Shown one piece after another: positions 1 through 64,000 of a DNA stretch of 64,000 bases. Below the pieces are notes generated by a model, which ran no database searches, had not been told where the DNA came from, and saw only the letters and a list, made by a program, of their open reading frames with translations. The DNA lies in contig JAOJYB010000002.1 in assembly GCA_028242535.1 (NCBI GenBank), positions 1-64,000 on the forward strand. Reading direction: 5' to 3'. Position numbers and translations under genes: made by a program. The stretch is from Candidatus Nitrosopelagicus sp. GTDB lineage: Archaea; Thermoproteota; Nitrososphaeria; Nitrososphaerales; Nitrosopumilaceae. How positions within the stretch are numbered: position 1 is the first letter of the stretch; every line of letters begins with the position of its first letter.

Positions 1-6
1 TTGTGA

Positions 7-495
7 TTATTCTTTCATTACACAACATGTGGCATTGTTAATATTACGCATGGCCCACCAAATTGAAAATGTTAATGCACCAATTGATACTAGCTTTAAT
101 TCTAATCCTTGTAGTGGAAAAATTGCTAATCCCCCAACTATTCCTAAAACTGCCGAAAGTGAAGTAGTACATGCTGGACATCCTGGTGTAAATGCTGTTA
201 GAGCTCCTCCTAATATTGCACTTGTACCATTTTTTATATTCTTATTTCTCTGTGTTTTGATGTTGTATGCTACTAAGGCAATATTAATTCCTGCTAACAC
301 TGCTACAATTACTGTCAACGTAATTGATGCTGTCATATACATAGGCAATAATTCCATTTCTGTTGCCATGTGTGTTAGTGCCATTTCTAATGTGAGAAAA
401 TAATACAATGTTCCTAACGATATTCCTGAAATTATACCAATCATCCCAAATGGCTTTTGTTTCAAGACATCCTTGATTGTTAATTTTAACATCAT
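7..495 (-). CDS. Multi-pass membrane protein with a GCPACTTSL motif (function unknown)
   Basis: 162-aa ORF with several hydrophobic segments and a conserved-looking FTPGCPACTTSL motif. Confidence 0.75.
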   Translation of the reverse strand: MMLKLTIKDVLKQKPFGMIGIISGISLGTLYYFLTLEMALTHMATEMELLPMYMTASITLTVIVAVLAGINIALVAYNIKTQRNKNIKNGTSAILGGALTAFTPGCPACTTSLSAVLGIVGGLAIFPLQGLELKLVSIGALTFSIWWAMRNINNATCCVMKE

Positions 496-527
496 TATGA
501 TTAGATACTCCTGAAAACTAATAAAAT

Positions 528-1982
528 TTAGTATCCTCTCGCAAAAAGTGGTCTAATCACGCTTTGATTTGAGCATTTGATGCATTTTGAGCTTGTGTCG
601 CTTGAATTTTCTGTAATTACTCTAACATCTGCACTTGTTTCTTCTTTAATTTCTTCTTCACATTTTGGGTTGTCACAAATTGGCGCTTTAATCAATCGTC
701 CTTTTTCTAATTCAGTTTTGAAATCATCATAGTTGTTCACTTCTACTGTCTTATCATCTAGAATTTTTTTAGCATCTGCAAACATGTCTTCATGAATCTT
801 ATCCAATTCTGAGATCACTCTGTCTACAAGACCTACTATTTCTTGATCATCTTTTTGACGGTTATGTCTTCTAGCAAACGTGACCTTGTTTTTCTCTAAA
901 TCTTTTGGTCCAATCTCAATTCGTAATGGAATTCCTTTCATCTCCCAATCATTAAACTTGAAACCTGGAGTAAGTTGTTCTCTATTGTCTACTTGAACTC
1001 TAATTTTTGATTCTCTTAATTTTTCTTCAATTTCTTGTGATATCTTTTGAATCTTTTCTTTATCTTCATCTGAATAATAAATCGGAATTATGATTACTTG
1101 AATTGGCGCAACTCTTGGAGGTAAAACTAGTCCTTTATCATCACCGTGAACCATAATCATTCCACCAATCAATCTCCATGATACGCCCCATGATGTTTGC
1201 CATGCATAACTCTCAACATTTTCTTTGTCTGCATACTTGACATCAAATGGTTTTGAGAAATTTTGTCCAAGAAAATGTGATGTACCCATCTGTAATGCCT
1301 TTCCATCTGGCATTAACGATTCCATAGTTAGTGTATATACTGCTCCTACAAATTTCTCCTTCTCTGATTTTTTCCCTGTAATCACTGGTATTGCTAATTC
1401 TTCTTCAACTGTTTTCTTATATAATGATAAAATATCTGTGACTTCCTTTTCTGCTTCTTCCATATTCATATGTACTGTATGTCCTTCTTGCCATAGAAAT
1501 TCGGATGTTCTCAAAAATGGTTTTGTTGCTTTTATTTCTGCTCTAAGTGCTGTATTCCAAAAATTAATTTTTAAAGGTAAATCTCTCCAACTTCTAATCC
1601 ATTTTGAAAATAATGTATATGCTAAAGTTTCAGAGGTTGGTCTTAATGCTAATCTATCTCCTAGTTCACTATCTCCTGATTTTGTGACCCAAAAAACTTC
1701 TGGGTTAAATCCTGCAAAATGGTCTTTTTCTTTTGCTAACAATGACTCTGGGATTAAACTTGGCAAAAATCCATTTCTGTGACCTGTGGCTGCAAATTTT
1801 GTATCAAGTGATGACTTGAGCGATTCCCAAATTGAATATCCGTCTGGTCTAAGAACAATCAATCCTTTGACTGGGGCATAATCCGCCAACTCTGATTTAA
1901 TGACTGTTTGTGTATACCATTCACTAAAATCTTCTGATTTTTTTACAGTAATCCCGATCTCTTTTCCCATTTGTAATGACAA
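528..1982 (-). CDS. proS: Prolyl-tRNA synthetase, archaeal type
   Basis: 484 aa; class II aaRS motifs (LRPTSE, FLWQEGHT, HGDDKGLVLPPRVAPIQVIIIPI) and a ProS-type C-terminal Cys-rich/RPLFARGY tail. Confidence 0.96.
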   Translation of the reverse strand: MSLQMGKEIGITVKKSEDFSEWYTQTVIKSELADYAPVKGLIVLRPDGYSIWESLKSSLDTKFAATGHRNGFLPSLIPESLLAKEKDHFAGFNPEVFWVTKSGDSELGDRLALRPTSETLAYTLFSKWIRSWRDLPLKINFWNTALRAEIKATKPFLRTSEFLWQEGHTVHMNMEEAEKEVTDILSLYKKTVEEELAIPVITGKKSEKEKFVGAVYTLTMESLMPDGKALQMGTSHFLGQNFSKPFDVKYADKENVESYAWQTSWGVSWRLIGGMIMVHGDDKGLVLPPRVAPIQVIIIPIYYSDEDKEKIQKISQEIEEKLRESKIRVQVDNREQLTPGFKFNDWEMKGIPLRIEIGPKDLEKNKVTFARRHNRQKDDQEIVGLVDRVISELDKIHEDMFADAKKILDDKTVEVNNYDDFKTELEKGRLIKAPICDNPKCEEEIKEETSADVRVITENSSDTSSKCIKCSNQSVIRPLFARGY

Positions 1983-2014
1983 GAATTTTGTAATTATTTA
2001 GTCTTGTTTCCACT

Positions 2015-2437
2015 GTGTATTTTGAAAACCTAGAATTATATAGAAAATCTAAAATTAGGAAAAACATGGCAAAACAAGATCTTCTTAACATGATTGAGAA
2101 AATAATTTCTTTAGATTCTCAAATGAGATTTGCTTCCATAATTGATCTAAAAGGTAACATTGTTGAAGGAATCATGAAAACTGGCAAAACTTCACTTGAA
2201 TCACAACGCCAAGAAGAACATTTTTGCAAACAAGTATCTCAAAGACGTACAATGAGAAAAGAATTTGATCGTCCTCTTGGAAAGGTTAGATATGTTCATG
2301 TTGAACGTGAAAAAGTCACTCAATTTGTCATTTATACTGCAAGAAAAACCATATTTTTTACAATGGAGCCAGAGTTAACTGTACAACGAAAAATGAAGAT
2401 TGTTAATCAAATTAAGAGAATCACTGCTAATCTTTGA
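2015..2437 (+). CDS. Thaumarchaeal small protein, DUF6659/roadblock-like (probable start at MAKQDLL, about 2066)
   Basis: MRFASIIDLKGNIVEGIMKTG core, similar to the 22280..22681 product (VRFAAIINHDGQKIAGG). Confidence 0.6.
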   Translation: MYFENLELYRKSKIRKNMAKQDLLNMIEKIISLDSQMRFASIIDLKGNIVEGIMKTGKTSLESQRQEEHFCKQVSQRRTMRKEFDRPLGKVRYVHVEREKVTQFVIYTARKTIFFTMEPELTVQRKMKIVNQIKRITANL

Positions 2438-2720
2438 GTGAATCGCCTTTACACAAAACATTGCCCATGACTCTACTTTGAAAGTTTGGACAAACAAAAC
2501 ACTGAACAAAATGAATCTCGTCTTTTAATACTGGACACTCGACAAACTCCTGCTTCATTTTCTTTAGCATCTTTGGACTGACTCCTTTCAACTTTAATTT
2601 TCCTTTCTCGTCCATCATTCCACCATCTTTTAGAATTGCTTTTACGTCATCTGGGAGTTTCTGTCTTCCTTCTCGTGTTTGCACTTTAACTTCGAATTTA
2701 TGCTCTAATTCCTCTACCAT
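2427..2720 (-). CDS. Small Cys-containing hypothetical protein
   Basis: 97-aa ORF, convergent with the previous gene; C-terminal CPVLKDEIHFVQCFVCPNF. Confidence 0.65.
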   Translation of the reverse strand: MVEELEHKFEVKVQTREGRQKLPDDVKAILKDGGMMDEKGKLKLKGVSPKMLKKMKQEFVECPVLKDEIHFVQCFVCPNFQSRVMGNVLCKGDSLKD

Positions 2721-2790
2721 GACATTATCTCTATGAAGGCTGATTTATTACTAGCTATCGCTGATCGGACTTCATTGTTTCAACTTTTAT

Positions 2791-3474
2791 ATGATGAATT
2801 TTTTGTGTGAAAATAGAAAACAATTGCTAGCAATTTTTGATGTAGAAGGGGTACTGTATGACGCAGAATATCTGCCAATACTAGCTGAAAAAGTGAACAA
2901 AGAAGATGAGATTTGGGAAATCACAAAGAAAGGAATTCAAGGTTCAATAAATTGGGAAGATGGATTGACAAAACGAGTCGAACTTTTGAAAGGTTTGGAT
3001 TTTGAAACATGTAAAGAAATTGCTGATTCTTTACCTATAATGACTGGTGCAAGAAATGCTTGTAAAATTCTAAAAGATGCAGGATGGAAAATTATGGCAG
3101 TGTCTGGTGGATTTACAATTATGACTGATAGATTAAAAGAAGAATTAAACCTTGATCATATTTATACAAATGAATTGATATTCAAAGATGGAAAATTAGA
3201 TGGTGTAAAAATCAATGTTGATTCAGATAAAGCAAAATCTGCTAGAATTAAGATTGAAGAATGGAACATTCCTAAAGATGATATTGTTGTTATTGTTGAT
3301 GGCGCTAATGATATCAAATTATTTGATATTTGCAATCTAGGTATAGCCTATCGTGCACAAGATATTGTCAAAGACCTTGCAACAATTAGTCTAGAAGAAA
3401 AGGATCTTACAAAAATCATCCCTATCATTAATCAACATTACTCGATGAAACTCCCTTTACCTATCTCATCATAA
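2791..3474 (+). CDS. HAD-superfamily phosphatase (SerB-like)
   Basis: FDVEGVLYD motif I, AVSGGFT motif II, VDGANDIKLF motif III. Confidence 0.85.
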   Translation: MMNFLCENRKQLLAIFDVEGVLYDAEYLPILAEKVNKEDEIWEITKKGIQGSINWEDGLTKRVELLKGLDFETCKEIADSLPIMTGARNACKILKDAGWKIMAVSGGFTIMTDRLKEELNLDHIYTNELIFKDGKLDGVKINVDSDKAKSARIKIEEWNIPKDDIVVIVDGANDIKLFDICNLGIAYRAQDIVKDLATISLEEKDLTKIIPIINQHYSMKLPLPISS

Positions 3475-3512
3475 GATAGAAAAAATTCAATTATGCCCCA
3501 ATTTACTATCTA

Positions 3513-4253
3513 TTGATGACCATACAAGTAATACCTATTCATGTAAAAAATGATGTTCAGCCTGCAGATAATCTAGTTGAACTTTTACTATCTTCTTCAA
3601 AAGCCACTTTTGAAGATGGAGATGTACTAGTAATATCACAAAAAGTTATATCAAAACATGAAGGACAAGTTGTAAATCTTCAATCCGTCATCCCATCTGA
3701 ATTGTCTGTTGGCATTGCCTCTGCATATGATAAAGATCCAAAATTAGTAGAAGTCATCTTATCTGAATCAGAAAGAATAGTACGAATGGAAAATGGTGTG
3801 ATAATTGTTCAAACTAAACATGGTTTCATTTGTGCTAATGCAGGAATAGATGAAAGTAATGTGGAAGATGGCTATGCAACATTACTTCCAAAAGATTCTG
3901 ATAATTCTGCACAACAAATACGATTAAAAATCTTACAACAAACAGGAAAAAAAATCGCTGTTATTATCTCGGACACATTTGGGCGTCCTTTTAGAATGGG
4001 ACAGACTGATCACGCCATAGGCATATCCGGCATTGATGCTATTTTACATTATGAAGGAACTCTTGATACATTTGGCAAAATTTTACGAGTCACTGCTACT
4101 GCCGTAGTTGATGAACTCTGTTCTGCAGCAGAACTTGTGATGGGCAAAACCAAAAAACGCCCTGCGGCAATTATTAAAAATTTTGAATTTAAAGAACGTA
4201 CTGGAAATATTCAGAATATTATACGCTCAAAAGAAGAAGATCTATTCAGATAA
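3513..4253 (+). CDS. cofE: Coenzyme F420-0:L-glutamate ligase
   Basis: DGDVLVISQKVISKHEG, DTFGRPFRMGQTDHAIGISGI, DELCSAAELVMGK motifs. Confidence 0.92.
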   Translation: MMTIQVIPIHVKNDVQPADNLVELLLSSSKATFEDGDVLVISQKVISKHEGQVVNLQSVIPSELSVGIASAYDKDPKLVEVILSESERIVRMENGVIIVQTKHGFICANAGIDESNVEDGYATLLPKDSDNSAQQIRLKILQQTGKKIAVIISDTFGRPFRMGQTDHAIGISGIDAILHYEGTLDTFGKILRVTATAVVDELCSAAELVMGKTKKRPAAIIKNFEFKERTGNIQNIIRSKEEDLFR

Positions 4254-4280
4254 TTAATTAAAAGTAAAATTTTAGATAAA

Positions 4281-5201
4281 GTGTTAGAAATGCTACGTAC
4301 AGAACTCCATTGTCACAACGTTTACTCAAACGGGCATGTAGGTGATTTAGAACCTCCTTTCGATTCTAACGTCACAATAAACGAACAATTAGAAAAATCA
4401 TTTGAATCAAAACTTGACATATTATTTGTAACAAATCATAATACATTAGATGGATTCAAACAAATTACTGAATACAAAAACAATCATGAAAAATTCTCAA
4501 ATCTTGAAATTTACCCTGCTGTAGAAATAACTACTGATAAAGAAGCACATGTTCTCGTCTATGGTCTTCATGATGAAATAAAACCAAATCAATCTATAGA
4601 TGAAATTCTTGATGCCGCAAAATCACAAGATGCAGTGACCATTGCACCTCATCCTTTTAGTTTGGTTGATGCATTAAGAGATGATTCTTTGAAGTGTGAT
4701 TTATTTGAAGTCTTTAACAGTTCAAGTGTTGATATCTATTCTAATAAAAAAGCAGAAATTTTTGCAAAGGAAAATAATTTGTCAACAACTGTTGGAAGTG
4801 ACTCACATATTTCATCTACTATTGGACGATGTACTAACATGATTGATGCTCAAAATAATTTGGATGATGTCATATATGCGATGAAAAAAGGTAAAATCTC
4901 TATAGAAAAAACTGAATATATTACACGTAGTGAAGTTTTAGAACATATTCGATATAAAATTGAAAATTCAAAAGAATACATAGATCAATATGTAAAAGAA
5001 TTCTATCCGAAATATTTCTGTCTGTTTAATACGATGTACAAATCATACATGTTTACCAAAAAATCACTTGTTTGGGATATTGTTTTCAGGATTGCATTAT
5101 TTGGATTAAGAAGAATTTCATATAAGATAAATTTTGAAGGTTATGATCCATATGTGTTTAGAACAAGAGATATTCCTACAATTACAAAAATGATATTCTA
5201 A
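4281..5201 (+). CDS. PHP-domain metal-dependent phosphoesterase
   Basis: ELHCHNVYSNGH, VTNHNTLDGF, APHPFS, GSDSH motifs. Confidence 0.85.
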   Translation: MLEMLRTELHCHNVYSNGHVGDLEPPFDSNVTINEQLEKSFESKLDILFVTNHNTLDGFKQITEYKNNHEKFSNLEIYPAVEITTDKEAHVLVYGLHDEIKPNQSIDEILDAAKSQDAVTIAPHPFSLVDALRDDSLKCDLFEVFNSSSVDIYSNKKAEIFAKENNLSTTVGSDSHISSTIGRCTNMIDAQNNLDDVIYAMKKGKISIEKTEYITRSEVLEHIRYKIENSKEYIDQYVKEFYPKYFCLFNTMYKSYMFTKKSLVWDIVFRIALFGLRRISYKINFEGYDPYVFRTRDIPTITKMIF

Positions 5202-5268
5202 ATGTTATAGGCAAAGCTAAAAAGAACTAGATTTTAATATGTAGTCCATAACTTTTTGTTAGATAGAA

Positions 5269-5502
5269 ATGTCTGAACCCGAAAAAAAACTTGATGTTAG
5301 AGGATTATACTGTCCTTCTCCTGCAATGCAAACTGTAGTTGAGCTTTCAAAAATGCTAGTCGGTCAAACACTACTTGTTTTAGCTGATGATCCGGCTGCT
5401 GAAGATGATATTACTGATTTATGTCGTACACGTGGGCATGAACTAGTAGGGCTTAAGAAAAATGGCAGTGACTTGGAATTCACAATAAAAAAAATTAAGT
5501 GA
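5269..5502 (+). CDS. TusA/SirA-like sulfurtransferase
   Basis: LDVRGLYCPSPAMQT with the CPxP motif; 77 aa. Confidence 0.9.
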   Translation: MSEPEKKLDVRGLYCPSPAMQTVVELSKMLVGQTLLVLADDPAAEDDITDLCRTRGHELVGLKKNGSDLEFTIKKIK

Positions 5503-5504
5503 TC

Positions 5505-6509
5505 TTATTTTTGTTCAGTTAGATATTTGTCAACATCAATTGCTGACATACATCCAAATCCTGCAGCAGTTACAGCTTGTCTATATCGATGATCATGAAC
5601 ATCCCCTGCTGTAAATACTCCTTTTACACTTGTTTCTGTATTATTTTTTTGAATGATGTATCCATTTTCATCCATCTCAAGTTGGTTTTTGAATAATTCT
5701 GTATTTGGTTCATGACCTATAGCTACAAAAACTCCTCCCATTTCCAAGGTTTCATTTTCTCCAGTCTTTGTATCTTTTAGAATTATCTGTTGAACTTTTT
5801 GATCTCCTTTGATATCTTCAACTGCACTATTCCAATGAACCTCAATTTTTTCATTGTTTAATGCACGTTCTTGCATGATTTTACTAGCTCTGAATGTATC
5901 ACGTCTGTGAATGATGTGAACCTTTGATGCAAACTTTGTAAGAAACGTTGCCTCTTCCATACATGAATCTCCTCCTCCAACTACTGCGATATCCTGATTT
6001 CTAAAAAATGCTCCATCACATGTTGCACAATATGAGACCCCTTTTCCACTGAATGTTCGTTCTCCTTCTATGCCAATTTTTCTTGGAGTTGCTCCTGTGC
6101 AAACTATTACTGCTTTTGCTTCATACTCTTCTGAACCTGTTAAAACTTTGAATGGTTTTGCACGAAAATCAACATTCACCACAACATCATCCATTATTGT
6201 GGTACTCATTCTTTCTGCTTGTTTTCTCATTGTTAGCATTAGATCTGGTCCCATTATTCCTTCATCAAATCCAGGATAATTTTCCACATCTGTTGTATTC
6301 ATCAATTGACCCCCTGGCAGTAGTCCTGAAATTAATAATGTATCATGTCTAGCTCTTGAACAATAAATTCCTGCAGTATATCCTGCAGGTCCTGCACCAA
6401 TAATTATGACATCGTATGATGTCTTTATCTTTTTTGGAAAATTTGGAGTCTTTGGTTCATCGCTAGATCCTCGATCCTCCATAATTACTGAGCCATCTGC
6501 ACTTGACAT
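5505..6509 (-). CDS. trxB: Thioredoxin-disulfide reductase
   Basis: IIIGAGPAGYTAGIY, redox CATC, GGGDSCMEEA, TAGDVHD. Confidence 0.95.
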   Translation of the reverse strand: MSSADGSVIMEDRGSSDEPKTPNFPKKIKTSYDVIIIGAGPAGYTAGIYCSRARHDTLLISGLLPGGQLMNTTDVENYPGFDEGIMGPDLMLTMRKQAERMSTTIMDDVVVNVDFRAKPFKVLTGSEEYEAKAVIVCTGATPRKIGIEGERTFSGKGVSYCATCDGAFFRNQDIAVVGGGDSCMEEATFLTKFASKVHIIHRRDTFRASKIMQERALNNEKIEVHWNSAVEDIKGDQKVQQIILKDTKTGENETLEMGGVFVAIGHEPNTELFKNQLEMDENGYIIQKNNTETSVKGVFTAGDVHDHRYRQAVTAAGFGCMSAIDVDKYLTEQK

Positions 6510-6539
6510 GCTTGATCTAATCTATAATTGCAATTTAAG

Positions 6540-7334
6540 TCAATTGAGATTTGATAAGATCTCATTATGTTTTTGACATAGTTTACTTATTTCAAGTTGT
6601 GAGAATAAAAGATCCTTTTGCAAATGAGCATTATTTAACCTACATTCAATATTTTCACAGAATGATTCTCCTGTTATATTATAAAAAATGACTTGTAAGA
6701 TATAACCTTCTATAACTTTTGTTAATCTTTCATCATTATACTCTAAAAATTTCTCTTTGTACTTTTCTTTAGCAGTTTTTTTATCTAATCCTTGTGCTTT
6801 TAATGCCATTACTTCAAAATAGTATTCTTTTGGTTTTGCAGGAGCTTCTATAATTCCTGTAGTAGAAATAATTGCAGGATTGGCACAAATTACTGCTCTT
6901 GCATGATATCTTTCATCCTTTTCATCAAATGTACATGTAAGTCTATTTGTTAGAATGATGTGTAATGTTTCATTATTGTCATTAAGATACCTGAGAATTT
7001 TTTGTAATTCAAATCCATCATACATGAAAACCTGACTTATCTCTTGAGCATTTTCAACTCTAGTCGTTGTGTTCATTAATGATGAATTCTGACATAATTT
7101 CTTTTCAAACTCAAACTCATTATCACTAGATTCATGCACTGAAAATGGATTTTTAATGTCTGTAACTCTACTCTTTGATAATTTATTGATATTTTCTATG
7201 CTTAAATCCTTGAAAATATTCCCTTTTATTTCAATCTTGAATGGAAAATTATCTTCTAAAAAATCTGTTAATTGCTTAATATCAATTTCAGGTAATGCCG
7301 GTTCTTTGTATAATATTATTTTTTTAAAGTTCAA
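6540..7334 (-). CDS. Conserved archaeal protein, possibly DUF6775-like putative metallopeptidase
   Basis: 264 aa; RYHARAVICANPAIISTTGIIEAPAKPKEYYF segment; family named from memory only. Confidence 0.55.
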   Translation of the reverse strand: MNFKKIILYKEPALPEIDIKQLTDFLEDNFPFKIEIKGNIFKDLSIENINKLSKSRVTDIKNPFSVHESSDNEFEFEKKLCQNSSLMNTTTRVENAQEISQVFMYDGFELQKILRYLNDNNETLHIILTNRLTCTFDEKDERYHARAVICANPAIISTTGIIEAPAKPKEYYFEVMALKAQGLDKKTAKEKYKEKFLEYNDERLTKVIEGYILQVIFYNITGESFCENIECRLNNAHLQKDLLFSQLEISKLCQKHNEILSNLN

Positions 7335-7339
7335 ATAGA

Positions 7340-8215
7340 TTATTTTTGAATCTTATTATCAAATTCTTTAATCTTTTGATCAGTTATTTCGGCTGCCTTC
7401 TTTCCAGAGTATAACATTGAACCAAATGTTGGTCCCATTCTTGCTAATCCATAAGTCTCTGTGACTGACATTCCTGCAGCAACTAATCCTGGATAAACCT
7501 CTCCTGTTTTATGTACAACATGTTCTTCTCCATCTTCTACCCACATTGGGTCCATTCCTTTCCATTCGACAAGTTTTCTGTCCACTAGTCTTTTTACTGC
7601 AACTGAATCATGACCTGATGAATCAATAATCATTTTTGCTTCTAGTGCAATAGGATCTACACATGTAATATTTCTTGGTAGTGCTGAAACTGGCATCCAG
7701 TTCACAACAATTCCTGCAACTCTTCCATGTCTCATAACTAAATCATCAAATTTTGTGAGATTCAAGAATTTCACTCCTGCATCACATGCGGCTGCAATTA
7801 ATTTAGAAACTGCATGTGGTCCTGGTGTAAGATACAATCCTTCTCCCACTTTTTTGTAAGGTATGCCTATCTCATCCCAAATTTTTTGTGCTGGTGCACG
7901 TACTGTTACTGGATTCATCATGTAACCTCCAAGCCAATATCCTCCACCTAGATAGTTATTTTGTTCAATAACTAATACCTTGTAACCCATTAATGATAAT
8001 TCTCTAGATGCAGTTAGTCCTGCAGGTCCTGCACCAATAATTATGACATCACTTTCTGCTCTGTCTTGTAAAACATCGTAAAACTCTTTTGCAATGGCTC
8101 TGGTAATCTCTACTTCTTTTGCATCTGCAAAAATTTTATCTGGTCTTTGTTCGTTAACTGACTCTTGCATGTTTTTTTTTATTCCAAACTCATTAATAGC
8201 TTTGGGTATTTTCAT
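7340..8215 (-). CDS. thi4: Thiamine thiazole synthase Thi4, Cys active-site type
   Basis: IIIGAGPAGLTASREL, GGGYWLGGYMMN, NITCVDPIALEAKMIIDSSGHD, GLARMGPTFGSMLYSG. Confidence 0.93.
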   Translation of the reverse strand: MKIPKAINEFGIKKNMQESVNEQRPDKIFADAKEVEITRAIAKEFYDVLQDRAESDVIIIGAGPAGLTASRELSLMGYKVLVIEQNNYLGGGYWLGGYMMNPVTVRAPAQKIWDEIGIPYKKVGEGLYLTPGPHAVSKLIAAACDAGVKFLNLTKFDDLVMRHGRVAGIVVNWMPVSALPRNITCVDPIALEAKMIIDSSGHDSVAVKRLVDRKLVEWKGMDPMWVEDGEEHVVHKTGEVYPGLVAAGMSVTETYGLARMGPTFGSMLYSGKKAAEITDQKIKEFDNKIQK

Positions 8216-8329
8216 TCAAAATTAGGTTATACTAACATAAACCGGCAAAAATGTATATTTTGTTTAATTGATATGTGTAACTTACCTATATCGAAAACTT
8301 ATAACCATACTGCGATCAAAAAACTATAG

Positions 8330-10132
8330 ATGGCACAACAGCTAAGACCATCAAAACCGGCTGATAAACAGCCCAAGATTGATTGGTCCAGAAGACAAGA
8401 AGCAGAAAATTTTGCTGAAACCGTGAAGCTATTCCGACAAGGCAAAATTGATCCTGACACGTTTCGTAGATTTCGGTTGCAACATGGTGCATATGGCACT
8501 CGTATGACTGATGATTATGCAATGGTACGAATCAAAGTTCCTGCAGGACAAGTATATCCATATCAACTAGAAAAAATTGCTCAGTTAAGTGAGATGTATT
8601 CTATTGGCAGTGCACATTTTTCAACCCGTGAAAACATTCAACTTCATTGGGTAATTCTTGAAGATGTTTCTGAGATAATGCAATCTCTCTCTGATGTTGG
8701 AATGACATCTCGTGAAGCATGTGGAAATACTGTAAGAAATGTAATGTGTAGTCCATTGTCAGGTGTTTGTAAAGATGAAATTTTTGATGCAACTCCTTAT
8801 GCATTGGCAATCGCAAGATTTATGCTTAGAAATCCAATATGTCAGGGTCTTCCACGCAAATTCAAATTTAATTTTACTTGTTGTGAAAAACATGGAATGA
8901 TAAGAATTGTTGATGTTGGTCTTTTGCCTCAAATACAAGAAATTGATGGAGAACAAAGAAAAGGATTCAAAATTTTCTTGGGTGGTGGACTAGGAAATAA
9001 ATCATTTATTGGTCATCAATTAGAAGATTTTACACCTGTTGAAGATTTACTTTACACTTCAATGGCTGTAATTAGAATATTTGATAGATTGGGTGATCGA
9101 AAAAATATGGCACGAAACAGAATGCGTTATTTAGTAAATGATATGGGTTGGGAAAAATTCCAAAATCTTGTTTTAAAAGAAAGAGCTATTGTAAAATCTA
9201 CACAATCTGTTATTGTTAAATTAAACATCGATGAAAGTATAAATGAAATTCAAAGACCAATTTCAGTTAGTAATGAATCTGCTTCTGTCCCTGATGGATT
9301 TGCAAGATGGCAAAAAACTAATGTTGAAAAACAATCACAAGGTGGTTTCAATTCTGTATTCATTGGTCTAGAATCTGGAGATATTACTGCTAATCAATTA
9401 AGAAGTGTTGCAGAAATTATTCGTGATTATTCCGCTGAAGGCTTTGCTAGGAATGGTTTTTCACAAAATATTGTGATTCGTTATGTTCATAATGATGATC
9501 TTACATCAATGTATTCGAAATTACTTGAAACAGGTCTTGCCAAAACTGGGTCGTTAACTATGGCCTCTGCAGTAGGATGTTCTGGTACAACTTCATGTAA
9601 TTTGGCATTAACTAATTCTCACCGTTTAGCAAAAGAAGTACAAAGAAAATTCTTAGAATTAAAACTTGATGAGGATAATGACTTGAAAGACTCCACCATC
9701 AAAATTAGTGGATGTCCTAATTCTTGTGGACAACATGAAGTTGCGACAATTGGATTTTATGGTGGGGGTGGTAGATATGAAAATAATATGTTTCCAAATT
9801 ATACTATGTCATTAGGTGGTAGATTTGATGAAGGTTCTATACTTGGCCATCATACAGCTCGTGTTCCTGTAAAACGTGTAATTCCTGTAATTCTCAAAAT
9901 TATTGAATTATACAAAGAAAATAAGCAATCTGATGATACATTATCTAGATGGATTGATAGAATTATTCATGGAAATGAATCTTCTAAAATTAATTCTGTT
10001 GAAGATATCAAAAAAGAAATTAGCTCTTTCTTGATTCCTCCTAAGGTTGAAGATGAACCTGATTTTTATATGGATTATGGAAGTGATACTAGTTATCATA
10101 CAGTAACTGGAAAAGGTGAATGTGCTGCATGA
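8330..10132 (+). CDS. Siroheme/4Fe-4S nitrite/sulfite reductase (NirA/SiR-like)
   Basis: 600 aa; ferredoxin-like half domains, FSTRENIQLHW, cluster motifs CSGTTSC and GCPNSCGQH. Confidence 0.93.
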   Translation: MAQQLRPSKPADKQPKIDWSRRQEAENFAETVKLFRQGKIDPDTFRRFRLQHGAYGTRMTDDYAMVRIKVPAGQVYPYQLEKIAQLSEMYSIGSAHFSTRENIQLHWVILEDVSEIMQSLSDVGMTSREACGNTVRNVMCSPLSGVCKDEIFDATPYALAIARFMLRNPICQGLPRKFKFNFTCCEKHGMIRIVDVGLLPQIQEIDGEQRKGFKIFLGGGLGNKSFIGHQLEDFTPVEDLLYTSMAVIRIFDRLGDRKNMARNRMRYLVNDMGWEKFQNLVLKERAIVKSTQSVIVKLNIDESINEIQRPISVSNESASVPDGFARWQKTNVEKQSQGGFNSVFIGLESGDITANQLRSVAEIIRDYSAEGFARNGFSQNIVIRYVHNDDLTSMYSKLLETGLAKTGSLTMASAVGCSGTTSCNLALTNSHRLAKEVQRKFLELKLDEDNDLKDSTIKISGCPNSCGQHEVATIGFYGGGGRYENNMFPNYTMSLGGRFDEGSILGHHTARVPVKRVIPVILKIIELYKENKQSDDTLSRWIDRIIHGNESSKINSVEDIKKEISSFLIPPKVEDEPDFYMDYGSDTSYHTVTGKGECAA

Positions 10133-10926
10133 ATAATTCTAATATGCCTATAATTGATTCAAAAATTCTTCGTGAAAAAATTAAAGATAATTTAATTCGA
10201 ATTGTTGACGTAAGACGAGAACAAGACTATCAACTAGGTCATATTACAAATGCAGTAAATCTCCCATTAGCAAAACTTCTTGCAGATGATAGTGTAGAAT
10301 CTATACAAAAGATTGCACAGGACTTTGGAATATCTGATGAAACCTCTGTAGTCATTTATGATGATACATTTGGTGCATTATCATCAAGAGTTGTTTGGGC
10401 ATTACAATACATTGGACACAAAGATGCAAAATTACTTGATGTGACATTTTCTCAATGGAAGACTCTTGGATATGAAATCTCAACTGAAGTTCCTGAAATT
10501 GAATCTGCTACACACTCTATCAAAGAGAATAAAGAGATAATGGCTACTGCAGAATATCTTGAAAAAGTAAAAGAAAACAAAAATGTTATAATTATTGATA
10601 ATCGTGAACGATTAAATTATTTGGAACAGCACATTCCAGGCGCAATAAATATCCCATACAGGACACTTGCAACAGATGGAAAAATTCTGAGAACTAAAGA
10701 AGGAATGAAAAACCTTCTCAAAAACAGAGGAATTTCAGAGGATGCTGAAATAATCACATATTGTGGAAGTGTAGGGACTCTATCTGGTCTTGCATATTAT
10801 GCTCTAAAATCTGTAGGATTATCTAATGTCAAATTATATGTTCATTCTTTTAAGGAATGGAAAAGTCTTGAAAAGCCAATTGATAAACAAGAAAATGCTA
10901 ATTATTGGGATCTTTCAGCTGAATGA
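10120..10926 (+). CDS. Two-domain rhodanese/thiosulfate sulfurtransferase (likely start ATG 10129, ATGA overlap)
   Basis: Two rhodanese domains, RIVDVRREQDYQLGHI and IIDNRERLNYLEQHIPGA; catalytic YCGSVGT. Confidence 0.9.
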   Translation: MCCMNNSNMPIIDSKILREKIKDNLIRIVDVRREQDYQLGHITNAVNLPLAKLLADDSVESIQKIAQDFGISDETSVVIYDDTFGALSSRVVWALQYIGHKDAKLLDVTFSQWKTLGYEISTEVPEIESATHSIKENKEIMATAEYLEKVKENKNVIIIDNRERLNYLEQHIPGAINIPYRTLATDGKILRTKEGMKNLLKNRGISEDAEIITYCGSVGTLSGLAYYALKSVGLSNVKLYVHSFKEWKSLEKPIDKQENANYWDLSAE

Positions 10927-10963
10927 TGATTTTATATACAAAAACTAAAAATTAATTATAAAA

Positions 10964-11170
10964 ATGAAAGATATTAACGACATAATGCCAAAAGTCCCAG
11001 ATATGAAATGGGGGGCTTTGCTTAACAAAAAACCAACAAATAAAAAAATTGAGGAATTAAACAATTTACTCCCTCATAATGGACGTTGGCACACTGTCTA
11101 TGAAGAAGATGACTTATCAGTCATTGATGGCATTCCAATCATAAAAAAAGAAAAAGAGTCTATGACCTAA
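10964..11170 (+). CDS. Small hypothetical protein downstream of the reductase/rhodanese pair
   Basis: 68-aa ORF, co-directional, 38 nt after the rhodanese. Confidence 0.65.
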   Translation: MKDINDIMPKVPDMKWGALLNKKPTNKKIEELNNLLPHNGRWHTVYEEDDLSVIDGIPIIKKEKESMT

Positions 11171-12277
11171 TTAATTCTGCGTAACACTAGCTCGTAATTT
11201 TTTTGTAACTTGCATTTCTATCATTTCAAATAATTCAAGCATCTTCTTTTTGTTATCAATTAGATAATCCTTACCTTTGTCATTTAATCTAATTTTGTAT
11301 AATCTAATTTCTCTATGTTCGTCTAAAAATTCTTCAATCATTTGTTGTCCACATTTTACTGGATTTATAAATACATCAAAACTGTCTACTGTCTTTTCAG
11401 TATCTTCGTTTTCTATTGCAGTCCTTGTTGTTTGAATTGCTAATCCAATCTCTTTGAGATTTTTAACAGGTGTTGGAATTTTTCCAATCTCTTTTGGTCC
11501 AAGTAGACCACGTCTTTTTGCACCAATTCTTTTTGCAACATCTGGAACCAAATCATAAATAGGTATAATCTGATTAAATCCCTGTCTCTTTTCACTTTTA
11601 ATAACAACTCCTTTCAAGATTAATTCATCTAATCCTTTGATCGTGTCTTCTTTTCCTAGGAATGTAGTCCATACAATTGCTCCAATCGTATGATATCCTT
11701 GTCGTAATGATTCAATTAATACCACCTCAATAATTCGTTTGAATCCCTCTTCTGATCTTACATTTACAAAGTCTTTGTCTTTTACCGCTTTTCTTGCATT
11801 TTTAACATCAATCTCAATTGAACGTTTTAGTGCTTCTAGCGAATCTGGTACTTGATTTAACATTGAAAGATAACATCCTTTGTTATACCATGCCATTCCA
11901 TATGTTGGGTCTGAGTCTATTGCTTTTTCTACGCAATCTAATGCTTTTGCATAATTCTTTTTTTCATAATTTACTAGTGATTTGAGATTCCATGCTTCTG
12001 GATTCGTTATATCAATATCTAAGATCTTATCATAAACTCTCATTGCTTCTGAATAGTCGTCTAAATGGAATCTTGAATATCCTAGTTTGAGCATCACTTC
12101 CACATCATTTGGATCTGCTCTGAGTATCATCTCAAAATTTCTTACTGCCTCTTCTAATTTTTCATCTGCCATGAAATTGATACCTTTTTTGAAAAGTCTA
12201 TCTCGTTGATAATTTACATTAGTTAATCCAGTCTCTTCTTTTTTACTAAGAGATGTGTCTTTTTTTTCATTCTTCAT
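11171..12277 (-). CDS. TPR-repeat protein with C-terminal domain
   Basis: Repeated TPR signatures (LKLGYSRFHLDDYSEAMRVYDKILDIDITNPEAWNLKS...). Confidence 0.85.
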   Translation of the reverse strand: MKNEKKDTSLSKKEETGLTNVNYQRDRLFKKGINFMADEKLEEAVRNFEMILRADPNDVEVMLKLGYSRFHLDDYSEAMRVYDKILDIDITNPEAWNLKSLVNYEKKNYAKALDCVEKAIDSDPTYGMAWYNKGCYLSMLNQVPDSLEALKRSIEIDVKNARKAVKDKDFVNVRSEEGFKRIIEVVLIESLRQGYHTIGAIVWTTFLGKEDTIKGLDELILKGVVIKSEKRQGFNQIIPIYDLVPDVAKRIGAKRRGLLGPKEIGKIPTPVKNLKEIGLAIQTTRTAIENEDTEKTVDSFDVFINPVKCGQQMIEEFLDEHREIRLYKIRLNDKGKDYLIDNKKKMLELFEMIEMQVTKKLRASVTQN

Positions 12278-12387
12278 GAAGTAATTTCTTACATTTATCG
12301 GATAAATATCAATCTGCCATTAGCGGTGAAATTACGCCTAAAAGGCTCGAAAATCTAATTAAATACTAGATATTCAAAGAAACGATC

Positions 12388-13659
12388 ATGTCTTCATCTG
12401 ACCACATTTCTGTTAGAGGTCAATCACCTTACACACAAAAAAATGGTGTTTTTGAAGTTGAATTTGCTATCACTGAAGCAAAACCTTCTGGTGAACAAAT
12501 TGCACAAAAATCCTTTCTTCCTTTATGGCGTGAAAAGTCTCATCTTAATATTAAAAACGGAAACTTTGAAGCTACTTTGGGTTCTTCATCAAATCCATTA
12601 CCTGAAAAAATTTCTACATTCACTAGTGTCTGGATAATTCTAGTTGATCAATTTTCATCTGTGGGAACTTCGTTTGAATTTAAAGTTCCTGACACAATGA
12701 GACAAATCCATGACAAACCAAAATCTGATTCAAAACCATCTAAAGTAAAATCATCTTCACGATCTCTTCCCGGTGACAAAGGTCCTCCTGGTCCTCCTGG
12801 TCCTGAGGGTGACAAAGGTGACAAAGGTGACAAAGGCCAATCGGGTGAAAAAGGTCCCGGTGGTGATAAGGGTGTCACTGGTGACAAAGGTGACAAAGGT
12901 GACAAAGGTACACTCGGTCCAAAAGGTGACAAAGGTGACAAAGGAGAAAAAGGTCTTACTGGTGACAAAGGAGACAAAGGAGAACAAGGTGGACATGGAA
13001 TTTTAGGAGACAAAGGTCCAACTGGTCAACAAGGTAATTCAGGTGACAAAGGATTAACTGGTTTACGTGGAGACAAAGGTGACAAAGGTTCAACTGGTCC
13101 TCCTGGTGTTCAAGGAGACAAAGGAGTTCCCGGTTCTGTTGGTGAAAGAGGTGACAAAGGAGTTACTGGTCCAATGGGAGAAAAAGGTCCATCTGGTCCA
13201 CAAGGTCCACAAGGTGAAAAAGGAAAAATTGGAATCACAGGACCGATTGGAGAAAAAGGTCCACGTGGTCCACAAGGTCGTCCTGGAGACAAAGGATTAA
13301 CTGGTGTTCCTGGTCCTCAAGGTGATCGTGGAACTATTGGTCCACAAGGTGAACAAGGTCCGCCTGGATTAACTGGAGACAAAGGTCCACGTGGTCCCCA
13401 AGGAATTCAAGGTCCACAAGGCGAACAAGGAAAACAAGGCTTGCAAGGTCCATCTGGCGACAAAGGCTCACAAGGCTCACAAGGTCCTGTCGGCGACAAT
13501 GGTCCACGCGGTCCTCCTGGTCCACCTGGAGAAAAAGGCAACAAAGGTGGAATGTCTGAAGAGCAAAAACAGTTGTTTAAAGATATGCTTGACATTTTAG
13601 TTAGAAAGGGAATCATGTCTGCTGAAGAACAAATTGAGTTACAAAGTCATCTGTATTAG
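12388..13659 (+). CDS. Collagen-like protein: N-terminal beta-type domain, 86 Gly-X-Y triplets, C-terminal helical tail
   Basis: Uninterrupted GXY from 12772 to 13545 (258 codons); 21 GDK triplets; tail [35 protein letters not shown]; in-frame TAG upstream of the ATG excludes a longer N-terminus. Confidence 0.93.
12772..13545 (+). repeat. Gly-X-Y coding repeat tract (86 triplets)
   Basis: Counted codon by codon; includes perfect tandem GGTGACAAA x3 at 12808-12834 and 12880-12906. Confidence 0.95.
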
Positions 13660-13663
13660 ATAA

Positions 13664-14389
13664 TTAGTATAAACTTTCAGCAACTGTTCTGTATGGGACA
13701 AGCCATCTTTCATGATTACATTCTGTGCATTTGTACAACCATTTTCGTTTTCTTGTGATCACTTTTGGAACAACTACAACCTCATGTTTTGTCTTTCCCA
13801 TACAGTAATCACACCGTCTTTCTTCATACTGTTTTGGCTGATCTTTCATTCCTAGGAGATCTGCCAATTTTCTAAAATCATTTTTTAACTCATCAATGAG
13901 TTTTTGATTGTAAATTGTTGCCGCAGGGTGAAATGTAACAAAAAACTTCCTTCCATCTTTTTCTACAATCTTACCATGATTCTTTGTTATTTCTTTTCCA
14001 TCCAATAAAGTTCCATATGCGGTATTCCCCATAACACAGATTATCTTTGGATTAATTATTTCAATTTCTTGATTGATAAAGTCATTACATGCCTCTTCTT
14101 CTTGTTTTGATGGAACTCTATTCTTTGGTGGTCTACATTTTACAATATTTGTAATATAGACATCTTCTCTATTTATCCCGGTATCTTCTAAAATCATATC
14201 AAGCCTTTTTCCTGCAGCGCCGACAAATGGCTCTCCATACATATCTTCATTTCTGCCTGGGGCTTCTCCTACAAAAATTACGTCTGCGTCAAATCTTCCT
14301 TTCCCAGGAACCGCTTTTGTTCGTGTTTCACATAATTTGCATTTTTCACATACTTTGACATTTTTTGCAATTGAATCTAGCTTGTGCAT
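13664..14389 (-). CDS. Uracil-DNA glycosylase, 4Fe-4S family (family 4-like), with C-terminal zinc-ribbon extension
   Basis: CEKCKLCETRTKAVPGKG, VGEAPGRNEDMYGEPFVGAAGKRLD, HPAA; C-term CDYC...CTEC. Confidence 0.9.
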   Translation of the reverse strand: MHKLDSIAKNVKVCEKCKLCETRTKAVPGKGRFDADVIFVGEAPGRNEDMYGEPFVGAAGKRLDMILEDTGINREDVYITNIVKCRPPKNRVPSKQEEEACNDFINQEIEIINPKIICVMGNTAYGTLLDGKEITKNHGKIVEKDGRKFFVTFHPAATIYNQKLIDELKNDFRKLADLLGMKDQPKQYEERRCDYCMGKTKHEVVVVPKVITRKRKWLYKCTECNHERWLVPYRTVAESLY

Positions 14390-14417
14390 ATCTATGATTC
14401 GAGGAACTACTGAATAA

Positions 14418-14645
14418 TTAATCTAAACTCATTTGTGATATTGCAGGCATGGTGAAGAAATACTCATCTTCAAACTCAAAATCTGTTTCGCCTTTTTCTC
14501 TTAACGATTCAAAGTAATTATTACAATCTGAATGAAATTGTAAATTAGGATTATCTTGAATCATCACTACTAATTGATCGAAAACAATTCTTTTGTTTGG
14601 CTTTGTGAGAATAATTTGTTTAAGTTGTGTGGATGTTTTACGCAT
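14418..14645 (-). CDS. Small hypothetical protein
   Basis: 75-aa ORF upstream of and co-directional with the UDG gene. Confidence 0.6.
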   Translation of the reverse strand: MRKTSTQLKQIILTKPNKRIVFDQLVVMIQDNPNLQFHSDCNNYFESLREKGETDFEFEDEYFFTMPAISQMSLD

Positions 14646-14684
14646 TAAAAGAATACATAATAGAACCTAGCCTAAATTGCAATT

Positions 14685-16157
14685 ATGAGCGATTTACAAA
14701 AACCTGAATCCGAATTAATCATTAATGAACAAAAAACTCCTGATTTGGAATTCCTGAAATTCTTTGACCCTACCACAATGAGCATTCATCTCAAAGAAAA
14801 TCAAAAACCTCTTGGCAAGAAAGGAATGCCTGGAAATTTTGAATTAGTTGAATTAGATACAAAAACACTTGACCGTGATTATCTTGAAATTATAACATCA
14901 CAAATTTTGGCATCCATTGATGATGAAACACTTGGTAATACAGAAATCTCAAAACCTGGTGCTTTGGTAATACAGTATAGAGATTATCGAATTGCCATCA
15001 CACGACCTCCATTTTCTGAACTTTTAGAAATTACAATAGTTCATCCAATTAAACAAATGTCATTAGAGGATTATCATCTATCTGAGAAACTAATGTCAAG
15101 ATTGGAACAACAAGCAGAAGGAATTCTAATCTCTGGGGCTCCTGGTTCTGGAAAAAGTACACTTGCATCGGGAATTGCAAACTTCTTCAATAGAACTGGA
15201 AATATTGTAAAAACTTTTGAATCTCCACGTGACTTACAAGTTGATCCTGGAGTAACTCAGTATACTAGATTGGATGGAAGTTTTGAAAACTCGGCTGATA
15301 TTTTATTGCTTGTTAGGCCTGATTACACAATATTTGATGAGGTTCGACGAAGAGAAGATTTTAGAATTTTTAGTGATCTTAGATTAACTGGTGTTGGTAT
15401 GGTTGGGGTTGTTCATGCAAATACTCCGATTGATGCAATTCAAAGATTTATTGGAAAAATTGAACTTGGAATTATTCCAAATGTACTGGATACTGTCATT
15501 TATGTAAAGGATGGAGGAATCTCCAAAGTTTATGATTTGGAATTAAAGGTAAAGGTCCCATCTGGAATGGTTGAACAGGATTTGGCACGTCCTGTCATTG
15601 AAATATCTGATTTTGAAACTAACCGTTTGGAATATGAAATCTATACATTTGGTGAGGAAAATATCATAATTCCTGTAACTGAAAACGGTTCACAAAAATC
15701 TGGTATTGAACATTTAGCTGAAGAAAAAATTCTGGATAGATTATATAGATTTGATCCACACCCAAAAATTGAATTTCTTACTCCTGGAAGAATCAAGGTC
15801 TTTGTTTCAAGAGACTCAATTCCATCATTGATTGGTAAGGCTGGAAAAACCATCCAAGAATTAGAAAAATCTCTTGGTTTACACATTGATGTTGAAGAGC
15901 ATGTAGCACAACAAGAACTTCCGTCTCAGGCTTTATCATATGATTTTTCTGAATCTGGAACCGCCTTGGTATTTGAGGTGGATAGACAGTACACTGGAAA
16001 TACTGCAAGCTTTGTTGTAAACGATGAATTTCTTTTTTCATCTAGAATTGGTAAAAAAGGTAAAATTAGAATCTTGAAACGTTCTGCCGAGGGTAAACGT
16101 TTTTCTAGATTTGTTAACACCAATGATAATTTGGAAATATTTCTTAAAACTCATTAA
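14685..16157 (+). CDS. PilT-like ATPase with C-terminal KH domain (COG1855-like, no PIN domain)
   Basis: Walker A GAPGSGKST, DILLLVRPDYTIFDEVRR, GVGMVGVVHANTPIDAIQRFIG, KH-like SLIGKAGKTIQELEKSLGLHIDVEE. Confidence 0.9.
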   Translation: MSDLQKPESELIINEQKTPDLEFLKFFDPTTMSIHLKENQKPLGKKGMPGNFELVELDTKTLDRDYLEIITSQILASIDDETLGNTEISKPGALVIQYRDYRIAITRPPFSELLEITIVHPIKQMSLEDYHLSEKLMSRLEQQAEGILISGAPGSGKSTLASGIANFFNRTGNIVKTFESPRDLQVDPGVTQYTRLDGSFENSADILLLVRPDYTIFDEVRRREDFRIFSDLRLTGVGMVGVVHANTPIDAIQRFIGKIELGIIPNVLDTVIYVKDGGISKVYDLELKVKVPSGMVEQDLARPVIEISDFETNRLEYEIYTFGEENIIIPVTENGSQKSGIEHLAEEKILDRLYRFDPHPKIEFLTPGRIKVFVSRDSIPSLIGKAGKTIQELEKSLGLHIDVEEHVAQQELPSQALSYDFSESGTALVFEVDRQYTGNTASFVVNDEFLFSSRIGKKGKIRILKRSAEGKRFSRFVNTNDNLEIFLKTH

Positions 16158-16605
16158 AACTGTTAAGCACTTTAGGATTTGCTTTGAAGAATGTTACAAA
16201 TTTCCTAATCTGTCTAATTGTTTTTGGGTTTAGATAATGTTCTATTCCTTCTGCATCTTGATTTGCAATATCTTTCCCAATTCCTAAAATTTCGAAAAAT
16301 TCAAGTAAAATTCCATGCTTCTGCTTTATTATGTCTGCAATACGTTGGCCTTCTACTGTTAAATTAATCCCATAATACTTTTCGTATATTAAATATCCAT
16401 CAGCATCTAATTTTTTTAGCATTTTTGTTACACTTGGGGCGCTAACGTTCATGTATCTTGAAATATCAAGTGTTGCTGCATATCCCTTCATATCTACTAA
16501 TTCTGATATTACTTCTAGATAGTCTTCTACTCTTGATGAAATTGCTTTCTCTGATTCATGTGCTGCTTTGATTGAATCTAACCTACGTGAAATCTTGTTT
16601 TTCAT
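16144..16605 (-). CDS. DtxR/MntR-family metal-dependent transcriptional regulator
   Basis: VEDYLEVISELVDMKGYAATLDISRYMNVSAPSVTKMLKKLDADGYLIYEKYYGINLT; HTH and GIEHYL metal-site region. Confidence 0.9.
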   Translation of the reverse strand: MKNKISRRLDSIKAAHESEKAISSRVEDYLEVISELVDMKGYAATLDISRYMNVSAPSVTKMLKKLDADGYLIYEKYYGINLTVEGQRIADIIKQKHGILLEFFEILGIGKDIANQDAEGIEHYLNPKTIRQIRKFVTFFKANPKVLNSFNEF

Positions 16606-16690
16606 TATGGCAATATGAAATTGCTTTTATATAAATTCAAAATTATTGTGACAAAATTTTGACTTGGACGTAGTAGATTTTGATCACTGA

Positions 16691-17068
16691 GTGTTAACTA
16701 TATTTTTCAAAATAACAATAATGACTGATCCTCTTAGAGAAAAAATTGAAAAATTACGACTTATGAAGGAATCTGCTTCTCGACGTTCTGATTTGTACTC
16801 TGATATGGGAAAACTTGATGACAAAAAAACATCTCAATCCTTAGGTGCATTAAATCGTGCATCTGCACCAGGTAAAAAAATGCAAAAATTGGGGTTTCTT
16901 ATGTTATGGATTCCTGAACCTACTGGAGTGACAGTTGCACTTGGGGCCCCAATGATATTGGCAGGCAGATATCTAGATAAAAAATACAATGGCTCTACGC
17001 TGAAAGATATTGGTCACAGTACAAACCACACACTATCCTCAATCAGTCAATTCAAAGCATCATTGTAA
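16691..17068 (+). CDS. Hypothetical protein (likely start 16721, MTDPLREK)
   Basis: Basic N-terminal region plus a hydrophobic segment. Confidence 0.6.
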   Translation: MLTIFFKITIMTDPLREKIEKLRLMKESASRRSDLYSDMGKLDDKKTSQSLGALNRASAPGKKMQKLGFLMLWIPEPTGVTVALGAPMILAGRYLDKKYNGSTLKDIGHSTNHTLSSISQFKASL

Positions 17069-17106
17069 TTGCTTTAGTTTTTATTTTATCTATTATAAGG
17101 AAAAAC

Positions 17107-17610
17107 ATGCCTACCCGTCTACAAGTTTTAATTCCAATTAGTATTGCGGCTATAATCGTTGGTGTCGCAGGTATTGTATCTCTTCCTTCCGAAATAACAA
17201 TTGACACAAATTCAAATTTTCTAATGGGCACTGTACAATTAGATGATAAAATTCTTCAAGTATACATTGCAGATACGGATCCTCGTAGAATGCGTGGTTT
17301 GATGTTTGAAACTGAAAGTTTTCTTGCTGATGACAAAGGTATGCTGTTTGTGTTTGATGAACCTGGAAATCGTTCCATGTGGATGAAAAACATGCAATTC
17401 CATCTTGACATTATATGGTTCAATGAAAACGGGAATGTAGTCTCAATTGAAAAAAATGTCCCTCCATGCATAACTCCTGTTGAAGTAATGAGCTGTAAAT
17501 CAGTTGGTGTGTCTGCTGATAATACAAAATATGTTCTTGAACTGATATCTGGGTATGTGGACCAACACTCCATAACTGAAGATTCTCACTTGAAAATTAT
17601 TTCAATCTAG
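17107..17610 (+). CDS. DUF192-family protein with N-terminal membrane anchor
   Basis: TDPRRMRGLMFE...DKGMLFVFDEPGNRSMWMKNMQFHLDIIWFNENGNVVSIEKNVPPC. Confidence 0.9.
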   Translation: MPTRLQVLIPISIAAIIVGVAGIVSLPSEITIDTNSNFLMGTVQLDDKILQVYIADTDPRRMRGLMFETESFLADDKGMLFVFDEPGNRSMWMKNMQFHLDIIWFNENGNVVSIEKNVPPCITPVEVMSCKSVGVSADNTKYVLELISGYVDQHSITEDSHLKIISI

Positions 17611-17735
17611 ATGAATCTATTTTACCAAAAGACGTATCTTGTTTTAGGAATGTTCTTTATTTTGATTGGAATCTCTTTCTGACTCCTATCTGAAAAACCG
17701 AAAGATCTTAAAACGAGCTAAATAAATCGCATAGT

Positions 17736-17903
17736 ATGACTGATTTTAAAAAAATTGCTGCAGATGGTTTTGAGATTAATGCAAAAGCTCTCGAAAACAA
17801 TCCTGATGATGCCGCAGCACGTTCTTACATGTTGGGAATTATGATGGCAAAACATCTGGATGAAGAACATCTGAAACGTGCAAAAAGATATGTGATTGAC
17901 TGA
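17736..17903 (+). CDS. Small hypothetical protein (55 aa), not in ORF track
   Basis: Read manually: MTDFKKIAADGFEINAKALENNPDDAAARSYMLGIMMAKHLDEEHLKRAKRYVID*. Confidence 0.55.
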   Translation: MTDFKKIAADGFEINAKALENNPDDAAARSYMLGIMMAKHLDEEHLKRAKRYVID

Positions 17904-17938
17904 TAAGTACTTAAAAAAATAATATGATTAATTCACAA

Positions 17939-18277
17939 TTATTGTTGCGGTATTACTTCGCCTATAGGTGCAATAGTCTGCTTTTGTCCTAATAATGACA
18001 AAAGTGGCATTGCATCCCACTCATACATGTATGATGAAAGAAATGATTTGCATGCATCGTTATATTTCCCAAAAAACAATTCTGCTTGTGCCTTATCTCC
18101 TTCAATAACTGACATTGCAGTCTTGTTATCATCAAAAGAACCACTCCAAATCATATTTCCTTGACCATTCCAGTCGTCAATAATTGCAGCAATCTTACCT
18201 GCTGCTTGTGCTACGTCTTGTTCTTTAGCATCTTCTTTGAAAACGCTAACTAGAACATATGGTGATTTATCTGCCAT
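17939..18277 (-). CDS. Hypothetical protein (112 aa)
   Basis: MADKSPYVLVSVFKEDAKEQDVAQAAGKI...; compact soluble fold likely. Confidence 0.65.
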   Translation of the reverse strand: MADKSPYVLVSVFKEDAKEQDVAQAAGKIAAIIDDWNGQGNMIWSGSFDDNKTAMSVIEGDKAQAELFFGKYNDACKSFLSSYMYEWDAMPLLSLLGQKQTIAPIGEVIPQQ

Positions 18278-18347
18278 GAAAAATTACCACTAATTGGATA
18301 TTAAAATTCAGTGTACTTTTCATAATCATATTCTAATTAATTAGAAA

Positions 18348-18447
18348 GTGCCGTTAGCAACACTTCCAGTAGTTGACGACATGTATTCTGGTTTTAAATC
18401 AAAGCATGCGAATGCTGTGTCACTAACGGCATAAAGTAATTTTTTTT
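18348..18447 (+). ncRNA. Candidate structured RNA with closing stem, GNRA hairpin and 3' U-tract
   Basis: P1 TGCCGTTAG (18349-18357)/CTAACGGCA (18423-18431) plus flanking G-T wobble; ACAC/GTGT; AGCAT-GCGA-ATGCT (18403-18416); CCAG/CTGG; T-run about 18440-18447. Confidence 0.5.
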
Positions 18448-18482
18448 ATACAATAATTAAAACTAGTTTTGAACTTACAATT

Positions 18483-18504
18483 TTATTCTATGTTCTTAGA
18501 ATAA
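18483..18504. promoter_or_regulatory. Inverted-repeat operator upstream of phnD
   Basis: TTATTCTA-TGTTCT-TAGAATAA, perfect 8-bp arms; 20/22 identical to 19611-19632. Confidence 0.7.
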
Positions 18505-18555
18505 GAAATGAGAAGTTGTTATTAGTTTAATTAGCTTTGACTAAGCACATCGAAC

Positions 18556-19563
18556 ATGTCTAATGGAAAAATTGCAGGAATTGCTATTGGCACACTTGCC
18601 ATTGGTATTGCAATCGGATTTTTCATACCAACTGATTCTGGAATTGAACAAACTGCACCAGTACCTATGATGCAGACTGAATCAGTAGATTATGGTATTG
18701 ACAAAATAACAATTGGATTCATTCCTTCTGAGAAAGCAGATGAACTAACGCCAAAAGCTGAATCACTTGCACGCTTCTTAGAATCTGAATTTGATGGTAA
18801 AGTCGAAGTTGATATTGTTGTTCCATCTAATTATGAAACGATAATTGAGGGATTGAGATTTGGACATATCCATGCAGCATTTATGGATACAGGACCTGGC
18901 TGGATTGCACACGACAGAGCAAACGCTGAAGTTGTAATGGCTGAAGTAAAGAAAGGCAAAGTCGGATACTATGCAACAGTCTGGCAGAGAGCTGATTCTA
19001 ATTATTCATCTATTGATGAAGCAATTGGAAATAAAGTTGCATTCACTAGCATTACTGGCTCATCTGGATTCATCCGGCCAATCGGAACTCTTGTAGATCG
19101 TGGATTAATCACTGTTGAAGGTGACGATATAATTGCATTGAAACAAGCATTGGATAACTCATTTGAGTATCATGTATTTGGTGGTGGATACAAAGCTGCA
19201 CTAGAGTTACTTTTGAATGGTTCTGTAGAAATGGCATTTGGCTCTGATATAGCACCGGGAAAATATCTAACTCCAGACCAACAAGCACAACTCAAAAAAG
19301 TTGACACACTTGGATTAGTTCCATCTCACGTGTTTGTAGTTTCTGATGATCTATCATCTGAGACAAAACAACATTTGGTGGATTCTTTGGTTAAACTCAA
19401 TCACCAAGATAACAACCAAATCCTCAAAGATGTCTATGGCGCTGATGCATTGTTACCAACAACTGCTGAAATGCATATAGGAAACTTTGGACAATATCTT
19501 GATTTGTTGCCTGGAATTGAACAAGCAACATTTGATAAGAAAAACTACGACGCACCAAAATAA
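18556..19563 (+). CDS. phnD: Phosphonate/phosphite/phosphate-type ABC transporter substrate-binding protein
   Basis: N-terminal signal/TM, TIGFIPSEKADELTPKAESLARFLE, PhnD-like SITGSSGFIRP; followed by ATPase and permease. Confidence 0.88.
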   Translation: MSNGKIAGIAIGTLAIGIAIGFFIPTDSGIEQTAPVPMMQTESVDYGIDKITIGFIPSEKADELTPKAESLARFLESEFDGKVEVDIVVPSNYETIIEGLRFGHIHAAFMDTGPGWIAHDRANAEVVMAEVKKGKVGYYATVWQRADSNYSSIDEAIGNKVAFTSITGSSGFIRPIGTLVDRGLITVEGDDIIALKQALDNSFEYHVFGGGYKAALELLLNGSVEMAFGSDIAPGKYLTPDQQAQLKKVDTLGLVPSHVFVVSDDLSSETKQHLVDSLVKLNHQDNNQILKDVYGADALLPTTAEMHIGNFGQYLDLLPGIEQATFDKKNYDAPK

Positions 19564-19610
19564 TCATTTTCCTTTTTTTATTACTAATCAATTTTCTCAC
19601 GCACAAATTC

Positions 19611-19632
19611 TTATTCTATATTCTTAGAATGA
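19611..19632. promoter_or_regulatory. Inverted-repeat operator upstream of phnC
   Basis: TTATTCTA-TATTCT-TAGAATGA; same element as at 18483. Confidence 0.7.
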
Positions 19633-19689
19633 ATAATGGTTTCATCTAGATTTATTGCTTAGATCTCATTGACAAATTTTGAATAGTAG

Positions 19690-20499
19690 TTGGATATGAA
19701 AAAAAATACCTCAATTGCAACATTATCTATAATTCAGATGCGTGATGTATCTGCATCTTATGATTCACAAAATTTTGTACTGAAAAACGTATCAATGAAT
19801 GTAAAACGAGGAACTAATTATGCAATAGTTGGAGCGTCTGGTTCTGGAAAAACCACTCTGCTAAAACTGATGAATGGAATGATGATTCCAAGTAGCGGTG
19901 TTGTTTTGTATAATTATCAAAAACCAGATCTAAAAAATAAAGAATACAAAAAATCTATTGCTAAAATTGGTTATATTTCGCAAACCTTGGGTCTAGTAAA
20001 AAATTCTAGTGTTTTAGATAATGTCTTAATCGGTGCATTGCCTAGATTAAATGCGGTAAAATCATTCCTCAAAATGTTTCCTAAAGATGAAATTGATACT
20101 GCTCATGAAGTTCTAAATTTGGTAGGATTAGATACAAAATCAAATCGAAAAGTTCACATGTTGAGTGGTGGCGAAAAACGTCGTGTTGCGATTGCACGTG
20201 CATTGATGCAAAAACCTGATATTTTACTAGCTGATGAAATTGTATCTGAATTAGACTCTGTCACAGCTAGAGAAGTAATGGATGTCATAAAAGATGCACA
20301 AAGAAAATTCAAACTAACTGCAATCATGATACATCATGACATGAATCTTGCTCTTGAATATGCAAATAGGGTGGCGGTCATAAAAGATGGGGATAAAGTG
20401 CTTGAAATTGGTGTTGACGGTGAACAAATAATTGATTTTCAAACAGGTGATTTGACACAAGAAGAAATTATGGAGATGTACAATGAACCCAAAAAATAA
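19690..20499 (+). CDS. phnC: Phosphonate-type ABC transporter ATP-binding protein (possible ATG start 19696)
   Basis: GASGSGKTTLLK, LSGGEKRRVAIARAL, Walker B ILLADEIVSELD. Confidence 0.9.
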   Translation: MDMKKNTSIATLSIIQMRDVSASYDSQNFVLKNVSMNVKRGTNYAIVGASGSGKTTLLKLMNGMMIPSSGVVLYNYQKPDLKNKEYKKSIAKIGYISQTLGLVKNSSVLDNVLIGALPRLNAVKSFLKMFPKDEIDTAHEVLNLVGLDTKSNRKVHMLSGGEKRRVAIARALMQKPDILLADEIVSELDSVTAREVMDVIKDAQRKFKLTAIMIHHDMNLALEYANRVAVIKDGDKVLEIGVDGEQIIDFQTGDLTQEEIMEMYNEPKK

Positions 20500-21274
20500 T
20501 CTTCTAATCGGTGCAATAATTGCAGTCGTAGTTGTAATGTCTTATGATGTTGGAGTTGATCCTATTGCATTTGTCGACGGTTTACCAAATCTTGGAATTG
20601 TTCTAAAAGAGATGACTGAATTTGAATCTGAACATTGGGGAATTGCATTCTGGGCAATGCTTGAAACAATTGAAATGGCATTTATTGGAACACTTGCTGG
20701 CGTTATGATTTCATTACCTCTTAGTATTTTTGCTGCTAGAAATATTTCTAGCAAATATGTCTACGTACCATTACGTGCGTTATTAGCTGCAACAAGAACA
20801 TTTCCTTCTATCTTGTGGGCAATTCTTTTTGTAATTATGGTGGGCCTGGGACCTTTTGCAGGAATTCTTGCTATTACCCTCTATACAATTGGATTCATTA
20901 GTAAATTACAATACGAATCAATCGAAGCTATTGACTATGATCCTGTGGAAGCAACCACTGCTATAGGTTTATCAAAAATTCAATTAATTCGTTATGTCAT
21001 AATCCCTGAATCTGCACCTCATCTCTTAAGTCAAATTTTGTACATGTTTGATTATAATGTAAGACAGACAAGTATACTTGGAATTGTAGGTGCCGGTGGA
21101 ATTGGTTTTTACATAATTAATTATATCAAGTTCTTTGAATATGGAAAAGCAGCAGTTTTCATGCTGGTAGTTTTAATTGCAGTTCTTGCAATTGATTGGA
21201 TTAGTGTAAAGATTCGTGACCGTTACATCATGAAAGCACAACACGGGCAACAAGTTAAAGTTAAAACAAATTAA
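20483..21274 (+). CDS. phnE: Phosphonate-type ABC transporter permease
   Basis: RTFPSILWAILFVIMVGLGPFAGILAI, EAIDYDPVEATTAIGLSKIQLIRYVIIPESAP, GAGGIGF. Confidence 0.92.
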   Translation: MNPKNNLLIGAIIAVVVVMSYDVGVDPIAFVDGLPNLGIVLKEMTEFESEHWGIAFWAMLETIEMAFIGTLAGVMISLPLSIFAARNISSKYVYVPLRALLAATRTFPSILWAILFVIMVGLGPFAGILAITLYTIGFISKLQYESIEAIDYDPVEATTAIGLSKIQLIRYVIIPESAPHLLSQILYMFDYNVRQTSILGIVGAGGIGFYIINYIKFFEYGKAAVFMLVVLIAVLAIDWISVKIRDRYIMKAQHGQQVKVKTN

Positions 21275-21401
21275 CATGATAACAACGTGGAATTGCCGTC
21301 ATCATGCAATGTGAATCGCATCTGCAAAAACGACAATACTAATACGCTTCAAGAATTAATATAATACGCCATATTTTTTAATCATAAAATCAATACAGAG
21401 C

Positions 21402-21626
21402 ATGGATTCATGTGGATTGGATGCAATTTTACTTCCCTCAATGTTTGCAATAAAAAATAAAATCATTGGAACGCCATGTTATGAGGATCCATCTTGTATT
21501 GGATATACGATCGTTGCTTCCCTCGGTTTGTCATACGTAATATATCGAGTTCTAACACGAAAAATGAGCAAAAAGGGTAGACGTGAGGCATTATTGAAAT
21601 TCTTTTTCAGAGACACCAAAAATTAA
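21402..21626 (+). CDS. Small membrane-associated hypothetical protein
   Basis: 74-aa ORF with one hydrophobic segment. Confidence 0.55.
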   Translation: MDSCGLDAILLPSMFAIKNKIIGTPCYEDPSCIGYTIVASLGLSYVIYRVLTRKMSKKGRREALLKFFFRDTKN

Positions 21627-21650
21627 ATACACATGAGTTAGACGAGAGTT

Positions 21651-22022
21651 ATGCCTGAATTTGTAGAAGAAGAGACTGGAAGACGTCTATATCATGAAAA
21701 TGAAACTACTCTAGAAATTGAAAAGGCAATTGCTAAGAAATTTGTCCCAAAAAAAGGTGATGTAACATCTAGTTACATGCATCGTGATATGGATGAAGAA
21801 GAACCATTTGATGTTGATCGTGCAGCTGATGCAGAAGGAGTACCAATATTACAAGAAAAATCAAATTTATCTCTTTATGATGTAGAGTACAAGCTAGATG
21901 GATTAAAGGTGGTCCCGGTGGATAAAAATACGGGTAAAGTTTTGGATGAAAAACAAGTAGTAACACTACGAAAACAGTTATTGAAAAACTGGAGATTTGA
22001 GGACGACGAAGACGATGAGTAG
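21651..22022 (+). CDS. Acidic hypothetical protein
   Basis: 123-aa ORF, C-terminal FEDDEDDE. Confidence 0.65.
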   Translation: MPEFVEEETGRRLYHENETTLEIEKAIAKKFVPKKGDVTSSYMHRDMDEEEPFDVDRAADAEGVPILQEKSNLSLYDVEYKLDGLKVVPVDKNTGKVLDEKQVVTLRKQLLKNWRFEDDEDDE

Positions 22023-22131
22023 TGTTTGTGAAGATCTAGAAGTAATTCAACAGCAAATGCTAGCAAATGTCATTGCACGAATGAGAAAAGAATCAAAAAC
22101 TAAAAAAGAAAAATTAATTGCAGTTCAATAA
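22015..22131 (+). CDS. Candidate 38-aa small protein overlapping the preceding stop (not in ORF track)
   Basis: Read manually: MSSVCEDLEVIQQQMLANVIARMRKESKTKKEKLIAVQ*; overlaps 8 nt with 21651..22022. Confidence 0.45.
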   Translation: MSSVCEDLEVIQQQMLANVIARMRKESKTKKEKLIAVQ

Positions 22132-22279
22132 TGCCTTACTTTTTATTAGAGAAATTATCTAGTCAATTTAGTGGGGGGTAACTTTGCTTAAAATCCAAAG
22201 GATGTTAACTCCTATCCTTAACGGCAGGTACCATTCTGTCCTCACTATTAATTATATACCATAAGTTCATTGATTCTTT

Positions 22280-22681
22280 ATGACTGATTCTGTTTATGAT
22301 CTTCGATGTATTGAAATTCAACATCATGATGGTGTAAGGTTTGCTGCAATCATTAATCATGATGGTCAAAAAATTGCAGGTGGCTTCACTGAAGGTGTTA
22401 GTCCGTATGAAGGTGATGAAGAAAAACTTCATAATTTTTACAAATTTGCATTAAACATTTCATTAAGAACTGATGGGCTAAACAATTCACTTGGTGCATT
22501 AAATTACATTGCATCCAGACGTGATAAAGTAATCTTAATCAGTTTTCCATTTCCTGTTACCACAAATATACTTCTAATATCTGCTGAACCAGGTCTTGAT
22601 ATTGAGAAACTAGCAGAAAATGTTGTTAAAATATTTTCAGGTGATTCATCTGGATTTACAAAAACACTTGCTGACGACTAG
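22280..22681 (+). CDS. Thaumarchaeal DUF6659/roadblock-like protein
   Basis: VRFAAIINHDGQKIAGGF, about 130 aa; resembles the 2015..2437 product; TATA-like ATTATATA at about 22251. Confidence 0.6.
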   Translation: MTDSVYDLRCIEIQHHDGVRFAAIINHDGQKIAGGFTEGVSPYEGDEEKLHNFYKFALNISLRTDGLNNSLGALNYIASRRDKVILISFPFPVTTNILLISAEPGLDIEKLAENVVKIFSGDSSGFTKTLADD

Positions 22682-23334
22682 TCTTTTTTTCCTACTACAT
22701 GAATGAGTTCTTTTAATTGTCTTCTTAATTTTGCAGGTCTTTTCTTAATTGGATAACCAATACATAGTATTGATGTGGGTCTAAGATCGGTTCCTATAAT
22801 TTCTTTTACTTTCTCCTCATCAAACATACCAATCCAAATACTGCTTAGTCCTAATGCAGATGCTGCCAATTGAGAATATGCTGCGGCAAGTGTGGCATCC
22901 TGAATTGAGAACTTCATTATAACTTTAGGAGAAAAGTCAAGTTTTACCCTAGATGGGTTCATACAAAAAACCAAGACTAGTGGTGTATTCACATATGGTT
23001 GATTATTTGATGCCTTGACAAGTTTTTCTTTTGTTTCTTTATCACTTACGTAAAAAATCTCGAATCCTTGAAAATTTCCTGCTGTAGGGGCAGTATCTGC
23101 AGCAGCTAAAATTTTATCAATCTTCCATTTTTCTACTGGATTTTTGGAAAACTTTCTAGTTGAACGTCTATTTGCCATAACTTTGAAAATATCTGTACTT
23201 GCCTTTTTTTCTGGCTTTGCTTTTAGAATGGTTTCTAACAATCCTAATCTATCAGATAATTCCTCTCCTGCATCATCCTCTTTTGGTTCATATCCTTTAG
23301 GCCATGAACGTTTAGTGTCTATTTTTTTATCCAT
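22678..23334 (-). CDS. Nitroreductase-family protein
   Basis: MANRRSTRKFSKNPVEKWKIDKILAAADTAPTAGNFQGFEIF; ASALGLSSIWIGMF. Confidence 0.92.
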   Translation of the reverse strand: MDKKIDTKRSWPKGYEPKEDDAGEELSDRLGLLETILKAKPEKKASTDIFKVMANRRSTRKFSKNPVEKWKIDKILAAADTAPTAGNFQGFEIFYVSDKETKEKLVKASNNQPYVNTPLVLVFCMNPSRVKLDFSPKVIMKFSIQDATLAAAYSQLAASALGLSSIWIGMFDEEKVKEIIGTDLRPTSILCIGYPIKKRPAKLRRQLKELIHVVGKKD

Positions 23335-23368
23335 AGCCTTTCTTTAATTCTTAAGATAAAAAATTTCC

Positions 23369-24682
23369 CTATCTCTTAAAATTTGACGCAAATCGTTCTG
23401 TAGCCTTTTTCATCTCTTTAACATCTGATATAGAATGTGCATCTGAAAATGCACCTAATTTGCCTGGCAAAAAGAAGATACCGTTTCGTGCAATCATCTC
23501 AAAATGATAATTAAATAGTCTTGCTGAGTCACATTTTGCTGCATCTACTGCATTGTTAATCTCTGTCATTCCATTTCTAGGAAAATGTGTCATGAATAAT
23601 GATCCTTTTCCTGTAACTATCGCATCATGAGAAAAAATTTTTCTAAGCATCTTTGTTGTATCTCTTCCTAGTCTATCCAGTTTTTTATAAAGTATATTTT
23701 TCTTATTTTTCAAAACATCAAGTGTTGTATCTCCTGCTATCATTGTTAATGGATTTGCAGAAAATGTGCCTCCGCCGATGTAGGTTCTATTTTTCTTTGA
23801 ATTTACAGAGGTATTGGCATGTTCCATAATTTCATCTTTCCCACAAATCACTCCAATTGGAAATCCTCCACCTACAATTTTTCCAAGTGTTACTATATCT
23901 GGATCAAGTTTCATAGTTGGATAAATACAACCATATCTGAATCGAAATCCTGTAACAATCTCATCTAACATAAATAATGCATTATTTGTTTTTACAATTT
24001 CTTGTATTCCTTTAAGATATTCTTGTGTGGCTGGTATTGCCCCTCCTCCTCCCAACACAGGTTCAATTAAAACTCCTGCTAAATCCTTCTTTACTGAATT
24101 TATAATTTTTAATGATTCTTGTAAATTATTCAAAGGTAATGATACAATATGTTCCTCATCTGTTAGTCCTTGACTTTCTGAAACATCAAATGGCCAGTTC
24201 ACTGTTTTTAGTAAATCTGTTGTATATCCGTGCCATCCTCCATCAATTTTTGCAATAATTTTTTTACCAGTTACTGCACGTGCTAATCTGACTGAATACA
24301 TTGTGGCTTCTGTACCAGTTGATGCATAACGTATCTTTTCTGCTACTGGAACTGCTTTTGAAATTTTCTCTGAAAATGAAATTGCATTTTCATTTGATGT
24401 TCCGTGCATCCAACCTTTCTTTAATTGTCCTACTGCTTTCTTCTGAATTTGTTTTTGTGCATGTCCTAAAATTAAACTCCAGTGCCCCATCCAGTAATCG
24501 ACATATTTGTTAGAATCCACATCTTCGAGAAATTTACCTTCTGCAGATTTTGTGATAAATGGATATGGCTCAAAAAATCTAATATTATGATGTACTCCAT
24601 TAATGTGAACCTTTTTTGCTTTTGTAAATAATCTGGCAGACTTCCTTGTTTTTTTCCTATAAGCCTCTTGTACACTAGTCAT
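23369..24682 (-). CDS. Class III aminotransferase, glutamate-1-semialdehyde aminomutase-like
   Basis: [56 protein letters not shown] (PLP Lys). Confidence 0.88.
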
Positions 24683-24808
24683 ATCCTATCTGTTTTCTCT
24701 CCTTTCATTATATTACTGATCGCCAAGAATGTCTTTTTACGCCTACATTTTGAATGGTTTATAATGTCTCCTACAACTCAAATTTTCGCATACGTAACGC
24801 TTTGGCGG

Positions 24809-24897
24809 CGCCTTTGATGAAGTATGGCAAGATGCCATTTTGTGATTTAGAGGCCTCCAGTTACGCATACAAAATGAGGATCTGATCATAAAGATCA
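24809..24897 (+). other. Structured 5' external transcribed spacer of the rRNA operon
   Basis: GCCTTT/AGAGGC enclosing perfect hairpin ATGGCA-AGA-TGCCAT (24823-24837); second hairpin TGATC-ATAAA-GATCA (24883-24897). Confidence 0.5.
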
Positions 24898-24907
24898 AAT
24901 CTGAGAT

Positions 24908-24934
24908 GTGAAGATTATGTGCATTCCGTTAATT
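24908..24934 (+). other. 5' arm of 16S rRNA processing stem
   Basis: AAGATTATGTGC + TTCCGT + AATT pairs with AATT-ACGGAA-A-GCACATAATCTT at 26468-26490. Confidence 0.85.
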
Positions 24935-24989
24935 CCAATAATAGAAATTAGTTGTGCAAAAAATGTACTTTAAAAATAAAATAATATAG

Positions 24990-26461
<1,472 letters not shown>

Positions 26462-26467
26462 AGAAAG

Positions 26468-26490
26468 AATTACGGAAAGCACATAATCTT
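26468..26490 (+). other. 3' arm of 16S rRNA processing stem
   Basis: Complementary to 24911-24934; G-U pairs extend it outward to GATGTG/TGCATC. Confidence 0.85.
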
Positions 26491-26569
26491 TGCATCGCCA
26501 TCGATGCATTACATCATGAAAATGATGTGAGAAGGATGTAGCCGACTACCGCACTAGTTCGGCAATGAT

Positions 26570-26604
26570 CGTCATGCATGTGTCTTGTGTAAATTGTGGC
26601 CGTA
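26570..26604 (+). other. 5' arm of 23S bulge-helix-bulge processing stem
   Basis: CGTCATGCATGTGTCTT-GTGT-AAA-TTGTGGCCGTA. Confidence 0.93.
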
Positions 26605-26611
26605 ATTGCCG

Positions 26612-29600
<2,989 letters not shown>

Positions 29601-29605
29601 ATCGG

Positions 29606-29640
29606 TACGGCCACAAACATAGAAAGACACATGCATGACG
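29606..29640 (+). other. 3' arm of 23S bulge-helix-bulge processing stem
   Basis: TACGGCCACAA-ACAT-AGA-AAGACACATGCATGACG. Confidence 0.93.
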
Positions 29641-29656
29641 TTTCATTTTTGATTCT

Positions 29657-29672
29657 CCTAGTGTAAACTAGG
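29657..29672 (+). terminator. Hairpin just downstream of the rRNA operon
   Basis: CCTAGT-GTAA-ACTAGG, perfect 6-bp stem with GNRA loop; role as terminator or 3' end is inference. Confidence 0.5.
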
Positions 29673-29765
29673 CATTTCAAAAACTATCATTATGAAAAAT
29701 AAAAAAAGAAAATTGGTAGTTACTTGATAATAGATATTAAGAAAATTAATTTAAAATTACTAGTC

Positions 29766-29960
29766 TTACTCTACACTTTTCACATTTACTGCATTTGGGC
29801 CTTTTTCTGATTCACCAATCTCGAATTCGACTTTATCCCCATCTCTGATCTGACCTTCAATGTTTGTCTTGTGAACAAACAAATCTTTGTCTTCACCTTC
29901 ACGTTCGATAAACCCGAAACCTTTGGTTTGGTTAAACCATTTTACGGTACCGTTTTCCAT
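29766..29960 (-). CDS. Cold-shock domain protein
   Basis: [34 protein letters not shown] (RNP1 KGFGFI, RNP2 LFVH). Confidence 0.97.
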
Positions 29961-30006
29961 CTTATTTGTTCGTAATTCTTAGTCTATTTATATCTGATTT
30001 TTATGA

Positions 30007-30083
30007 TTAGGTAAGACTAATAATATTTACATAAAATTAGGTAAAACTAACTAATTATTACAAAAAAACTTAGGAAAACCTAA
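30007..30083. promoter_or_regulatory. Three phased TTAG-N6-CTAA dyads in a divergent promoter
   Basis: TTAGGTAAGACTAA (30007-30020), TTAGGTAAAACTAA (30037-30050), TTAGGAAAACCTAA (30070-30083). Confidence 0.7.
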
Positions 30084-30122
30084 AAAAAATACACTTTATT
30101 AATGTAGGGGGTAAAATAAAAT

Positions 30123-30413
30123 ATGAAAATAGAAAATAGATTAAAACAAACTGCTTGGACTAGATTTTGGTCTTGGTATGAAAGACATATGACTGAGTCG
30201 CTTGCCCTAACTGCACTCATAATCTATATGCAAATTCCACATATGGTTTGGAACGCGGATCTATACCTGGAAGCTGGAATGATTAGTCATGTACATCCTG
30301 TACTTGATTTCTTTTTGTATGGTGTAGATTTGATAGAAATTTTTCCAATGATCAATATTGGATTTCTAATCTATTCTAGAATTAGAAAAGCACAAAATTC
30401 AAAGAATGGATGA
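30123..30413 (+). CDS. Small membrane protein, divergent from csp
   Basis: 96 aa with two hydrophobic segments. Confidence 0.7.
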   Translation: MKIENRLKQTAWTRFWSWYERHMTESLALTALIIYMQIPHMVWNADLYLEAGMISHVHPVLDFFLYGVDLIEIFPMINIGFLIYSRIRKAQNSKNG

Positions 30414-30415
30414 TC

Positions 30416-30721
30416 TTATGCATCTGGATTATTTTTCATAAATTCTTTCAAAGCGATCTTCAAAGCTAATGTTTCAATTTTTTGGGATTTTTGTCCCGCA
30501 AGAAAAAAATCTGTAGAATCTGAATTTACTAGTATTGAACTTGCTCCATCTTCCATCTCTATTTTTGCAGTTGAGCTATGTTCTAAGACCTCTATAATTT
30601 CCTTCAAATCCTCGTGTCTTAGATACAATGTCTTTTCATCATCATCTGTAAATAACCATGTAATTCTGCATCCTTTTTCTCCTGGCAAATACGGTGTATC
30701 GATCTTGAAATCATCTGACAT
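30416..30721 (-). CDS. Hypothetical protein
   Basis: 101-aa ORF with soluble composition. Confidence 0.65.
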   Translation of the reverse strand: MSDDFKIDTPYLPGEKGCRITWLFTDDDEKTLYLRHEDLKEIIEVLEHSSTAKIEMEDGASSILVNSDSTDFFLAGQKSQKIETLALKIALKEFMKNNPDA

Positions 30722-30827
30722 GAAAATGTATTATTTCATGAGTTGAAAAGTCTATTCAATACATTCTACATAGTCTGTTTATTCTAATCTTTGACTTTAA
30801 AATATACATGAACAAAATAGTATAAGA

Positions 30828-31385
30828 TTGGATATACTACAATTAGCTGAAGAGTATTATTATTACACATTTGTAGTAGTATTTGCCATTGGTCTTTTAC
30901 AGGGCTCAATATTAGCTCGTGGAATAAGAAAAAAATTCCCTAAATTAAAAAAATATGCAAAAGGTGTATCAATAATCGTTCTAATTTTATTCTCAATTAA
31001 CGCGGCTGGAAATATCTCAAAATTTGTAGAGCCCGCAAAAGTTGAATTTACTGAATTTATGATTCCTGAAACTCCGGAAGATGCATTTCTATTACTCATT
31101 GACATGCTGGGATTAAATGCTGGAATTATAGCTGTAACTGGAATTTTCATATCTATTACTTTGATACTTTTATTTAGATTTGCAGATCTGAATCCAATAT
31201 CCCGTTATTTTGTTTTTACAATCAGTGTAATCGTCTTTATAATTGCCATGTTAGGAAGATTTACTGATTATGTTCCCAACACTTTTCAAATTATTTTGTA
31301 TGTCATGTATCAACTTGGTATGACTCTTGGAATATTTGCTATAATGCGTAGACGAGAAAAAGATTCTCTGGATAATTTTAACTAG
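30828..31385 (+). CDS. Multi-pass membrane protein
   Basis: 185 aa, about five hydrophobic segments; non-ATG start likely. Confidence 0.7.
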   Translation: MDILQLAEEYYYYTFVVVFAIGLLQGSILARGIRKKFPKLKKYAKGVSIIVLILFSINAAGNISKFVEPAKVEFTEFMIPETPEDAFLLLIDMLGLNAGIIAVTGIFISITLILLFRFADLNPISRYFVFTISVIVFIIAMLGRFTDYVPNTFQIILYVMYQLGMTLGIFAIMRRREKDSLDNFN

Positions 31386-31393
31386 TTTTATTT

Positions 31394-32290
31394 TTATAAA
31401 AATATTCTCAGACCTGCACATCTGTTACGAATTGTCACTTCTGTAACTCCTGACGCTTCAGAAATCTCTCGTTGTGTCTTTGTTCCACCTTCTGAAATAC
31501 ATGCAAGGTATAATGCAGCAGCTGCCAATCCTGTAGGATCTTTCCCTGCAACAACTCCAATTTTTTTTGCCTTTCTTAAAATTTCTACTGCTTTACGTTT
31601 TGTCTTTTCTTCTAACCCTGCAATACTTGCGATTCTTGGAATACCATTAACTGGGTCTGCAACTGGAATTTTGAGGTCTAATTCTCTAAATACTAATCTG
31701 TAACATCGTGCTACATCTTTTCGTCTAATGTTTATTCCATCTGCAACGTTATCCAAAGTTCTAGGTGTTTGTGTATCTCTACAAGCAGCATAAACGCATG
31801 CTGCAACTAAACCTAGAATTGAGCGTCCTTTGACTAGCTTTTTCTCAACTGCTTTTCGATAAATGTATGCAGCCTTTTCAATTACCGCATCTGATAAAGA
31901 TAATTTATCTTTTAATTTATCCATCTCACTTAATGCCTGTCTCAAATTTTTATCTATAGATGAATGAGCTTGTGATCTACTATCCCATGTTCTCAGTCTG
32001 TCAATTGATTGTTTCATTGCAGATGAAAGTGGTTTGCCCGTTGCATCTTTGTTTATTGCTCCAATAACGGTGGATAATCCCATATCGTGCATTGTAATTG
32101 ATGTACCTGCTCCAGTTCTGCTCTTATCAACTCCGTCATTTGCAAACGACCTCCACTCTGGACCTGATGCTTCACTTGCTTCAGATAAAACGATTCCACA
32201 TGTTTTGCATACAATCTCTCCTGAATTGTCATCCGTGATTAATGTAGTTTTGTTACAGGAAGGACATCTTTGTTCATTAGATGATTTCAA
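31394..32290 (-). CDS. tfb: Transcription initiation factor TFB (TFIIB)
   Basis: Zn ribbon CPSCNKTTLITDDNSGEIVCKTCGIVL; cyclin repeats; EVTIRNRCAGLR. Confidence 0.97.
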   Translation of the reverse strand: MKSSNEQRCPSCNKTTLITDDNSGEIVCKTCGIVLSEASEASGPEWRSFANDGVDKSRTGAGTSITMHDMGLSTVIGAINKDATGKPLSSAMKQSIDRLRTWDSRSQAHSSIDKNLRQALSEMDKLKDKLSLSDAVIEKAAYIYRKAVEKKLVKGRSILGLVAACVYAACRDTQTPRTLDNVADGINIRRKDVARCYRLVFRELDLKIPVADPVNGIPRIASIAGLEEKTKRKAVEILRKAKKIGVVAGKDPTGLAAAALYLACISEGGTKTQREISEASGVTEVTIRNRCAGLRIFL

Positions 32291-32430
32291 CTAAACCTGA
32301 TGCGTGCTTACACTTTAAATCACTTCACACCTAATCTTATGGTTAATTGTATGTCTTTCTTCATAAAATAATTCCAAATATCTAAAAAAACCAGCGAAAC
32401 TCTTTATTCATACGTGAAATCAATTTCAAT

Positions 32431-33009
32431 ATGGTAACAAAAAAGCCCAAAGTTGTAGGCATTGAAATTCTTAAAAAAAATGGATTAGATGTAGATAAAC
32501 TTGTGAAACAACTCATAACAAATGCATCTGTTGAGTTCACTGCATATTATTACTTCACAAATTTACGAATGCATTGTACTGGAATGGAAGGTGAAGGTAT
32601 CAAGGGGATAATTGAAGATGCTCGACTTGAGGATCTCAGTCATTTTGAATCTTGTATTGAGAGAATATTTCAATTGGGTGGTAGTCTTCCAAATGATGCA
32701 CAAGCATTTACAAAAATGTCTGGATGTGAATTCTTACAATTACCAAAAAATCCTACTGATATCAAAGCAATCTTAGAAAAATGTCTCAAAGCAGAACAAG
32801 GTGCAATTGTCAACTGGAATACAGTATGTAAAATGACATACAATAAAGATCCTGCAACATATGACATTGCTAAAGATATTTTGATGGAAGAAATTGAGCA
32901 TGAGAGCTGGTTCCTAGAATTATTGTATGGACGACCTTCTGGTCACATGCGACGTAAATTCTCAGGTGAACGTCCTCATACCCAAAAACATTCTAGAGCG
33001 CTAGGTTAG
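32431..33009 (+). CDS. Ferritin-like / Dps-like protein
   Basis: ASVEFTAYYYFTNLRMHCTGMEGEGIKGIIEDARLEDLSHFESCIERI, EEIEHESWFLELL. Confidence 0.82.
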   Translation: MVTKKPKVVGIEILKKNGLDVDKLVKQLITNASVEFTAYYYFTNLRMHCTGMEGEGIKGIIEDARLEDLSHFESCIERIFQLGGSLPNDAQAFTKMSGCEFLQLPKNPTDIKAILEKCLKAEQGAIVNWNTVCKMTYNKDPATYDIAKDILMEEIEHESWFLELLYGRPSGHMRRKFSGERPHTQKHSRALG

Positions 33010-34511
33010 TTATTTCCCAAAAATATTGCGCTAGTGTTTATTTTTTTATCAACATCTAAAACACAGTATGCATATTGTGTGTTTTTCATTGAAGGGTACA
33101 TTATACTCTCTTTATCATTACTATGTTTTAGTCCAATCCCATGACCTAATTCATGTGTCATGATATATTCTACTGTATCAACATGATACAATTGAAAATT
33201 TCCATCACACCCATATCCTCCTAATGCTACTTCAACTACTCCTTTTCCAAGATTGGCATGGCCCAAAACTCCTTCTCCTAAATCTCTAACAACCCATGTT
33301 ACCCAAAGATTTGCATTTGTTTTTGTTTTTGATGTTACAAAATTAATCTTGATCTTTTTTCCATCACTTGCAGAAAATTCCGCATCTTCCCATATCTTGA
33401 ATGAATTCACTAATGTGCTGACATGATCTAATGGTAAGCCTGTTGGTTGTTCGTTTACATAAATTTTGTATTCTAAATGGTAGACATCATCTATTAAGAC
33501 ATATTCTGGATTTGGGAAATTTTTGTTTCCAATTTCAATTTGCTGATCATAGTTCCATTTTACATAATCTCTCAAGAATTTCTTGATAACATCGTTACTT
33601 GGGTTTGGATACTCGATGTATCTTTTTTCTTGATTCACTTCTTTTTCAATTCTGTCTAAATATCTGGAAAATTCCCATTCATTTCTATCTTTGACCTTTT
33701 TTTCGTCTTCTGTTAATTCTTGTATATCTGGAATGTCAATTATCAACAAACCATTGCCAATCAAAAAATTAATCCCCTTCAAAAATTCTTCATCAGGTAT
33801 CTGGTCCTCTGCCCACCATCCTGCAGTATTTTTTATCCATGCTGGAACTGCTTGCAATGTTGATTGTGTCTCATTTGAAGATTCTACATTGATAATTCTA
33901 TTTTCTATCAAAAATTGTAAAGATTTTATAAATTCTTCATCAGGTATCTGGCCCTCTGCCCACCATCCTGCAGTATTTTTTATCCATGCTGGAACTGTTT
34001 GTGGAATGTTCAATGTGAATACTTGTGGTTTTTCAATTTCATTGTAAGGATATTTTTCTACAGTCTTTGTTGCAAATTCATAATAGTTTTGTACAATATG
34101 ATTTTCTGGAAGTATCTCATATGCTTGTTTAAAATATGTTAATGCCTGTTTGTATTCTCCAAAATTTCCAAATCCCACACCTAATCCAATCAATGCTGTA
34201 ACATCTTGTGAATCTTGCTGATGTACATTATAAAACTCAAGAATTGAACTTTTATGCCTATCGAGATTACTTAATGCAATTCCTTTCATTAATGATGTTT
34301 TTTTGTTTTCAGGAGAAATTTCCAAAATCTCATCATACACTTCAACTGCTTGTCTGTATTCTCCTAACATGAAATGATCATTCGCTTTTTTATACAAATT
34401 TGGTAGATCATACACTCCCTGCGCAAATGAAACACTCATTGTAGGCGATAAAAACAATACAAAAACCGTCCCTGTAATTAATGAAAATTTTATGAAGTTA
34501 CTACTAATCAT
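33006..34511 (-). CDS. Secreted TPR protein with two WIKNTAGWWA repeats and a metzincin/matrixin protease domain
   Basis: Signal peptide; TPRs; PAWIKNTAGWWAE(G/D)QIPDEEF x2; HELGHGIGLKHSNDKESIMYPSM. Confidence 0.88.
   Translation of the reverse strand: MISSNFIKFSLITGTVFVLFLSPTMSVSFAQGVYDLPNLYKKANDHFMLGEYRQAVEVYDEILEISPENKKTSLMKGIALSNLDRHKSSILEFYNVHQQDSQDVTALIGLGVGFGNFGEYKQALTYFKQAYEILPENHIVQNYYEFATKTVEKYPYNEIEKPQVFTLNIPQTVPAWIKNTAGWWAEGQIPDEEFIKSLQFLIENRIINVESSNETQSTLQAVPAWIKNTAGWWAEDQIPDEEFLKGINFLIGNGLLIIDIPDIQELTEDEKKVKDRNEWEFSRYLDRIEKEVNQEKRYIEYPNPSNDVIKKFLRDYVKWNYDQQIEIGNKNFPNPEYVLIDDVYHLEYKIYVNEQPTGLPLDHVSTLVNSFKIWEDAEFSASDGKKIKINFVTSKTKTNANLWVTWVVRDLGEGVLGHANLGKGVVEVALGGYGCDGNFQLYHVDTVEYIMTHELGHGIGLKHSNDKESIMYPSMKNTQYAYCVLDVDKKINTSAIFLGNN
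33784..33850 (-). repeat. 67-bp intragenic direct repeat, copy 1
   Basis: 66/67 identical to 33931-33997. Confidence 0.9.
33931..33997 (-). repeat. 67-bp intragenic direct repeat, copy 2
   Basis: 66/67 identical to 33784-33850 (single T/C difference). Confidence 0.9.
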
Positions 34512-34571
34512 ATTATTGAGATTTCTTTTTTTTTCAAAATTAAATGATTCTACAAAATATACTATGCCTAC

Positions 34572-35579
34572 TCACACCTGACTCGAAACAACGTCGCCTA
34601 CAAAAATTTTCTTCATTTCTTTGGCTGTTTTCAACTTCAATGCTCCATCATTATCAATCCCGTGAGAGATTCCTGAAATCTCTCCATCTGAAGTATTAAT
34701 GGTGATCTTCTTACCTATTCTATCTGCTCTTTTTGTCCATTCTTTTACAATTTTTGATTTTTCTCCTTTGTTTAATTGCAACAGAACCTTTTCAAATTGT
34801 AATAGAAACTCTCTGAGAAGCACAATTGGGGATGTATTATCATCTTTTTTTCGAAGTGAATCTACGCCATAAAAATTTGGACTCTTTGATAATTTTTTTT
34901 CAAGCTTTTTTACATCTACATCAAAATTAATTCCAACTCCTAACACCAAATAATCAATATTGTTTGCTTGAAATGAGGCATTCACTAACATGCCTGCAAC
35001 TTTTTTACCATTCATCATAATATCATTTGGCCATTTTACTTGAGTTTCTACTCTCAATATTGATTTGATTGATTTTGATAATGCCACTGCTCCTGCAATT
35101 GGAACTAGAGTTGAACTTGAGACATCAAATTTTGGATGAATAATTAAAGAAAACCACATACCTCCTTTTGGAGATGCCCATATCCTATCACGACGGCCTC
35201 TTCCAGATGTCTGCTTTTCAGCAATAATGATTGTACCATCTTCTTTTTTATCCGATGCAATTTGCTGTGCAAAATTTTGTGTGGAATCAATTTCTTCAAA
35301 ATAATATACTCTTTTTCCAATTACTTTGGTCTTAAGTTCCCGTGTAATTTCCCAAGGAAGTAATTTTTCAGTATCACTTACCAATCTGTAGCCTAATTTT
35401 TGTTTTGATTCTATCTCATATCCAAGTGTTTGAATTTTTTTTATATGTTTCCATACTGCAACTCTGCTAATTTTTAAAACATCACTAAGATCCTGACCTG
35501 ATAAATATTCAGAATCATGTGTCTGAAAAAAAGACAGTACTTTCACTAATCCAATATTGTCAAACGATGTGTACGACAT
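34572..35579 (-). CDS. birA: Biotin-protein ligase / biotin operon repressor
   Basis: N-terminal HTH (ISRVAVWKHIKKIQTLGY), TSGRGRRDRIWASPKGGMWFSLI, KWPNDIMMNGKKVAGML. Confidence 0.95.
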   Translation of the reverse strand: MSYTSFDNIGLVKVLSFFQTHDSEYLSGQDLSDVLKISRVAVWKHIKKIQTLGYEIESKQKLGYRLVSDTEKLLPWEITRELKTKVIGKRVYYFEEIDSTQNFAQQIASDKKEDGTIIIAEKQTSGRGRRDRIWASPKGGMWFSLIIHPKFDVSSSTLVPIAGAVALSKSIKSILRVETQVKWPNDIMMNGKKVAGMLVNASFQANNIDYLVLGVGINFDVDVKKLEKKLSKSPNFYGVDSLRKKDDNTSPIVLLREFLLQFEKVLLQLNKGEKSKIVKEWTKRADRIGKKITINTSDGEISGISHGIDNDGALKLKTAKEMKKIFVGDVVSSQV

Positions 35580-36094
35580 TAGAAACCTATGTCGATGTCA
35601 AATCCTCCATCGTCTCCAAGGTCGGATTCACCTATATCTCCTACACCCTCATCCATTCCTTGCATATCTTCAGCTGGAATGAAACTCCCAATACTTGTAC
35701 CAATCATACTAAACATCATACTAAACATCATCATATCTACTATTCCAAACATCATCATTGAAGGCAAAAATGATTTATCTTCCTTTAGTTTCTGTGCTAA
35801 CTCTTGCTTGTTTCCTGATTTATAGGAGTTTTCTAATCGATTCCATTTTTCTTGTAAAATTTTTAATTGACGTTCAAACTCTCTAATTCCCTCTTCAGTT
35901 GGTTTTATCTCTATCCTTACCCCTCGCCATCCTTTCTTCTCTGTTACTATAATCCATCCTGAATTCTCTAATTTTTGTAAAATTGTTTCTAATTCTTTTG
36001 GTTCTACTCTAGCTTCTCGAGAAATTTTTTCAAAATTGAAAATTCTATGATTAATAACTCCTAAAACAACTGTTTCTTTATTTTCCTCCTCCAT
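35579..36094 (-). CDS. wHTH-like protein with Met-rich hydrophobic segment and acidic tail, operonic with birA
   Basis: PSMMMFGIVDMMMFSMMFSMIGTSIGSF; stop overlaps birA ATG (TAATG). Confidence 0.75.
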   Translation of the reverse strand: MEEENKETVVLGVINHRIFNFEKISREARVEPKELETILQKLENSGWIIVTEKKGWRGVRIEIKPTEEGIREFERQLKILQEKWNRLENSYKSGNKQELAQKLKEDKSFLPSMMMFGIVDMMMFSMMFSMIGTSIGSFIPAEDMQGMDEGVGDIGESDLGDDGGFDIDIGF

Positions 36095-36169
36095 GATATT
36101 TTATCTTATATTTTCATTTTAAATTATTGCCTAAAAATGTAGTTGAATTTTATATTATGACGATGTAGT

Positions 36170-36898
36170 TTGTTTGTGATTGAAACCAAGATTATTCCAA
36201 TATTTCCATTAGATCTGGTCTTGTTTCCTAATCAGGATCTGCCATTGCGAATCTTTGAGCCTCGATATAAGCAAATGGTTGATGATTGCATGCTAGGAGA
36301 AAAAGAATTTGGAATTTGTCTTGGACATGATAATGACACTTTATCAAATTGGCAGGCACCATATAATATTGGCACAATTGCAAAAATCATTGACTGCAAA
36401 GATGTAGACTCCACAAGCGGTCATCTATTTTTAAACGTTAGAGGTCATAGAAAATTTCGAATTGTTCGTTTGATTTCACCATCACTTGAAAAAACTAAAG
36501 ATTATGACCCCTTCACCGTACATGGAACAAGATCTATTGAACAACTTCATCATAATGATGGTATTGAAAAAAAAATGTACATACAAGCTGAAATTGAAAT
36601 AATTTCTGATATTGATTCATCAATATCTCTAGCTCAATGGGAAAATTTAGTAGAATTGTGGAAAAATAATATAAAAAAAAGTGCAGGCAATCCTGAATTA
36701 ACATCTCATCAACTAGATCATGTTTTGGAACAATATTATCTAAAAACTGAAACTCCTACAATGGAGTATGTTTATTCATTATGTGCATTGGTCTCTCAGA
36801 CCCCCTTTGATCTACAACCAATCTTGGAATGTACAAATATGGAAGAATTACTCCAAAAAGCTACAAAACTACTGGAATCTGACATAAACTCTGAGTAA
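36170..36898 (+). CDS. LON substrate-binding-domain protein
   Basis: IIPIFPLDLVLFPNQDLPLRIFEPRYKQMVDDCM. Confidence 0.9.
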   Translation: MFVIETKIIPIFPLDLVLFPNQDLPLRIFEPRYKQMVDDCMLGEKEFGICLGHDNDTLSNWQAPYNIGTIAKIIDCKDVDSTSGHLFLNVRGHRKFRIVRLISPSLEKTKDYDPFTVHGTRSIEQLHHNDGIEKKMYIQAEIEIISDIDSSISLAQWENLVELWKNNIKKSAGNPELTSHQLDHVLEQYYLKTETPTMEYVYSLCALVSQTPFDLQPILECTNMEELLQKATKLLESDINSE

Positions 36899-36956
36899 AT
36901 TCAAACCTAAAGTTCATAAGCATGAAAAACTATGAGCTAAAATTCGGAAACATAAC

Positions 36957-38669
36957 ATGGAAAAATTTGGAACATTAGAATTTGTATTGGATCGTTATTC
37001 TGGAACCTGGTGCTGGAAGATTTCTGGAAATCGTGCTGTGAACATGGTCTCAAAATTAATCCCGCGTGGATGGTATGGGGATAAACCTGATGAAGTCATT
37101 GTATCTGACAATGATGAAAATACCAAAAAATTAAAAATGATTAACGATCGTTATTCCTTTGAAGTTTTATCAAACTCCGTTTGGAAACGAAAAATTGCAC
37201 CACTAATAATCAAAAAAATACGAGTGCCAAAAATTGAAAAACTACAACAAGCTACACCTAGCAAACAATTCCGTGGAACTCTACTTGACTTTCAAAGAGA
37301 AGGCCTGGACTTTTTAATCAAATCAAGTGGAAACGCATTGCTTGCAGATGAGATGGGTCTTGGAAAAACTGTCCAAACACTTGCATACATATCAAAAGAG
37401 AAAACTGCATTTCCTGCACTAATTATTGCACCACTTGTTACTCTGACAAACTGGCAAAGAGAGATTGAAAAGTTCCTAAAGAAAAAAGGGAAAAATGGCA
37501 AAATAATTGAAAATGAGGCTCCATCTAGTACAATGATTCGAAATGGAAAACTTGCTGACATTGGAAAATATGATTTTTACATTATTAATTATGAATTACT
37601 TTCTAAACGATTACCTGATTTATTAAAACTTGGAATTCGTTCTGTTGTTTGTGATGAGGTACAACATCTCAGGTCTAAGACCACTCAAAAATATGCGGCA
37701 GTCAAAACATTGGCAGCAGTTGAAAGTATAAAGTATAGAGTTGGTTTATCTGGAACTCCAATTTACAATCGCGGTTCTGAAATATGGCCAATCGTCGATA
37801 TTCTAAAACCTGGCCTACTTGGAAGCTTTAAGGAATTTTGTGAATACTTTTGTTATGTAAATGAAAAAGGAAAAGCAATTGTACTTGAAAACAAACGTGA
37901 TACTCTACGCAATCAATTAACTAAACATGTAATGTTGAGAAGAAAAAAATCTGATGTCCTAAAAGAATTAAAAGATAAAGTTCGTCATTCTGAAATGATT
38001 CATGCTGATGAAAAATTCTACAAGGCAGAATTAAATAAAATCTGGAAAAAACTTGAAGAAGAACAAAAATATGCAGAAACTGCATTTGATAAATCTGCGT
38101 CATATCACCGTGCAATAGAAAGTGAAAGACAGGCAGCAGGTCTTGCAAAACTTGCACATGTTACAAACTTTATAACAAATATCATGGAGATTGAAGAAAG
38201 TGTGGTTGTGTTTTGTCATCATAGGGCAATTCATAATTTACTTCATCACAGTTTGGCTAATTATGACCCTGCATCAATAATTGGAGGACAAACAGATACA
38301 GTTAGACAACGTGAAATTGATAGATTCCAAAAAGGTGAGACAAAACTAATGGTTGCAGGACTGCGAGCAGGAAATGTTGGAATTAATCTTACAACTGCAA
38401 AATATGTTATTTTTGCTGAGCTTGACTGGAGTCCTGCAATTCACCGTCAAGCCGAAGATCGTTTACACAGAATTGGTCAGAAAAATACTGTCTTTGCATA
38501 CTATCTGGTAGGAAAAGGAACTCTTGATGAACATGTTGCAGAGATTCTAGTTGATAAAAGCTATGAGATTGACACTATACTTGACAAGCAAGGTGAATCA
38601 TTTGAAAACAAAGAAAAGGCAAAGATGATTCTTGCCCAAATTCATGATAAGATTGGAACCAAATTATAA
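36957..38669 (+). CDS. SNF2-family DEAD/DEAH helicase
   Basis: LLADEMGLGKTVQTLAYI, VCDEVQHL, GLSGTPIYNRGSEIWPI, RAGNVGINLTTA, WSPAIHRQAEDRLHRIGQ. Confidence 0.95.
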   Translation: MEKFGTLEFVLDRYSGTWCWKISGNRAVNMVSKLIPRGWYGDKPDEVIVSDNDENTKKLKMINDRYSFEVLSNSVWKRKIAPLIIKKIRVPKIEKLQQATPSKQFRGTLLDFQREGLDFLIKSSGNALLADEMGLGKTVQTLAYISKEKTAFPALIIAPLVTLTNWQREIEKFLKKKGKNGKIIENEAPSSTMIRNGKLADIGKYDFYIINYELLSKRLPDLLKLGIRSVVCDEVQHLRSKTTQKYAAVKTLAAVESIKYRVGLSGTPIYNRGSEIWPIVDILKPGLLGSFKEFCEYFCYVNEKGKAIVLENKRDTLRNQLTKHVMLRRKKSDVLKELKDKVRHSEMIHADEKFYKAELNKIWKKLEEEQKYAETAFDKSASYHRAIESERQAAGLAKLAHVTNFITNIMEIEESVVVFCHHRAIHNLLHHSLANYDPASIIGGQTDTVRQREIDRFQKGETKLMVAGLRAGNVGINLTTAKYVIFAELDWSPAIHRQAEDRLHRIGQKNTVFAYYLVGKGTLDEHVAEILVDKSYEIDTILDKQGESFENKEKAKMILAQIHDKIGTKL

Positions 38670-38706
38670 CCTCAATATTTTTTAGTTTAAAACTTTTAGA
38701 AGAAAT

Positions 38707-38961
38707 ATGGACTTTATGTTAGAAGAAGAAATGATTGATCTTTTGACATTTTGTTTACAAAATCCTGATTCTGATGAAGTAGAATCCAAAAAATCTCGAT
38801 TTATACAAGTTGGAAAAGAAATCTTTGATAATGGAGGAGTTGACGCAATGGAAAACTTCTTTTTTGCAGTAGAAAATAGAATTGAAGGTGAAATTGAAAA
38901 ATCTCCAAAACCGTTCCGTTCCTTATGGAATGGTATTTCTGATGAATGGAAATATCCATAG
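38707..38961 (+). CDS. Small acidic hypothetical protein
   Basis: 84-aa ORF following the helicase. Confidence 0.65.
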   Translation: MDFMLEEEMIDLLTFCLQNPDSDEVESKKSRFIQVGKEIFDNGGVDAMENFFFAVENRIEGEIEKSPKPFRSLWNGISDEWKYP

Positions 38962-38995
38962 GAAAATTTACTAAAAAAGATTATTTGATGTTCAG

Positions 38996-39139
38996 TTATA
39001 CTTTGCCTATTCTGAACATCGAAATGCCACATGTTGGGCATGTACCTTTTGTTGCTGGTTTACCATTTTTCATAGTGACAGCTTGGGTACTATTCATTTC
39101 TCTTTTGTCTCTGCATTTTACGCAGTAACCTATTACCAT
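38996..39139 (-). CDS. DUF5679-like zinc-binding small protein (47 aa), not in ORF track
   Basis: Read manually: MVIGYCVKCRDKREMNSTQAVTMKNGKPATKGTCPTCGISMFRIGKV*; CxxC...CPTCG. Confidence 0.85.
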   Translation of the reverse strand: MVIGYCVKCRDKREMNSTQAVTMKNGKPATKGTCPTCGISMFRIGKV

Positions 39140-39260
39140 GTACTTTTAACTGATCTCTCTTATTAGCAAAAACCTGTTAATTTTTTTCAACACTTTTAGT
39201 TATTTTCTCCCCTGATTTTTAGGAATAAATCAAATAGTTTACGTTATATCTAATTCTCTA

Positions 39261-40106
39261 GTGAATTTTCTTATGAAAAAGATTATTTTTGGAATTGCCT
39301 TTTTTGTCTTAATTTTTCCTATTACCAATGTATTTGCTGATGACTTGACACTTAACATTGATAAGACAATTTATGAAAAATCTGATTTCATTTCTGTATG
39401 GGGGTCCACCTCACTTGACTCTGTCTTCATCTCTGTAAAAGATCCTGATGGAAATAATGTCTGGAATGAAAGCCTAAACTCTGATGACGAAAATAAATTC
39501 TCCACTTTGATAATTGCAGGAATTGGTGGATGGGCAAAAAGTGGAAATTATCTGGTAGTGGCTGAATCTGGTAATTATGTGGCCTCTACAAAATTTTTCT
39601 ATGATTCAGGCGCACAAGTAAATCCCCCTTCTGCAGTATCTGATTATTATGTTAGCTCCGAAGATCTGTATCTCACATTTATTATTGCAATAATTGTTGT
39701 TGCAGGAATCTTCATTTATCTTGCAAGACATATCATACTGCGAAAAAAAACAAGTTACGATGATGCTAAATTAGATTCTAAAAAGAATCGTGATTATGAA
39801 AAATATCACTCTGAATGGTCTGAAGAAGAAATTTTTGGTTCACATAAAGCAACTACTGGTGCAAAAGAATTTCGTGAAATGTTTAATGATAATTCCTTAC
39901 CAAACTACTATCTTGTATTGGGATTGACAAATGATTCATCTCAATTAGAAATTAAAAACCAATACAGAAAACTCGCAAAACAATACCATCCTGATAGAAA
40001 CAAGGATTCTTCAGAAGAAAAAATGGCTCAAATTAACAAAGCATATGAAATTCTGTCTGATAAAAAACTTAGAGCAGAATATGACAAGTTTTGCAAATTA
40101 CTGTGA
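39261..40106 (+). CDS. Membrane-anchored J-domain protein with extracytoplasmic N-domain
   Basis: Signal peptide, Ig-like N-domain, one TM, C-terminal NYYLVLGLTNDSSQLEIKNQYRKLAKQYHPDRNKD. Confidence 0.9.
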   Translation: MNFLMKKIIFGIAFFVLIFPITNVFADDLTLNIDKTIYEKSDFISVWGSTSLDSVFISVKDPDGNNVWNESLNSDDENKFSTLIIAGIGGWAKSGNYLVVAESGNYVASTKFFYDSGAQVNPPSAVSDYYVSSEDLYLTFIIAIIVVAGIFIYLARHIILRKKTSYDDAKLDSKKNRDYEKYHSEWSEEEIFGSHKATTGAKEFREMFNDNSLPNYYLVLGLTNDSSQLEIKNQYRKLAKQYHPDRNKDSSEEKMAQINKAYEILSDKKLRAEYDKFCKLL

Positions 40107-40484
40107 CTCTGTAATTACATCTTTTACTGTTAGATAAAGAACAACTTTAGATGTATTTTGCATACTGTTTGTAAGATTTGTTACAAGTGAAATTTTTTGC
40201 CCATCTTTATTATCTCCTTGTAATGTTATATCTAGAAAATCTTTGTTTGGTCCAAGCATCGCCTTTGAGAGATGTTTTGACACACTTGTATCAAGAATTG
40301 TTGCCTGCACCTTCAACTCTTTCAATTCTGCAAAATACACGCCTCCTCTTGTTGTAGGCTCTGTGATTGGGTTTTCTGTCTGAAAAACCTTAATTTCATT
40401 CACTGCAAAGGAATTTTCTCCAATTAACATCTTAAAATTCGAGCTGTTTCTGTGTACTATTTCTTGCAATTCTTTTTCATTCAT
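40098..40484 (-). CDS. Hypothetical protein
   Basis: 128-aa ORF, convergent with the J-protein gene. Confidence 0.65.
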   Translation of the reverse strand: MNEKELQEIVHRNSSNFKMLIGENSFAVNEIKVFQTENPITEPTTRGGVYFAELKELKVQATILDTSVSKHLSKAMLGPNKDFLDITLQGDNKDGQKISLVTNLTNSMQNTSKVVLYLTVKDVITESQ

Positions 40485-40536
40485 TACATATTTGTAAAAA
40501 ATTAAAAAATATATGTCAATACAATTGTAGTTAGAT

Positions 40537-40830
40537 ATGGCAGAATCTATATCAAAAGACCAACTAAGACAAGAACAAGACCAATTTGTTATAATTGATG
40601 TCCGAGAACCTGATGAGATTGCAAATGGAGCAATTGAAAACTCTCAGAATATGCCTTTAGGACTTGCTATACGAAATGCAAAAAAAGGCCAAATCGATGA
40701 CCTCAAAGATAAGAAAATCTGTGTTTACTGTGCATCCGGTTATCGTGGAAACATTGCAGCTGATGAATTAGTAAAGGCTGGATTTTCTGCAGTAAATCTT
40801 GAAGGCGGTTACATGGCATGGGCTCAATAA
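40537..40830 (+). CDS. Single-domain rhodanese
   Basis: IIDVREPDEIANGAI, catalytic CVYCASGYRGNIAA. Confidence 0.92.
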   Translation: MAESISKDQLRQEQDQFVIIDVREPDEIANGAIENSQNMPLGLAIRNAKKGQIDDLKDKKICVYCASGYRGNIAADELVKAGFSAVNLEGGYMAWAQ

Positions 40831-41073
40831 TTGAGTTCTAATACAATTAGAAAGGCACAAAAACTTGTTGACAATGGAGGAGTTGTAAAAATTGAAGATG
40901 ATCTTTTTCAAGTAAAATCTTCAAGTGATCCTTCTAAATCTTATTTTGTAACTCCTGATTCTTGTGAATGCCCTGGCTTCAAAAACTTCTATAAATTTCA
41001 TCATGGAAAAGGTTTGAAAGCAAATTGCTCTCATTTGGAGGCAATTTGTATATTCCTAAAAGAAAATAAATAA
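40831..41073 (+). CDS. SWIM zinc-finger-like small protein (TTG start)
   Basis: CECPGF...ANCSHLEAI fits CxCx(n)CxH. Confidence 0.75.
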   Translation: MSSNTIRKAQKLVDNGGVVKIEDDLFQVKSSSDPSKSYFVTPDSCECPGFKNFYKFHHGKGLKANCSHLEAICIFLKENK

Positions 41074-41097
41074 AAAATACTGATTGATTGAATCAGA

Positions 41098-41601
41098 TTG
41101 TTTATATACACATATTCGGTACTTCTACCAGTGATTAACTCAAAACACACACTGACAATTTTGGCAAGCATAATGCTAGTCGCAGGTATGCCTTTGGCAT
41201 TTGCTGGTGACGGCTTGACAATCGAAGCAGACGCAGTTGAGGGTTCAACAACAATCACCATCACAGGAAGTGCTTCATCAAGTAATACTCCTGTAACAAT
41301 CATGGTAATTGCTCCAAATGGAAACGTTGTTTCTATTGATCAAATCAATCCTGATTCTGATGGCTCATTCACTTCAACAATCGGTGTTGGTGGTCCAATG
41401 TGGAAACAAGATGGCGTTTATTTAATTAGCGCACAACAAGGTTCTAACAATATGAACAAATCAACCGTTGAAGTAGAAGTTGCTGATGGTGCAGTAGTTC
41501 CAGAATTTGGTACAATCGCATCTTTGGTACTTGTTGTTGCAATTTCTTCAATCGTAGTACTATCTGCAAAAGGCAGACTTAGCTTCACACCACGAATCTA
41601 A
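41098..41601 (+). CDS. Secreted surface protein with PEFG-CTERM sorting signal (likely GTG start about 41131)
   Basis: Signal peptide; C-term VVPEFGTIASLVLVVAISSIVVLSAKGRLSFTPRI. Confidence 0.88.
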   Translation: MFIYTYSVLLPVINSKHTLTILASIMLVAGMPLAFAGDGLTIEADAVEGSTTITITGSASSSNTPVTIMVIAPNGNVVSIDQINPDSDGSFTSTIGVGGPMWKQDGVYLISAQQGSNNMNKSTVEVEVADGAVVPEFGTIASLVLVVAISSIVVLSAKGRLSFTPRI

Positions 41602-41689
41602 CTGTCCACTTTTCTTATTTTCTTATTTTTTTAGTATACCTATAGACTTGTTAAACTTCTTAAGACGTATGTTTCTTCAAACAATATAG

Positions 41690-42349
41690 TTGGATGTCGA
41701 AAAATTTCAAGATGATGTTTACTCAATAACTGAACTCTTGTCTGAGCATTTGCCTCCTGAATTAACTCCTAAATTGAATTTTGTTAGACAAACTCTAATT
41801 GAATTTTACAAAAAAAATCTTGTAAAGATTAATCACTCTATTCTTGAATTAATCTGTGCAGCAGAGCTAATCTCTCATGGATTTTCAGTAGACGTTGAAA
41901 AATCAGTCTCAAATATCTTGGTATGTGATTTATTTGGAAAAAAAGGTGATGAGACATCTATAATTGAGATTGAAACTGGTTTTACTCCTCCTGAACATGC
42001 CTTAGATACCGTAGATTACTATGTGGCAAGAATTGTCAGTAAGATTGCAAGATATAGTAAATACTGCGGAAAGTTCTCCCTTGCAACTCCTGTAGTGAAT
42101 ATTTTGCCTATATCTGATATATTTTTACTTCCACCAAATGTACGAAAACCTGAAGATGTAATGAAACTAAAAAAACTCTGTGACCGATTTTACAAAAACC
42201 CTCAGATTAAATTAGAAGATATCCAAAATGCTCACATTCATTCCATTTATTTGATAAACACCGATAAAGGATTTGCCAAAGAAATGGATCCTGAGACGTA
42301 TCTTCAATTAACAAAACAGTTGATGTCACAAAGTGAAATTGATCTTTAG
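41690..42349 (+). CDS. Conserved hypothetical protein, possibly restriction-endonuclease-like fold
   Basis: LICAAELISHGFSVDVEKSVSNILVCDLFGKKGDETSIIEIETG; fold call tentative. Confidence 0.6.
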   Translation: MDVEKFQDDVYSITELLSEHLPPELTPKLNFVRQTLIEFYKKNLVKINHSILELICAAELISHGFSVDVEKSVSNILVCDLFGKKGDETSIIEIETGFTPPEHALDTVDYYVARIVSKIARYSKYCGKFSLATPVVNILPISDIFLLPPNVRKPEDVMKLKKLCDRFYKNPQIKLEDIQNAHIHSIYLINTDKGFAKEMDPETYLQLTKQLMSQSEIDL

Positions 42350-42420
42350 TTACGCAAATCTGATCCTTGAAACTCTTAATTTCTCATAAGGTTTAATACC
42401 TGACTATCTAGGATTGCCAT

Positions 42421-44616
42421 ATGACTAAATACAAGTCCACAGCTGAAGTGATGAAAATTATTAGTGACAAAAATAAGATTCGAAACTTTGGTGTCATTGC
42501 ACACGTGGACCACGGAAAAACCACTATGAGTGATAGTCTTTTGGCACACTCTGGAATCATATCTCCATCCACTGCAGGAAGTGCATTGGCAATGGACTCA
42601 ATGAAAGCAGAACAAGAACGAGGAATTACGATTGTTCAGGCTAACGTTACATTACATTATCAAGAAGATGATAATGATTACGTCATTAACATGATTGATA
42701 CTCCTGGTCACGTTGACTTCTCTGGACGTGTAATCAGAAGTCTTAGGGCAATTGATGGTTCTGTCGTAGTATGTGATGCAGTAGAAGGAATCATGACTCA
42801 AACTGAGACTGTAACTAGAATGTCACTTGAAGAACGAGTAAGACCTGTTTTGTATATCAATAAGATTGATCGTTTAATCAAAGAACTGAGATTAACTCCT
42901 GAAAAAATGCAAGAAACACTTGCAAATGTTGTTTCGAATTTTAATGAATTAATTGATACTTATGCTGAAGAAGAATATAAGGAAAAATGGAAAGTATCTA
43001 TTCAAGATGGCAGTGTCACATTTGGTTCTGCAAAAGACAAATGGGCAATTAATATAGATATAATGAAGAAAAAGGGCGTCACATTCAAAGATGTTATTGA
43101 TGCATATTCTGATTCTGGTAAAGTTGAAGATTTGGTAGAAAAAGCACCTCTTGCAGAAGGTGTCCTTGGAATGGTAGTAAAACATCATCCACCACCACAT
43201 GTTGCACAAAAGTATAGAATTCCAAAAATTTGGAAAGGCGATCTGGAATCTGATACAGGTAAAGCACTTCTTGCTTGTGATGATAATGGTCCTACAATAA
43301 TGATGTGTGTAAATATGACAATTGATCCTGCAGCTGGTCCTGTAGCAATTGGAAGATTATTCTCTGGAAAAATCAAAGATGGTCAAACAATTAACATTAT
43401 TGATACAAAACGTGAAGGACGTGTACAATCTGTAAACTTTTTCATGTCAAATGTAAGAGAACAAGTAGGTGAATTGGGAGCCGGAAACATTCCTGCATTA
43501 CTTGGTTTAACTGAAGTTCGTGCAGGCCAAACTCTTTCTACTGTAAAAGGAATCCCAGTTTTTGAAGCATCAAAATATGTTTCAGAACCTGTTGTACAAA
43601 TGGCAATTGAACCAAAACATCCAAAAGATTTACCAAAACTTGTAGAAGTTTTAAGAAAACTCACAATTGAGGATCCAAACCTTGTAATCAAAATTGATGA
43701 AGAAAGTGGTGAAACTATCATGGCAGGAATGGGTGTATTACACCTTGATGTTGCAGTTAACTTGATCAAAGATGCAAAAGTTGAGATTATAACTTCTGAA
43801 CCATTAATCAATTACAGAGAAACAATCAATGGTGGTTGTGAACCTGTTATGGCAAAATCACCAAACCGCCACAATAAAATTTTCATGAAGGTAGAACCAT
43901 TAGAGCCTGAAATTGCTGAGATGTGCAGAAATGGAACACTTAGTGAAATGAAAGATAAAAAAGAAACTGCACAAATATTACGTGATAAAGGCTGGGAACC
44001 AGATGTTGCAAAGAAGGTTATGAGATTCGATTCTCGTGGAAATATCATGATTAACGGAACAAGAGGTGTTCAATTTGTAGATGAATCTGCTGATTCATTG
44101 CTAACTGGATTTGATGAAGTAATGAGTGAGGGTGGTTTAACAAAAGAACAGGTAAGAAACTGTAAATTCACATTCACACACTTTGTTCCTCACGAAGATA
44201 CTGCTCATAGGGGATTGTCACAAATTGGTCCTGCATCAAGACGTGCATGTCTTGCAGCATTTTTATCTGCACAACCTGTATTGTTAGAACCAATGCTTGC
44301 AATTGAGGTACGTGTTCCAACTGATCTAATAGGAAATGTTTCATCTGTTTTACAAGGAAAACGTGGTAAAGTTTTGGATATGCAACAAAAAGGTGCATCA
44401 AGTATTGTAATCGGTGAGGTTCCTGCAGTTGAAACATTTGACATCTCTGAGAAGATGCGTGGTCAAACAGCTGGTAAAGCAATGTGGAATACACACTTCA
44501 AAGAATGGACTCCAGTTCCAAAATCAATTGCTGCAACTCTAACTGAAGATATTAGAAAGAGAAAGGGATTAAGTCCAAATCCTCCAGAACCATCTGAATT
44601 CATCGATAGAGACTAA
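42421..44616 (+). CDS. fusA: Translation elongation factor EF-2
   Basis: GVIAHVDHGKTTMSDSLLA, EQERGITI, NMIDTPGHVDFSGRV, GFDEVM. Confidence 0.98.
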   Translation: MTKYKSTAEVMKIISDKNKIRNFGVIAHVDHGKTTMSDSLLAHSGIISPSTAGSALAMDSMKAEQERGITIVQANVTLHYQEDDNDYVINMIDTPGHVDFSGRVIRSLRAIDGSVVVCDAVEGIMTQTETVTRMSLEERVRPVLYINKIDRLIKELRLTPEKMQETLANVVSNFNELIDTYAEEEYKEKWKVSIQDGSVTFGSAKDKWAINIDIMKKKGVTFKDVIDAYSDSGKVEDLVEKAPLAEGVLGMVVKHHPPPHVAQKYRIPKIWKGDLESDTGKALLACDDNGPTIMMCVNMTIDPAAGPVAIGRLFSGKIKDGQTINIIDTKREGRVQSVNFFMSNVREQVGELGAGNIPALLGLTEVRAGQTLSTVKGIPVFEASKYVSEPVVQMAIEPKHPKDLPKLVEVLRKLTIEDPNLVIKIDEESGETIMAGMGVLHLDVAVNLIKDAKVEIITSEPLINYRETINGGCEPVMAKSPNRHNKIFMKVEPLEPEIAEMCRNGTLSEMKDKKETAQILRDKGWEPDVAKKVMRFDSRGNIMINGTRGVQFVDESADSLLTGFDEVMSEGGLTKEQVRNCKFTFTHFVPHEDTAHRGLSQIGPASRRACLAAFLSAQPVLLEPMLAIEVRVPTDLIGNVSSVLQGKRGKVLDMQQKGASSIVIGEVPAVETFDISEKMRGQTAGKAMWNTHFKEWTPVPKSIAATLTEDIRKRKGLSPNPPEPSEFIDRD

Positions 44617-44813
44617 TGGTGAAAATCGAAACCTTTGATGCAACAACTTTTTGGAATAAATCTTACGCACATCAACGTGGTAAGTTGTTAAAACGTGTAC
44701 AAGTACCAGATGATCAAATTAAAATTTTGGTAAACAAACCATATCTTGAGCTTCCTGCACCGCTTAGATATGAAATAGAAACAAGTGGAATTAAAAAAAA
44801 TGAATTAACATAG
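44616..44813 (+). CDS. Small hypothetical protein overlapping the EF-2 stop (TAATG)
   Basis: 65-aa ORF translationally coupled to fusA. Confidence 0.7.
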   Translation: MVKIETFDATTFWNKSYAHQRGKLLKRVQVPDDQIKILVNKPYLELPAPLRYEIETSGIKKNELT

Positions 44814-44855
44814 ACTTAATCAAATAAATAGAAAAACAATAATTGTGTTTTATAC

Positions 44856-45575
44856 ATGAAAACTACTCTTTTTATTATTATTGTATTAATCTCTGGATGC
44901 TTTGCAGGTTTAATACATGGCGGTCTTAATCTTGTACTCGTTGAACCATATCTTGATCAAGCAATTGGTATAGAAAATCAAACATTATTTGCAACCGGTG
45001 AAGAAGAGGATACTACTTCATTTTGGGTTGAATACAACTCATATCGTACATGGCAAAAAGGCGGACAAGTTTTAGCTGGTGCAATACTTGGAACTTCAAT
45101 TGCAGCATTAGTGGGAATTGTATTTCTTTTTGTGAGAAAAAGTCTTCCAGAAGGAAACAATGTCAAAAAAATGTTAATTCTATCAGGGCTAATGTGGTTT
45201 ACAATTTTTGTAATTCCATTTCTAAAGTATCCTGCTAATCCTCCAACTGTAGGTGATGCAGAAACTGTTGTAATGAGAGGAATCTTATTTCTATCGTTTA
45301 TTGCAATTTCTGGATTAGGGGCTATTGCATTTTATCAAGTTTATAAGAAAATACAAAATAAAAAATTTCTTGCGTTTGTAGGATATGCTACATTTATCAG
45401 TGTGGCGTTCTTTTTATTGCCAGGAAATCCGGATGAAATTACCGCACCTATGGAATTAGTTGAAGGATTTAGAGGTGCATCGTTTGTGGCTGTATCTGTT
45501 TATTGGTTAACACTCGCACTAATTCTTGGTGGATTTGTTGAAAAACTTCAAGAGCGACTTAATCTAAAGAGATAA
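44856..45575 (+). CDS. CbtA-like predicted cobalt transporter
   Basis: About six TM segments, FAGLIHGGLNLVLVEPYLDQAI, PFLKYPANPPTVGD. Confidence 0.8.
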   Translation: MKTTLFIIIVLISGCFAGLIHGGLNLVLVEPYLDQAIGIENQTLFATGEEEDTTSFWVEYNSYRTWQKGGQVLAGAILGTSIAALVGIVFLFVRKSLPEGNNVKKMLILSGLMWFTIFVIPFLKYPANPPTVGDAETVVMRGILFLSFIAISGLGAIAFYQVYKKIQNKKFLAFVGYATFISVAFFLLPGNPDEITAPMELVEGFRGASFVAVSVYWLTLALILGGFVEKLQERLNLKR

Positions 45576-45583
45576 TAATTTGA

Positions 45584-45913
45584 ATGATCGAAACACTGGA
45601 TATCCATAAATTATCTAAAATCATATCAAAAGTGATGAAGGCAATATGGAATGATACTATAATTGCAGAAAGCAGTGATACTGTTGTAGTTGAAGGGAAT
45701 CATTACTTCCCATCCAATTCAATAAAAAATGAATTTTTTAAAAAAACTGATACTAATACGTCATGCCCTTGGAAAGGTATGGCAAGTTATTATTCTGTTA
45801 CCGTAAATGGGAAAACAAATACTGATTGTGCATGGTATTATTCTGTTCCTAGTAAAGAAGCTGAAAAAATCAAAGGAATGATTGCTTTTTGGAATGGCGT
45901 GCAAGTAATCTAA
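45584..45913 (+). CDS. DUF427-family protein
   Basis: IWNDTIIAESSDTVVVEGNHYFP...TSCPWKGMASYYSV...CAWYY. Confidence 0.85.
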   Translation: MIETLDIHKLSKIISKVMKAIWNDTIIAESSDTVVVEGNHYFPSNSIKNEFFKKTDTNTSCPWKGMASYYSVTVNGKTNTDCAWYYSVPSKEAEKIKGMIAFWNGVQVI

Positions 45914-45937
45914 ATAGTAGTTTGTAATAGATTACTT

Positions 45938-46111
45938 ATGGTAGGTCCACAAGATGGAGGTTTTGGCTTTGATCAATCAAAAAAATACACTAGTGTAGAT
46001 AATTTAGAAAAAGTTTGTGTTCAATGTCAGGCAGGGCAACACAAAAAATGTCTTTTTAAATTAAAAGAAGAGCCGAGTTGTGATTGTGAACATTGTCTAA
46101 TTTATGGCTAG
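45938..46111 (+). CDS. Cys-rich 57-aa protein, not in ORF track
   Basis: Read manually: MVGPQDGGFGFDQSKKYTSVDNLEKVCVQCQAGQHKKCLFKLKEEPSCDCEHCLIYG*. Confidence 0.7.
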   Translation: MVGPQDGGFGFDQSKKYTSVDNLEKVCVQCQAGQHKKCLFKLKEEPSCDCEHCLIYG

Positions 46112-46168
46112 AATTAGTTTTAGCTTAGAAAAATAACCTTTAATCCTAACTATTTCTATAAAATTAAA

Positions 46169-46633
46169 ATGGAAAAAACTCCTAATGACTCAAAAGCTGA
46201 AGTAATTATCAGGATGTTTCCTTCAGATGCAAACCCTGCTGGAAACGTCTTCGGTGGTGCAATTTTAAAGCATATAGATATGGTTGCAGGAATTGTTGCA
46301 CAACGTTATAGTCAAACAAACGCGGTAACTGTTAGTATGGATAAGATAAGTTTCTTGAAACCTGTATTTGTTGGAAATGTCCTATTTGTAAACGCACGTG
46401 TAAATTATGTTCAAAAATCATCTATGGAGATTGAAGTAAATGTTGAAGCTGAAGATATTTCAAAGGGAACACGTGTTCATACTGGTAATGCATATGTAAC
46501 ATTTGTTGCATTAGACGATAACGGAAAACCAACTCCAGTTCCAACATTGTGTATTGGCACTCCTGAGGATCAAAAGCGTTTTGATGAAGGTAAACTTCGT
46601 ATGGAAAAACGTATGAAACAACGTAAAAACTAG
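46169..46633 (+). CDS. Acyl-CoA thioesterase (hotdog fold)
   Basis: MFPSDANPAGNVFGGAILKHIDMVAGIVAQRYS. Confidence 0.93.
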   Translation: MEKTPNDSKAEVIIRMFPSDANPAGNVFGGAILKHIDMVAGIVAQRYSQTNAVTVSMDKISFLKPVFVGNVLFVNARVNYVQKSSMEIEVNVEAEDISKGTRVHTGNAYVTFVALDDNGKPTPVPTLCIGTPEDQKRFDEGKLRMEKRMKQRKN

Positions 46634-46682
46634 TTTTCATATCGCACAACTTTTAGATATTCTAGGAAATAAATGAATTATT

Positions 46683-47789
46683 ATGGTAAAAAGTAATTAT
46701 GAAATTTTAGGTGTGCCTGAAGATGCATCAAGAAATGAAATTCGTAGCGCATTTCGAAATCTTGCACTAACACATCATGCTGATAGAGGTGGTCAAGATG
46801 AAGAATTTATTATAATTAAACAAGCATTCGAGGATCTCAAAGTAGGAAAAAAATTTCCTGATTCACTTGATGAGAAAAAACGTAAATCAAAATTCTTTTG
46901 GGGGACAGATGAAGAAGAACGTCTTCGTCATAACACATTATTATCCAATGATATTGCACAAGAAATCAAAGTTGCACAAGAATGGATTGATGCATTAAGT
47001 AGAACTAACGCAGATGGAATTAGATTATTTGGTTCAAATGAATTGGGACAAATAGAACTTGAAAGAAAACATACTGGTGCTTTATCAATCAAAGGAAAAT
47101 TTTGGGCTGGAAAAATCTCTCATACAAATCATGTGTTTATGTGGGGGAGCATGACAAGTCCATATTTTTCAGATAATGATGATTCAAAAACTCTAATTCA
47201 TCTTACTAATGGAACCTTCAAGTTAATGGAGCCTATAGAAAACGGCTACAATATTGAAAATGGTTCTCATATTATAGTAGATAATGGTGATATTATTTGC
47301 GGTAATGTTAATGGAATACGACAACAGGTACCACATCCAACTGGTCGTGTTGGCATGTCCCTAACAAAAGAACACTTTACTAAATTGGAAGCACCAAGTG
47401 GAAAAATTATTGCAGGTGATGTACGTGAAACTGTTTTGTTAGATGCTGAAGAAGTTTTAGTGCTCAATCTTGTTGATAATATAATTGTAAAAGGAAAGAA
47501 AATCTTTGTTTTTGGTACTAAGGTTAGCTATGATGTATTTTTTGAATTAAAGGAAGGTGGGGTAATCCGTTTCTATGAGAAGGGCTCTGGATTTGATATT
47601 AGTGATGATGCAATATTAAAACTTGAAAATGGAAAGGAATTTTTCCTAGATGATCTTAAAACTAAAAAACTAATTGGATTTGGTGGACGCGATATGACAT
47701 ATGAATTTCTAGATAAATTGGAAGAAAGTAGTGGTGTAATTCCATCTGATTGGACATCTAAATTGTCTGGTTTGTTTAAGAAAAAATAA
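46683..47789 (+). CDS. J-domain-like protein with degenerate HPD (HAD) and unique C-terminal domain
   Basis: NYEILGVPEDASRNEIRSAFRNLALTHHADRGGQDEEFIIIKQAFEDL, then about 290 aa of unrecognised beta-rich sequence. Confidence 0.88.
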   Translation: MVKSNYEILGVPEDASRNEIRSAFRNLALTHHADRGGQDEEFIIIKQAFEDLKVGKKFPDSLDEKKRKSKFFWGTDEEERLRHNTLLSNDIAQEIKVAQEWIDALSRTNADGIRLFGSNELGQIELERKHTGALSIKGKFWAGKISHTNHVFMWGSMTSPYFSDNDDSKTLIHLTNGTFKLMEPIENGYNIENGSHIIVDNGDIICGNVNGIRQQVPHPTGRVGMSLTKEHFTKLEAPSGKIIAGDVRETVLLDAEEVLVLNLVDNIIVKGKKIFVFGTKVSYDVFFELKEGGVIRFYEKGSGFDISDDAILKLENGKEFFLDDLKTKKLIGFGGRDMTYEFLDKLEESSGVIPSDWTSKLSGLFKKK

Positions 47790-47957
47790 TTACTTTTTAA
47801 TTCCAAGTGCTCTATTTTTTAATCTTAGTTGAGTACTTCTACATTTTCTGCATCTTGTAGCATTTATATCTAATCTTGCACCGCATGAAATACAAATTTT
47901 CATATGCAGTCTTGCTTTTTGTGCAATCTGTTTCTTTAGTGGATCTGCAACTGGCAT
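47790..47957 (-). CDS. rpl40e: Ribosomal protein L40e (eL40), not in ORF track
   Basis: Read manually: MPVADPLKKQIAQKARLHMKICISCGARLDINATRCRKCRSTQLRLKNRALGIKK*. Confidence 0.92.
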   Translation of the reverse strand: MPVADPLKKQIAQKARLHMKICISCGARLDINATRCRKCRSTQLRLKNRALGIKK

Positions 47958-47989
47958 AGTAATTCCTAAAAAATGTGTTATTTATTCTA

Positions 47990-48904
47990 TTAGCTATTCA
48001 TTTTTCCAGCTAATAGAACTGCAACCTCTCCTGGTCTCTTTGCAACTGGAATGTTTGCCTTTGCAAACATGGATATTTTTGATTCTGCTGAGCCATAATT
48101 TCCCATAACTATAGCTCCTGCATGTCCCATACGCTTTTCCTTTGGTGCTTGACGTCCTGCAATGTATCCGACAATTGGTTTGCTAAAGCCCGTATCAATT
48201 ATATGCTGAGCCAAAATCTCTTCCGAATCTCCACCAATTTCGCCAACCACTACCATGGCATCAAGTTCAGGATCATCTTTTACCATATCAAACGCATCAA
48301 TCATTCTTGTACCATTTACTGGGTCTCCGCCTATTCCTATTGTAATATTTTGGCCAAACCCTGCACTAGTTAAATTATTTGAAATCTCATAAAGTAGTGT
48401 TCCGCTTTTTGATAACACTGCAACTTTTCCTGTTGAAAATGGGGTGGCAGGCATAATTCCTACTTTAATTAATCCTGGAATAATTACTCCTGGTGTATTT
48501 GGTCCAATCATGATTGCATTTTTTTCCTTTGCCAATTCAATTACTTCCATCGTATCTCTAATTGGGACGTGCTCAGGAATTGCTACTAATAGTTTAATTC
48601 CTGATTCTAAAGCATCTTTTGCTGCTCCTAGGAAAAACTTTGCTGGAACAAAAACTATTGAAATCTCTGCTCCTGTTGCTTCTACTGCTTCTTTCACTGA
48701 CTCGTAAATTGGAACTTTGTCTTCAAATGTCTGTCCTCCCTTTCCTGGTGTAACTCCGGCAACAATGTTTGTACCATAATCTAACATTAATTTTGCATGG
48801 GCTGAACCATATTTTCCGGTAATTCCTTGAACAATTACCTTTTTCTTTTGATAATTTCCATCTGCATCTTTCTGTCCACGAAGAATCTCATAAATGTCTG
48901 TCAT
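47990..48904 (-). CDS. sucD: Succinyl-CoA ligase, alpha subunit
   Basis: VIVQGITGKYGSAHAKLMLDYGTNIVAGVTPGKGG, GPNTPGVI, MGHAGAIV. Confidence 0.95.
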   Translation of the reverse strand: MTDIYEILRGQKDADGNYQKKKVIVQGITGKYGSAHAKLMLDYGTNIVAGVTPGKGGQTFEDKVPIYESVKEAVEATGAEISIVFVPAKFFLGAAKDALESGIKLLVAIPEHVPIRDTMEVIELAKEKNAIMIGPNTPGVIIPGLIKVGIMPATPFSTGKVAVLSKSGTLLYEISNNLTSAGFGQNITIGIGGDPVNGTRMIDAFDMVKDDPELDAMVVVGEIGGDSEEILAQHIIDTGFSKPIVGYIAGRQAPKEKRMGHAGAIVMGNYGSAESKISMFAKANIPVAKRPGEVAVLLAGKMNS

Positions 48905-50007
48905 TTGTTTGCCTCCATTACTACCCCATTAATTGCATCCTCAATTGAATCAAACATTTTGGTTTTTGTATCTTTTAGCATTTCTTTTGCTTTCTCTGAT
49001 TCAGTACCCATGAGTCTTGCAAAAACTGGTATGTCAATTAATTTATTATCATATGCTTGAATAAATGCCTCTGCAACAGTTGTAGTTTTTACAATTCCCC
49101 CATAAAGATTTACTAAAATACCTTTGACTCTTTTCATTTTACTAATCAGTGTTAATGCTTCGTATACAGTTTCTGTCGTTGCTCCCCCACCTACGTCAAG
49201 AAATGTTGCAGGTTTACCCCCATTATCTGAAACAAGATCAAACGTTGACATAACCAATCCTGCACCATTTCCTATTACCGCAATGTTTCCTTCAAGCTCA
49301 ACAAGTGAAAATCCACTTTTCTCTGCCTGTTCTTCTAATTCTGATTTTTCCTGATATTTTTGTAATTCATCATGCCTAAAATTTGAACTGTCATCTGTCA
49401 TCACTTTTCCATCAAGTGCAATTAATGTACCATCTTTTAAAATTGCAAGTGGATTGATTTCTGCTAACTCGGCTTCTTTTTCAATAGTTAATTTTGATAA
49501 TCTTTGTAACATGTCTACAAATTGTTCCTCTTGTGAATCTCTTAATCCAATCTCTTTTGCAACCTCTTTTGCTGTTTGTGCATCTACATCACCTAGTCCA
49601 ACTTCACGAATTGTTTGATTTCTCACTGACTCAATTTCAACTCCTCCTTCTGATGAAGCTATGATTGTATAGCATCTTTTACTTCTGTTCAGAAAGAGAG
49701 ATAGGTACAGTTCTTTTTCAATATCTGCCATTTTCTCAAGTAAAATTGCACGAGTTTTTTCTCCTTTTATTGACATATTTAGTAATTGAGGATATTTGAG
49801 TTCAAATTCATCATCACTGTTGCATTTTTGAATTCCTCCTGCTTTTCCTCTTCCACCTACAGGTACCTGAACTTTGATAACAAATGGATATCCTAATTCT
49901 TTAGCATCTTTTCTTCCTTTTTCGATGTCTTTTGATGAAATACTGCGTGGAGTTTTAATACCAAATTCTTTGAAAAGTTCTTTTGCCTGATACTCTAAAA
50001 GTCGCAT
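48901..50007 (-). CDS. sucC: Succinyl-CoA ligase, beta subunit
   Basis: LLEYQAKELFKEFGIKTP, VPVGGRGKAGG, EINPLAI, FLDVGGGA, LVNLYGGI. Confidence 0.95.
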   Translation of the reverse strand: MRLLEYQAKELFKEFGIKTPRSISSKDIEKGRKDAKELGYPFVIKVQVPVGGRGKAGGIQKCNSDDEFELKYPQLLNMSIKGEKTRAILLEKMADIEKELYLSLFLNRSKRCYTIIASSEGGVEIESVRNQTIREVGLGDVDAQTAKEVAKEIGLRDSQEEQFVDMLQRLSKLTIEKEAELAEINPLAILKDGTLIALDGKVMTDDSSNFRHDELQKYQEKSELEEQAEKSGFSLVELEGNIAVIGNGAGLVMSTFDLVSDNGGKPATFLDVGGGATTETVYEALTLISKMKRVKGILVNLYGGIVKTTTVAEAFIQAYDNKLIDIPVFARLMGTESEKAKEMLKDTKTKMFDSIEDAINGVVMEANK

Positions 50008-50044
50008 AAATTTTATCTAAAAATGGACTTTATATTCCTATTAA

Positions 50045-50374
50045 CTATTCAAATTGGTCTTCTAACAAATCTACTACTTGTCCAAAAAGATCTTTACTCT
50101 TTTTTAAGAGTCTATTTGGAAACTCCTCTGTTGAAAATACAATTTGTTGTTTAATCTCTGGAATCACCATTCCTCCTGAAACAATTACTTGTTCAATAAC
50201 ATGTTCTTGCGTTAGTGTACAGACAATTTCTTCAAAAACATCCTCTTTTTCTTCCAATGTTTCTCTGTACAAAACAATTGGTGTGTTAGTTTGACTAATG
50301 AAATTTGTAGCCTTTATCATTAATTCTTGTAAATGATGTATTGAGCATGTATCAAGACTGATCTGTTTAACCAT
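50045..50374 (-). CDS. Hypothetical protein
   Basis: 109-aa ORF. Confidence 0.65.
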   Translation of the reverse strand: MVKQISLDTCSIHHLQELMIKATNFISQTNTPIVLYRETLEEKEDVFEEIVCTLTQEHVIEQVIVSGGMVIPEIKQQIVFSTEEFPNRLLKKSKDLFGQVVDLLEDQFE

Positions 50375-50450
50375 GTACTATTATGGCGAATTTATTATTT
50401 AAGCCCTGCAGGTACTTGTTAACTCGACAAATAGTCAAGCTTTTGTAAAT

Positions 50451-53400
50451 TTACTCGACTGCGATCCTTATTTTGAGGCCATCGATATCGTCATCTTTGT
50501 AATTCTTACATGATTCTGTGAAATCTACATTTTTGACTCTTATCAGAAATGCGATGTCATCTGTCTTATCTTTAATCAGATTAAGTGATTCTTGATCCAA
50601 TTCTAATATTGATGCCTTCTCCAAAATATCTGTAGGATTGAATCCTTTTTCTTTTCTTAAAGTTTGAATACGTCGTGCTAAGTCTTTAATCAATCCTTTT
50701 GCCATCATTTCGTTATCTCTTTCTAACGAAATAATAACAATTAGATTCTGTCTCTTTGCAAATTGGTATTTTTCCTTAACCTCAAAATCCACTATGAAAT
50801 CTTCTTTATCTAATACGACTAAATTGTCTCCAATCTGAAATGTATAACTGCCGTTGTCTCTCAATTCATTGATGATTAATTCTGGATCTGTCTCTGCAAA
50901 TATTTTTAATAGTTTTCCCATGTCTTGTTTTGCTTTTGGACCTATTGCACTTCTTTCTAACTCTATTTTAGGCATAACTGGCAATCCATTTTGTTTTAAT
51001 TCTAGATATTGTTCTATTCCTTCAGAATTATCAATCTCAAAAATTTTATAATTTTGAATATTCATTTGTGATTTTACAAGTTCTGAAAGTGACTCTAAAA
51101 CTTCTTTTTCACCTTTGTTTAAACAAATTAACGCTTGATTTAATGGCCATCTTCTCTTTAACTTGCCTTTCATTCTTGCAGCAGACGTTACAGAAACTGT
51201 TTCTTTTAACAAATCAAATGAAGTTTCAACTTTTTCATCAATTAATGATGAATCAACTTTAGGCCATGATTCAAGTAAAATATTTTCTTTTCCATGAAAT
51301 ATTGTTCTATACAAGTATTGAGAAGTAAATGGTGCAAATGGATGAATCAATATGTTAATCGCTTTCAAAGTTTTAGCAAGAATTGCATAAATTGTAAATC
51401 GTCTATCTTTTTTTGAATCATCCTCATCCCATAATTCTGATTTGATAATTGGAATGTAGATCTGACTAAGAGAATTTATCAAAAAGTCTTCAATAGCCTT
51501 TGCAGATTCATGAAATCTACATGAATCATTTGTTTCAGTAGTTCGTTCTATCATTCTTTGAAGCTTTGAAAGTAACCATACATCTGGTGGTGTTAACAAT
51601 TCTTTTTTCTTAGCCCATTCGATAGTATATTCTTGTAAATTGAATTTATCATATTCACTGTTTTGTTTGTAAAATGTATGTAGATGATATAATGTACTGA
51701 TTACTTGATATGGTCTTGACATTAATTCTTTGGTGCTAAAGTTTAATGGCTCAATTGGACTTGCTTTCCACATAAAATAAAATCGTACAAGATCTACTGG
51801 ATATTTTTCTAAAAGTTCTTTTGCATCTAATACATTGCCTTTACTCTTACTCATTTTATTTCCATTTTCATCTAAAACATGTCCTTGAAACAAAAATGAT
51901 TTGTAAGGCGAAACTGGTGCGTTGTTGTATATCACATTTTCAATTAGAAGCGTATATGCCCATCCTCTAGTTTGATCAATACCTTCTGTAAAAAATGGTG
52001 CTGGAATTTTTTCTTTGTATGTTGATTCATCTAAGGATGCAATTGGGGCTGCGCCACTATTATGCCATGTGTCAAGAACAAATTCCTCTCTTTGCATTAC
52101 CGCCTCACATTTCTTGCATTTGACTTTGATTTTATCAATCCATGGTCTATGTAATTCAAAATTCTCGCCATCTGGTAATTCTATTGCAGACTCGACAATT
52201 TCTTTTCTTGAAAACAATCTTTCCATATTTCCACACTCATCACATTTCCAAATCGGTATTGGACATCCCCAAAATCTTTCTCGAGATATACACCATGGAT
52301 GTTTTTCTTTAATAATTTCTAAGAATCTATTTTTTGGTTGATCAAAAAAGTATTCTACATCTTCAGCTGCTTTGATAGCTTTGTCTCCAAGCTTGTCAAG
52401 CATGTAAAAATATTCTCGACGGGCAAGCCATACCAATCTGTGATTACAACGCCAACATAATGGATATTTGTGCTTGATTTTCCCAATTCGCACTAGTGCG
52501 TTTCTATCTTTTACTGCCTGAACTAGTTTTTCATCAGCATCTCTAACAAAAAGTCCTGCATACTTTCCAGCATCTTCGGTAAATTTGACTTCATCATCAA
52601 TTGGACAGAAAATGGTAACGCCTCGTTTCATTGCAATATTATTATCTTCTTCTCCATTTGCTGGAGATAGGTGAACTAACCCACTACCTGCATTAACATC
52701 AACAAAGTTTTCTGCAACTGTGATATGATAATTATCTTGTTTTGCAATTTCTGCAAGTTTTGGTATCTCATCTAAGAGTGGATGTATGTATTTTTTACCT
52801 TCCATTTCAGTTCCCAAAAATGTCTTTTCAATTTTATAATTTTCAATTTTTACTTCTGTCATGAATTCTTCTAAACGTGTTTTTCCAACAATCCATATTT
52901 CATTTTCTACACGAACTTCTACATACTCTTCTTTTGGATTAAGACCTACCATTGCATCTGTTACAAGCGTAAATGGCATCGTTGTCCAAACAATTAAAAA
53001 TTTGTCTTCTTGTGCAAGTTTAACTTTATAATATAATGATGGATCTTTTACCATGTCATATCCTTGATTAACTTCAGAATGGCTTAATGATGTTTGGCAG
53101 CTTGGACAATATGCTACAACCCTAAACCCTTCAGTCATTATTCCATTTTCATATGCTTTTTTCATTAATTGCCATTCTTTTTCAATAAATTCATCTTTGT
53201 ATGTCCAGTATGCCTTTTCCTGATTAAGTGACATACCAATTAATTTATCAACTTCTACCCATTTTGTATGATATTTCTTTACAATCTCCTTGCACTCTGC
53301 AACTAGTTTTTCAATATCTTCTGTTGATCTGATATCACTTTTACCATTTTCATTTCCAAGTTCTTTTTCTGCTTGTAATTCTACCGGTAATCCTTGTGCA

Positions 53401-53651
53401 TCCCATCCGGCATTAAAAATGACTTTGTTTCCGGCCAAAACATTGTATCTATACCATAGATCTTTGAATACTCTACCTCTTAGATGTCCTGCATGTGGAA
53501 TCCCGTTCATTGTTGGAGGTCCCTCGATAAACATTATCTCATTTTTTTTATTCTCATCTTCTTGAATTAATCTTGAAATATCTTTGTCTTTCAAATCATC
53601 TTGCACATTTTTCTCGATTTGTTTAATATCAAAATTTTCTACAAGTTTCAT
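50451..53651 (-). CDS. ileS: Isoleucyl-tRNA synthetase
   Basis: 1066 aa; EGPPTMNGIPHAGHLRGRVFKD (HIGH region), KMSKSKGNV (KMSKS), GWDAQGLPVE. Confidence 0.97.
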   Translation of the reverse strand: MKLVENFDIKQIEKNVQDDLKDKDISRLIQEDENKKNEIMFIEGPPTMNGIPHAGHLRGRVFKDLWYRYNVLAGNKVIFNAGWDAQGLPVELQAEKELGNENGKSDIRSTEDIEKLVAECKEIVKKYHTKWVEVDKLIGMSLNQEKAYWTYKDEFIEKEWQLMKKAYENGIMTEGFRVVAYCPSCQTSLSHSEVNQGYDMVKDPSLYYKVKLAQEDKFLIVWTTMPFTLVTDAMVGLNPKEEYVEVRVENEIWIVGKTRLEEFMTEVKIENYKIEKTFLGTEMEGKKYIHPLLDEIPKLAEIAKQDNYHITVAENFVDVNAGSGLVHLSPANGEEDNNIAMKRGVTIFCPIDDEVKFTEDAGKYAGLFVRDADEKLVQAVKDRNALVRIGKIKHKYPLCWRCNHRLVWLARREYFYMLDKLGDKAIKAAEDVEYFFDQPKNRFLEIIKEKHPWCISRERFWGCPIPIWKCDECGNMERLFSRKEIVESAIELPDGENFELHRPWIDKIKVKCKKCEAVMQREEFVLDTWHNSGAAPIASLDESTYKEKIPAPFFTEGIDQTRGWAYTLLIENVIYNNAPVSPYKSFLFQGHVLDENGNKMSKSKGNVLDAKELLEKYPVDLVRFYFMWKASPIEPLNFSTKELMSRPYQVISTLYHLHTFYKQNSEYDKFNLQEYTIEWAKKKELLTPPDVWLLSKLQRMIERTTETNDSCRFHESAKAIEDFLINSLSQIYIPIIKSELWDEDDSKKDRRFTIYAILAKTLKAINILIHPFAPFTSQYLYRTIFHGKENILLESWPKVDSSLIDEKVETSFDLLKETVSVTSAARMKGKLKRRWPLNQALICLNKGEKEVLESLSELVKSQMNIQNYKIFEIDNSEGIEQYLELKQNGLPVMPKIELERSAIGPKAKQDMGKLLKIFAETDPELIINELRDNGSYTFQIGDNLVVLDKEDFIVDFEVKEKYQFAKRQNLIVIISLERDNEMMAKGLIKDLARRIQTLRKEKGFNPTDILEKASILELDQESLNLIKDKTDDIAFLIRVKNVDFTESCKNYKDDDIDGLKIRIAVE

Positions 53652-53722
53652 ATATCGTTTGAAAAGGTATTTCCTATAAAATCTCTTTGAGGAATATATA
53701 CTGGAATCTAGTTGAATAATTA

Positions 53723-54985
53723 TTGATTAATGTCTTAGTAGTAGGTGCTGGAGGACGCGAACACGCATTGTCCTGGAAATTATCTGCTTCTGATAAAATT
53801 GATCAAGTGTACACTGCCCCTGGAAATGGCGGTACTTCTCAAAATATTGAATTATCTGTTAATGATATTGAAGGATTGGCAAAATTTGCCCATGAGAAAA
53901 ATTGTTTTACTGTTGTTGGACCCGAAGATCCTCTTGCTGCAGGCATTGTAGATGCGTTCATTGAAAAAGGACTTCCTGTATTTGGACCTACTCAAAATGC
54001 CGCACAGCTAGAATCAAGTAAAATTTGGGCAAAAAAATTCATGAAAAGAAATTCTATACCTACTGCTGATTTTCAAATATTTGATGATGCAGAAAGAGCA
54101 AAAGATTTTGTGAAATCATATGAAAAACCTGTTGTCATAAAGGCCGATGGTCTTGCTGCTGGAAAAGGTGTAATCGTTTGTAAAAATAAAGATGAAGCTA
54201 ATGACGCAATTGATATAATCCTGACAAAAAAATCATTTGGAGATGCAGGATCAAAAATAATTATTGAAGAACGAATTGATGGAGTTGAAGCATCTTACAT
54301 TGCGTTATGTGATGGAAAAATTGGAATTCCTATGGCTACAAGTCAGGATCATAAACGAATTTTTGATAATGATGAAGGTCCAAACACTGGAGGCATGGGT
54401 GCGTATTCTCCTACTCCTATAATTGATGAAAAACTTGCATCTGAAATACAAGAAAAAATAATTGATAAAACAATTAATGCAATGCATCAGGAAGGAATTG
54501 ATTTTAAAGGATTTCTTTATGCTGGAATAATGATTAAAGATGGTATGCCATACGTTCTTGAATACAATGTTCGAATGGGTGATCCTGAATGTCAACCAAT
54601 TCTAATGCGTCTCGATTCTGATTTGTATGAGTATCTGCGTGCTTCATCTGAAGGAAGATTAAATGAGTTACCTGAAATATCCTGGAAAAATGATTATTCT
54701 GTATGTGTTGTATTGGCGTCTGATGGATATCCTGCATCCTATTCTACAGGTGACATAATTTCCGGATTTAATAATATTCCATCAAATTCATTTGTATTTC
54801 ATGCTGGAACAAAAAAACAAGATGATAAAATAATCTCTAATGGTGGTCGTGTTTTAGGAGTTACTGCATTAGGTTCTACCTTACAAAATGCAATCGATAA
54901 TGCATATGATGCATCTAAAAAAATACAATGGAAAAACAAGTATCAACGAAATGATATAGGAAAAAAAGGTCTTTCTAATTTATGA
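53723..54985 (+). CDS. purD: Phosphoribosylamine-glycine ligase
   Basis: VLVVGAGGREHALSWKL, VIKADGLAAGKGV, DHKRIFDNDEGPNTGGMGAYSP, RMGDPECQ. Confidence 0.97.
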   Translation: MINVLVVGAGGREHALSWKLSASDKIDQVYTAPGNGGTSQNIELSVNDIEGLAKFAHEKNCFTVVGPEDPLAAGIVDAFIEKGLPVFGPTQNAAQLESSKIWAKKFMKRNSIPTADFQIFDDAERAKDFVKSYEKPVVIKADGLAAGKGVIVCKNKDEANDAIDIILTKKSFGDAGSKIIIEERIDGVEASYIALCDGKIGIPMATSQDHKRIFDNDEGPNTGGMGAYSPTPIIDEKLASEIQEKIIDKTINAMHQEGIDFKGFLYAGIMIKDGMPYVLEYNVRMGDPECQPILMRLDSDLYEYLRASSEGRLNELPEISWKNDYSVCVVLASDGYPASYSTGDIISGFNNIPSNSFVFHAGTKKQDDKIISNGGRVLGVTALGSTLQNAIDNAYDASKKIQWKNKYQRNDIGKKGLSNL

Positions 54986-55540
54986 TGTTTTAATAACATC
55001 TTTCTCTGTAATTATCCAATCCATTTTGATATCTTGCGCTGAAACTGGAATTGACTTGACAATTTGTTTTGAATATGAAAGTGCAATCTTAATTGCATTG
55101 TCTTCTACAAGATATTTATCATAAAACCCTTGTCCATACCCAATTCTATTTCCTTCATTGTCTAATCCTACACATGGAACTAAAATTACATCGTGTTTTT
55201 CCTGAATTGGCGCATTATCTTTTGGTTCTGGTATGTCAAATTCACCTTTTCCTAATTTTGATAAATCATCAACTATTCTAAATGACATAGTATTGTTTGA
55301 AATTATTGGTAATGAAACACTCTTTTTTTCATTTAATAGATGAGACATTAATTCAACGGTTTGTACTTCACTTCCTATTGAATAATAACATCCGACAGAC
55401 TCTGCCTCTGAAATTACTTTTGTTTTCATTAACTTTGATACAATCTTCTCACTGTGGATCTCCATCAAATCAAATGATGTTGAATCTCTTTTTTCTAAAA
55501 GATGCTTACGTAAAGCAGCTTTTTCAGGATTTGATGTCAA
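54980..55540 (-). CDS. 5-formyltetrahydrofolate cyclo-ligase family protein
   Basis: DVILVPCVGLDNEGNRIGYGQGFYDKYL. Confidence 0.92.
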   Translation of the reverse strand: MTSNPEKAALRKHLLEKRDSTSFDLMEIHSEKIVSKLMKTKVISEAESVGCYYSIGSEVQTVELMSHLLNEKKSVSLPIISNNTMSFRIVDDLSKLGKGEFDIPEPKDNAPIQEKHDVILVPCVGLDNEGNRIGYGQGFYDKYLVEDNAIKIALSYSKQIVKSIPVSAQDIKMDWIITEKDVIKTS

Positions 55541-56408
55541 TTCCCTTTGATATTGCAGCTGCAGTTACAGTATTTTTTAAAAGCATGGCAACTGTCATTG
55601 GTCCTACTCCCCCTGGAACTGGCGATGCGAATGAAGTTTTTTCAATAATTTCTGAATAATCTGCATCTCCTGATAATTTTCCATCATGTCTTGTAGTTGC
55701 AACATCAATTACTACTGCACCTTCTTTTATCATATCTGGTGTAAGCTTGAAAATCGCTCTATTACCAACTCCTGTTATTACGATATCTGAATTCAAACAA
55801 ATTTTCTTTAGATCTTTTGTCTTTGAATGACATGTAGTTACAGTTGCGTTGTTTTGCAACAATAGATGATAAAGTGGTTTACCTACTAAATTACTTCTGT
55901 TAATAATTACAACATTTTTTCCTTCTAATTCAATATTGTAATATTTGCACATCTCAATAATTCCTGAAGGTGTACATGCCACTAACACTGCTTTTCCAAT
56001 TGATAAAAGTCCAACATTTGGTGGTGTTAAACCATCCACATCTTTTTCAGGTAAAATTTGTGTTGTTGTAATGAATTCATTGAGGTGAGATGGAAGTGGT
56101 AATTGTACCAAAATACCATGAACTGTCTCATCTTGATTTAATTCTTCAATTAATTTGTTTAATCCTGCTTGTGTAATTTCTGCTGTTGGTGTATGATCCT
56201 TTGTTAATATTCCAACGTCTTCACATGCTTTGTGTTTATTTCTCACATAAGTTGCAGAAGCTTGATTATCCCCTACAAGTACTGTTGCAAGACACGGTGT
56301 AATTCCTTTTGCTTTTAAATCATTCACAATATCTTTAACTTGTAATCTGATACTTTTTGCAACTTCCAATCCATCAATTTTAACTCCTGTCAATGTTGCT
56401 AAATTCAC
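55524..56408 (-). CDS. folD: Methylenetetrahydrofolate dehydrogenase/cyclohydrolase
   Basis: VLVGDNQASATYVRNKHKAC, VQLPLPSHLN, PEKDVDGL, NRSNLVGKPL, PVPGGVGPMTVAMLL. Confidence 0.97.
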   Translation of the reverse strand: MNLATLTGVKIDGLEVAKSIRLQVKDIVNDLKAKGITPCLATVLVGDNQASATYVRNKHKACEDVGILTKDHTPTAEITQAGLNKLIEELNQDETVHGILVQLPLPSHLNEFITTTQILPEKDVDGLTPPNVGLLSIGKAVLVACTPSGIIEMCKYYNIELEGKNVVIINRSNLVGKPLYHLLLQNNATVTTCHSKTKDLKKICLNSDIVITGVGNRAIFKLTPDMIKEGAVVIDVATTRHDGKLSGDADYSEIIEKTSFASPVPGGVGPMTVAMLLKNTVTAAAISKGIDIKS

Positions 56409-56478
56409 AAAGCAAGTAATAAATCCTTGATTATAAAATCACAGAAAAGAAATTATTGGGTAAACAAAAATTATTGGT

Positions 56479-56763
56479 ATGTTCATTGCAATTGTAGATG
56501 TCAGTCTAAAAGAAGAGAAAATATCTGAATTTAAGACCTGGATAACTGAATCAAACAAAATGCTGTCAAAATTTGACGGATTTATTTCACGGCGCCTTCT
56601 TGAGGGTGAAGATGGTTCAAAAAGAATAATGGTTGAATTTGAAAATATTGAATTATTTAGAAAAATGCATCAGAGTCCTGAACATCAGAATTTTCATAGT
56701 GAATTGGAGGTTTTTATGGCGAAACCTCCTCAACGTCAATTCTATCATGTAGTTGCTGAATAA
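56479..56763 (+). CDS. ABM-domain (antibiotic biosynthesis monooxygenase-like) protein
   Basis: FKTWITESNKMLSKFDGFISRRLLEGEDGSKRIMVEFEN. Confidence 0.8.
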   Translation: MFIAIVDVSLKEEKISEFKTWITESNKMLSKFDGFISRRLLEGEDGSKRIMVEFENIELFRKMHQSPEHQNFHSELEVFMAKPPQRQFYHVVAE

Positions 56764-57085
56764 TATGAAATTTGAATATAACACACTTGACTACCTTCGC
56801 AAAATAGATGATGGAAACTCATATTTCCACACTTTTCTAAATGTAAACACTCTTGCAGCAGGAGTTTTAATCTTAAAACCCGATGAAGAAGATACACAAC
56901 TTCCTCATGATTCTGATGAAATGTATTATATTTTAGAAGGAGATGGATTTCTGAAAATAAAAAATAAGAATTACTCTTTAAAAAAAGGAAAAGCATTCTT
57001 TGTACCAAAAAATACGGAACATTATTTTTTTGGAAATAAGAAAAAATTAAGTGTTCTTTATTTTTTTAGCGGACCTGATAATTAA
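56753..57085 (+). CDS. Cupin-domain protein (likely start 56764)
   Basis: LPHDSDEMYYILEGDGFLKIKNKNYSLKKGKAFFVPKNTEHYF. Confidence 0.88.
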   Translation: MLNNMKFEYNTLDYLRKIDDGNSYFHTFLNVNTLAAGVLILKPDEEDTQLPHDSDEMYYILEGDGFLKIKNKNYSLKKGKAFFVPKNTEHYFFGNKKKLSVLYFFSGPDN

Positions 57086-57723
57086 TCTTGAATCTTCACT
57101 TTTCTTCCCTTGATCAAGATCTTCTTTCTAGCAAAAAGTTCTACTGCCTTTGGATAAATCTGATGTTCTTTTGAAAGAATCTTCTTTGAAAGTGTTTTCT
57201 CTGTATCCCTATTGCTTACTTTGACAATCTCTTGTAAAATTATTGGTCCCGTGTCAACCCCTTCATCAACAAAATGAACCGTACATCCAGAAAATTTAAC
57301 TCCAAATCTAATTGCTTGTTTTTGTGCATTTAGTCCTGGAAATGCTGGAAGGATTGCAGGATGAATGTTTAAAATTTTATTTTTATACTTTTTAATGAAA
57401 TGTGGACTAACAATTCTCATAAACCCTGCTAAACACACTAGTCCATTTGTAGGTGTAACTTTGTATTTTCTTAAAATGGAGATTATTTCTTTATCATATT
57501 GCTGTCTTTTGCCTTTGTAATTGGCACTATCAATTATCTCTGTTTGAACTCCAAGTTTTTTTGCAATTGCTAACCCTTTTGCATTTGGTTTGTCTGAAAT
57601 AACTACCGCGGGATTTATTGGAATCTTTCGTTTTTTTATTGCGCTAAGGATTGATTCCATATTACTCCCTCTTCCAGAAATTAGAATTCCTAACTGTAGC
57701 AATAACTGTATTTTATTTCTCAT
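57082..57723 (-). CDS. purN: Phosphoribosylglycinamide formyltransferase
   Basis: LISGRGSNMESIL, LAGFMRIVSPHFIKKYKNKILNIHPAILPAFPG, GCTVHFVDEGVDTGPII. Confidence 0.96.
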   Translation of the reverse strand: MRNKIQLLLQLGILISGRGSNMESILSAIKKRKIPINPAVVISDKPNAKGLAIAKKLGVQTEIIDSANYKGKRQQYDKEIISILRKYKVTPTNGLVCLAGFMRIVSPHFIKKYKNKILNIHPAILPAFPGLNAQKQAIRFGVKFSGCTVHFVDEGVDTGPIILQEIVKVSNRDTEKTLSKKILSKEHQIYPKAVELFARKKILIKGRKVKIQD

Positions 57724-57798
57724 GAAAATAAAGCATTGGATTGTAAAGTGAACCCAAGTTGAAAGAAAACTTATCTTATCAAGTAATTCTAGTTAATT

Positions 57799-57879
57799 AT
57801 GGGAATAGTATCAAAAATTATGATTTTAGGAGGCGTATTTGTTCTCTTCTATGGTGTATTTACAATGATTGGTGTCTAA
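57799..57879 (+). CDS. Candidate single-TM microprotein (26 aa), not in ORF track
   Basis: Read manually: MGIVSKIMILGGVFVLFYGVFTMIGV*. Confidence 0.4.
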   Translation: MGIVSKIMILGGVFVLFYGVFTMIGV

Positions 57880-57976
57880 TTATGCAAGTTTTTTCTATAA
57901 ATAGAACTTGAATTGTTTGTTTGTTAACATTTTGCAAAACTTGCAATTTATAATCAAAACTTTATGAAATAATATA

Positions 57977-58954
57977 TTGAGAAATATTCGACTGACAAAA
58001 AATGGTATTGAATGTACGAATTCCACCTCTACTGTATATCTAGATCCAAAAAAAATACAAAATGAAGGTGTACATTTTGTTTCTCATGCCCATATTGACC
58101 ATCTGCCAAATGGTGGTGATGGCACTATCTTATCTTCTACTGAAACCAATAAAATTGCAGAATTACGAGGCTTTACCCTCAAAAACTCTGTTTCCACACT
58201 AGAACATTTCACTCTTGTAGACAGTGGTCATATTTTTGGTTCCAAGGGGCTTCTCTTTGATGATATTTTTTACACTGGAGATATCTCCACACGAGACCGT
58301 GGTTTTCTAAATGGTGCAAAAATCCCTAAATGTAAAACTCTAATAACTGAATGTACATTTGGATTGCCTGAATTTGTTCTTCCTCCTGTTATTGAAATTG
58401 TTAAACAAGTAAACGAAATAATTGCTAATTTGTATTCTAAAGGAAAACCTGTACTTCTTCTTGGATATGAATTAGGAAAAGCACAAACACTATCTCAATT
58501 ATTTAGTGACTGGGATCCAATCTATTATCATGACTCTGTAAAAAGGATGAATGACTTGCATCGTTCAATGGGTGTTCCGCTAAAAAATTCTTTAGGCCAT
58601 ACAGAAGCTGAATCAAAAGGACTTTTAGATAAAAAACCTTGGGTGATGGTTGCACCAATGATGAGTGCAAAAAATAATTTTATCAAACACATGAAATCAA
58701 AATATGGTGCTATAACAATTGGATTTAGTGGATGGGCAAACTCCAAAAAATCTGGTTTCACAAGAGGGACTGATTATTCTATGCCTCTAAGTGATCATTG
58801 TGATTATGATGAATTAATTCATCTTGTCAAACAATCTGAGGCTGAGAAAATTTACACAATTCATGGATTTGTTAATGAATTTGCTATGGATTTGAATAAA
58901 CTAGGATTTTCTGCTCAACCCTTACGCGAAATCTCTTTGGATAATTTTTGTTAA
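57977..58954 (+). CDS. MBL-fold RNA/DNA-processing exonuclease-like protein (TTG start)
   Basis: FVSHAHIDHLPNGG, YTGDISTRDRGFL, LSDHCDYDEL. Confidence 0.85.
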   Translation: MRNIRLTKNGIECTNSTSTVYLDPKKIQNEGVHFVSHAHIDHLPNGGDGTILSSTETNKIAELRGFTLKNSVSTLEHFTLVDSGHIFGSKGLLFDDIFYTGDISTRDRGFLNGAKIPKCKTLITECTFGLPEFVLPPVIEIVKQVNEIIANLYSKGKPVLLLGYELGKAQTLSQLFSDWDPIYYHDSVKRMNDLHRSMGVPLKNSLGHTEAESKGLLDKKPWVMVAPMMSAKNNFIKHMKSKYGAITIGFSGWANSKKSGFTRGTDYSMPLSDHCDYDELIHLVKQSEAEKIYTIHGFVNEFAMDLNKLGFSAQPLREISLDNFC

Positions 58955-60531
58955 TCAAATTTTCTTAAACTTCTATTATATGCTACTCCAAACCTATGTG
59001 TTTCATCTCTTGCATGTTGTAAAATTTTTATTGAATCCTTACTTTTTGCTATGACTATAGATCTTGTTCTCTTTGGAACAAAAATCTCTTCATTTTCTTT
59101 TGCAAGTGATATGCATGGAATTTCTACACTTACCTCATTCAGAGCTGACATTGCAGCACTTAGCTGACCTTTTCCGCCATCTATTAAAATTAAATCTGGA
59201 AATTCACTTTTTTCTTTTTTCAATCGCCAGTATCTTCTTCCTACGATTTCATTAATCATTGCAAAATCATCTCTACCTGTAACTGTCTTAATTTTGAATT
59301 TTCTATATCCTGATTTGTCAGGTTTTGCATCAACAAATCTTGCCATGGAGCCAACTGCATATTCATCACCATGATTTGATATGTCAAAGCATTCTATTAT
59401 GCGTGGGATTGTAGGTAGTTTGAGAATATCTCTTAATTCTATTAATCCTGGGACTGCATTTTTATTTTGTATTAGTTCGATATTTCGGAGTATCAGTGCT
59501 ATCATCTTTTTTCGTTTTCCTTTATCACCAAGGATGATTTTAACCGGAAATCCTGCCCTATCTGTTAGTGCTTTTGTGAGTGATTCTTTTTCATTAATTT
59601 CTTCACTTATAACAATCGTTTTTGGAATCTGATGTGTTGTATAATATTGATATAAGAAATTTGTAAAATTATTATCTCCGATTAAATCAAATGAAAATTT
59701 TTCACTATCTCTAATTACTCCATGTGTCTGTCTAAATGTCATTACAATGGCATCTTGTTTTCCAAACTTTATACCAAAATACTCTTCATCTAATTTCTTT
59801 GTATCTTCCATTTTCTTTCCTGAATCAATACTACCTAGTCTCTGAAGCGTATCTCTAATTTCTATAGCTCTCTCAAATTGTTCTGAACTTGATGCATCTT
59901 CCATTTGTTTTTGTAATTTTTTAGTAAATTCCTTCATCTGCTGTTTACTTTTTAAAATTGATTCTAAATTTGAAATATTCCCGTTGTATTCTTTTGCTGC
60001 CGATTTAAATTCACACGGGCCATCACAGTTTCCTATGTGATATTCTAAACATACTTTTTTTGGTAATGTTTTACAAATTCTTACTTTGAATGATTTACGT
60101 AAGGATCCTATGGTTAATAATTTTGAACTTCCTTTAGTAAATGGACCAAAAATTTTTCCTTTTCCTAAAAAATCTCCATTACGTGTACGTCTAGCAACTA
60201 ATAATCTTGGAAATTTTTCATCTGTAATTCGAAGATATGTGTATCTTTGCTGATCTTTTAATTCAATATTGTATGTCGGTCTATATCTCTTAATCATATT
60301 AGATTCAAGCAAAAATGCTTCACTTTCATTGTCTGTTAATACAAATTCAATGTCTGCAATTTTTGAAACTAATTTTTGCGTTTTATAATTTTGATTTTTC
60401 AAAAAATATGATTTAACCCGATTCTTCAAGTTTTTTGCTTTACCGATATAGATTATCTCTCCTTTCGAATCTTTCATTAAATAAATTCCAGGTTCTTCTG
60501 GTATGGTGATTTTTGATATCTCAAATATCAT
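58951..60531 (-). CDS. uvrC: Excinuclease ABC subunit C
   Basis: GIY-YIG domain (PGIYLMKDSKGEIIYIGKAKNLKNRVKSYF), ECFDISNHGDEYAVGSMARFVDAKPDKSGYRKFKI. Confidence 0.97.
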   Translation of the reverse strand: MIFEISKITIPEEPGIYLMKDSKGEIIYIGKAKNLKNRVKSYFLKNQNYKTQKLVSKIADIEFVLTDNESEAFLLESNMIKRYRPTYNIELKDQQRYTYLRITDEKFPRLLVARRTRNGDFLGKGKIFGPFTKGSSKLLTIGSLRKSFKVRICKTLPKKVCLEYHIGNCDGPCEFKSAAKEYNGNISNLESILKSKQQMKEFTKKLQKQMEDASSSEQFERAIEIRDTLQRLGSIDSGKKMEDTKKLDEEYFGIKFGKQDAIVMTFRQTHGVIRDSEKFSFDLIGDNNFTNFLYQYYTTHQIPKTIVISEEINEKESLTKALTDRAGFPVKIILGDKGKRKKMIALILRNIELIQNKNAVPGLIELRDILKLPTIPRIIECFDISNHGDEYAVGSMARFVDAKPDKSGYRKFKIKTVTGRDDFAMINEIVGRRYWRLKKEKSEFPDLILIDGGKGQLSAAMSALNEVSVEIPCISLAKENEEIFVPKRTRSIVIAKSKDSIKILQHARDETHRFGVAYNRSLRKFD

Positions 60532-63368
60532 TTCTTTATCACTTTTTTAAGATATTTTCCAGTATGGCTCTTTGAAAAATTAGACACATCCTTTGGCGTG
60601 CCTGCTATCACGACATTTCCTCCCTCATCTCCTCCTCCAGGTCCTAAATCTATTATCCAATCTGAATTTTTTATGACATCCATATTATGCTCAATCACAA
60701 TCACTGTATTTCCAACATTCACTAATCTATTCAAAACATCTAGTAATTTTTGAACATCTGCAAAATGTAATCCTGTTGTCGGTTCATCTAGTATGTAGAG
60801 TGTTTTACCCGTTCCTCTTTTTGATAATTCGGATGAAAGCTTTACTCGTTGAGCTTCTCCGCCTGATAATGTAGTTGATGATTGTCCAAGTTTTATGTAT
60901 CCTAATCCTACCTCCACCACTGTCTCTAATTTTTTCTTGATTGCTGGTATATTTTCAAAAAATTCTAAGGCTTCTTCTACCGTCATTTGTAAAACATCTG
61001 CAATATTTTTACCCTTGTACATAACTCCCAAAGTTTCAGAATTGTATCTTTTTCCATTACATTCATCACATTTTACATACACATCTGATAAAAATTGCAT
61101 TTCAATTTTTCTCACTCCATCCCCCTCACATGCAAAGCATCTTCCTATTGCAACATTAAATGAAAATTGACCTGGTTTGTAGCCTCGTTCTTTTGACAAT
61201 GCAGTATTTGAATACAGTTCTCTGATAGGGGTGAATGCTCCTATGTATGTTGCAGGATTTGATCTAGGTGTTCTTCCAATTGGTGATTGATCAATTGAAA
61301 TTATCTTATCAATGTTCTCTACGCCTGCCACATCTTTGTGTTTTCCTGGCAGTCCTGAAGTTTTATAAAAATAAGATGAAAGTGTCTTAAGAAGTATGTC
61401 ATTGATTAATGTAGATTTACCAGACCCTGAAACTCCTGTAATTGATATTAAATACCCTAATGGAAATTCGACATCTATATTTTTTAGATTGTTTTCTTGT
61501 GCGCCTTTAACAATAATTTTTCCTTTTTGTTCTCTAATTTTTTCATCAATTTTAATCAAATTGTGATCTTTTAGATAATCTCCTGTTACTGATTTGTGAT
61601 TATTGAGAATTTGTTTTAATGTTCCTTCAAAAACTACGTTACCTCCATGTATCCCTGCACCTGGTCCTAAATCTACAATCCAGTCTGAATTCCTAATGAT
61701 TTCCTCATCATGTTCTACTACTATGACTGTATTTCCTAAATCTCTTAATTTTGATAATGTTTTGATTAATCTTGCATTATCTCTTTGATGCAAACCTATG
61801 GTTGGTTCATCTAGTACATACAAAACCCCTGTTAGATTAGAACCAATTTGTGTTGCGAGTCTAATTCTTTGTGATTCTCCTCCTGAAAGTGTAGCACTAG
61901 ATCTATTCAAAGAAAGATAATTCAAACCAACATTTTTTAAAAATTCAAGTCTTTCTTTTATTTCTTTTAAAATATCTTTTGCAATGAATTGCTCTGTTTC
62001 ATTTAATTCTAATTTATTGAAAAACTCATACGATGAATCTATTGAAAGATCACAGACTTCCATAATATTTTTTGAATTAATTTTTACTGCAAGTGCTTCT
62101 GGTTTTAATTTTCTTCCATGGCATGTTAAACACGGCGTATCTCTCATGAATTGTTTTAACCATTCTCTTTTTGCTTCGGAATCTGTTTCCATAAATTTAC
62201 GTTGAAGATTATTTAGTACACCTTCAAATGCATCCGTATACTCCCAAAATGACTCGCTATTTTTTGATTCATATGAAAATCTCATCAAATCTTCTGAACC
62301 GTGTAATATTATCTTGATGTGTTTTGATTTTATTTGATTAATTGGCGTCATCAAATTAAATCCATATTTTTTCCCAACTGCACGTAGTTCCTGACGTCTA
62401 AATGATGAAAATCTGCCGCTCCATGGAACAATCGCTCCATTTAAGATTGATTTTGTTTTATCTGGTATAACTAAATCTGCATCAAATTCCATTTTTACAC
62501 CTAGACCGTTACATTGATTGCACATTCCAAATGGTGAATTAAAAGAAAATGTACGTGGTTCTAATTCGCCTACTGTAATTCCACAATGAGGGCATGCATT
62601 GTTTTGTGAAAAAATCTTTTCATCTTTTTCTGATGCCACTAAAACAGAGCCCTTTGCAGCTTTTAATGCTGTTTGAATAGCCTCAAAAATTCTACTTTTA
62701 TCTGATTTTGAGGCTACAATTCTGTCTACTACGATTTCTATGTTGTGCCACTTTTGTCTATCAAGTTTTGGAAACTCATCGTCAAGTACTATTATCTCTC
62801 CATTTACTCTTGCTCTGGAATATCCATCTTTTTTCATTTGTTCAAATAATTTTTCATAGGTTCCTTTTTTTCTTTGAACTAATGGTGCCAAAACAAGAAC
62901 TTTCTTCTGGCCAAAATCTTTTATGACTGAATCTGTAATTGATTCAATTGATTGTGATGATATTTTTCTTCCACACTTAGTACAATATGGAATTCCAATT
63001 CTGGCAAATAATAATCTCAAATAATCATAAATTTCTGTAGTTGTTCCTACAGTAGAGCGTGGATTTTTACTAGTTGTTTTTTGTTGAATTGATATTGCAG
63101 GGGATAGTCCATCTATTGAATCAACATCAGGTTTATCCATCATTTCTAAGAATTGTCTTGCGTATGACGAGAGTGATTCGACATAGCGTCTTTGCCCTTC
63201 TGCATAAATTGTATCAAATGCGAGTGTTGATTTCCCGGAACCTGATAATCCACTAATAACGATAATTTTGTTTTTTGGTATATTCACATTGATGTTTTTC
63301 AAATTGTGGTGGCGCGCACCTTTAACTCTTAATTCATCATTATTCATCTTTTTGTAACTCCTTTTCAA
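60528..63368 (-). CDS. uvrA: Excinuclease ABC subunit A (likely start at [10 protein letters not shown], 63347)
   Basis: [35 protein letters not shown], two ABC modules with LSGGE, Zn Cys motifs. Confidence 0.98.
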
Positions 63369-64000
63369 TTCTTTTTATTTTATCTCTACATCTTATTGCA
63401 TTTTCAAAGTCTAAATCTTCTGCAAATACTTTCATTTGCATTTCAACTTCAATTTTTTGTTTACCTAAATCTGTCTTTGATTTGTTTTTTATTTCATCTA
63501 ACTCTGTTTCTTGTTCTGGTATTGATTTGATAATTGTTTTAGGTGTAATATTATGTATCTCATTATATTTAATCTGTTTTTGACGTCTTCTTTCTGTTTC
63601 AGCAATTGCAGCTTTCATTGATTTAGTTACATTGTCTGCATACATGATCACTTTTCCTTCTACATGTCTTGCAGCTCTGCCACAGGTCTGAATGAGACTA
63701 GTGTCATTTCGTAAAAATCCTTCTTTATCTGCATCTAATATTGCTACAAGTGAAACCTCTGGAATGTCTAGGCCTTCTCTTAGTAAGTTTATGCCTACTA
63801 GTACATCAAATTCACCTAATCTTAATTGCCTGATTAATTCCGTTCTTTGCAATCCTTCAATTTCTGAATGAAGATATCGTACTCTTACCTCCTTTTTTGA
63901 CAGATATTCGGCCAAATCTTCGGCCATTCTTTTAGTTAGCGTAGTTACTAATGTACGCTCATTTTTTTCTGCTCTAATAGAAACTTCTCTAATTAAATCA
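63340..64000 (-). CDS. uvrB: Excinuclease ABC subunit B, C-terminal part (truncated by window end)
   Basis: Frame is open to the window end ([33 protein letters not shown]); [32 protein letters not shown] motif. Confidence 0.96.

Follow-up and report, generated by a model that had tools for sequence, protein, structure and literature searches.

A predicted minus-strand small RNA gene beside phnD in Candidatus Nitrosopelagicus and its possible co-regulation with iron uptake

Nitrosopelagicus ranks with the most abundant nitrifiers in the upper ocean. No small regulatory RNA of this lineage is described in the literature that we searched. In the 64,000-nt stretch of Candidatus Nitrosopelagicus sp. 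analysed here (the window), the interval between a gene for a 112-aa protein and a phnD-like gene contains a strongly paired element. The first-pass annotation read this element on the plus strand, as an independent small RNA or as a cis-acting leader of phnD, with a U-rich terminator and a possible response to phosphorus. The questions raised by the locus are which strand carries the RNA, whether the RNA has a gene of its own and with which genes it is regulated.

The reading we prefer, to which comparative sequence analysis lends a probability of about 0.6, is that the minus strand contains a gene, present in one copy, which would produce a structured small RNA of ~90 nt from its own TATA-like box, that palindromic sites would switch it together with uptake genes, probably at low iron, and that the RNA would act in trans. 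Because its strand, 5′ end, structure and promoter are all predicted (Table 1), this RNA can be sought in existing strand-specific transcriptomes.

Table 1. Features of the RNA locus and its surroundings, in window coordinates
Feature	Position	Strand	Basis or remark
Small RNA gene, ~85–90 nt	18343–18434	minus	Predicted 5′ end near 18432, predicted 3′ end near 18343–18347
P1 helix, 5′ strand, UGCCGUUAG-UG-ACAC	18417–18431	minus	Partner is 18349–18363
P1 helix, 3′ strand, GUGU-UG-CUAACGGCA	18349–18363	minus	Strand comparison and pairing counts
P2 hairpin, AGCAU UCGC AUGCU	18403–18416	minus	Folds
P3 arm CCAG/CUGG, conserved 18-nt loop AAUACAUGUCGUCAACUA	18366–18391	minus	Folds and alignment
TATA-like box of the RNA promoter, TTTTAATTATT	18452–18462	minus	Core invariant in 17 genomes
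Palindromic site ATTCTATGTTCTTAGAAT	18485–18502		Flanked by the divergent promoters of the RNA and phnD
Palindrome TTCTAATTAATTAGAA	18331–18346		Part of the 112-aa gene's promoter; ~40 nt upstream of its TATA box (18299–18306)
Same palindrome, before phnC	19613–19630		
DtxR/IdeR-like box TTAGCTTTGACTAA (TTAG-N6-CTAA)	18531–18544		Near phnD start
Small conserved protein, 112 aa	17939–18277	minus	No Pfam or NCBIfam match
phnD-like substrate-binding protein	18556–19563	plus	PF12974, 124.6 bits; divergent to the RNA
phnC	19690–20499	plus	TIGR02315, under its cut-off
phnE	20483–21274	plus	TIGR01097, over its cut-off
DtxR-type regulator gene	16144–16605		2 kb away

Strand and fold of the RNA

The pairing arms described in the first-pass annotation are all present, namely GTGCCGTTAG/CTAACGGCAT at positions 18348–18357/18423–18432, ACAC/GTGT, CCAG (positions 18366–18369)/CTGG (positions 18388–18391) and the AGCAT-GCGA-ATGCT hairpin, and no long ORF spans the structure, as had also been noted. 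The GNRA loop of that hairpin is not conserved in relatives. The fold beats chance on both strands (z = −3.87 for the plus strand and −3.71 for the minus strand), and none of 200 shuffles equals it.

Since Watson–Crick pairs are identical on both strands, the G-U pairs decide between them. In the P1 helix of the 17 sequences that we collected, the plus strand gives 193 Watson–Crick, 2 G-U and 49 mismatched cells, and the minus strand gives 193, 43 and 8, respectively. Expressed as paired cells of helix 1, the values are 97.3% for the minus strand versus 80.6% for the plus strand; overall, 94.5% of cells are paired. An invariant CA/CA 2 × 2 internal loop breaks the stem of the plus strand and becomes a tandem U·G/G·U step on the minus strand, where the helix is continuous over 15 bp, and at the helix base U-A changes to U·G in part of the main clade of sequences, a change that on the plus strand would read C·A. 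The plus-strand assignment made at first pass thus fails, and with it neither the phnD cis-leader nor the plus-strand U-tract terminator is supported.

The check for covariation that had been proposed came out positively: three P1 pairs are altered on both sides (G-C to A-U, C-G to U-A and A-U to U-A), and the covariation score is higher than in all 500 shuffles. The signal is modest because most P1 pairs never vary.

On the minus strand, the 15-bp helix joins the 5′ and 3′ ends of the RNA, and P2 and P3 branch off from it in most genomes. The three-way junction reported earlier is not the minimum-energy fold of the plus strand; it is, according to individual folds, the minus-strand fold in the window and in most main-clade genomes. 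By sequence, 14 loci make up a main clade, and the other three (L015, L017 and L029) form a variant clade whose P3 region contains an insertion. The P3 arm is remodelled in the variant clade, and in one further locus (L006) the P2 hairpin is re-formed with a different stem, CAAAG/CUUUG. In the middle segment of the three variant sequences, UUGUCG/CGACAA could pair alternatively with the P2 and P3 regions, and on this basis we regard their inner fold as remodelled.

The TATA-like box of the RNA has the form TTTTAAT(A/T)ATT on the minus strand in 17 of 17 genomes and, in the window, stands 29–30 nt before the AUG-like 5′ end. The distance from the start of the box to CCGUUAG is 31–34 nt in these genomes, with a spacer that is poorly conserved in sequence and nearly constant in length. 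The same spacing of 29–30 nt separates the TATA box of the 112-aa gene from its ATG, suggesting that the mRNA of this gene is leaderless, and the corresponding distance for phnD is ~30 nt.

Occurrence among genomes and known RNA classes

A DNA search provided the first relatives within the genus, and with the covariance model R1 the RNA was then recognised in a total of 17 out of 31 Nitrosopelagicus genomes (E from 1e-15 to 1e-24). With the model R2, 400 genomes of the order from 66 genera gave no match outside Nitrosopelagicus. The search across Nitrosopumilaceae that had been suggested at first pass therefore succeeded within the genus only; among the 250 family genomes searched, matches outside it are weak (L058–L064), and all of them were rejected as lying in coding sequence, one in a ferredoxin gene. 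Viral contigs and an Ornithinibacillus contig carry the core pattern and give no match to the covariance model. The locus is a putative conserved small RNA gene restricted to the open-ocean ammonia-oxidising archaea (AOA) Nitrosopelagicus.

The locus is the sole full-query match in its own genome, and the covariance model matches once per genome, which speaks against a mobile hairpin or MITE. A weak BLAST match to query positions 34–68 in many genomes was considered as a trace of paralogous copies and discarded; it looks protein-coding and lacks the helix.

In an Rfam scan of the window, two rRNAs alone passed the cut-off, and the RNA locus matched no family. The best sub-threshold match at the locus was to the C/D family SNORD49, on the plus strand, with 15.2 bits against a gathering score of 37. 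C/D box RNAs have a C box (RUGAUGA) and a D box (CUGA) that flank a short terminal stem. The SNORD49 match is on the wrong strand, both boxes are absent from the minus-strand sequence, and the ends of the present RNA are joined by the 15-bp helix instead. H/ACA RNAs are hairpins with a pseudouridylation pocket, a K-turn and an ANA box 3′ of the stem; the minus-strand sequence, as read, has no internal pocket, and its stem is not directly followed by ANA. As for stand-alone small RNAs of archaea, we found computationally a promoter-like box of its own and a conserved structure without a conserved ORF. The predicted RNA would be an archaeal intergenic small RNA outside every named family.

Palindromic sites and the putative regulon

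The window contains three copies of the palindrome TTCTA-N6-TAGAA, where 0.12 are expected. The copy between the divergent promoters lies upstream of both TATA boxes, at a distance of ~39 nt for the RNA and ~40 nt for phnD. Its own genome contains 10 exact matches, among which only the three at the RNA locus are intergenic with promoter context; the seven others fall within coding sequence and were set aside. Genomes that have the RNA and lack phnD carry a degenerate palindrome with unchanged spacing to the RNA TATA box. Many relatives have a degenerate site by the RNA, and four loci (L002, L006, L015 and L029) have their recognisable palindrome ~12 nt further out, making its role for the RNA less certain there. 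In phn-bearing genomes, the palindrome by the RNA could serve phnD alone.

In over half of the RNA-bearing genomes, a gene for an FTR1 iron permease replaces phnDCE behind a like palindrome, which lies ~29 nt from the TATA box. This neighbour is a 744-aa iron permease fusion (L135:4055–6289) and occupies the slot that corresponds to positions 18556–21274 of the window. Among the 31 Nitrosopelagicus genomes, FTR1 is present in 10 and phnD in 17, and the two never occur together. The probability of this exclusion by chance is 2e-5 if the genomes are taken as independent and complete, and 0.01 for genomes at least 80% complete, both values being too small owing to shared ancestry.

Exact copies of the motif ATTCTANNTTCTTAGAAT were found in 32 of 250 family genomes, Nitrosopelagicus included, with one control match. 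In other genera of Nitrosopumilaceae it precedes, in several cases, sufB- and sufC-like genes, named by eye (L159, L177, L178, L179, L181 and L183–L186), so that a possible Fe-S/iron regulon may lie behind the suf-associated palindrome; other sites are near a ferredoxin or TFB gene. A sufB query recovered the expected family of close homologues in Nitrosopelagicus, whose promoters (L189–L211) have no palindrome and carry TTAG...CCTA repeats just before the TATA box; the suf link therefore depends on the other genera.

A second type of site, TTAG-N6-CTAA, is found near the start in all 14 phnD promoters examined and resembles the DtxR/IdeR box TTAGGTTAGSCTAACCTAA (PMC10317159). The window contains six such boxes versus 1.1 expected. 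Three stand in tandem at positions 30007–30083, before a gene for a 96-aa membrane protein that is divergent from a cold-shock-type gene, and another (positions 8222–8235) lies between a Thi4-like gene and a gene resembling sirohaem nitrite/sulfite reductases. It should be noted that in genomes lacking the RNA (L091–L100) phnD (~370 aa) is found elsewhere and differs in its N-terminal region, which is signal-peptide-like; here too, the palindrome and a TTAG-N6-CTAA box precede the gene.

For the transporter regulon of the RNA, iron appears more likely than phosphate because of the FTR1/phnD swap, the palindrome at sufB/sufC elsewhere and the DtxR-like box at phnD, of which the suf and DtxR links to iron are indirect. 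The phosphorus response proposed at first pass thus probably misjudged the trigger, the shared regulatory sites and the FTR1 swap pointing to iron or Fe-S instead. The palindrome in common, the fact that phnDCE and FTR1 exclude each other and the DtxR-like boxes also suggest an iron regulon for the "phosphonate" transporter of Nitrosopelagicus, a point of relevance to the question of its substrate. That substrate is already doubted, since AOA have no recognisable C-P lyase beside phnCDE and another substrate is possible (PMC7490402), and iron uptake in N. maritimus has been assigned to generalist metal transporters (PMC6776035). A regulon of an equally independent minus-strand RNA that answers to phosphate or another nutrient would fit a co-regulated transporter of PhnDCE type and the phosphate-starvation precedent of haloarchaeal sRNA132 (PMC6560208), but we consider it unlikely in view of the missing C-P lyase, the FTR1 permease in the same slot and the suf- and DtxR-associated sites.

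According to the preferred reading, an activator at the palindromes would turn on the uptake genes and the RNA jointly, with iron shortage as the probable inducing condition and phosphate shortage as the less likely one. The RNA would then act in trans, through base pairing of its conserved loops or through protein binding, and would adjust other mRNAs; our guess is that the loops AAUACAUGUCGUCAACUA and CUUUGAUCUAAAACC would do the pairing. A pairing screen over the 64 window genes gave no significant conserved target. The strongest candidate that we followed, the phnC start with the P3 loop, reached −14.8 kcal/mol versus a shuffled best of −14.0 kcal/mol and was rejected because relatives do not keep this pairing.

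The closest precedent that we found, sRNA132 of Haloferax volcanii, is an intergenic small RNA of one archaeal genus with a BRE/TATA promoter of its own, a downstream gene that has an independent promoter, a link to a nutrient ABC transporter operon and an experimentally shown action under phosphate starvation (PMC6560208). The present RNA is similar in being intergenic and confined to one genus, in its predicted promoter, in the independent promoter of the downstream gene and in its link to an ABC transporter; unlike sRNA132, it adjoins the transporter genes and has a palindrome in common with them. We place it among archaeal intergenic small RNAs and not with sRNA132, because the lineages are unrelated and the function here is predicted only, regulatory sites suggesting iron where phosphate was shown by experiment for sRNA132. 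The trans-acting sRNA257 of Sulfolobus solfataricus, which binds the 3′ UTR of its target, is likewise tied to a phosphate-type transporter gene (PMC6560208), whereas for the present RNA no conserved target was found among the window genes.

A functional parallel is offered by the iron-starvation small RNAs of the RyhB/PrrF type, which are bacterial, Fur-repressed and Hfq-dependent and which repress, through base pairing, the mRNAs for proteins that contain iron. They are expressed with iron-uptake genes, a feature that the present RNA would share if the suggested iron control holds; the likeness lies in the functional idea. It is a tentative proposal, which we rate as possible and somewhat doubtful, that the RNA serves AOA as an iron-starvation small RNA, an analogue of RyhB that arose within Nitrosopelagicus, is controlled by the palindrome together with iron uptake (FTR1 or a re-purposed PhnDCE-type transporter) and limits the use of iron in the open ocean.

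Separation from the neighbouring genes

The first-pass suggestion of an independent small RNA is supported by conservation in 17 genomes, by covariation, by promoter-like elements of its own and by its presence where phnD is absent. A rival reading is that the RNA is a cis-acting, for example riboswitch-like, leader of the 112-aa gene, with long transcripts from the RNA promoter reading through. The RNA adjoins this gene on the same strand wherever a contig shows both, and the T-rich tract that follows P1 on the minus strand is weak in the main clade. Against this, the tract is strong in the variant clade, whose three members have TATTTTTTC immediately after the helix, and between the RNA and the gene lie a palindrome and an invariant TATA box that are the gene's own. 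Gene and promoter also occur where the RNA is missing: in G012 the gene keeps the palindrome and TATA box, in G029 it is divergent from phnD around one palindrome with no RNA between, and R2 finds no RNA match in either genome. On the other side, phnD is missing in 11 of the 17 RNA-bearing genomes, and the RNA is kept where FTR1 stands in place of phnDCE. As G012 and G029 lack the RNA and the RNA persists without phnDCE, a separate gene is favoured over a leader of either neighbour; the leader reading for the 112-aa gene appears improbable.

A plus-strand small RNA or phnD leader, terminated at a U-tract and responsive to phosphate, agrees with the window itself, in which the stem is followed by eight Ts (positions 18441–18448) and then by phnD, and one variable site (columns 16/106 in L011 and L014) favours that strand. 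It is nevertheless very unlikely given the mismatches counted above and the frequent absence of phnD. The T-run, present as first described, is not conserved in relatives, and the plus strand has no TATA box at the right distance; the perfectly conserved ATTAAAA that lies upstream of the paired element on this strand, a candidate for such a promoter, is really the TATA box of the 112-aa gene. At the window locus R2 scores 108.9 bits on the minus and 15.8 bits on the plus strand, values that restate the pairing counts and are no separate test, since the model was built from the minus-strand alignment.

The least probable reading is a leaderless mini-protein (AUGCCGUUAGUGACA..., 10–36 codons) in place of the minus-strand RNA: main-clade loci do show an ATG where a leaderless start would be expected from the TATA box, but the ORF varies freely in length and sequence (10, 12, 25 and 36 codons). 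In the variant clade, ATA, CTA or TTA stands at this position, and the helix pair is retained through a G-C to A-U double change.
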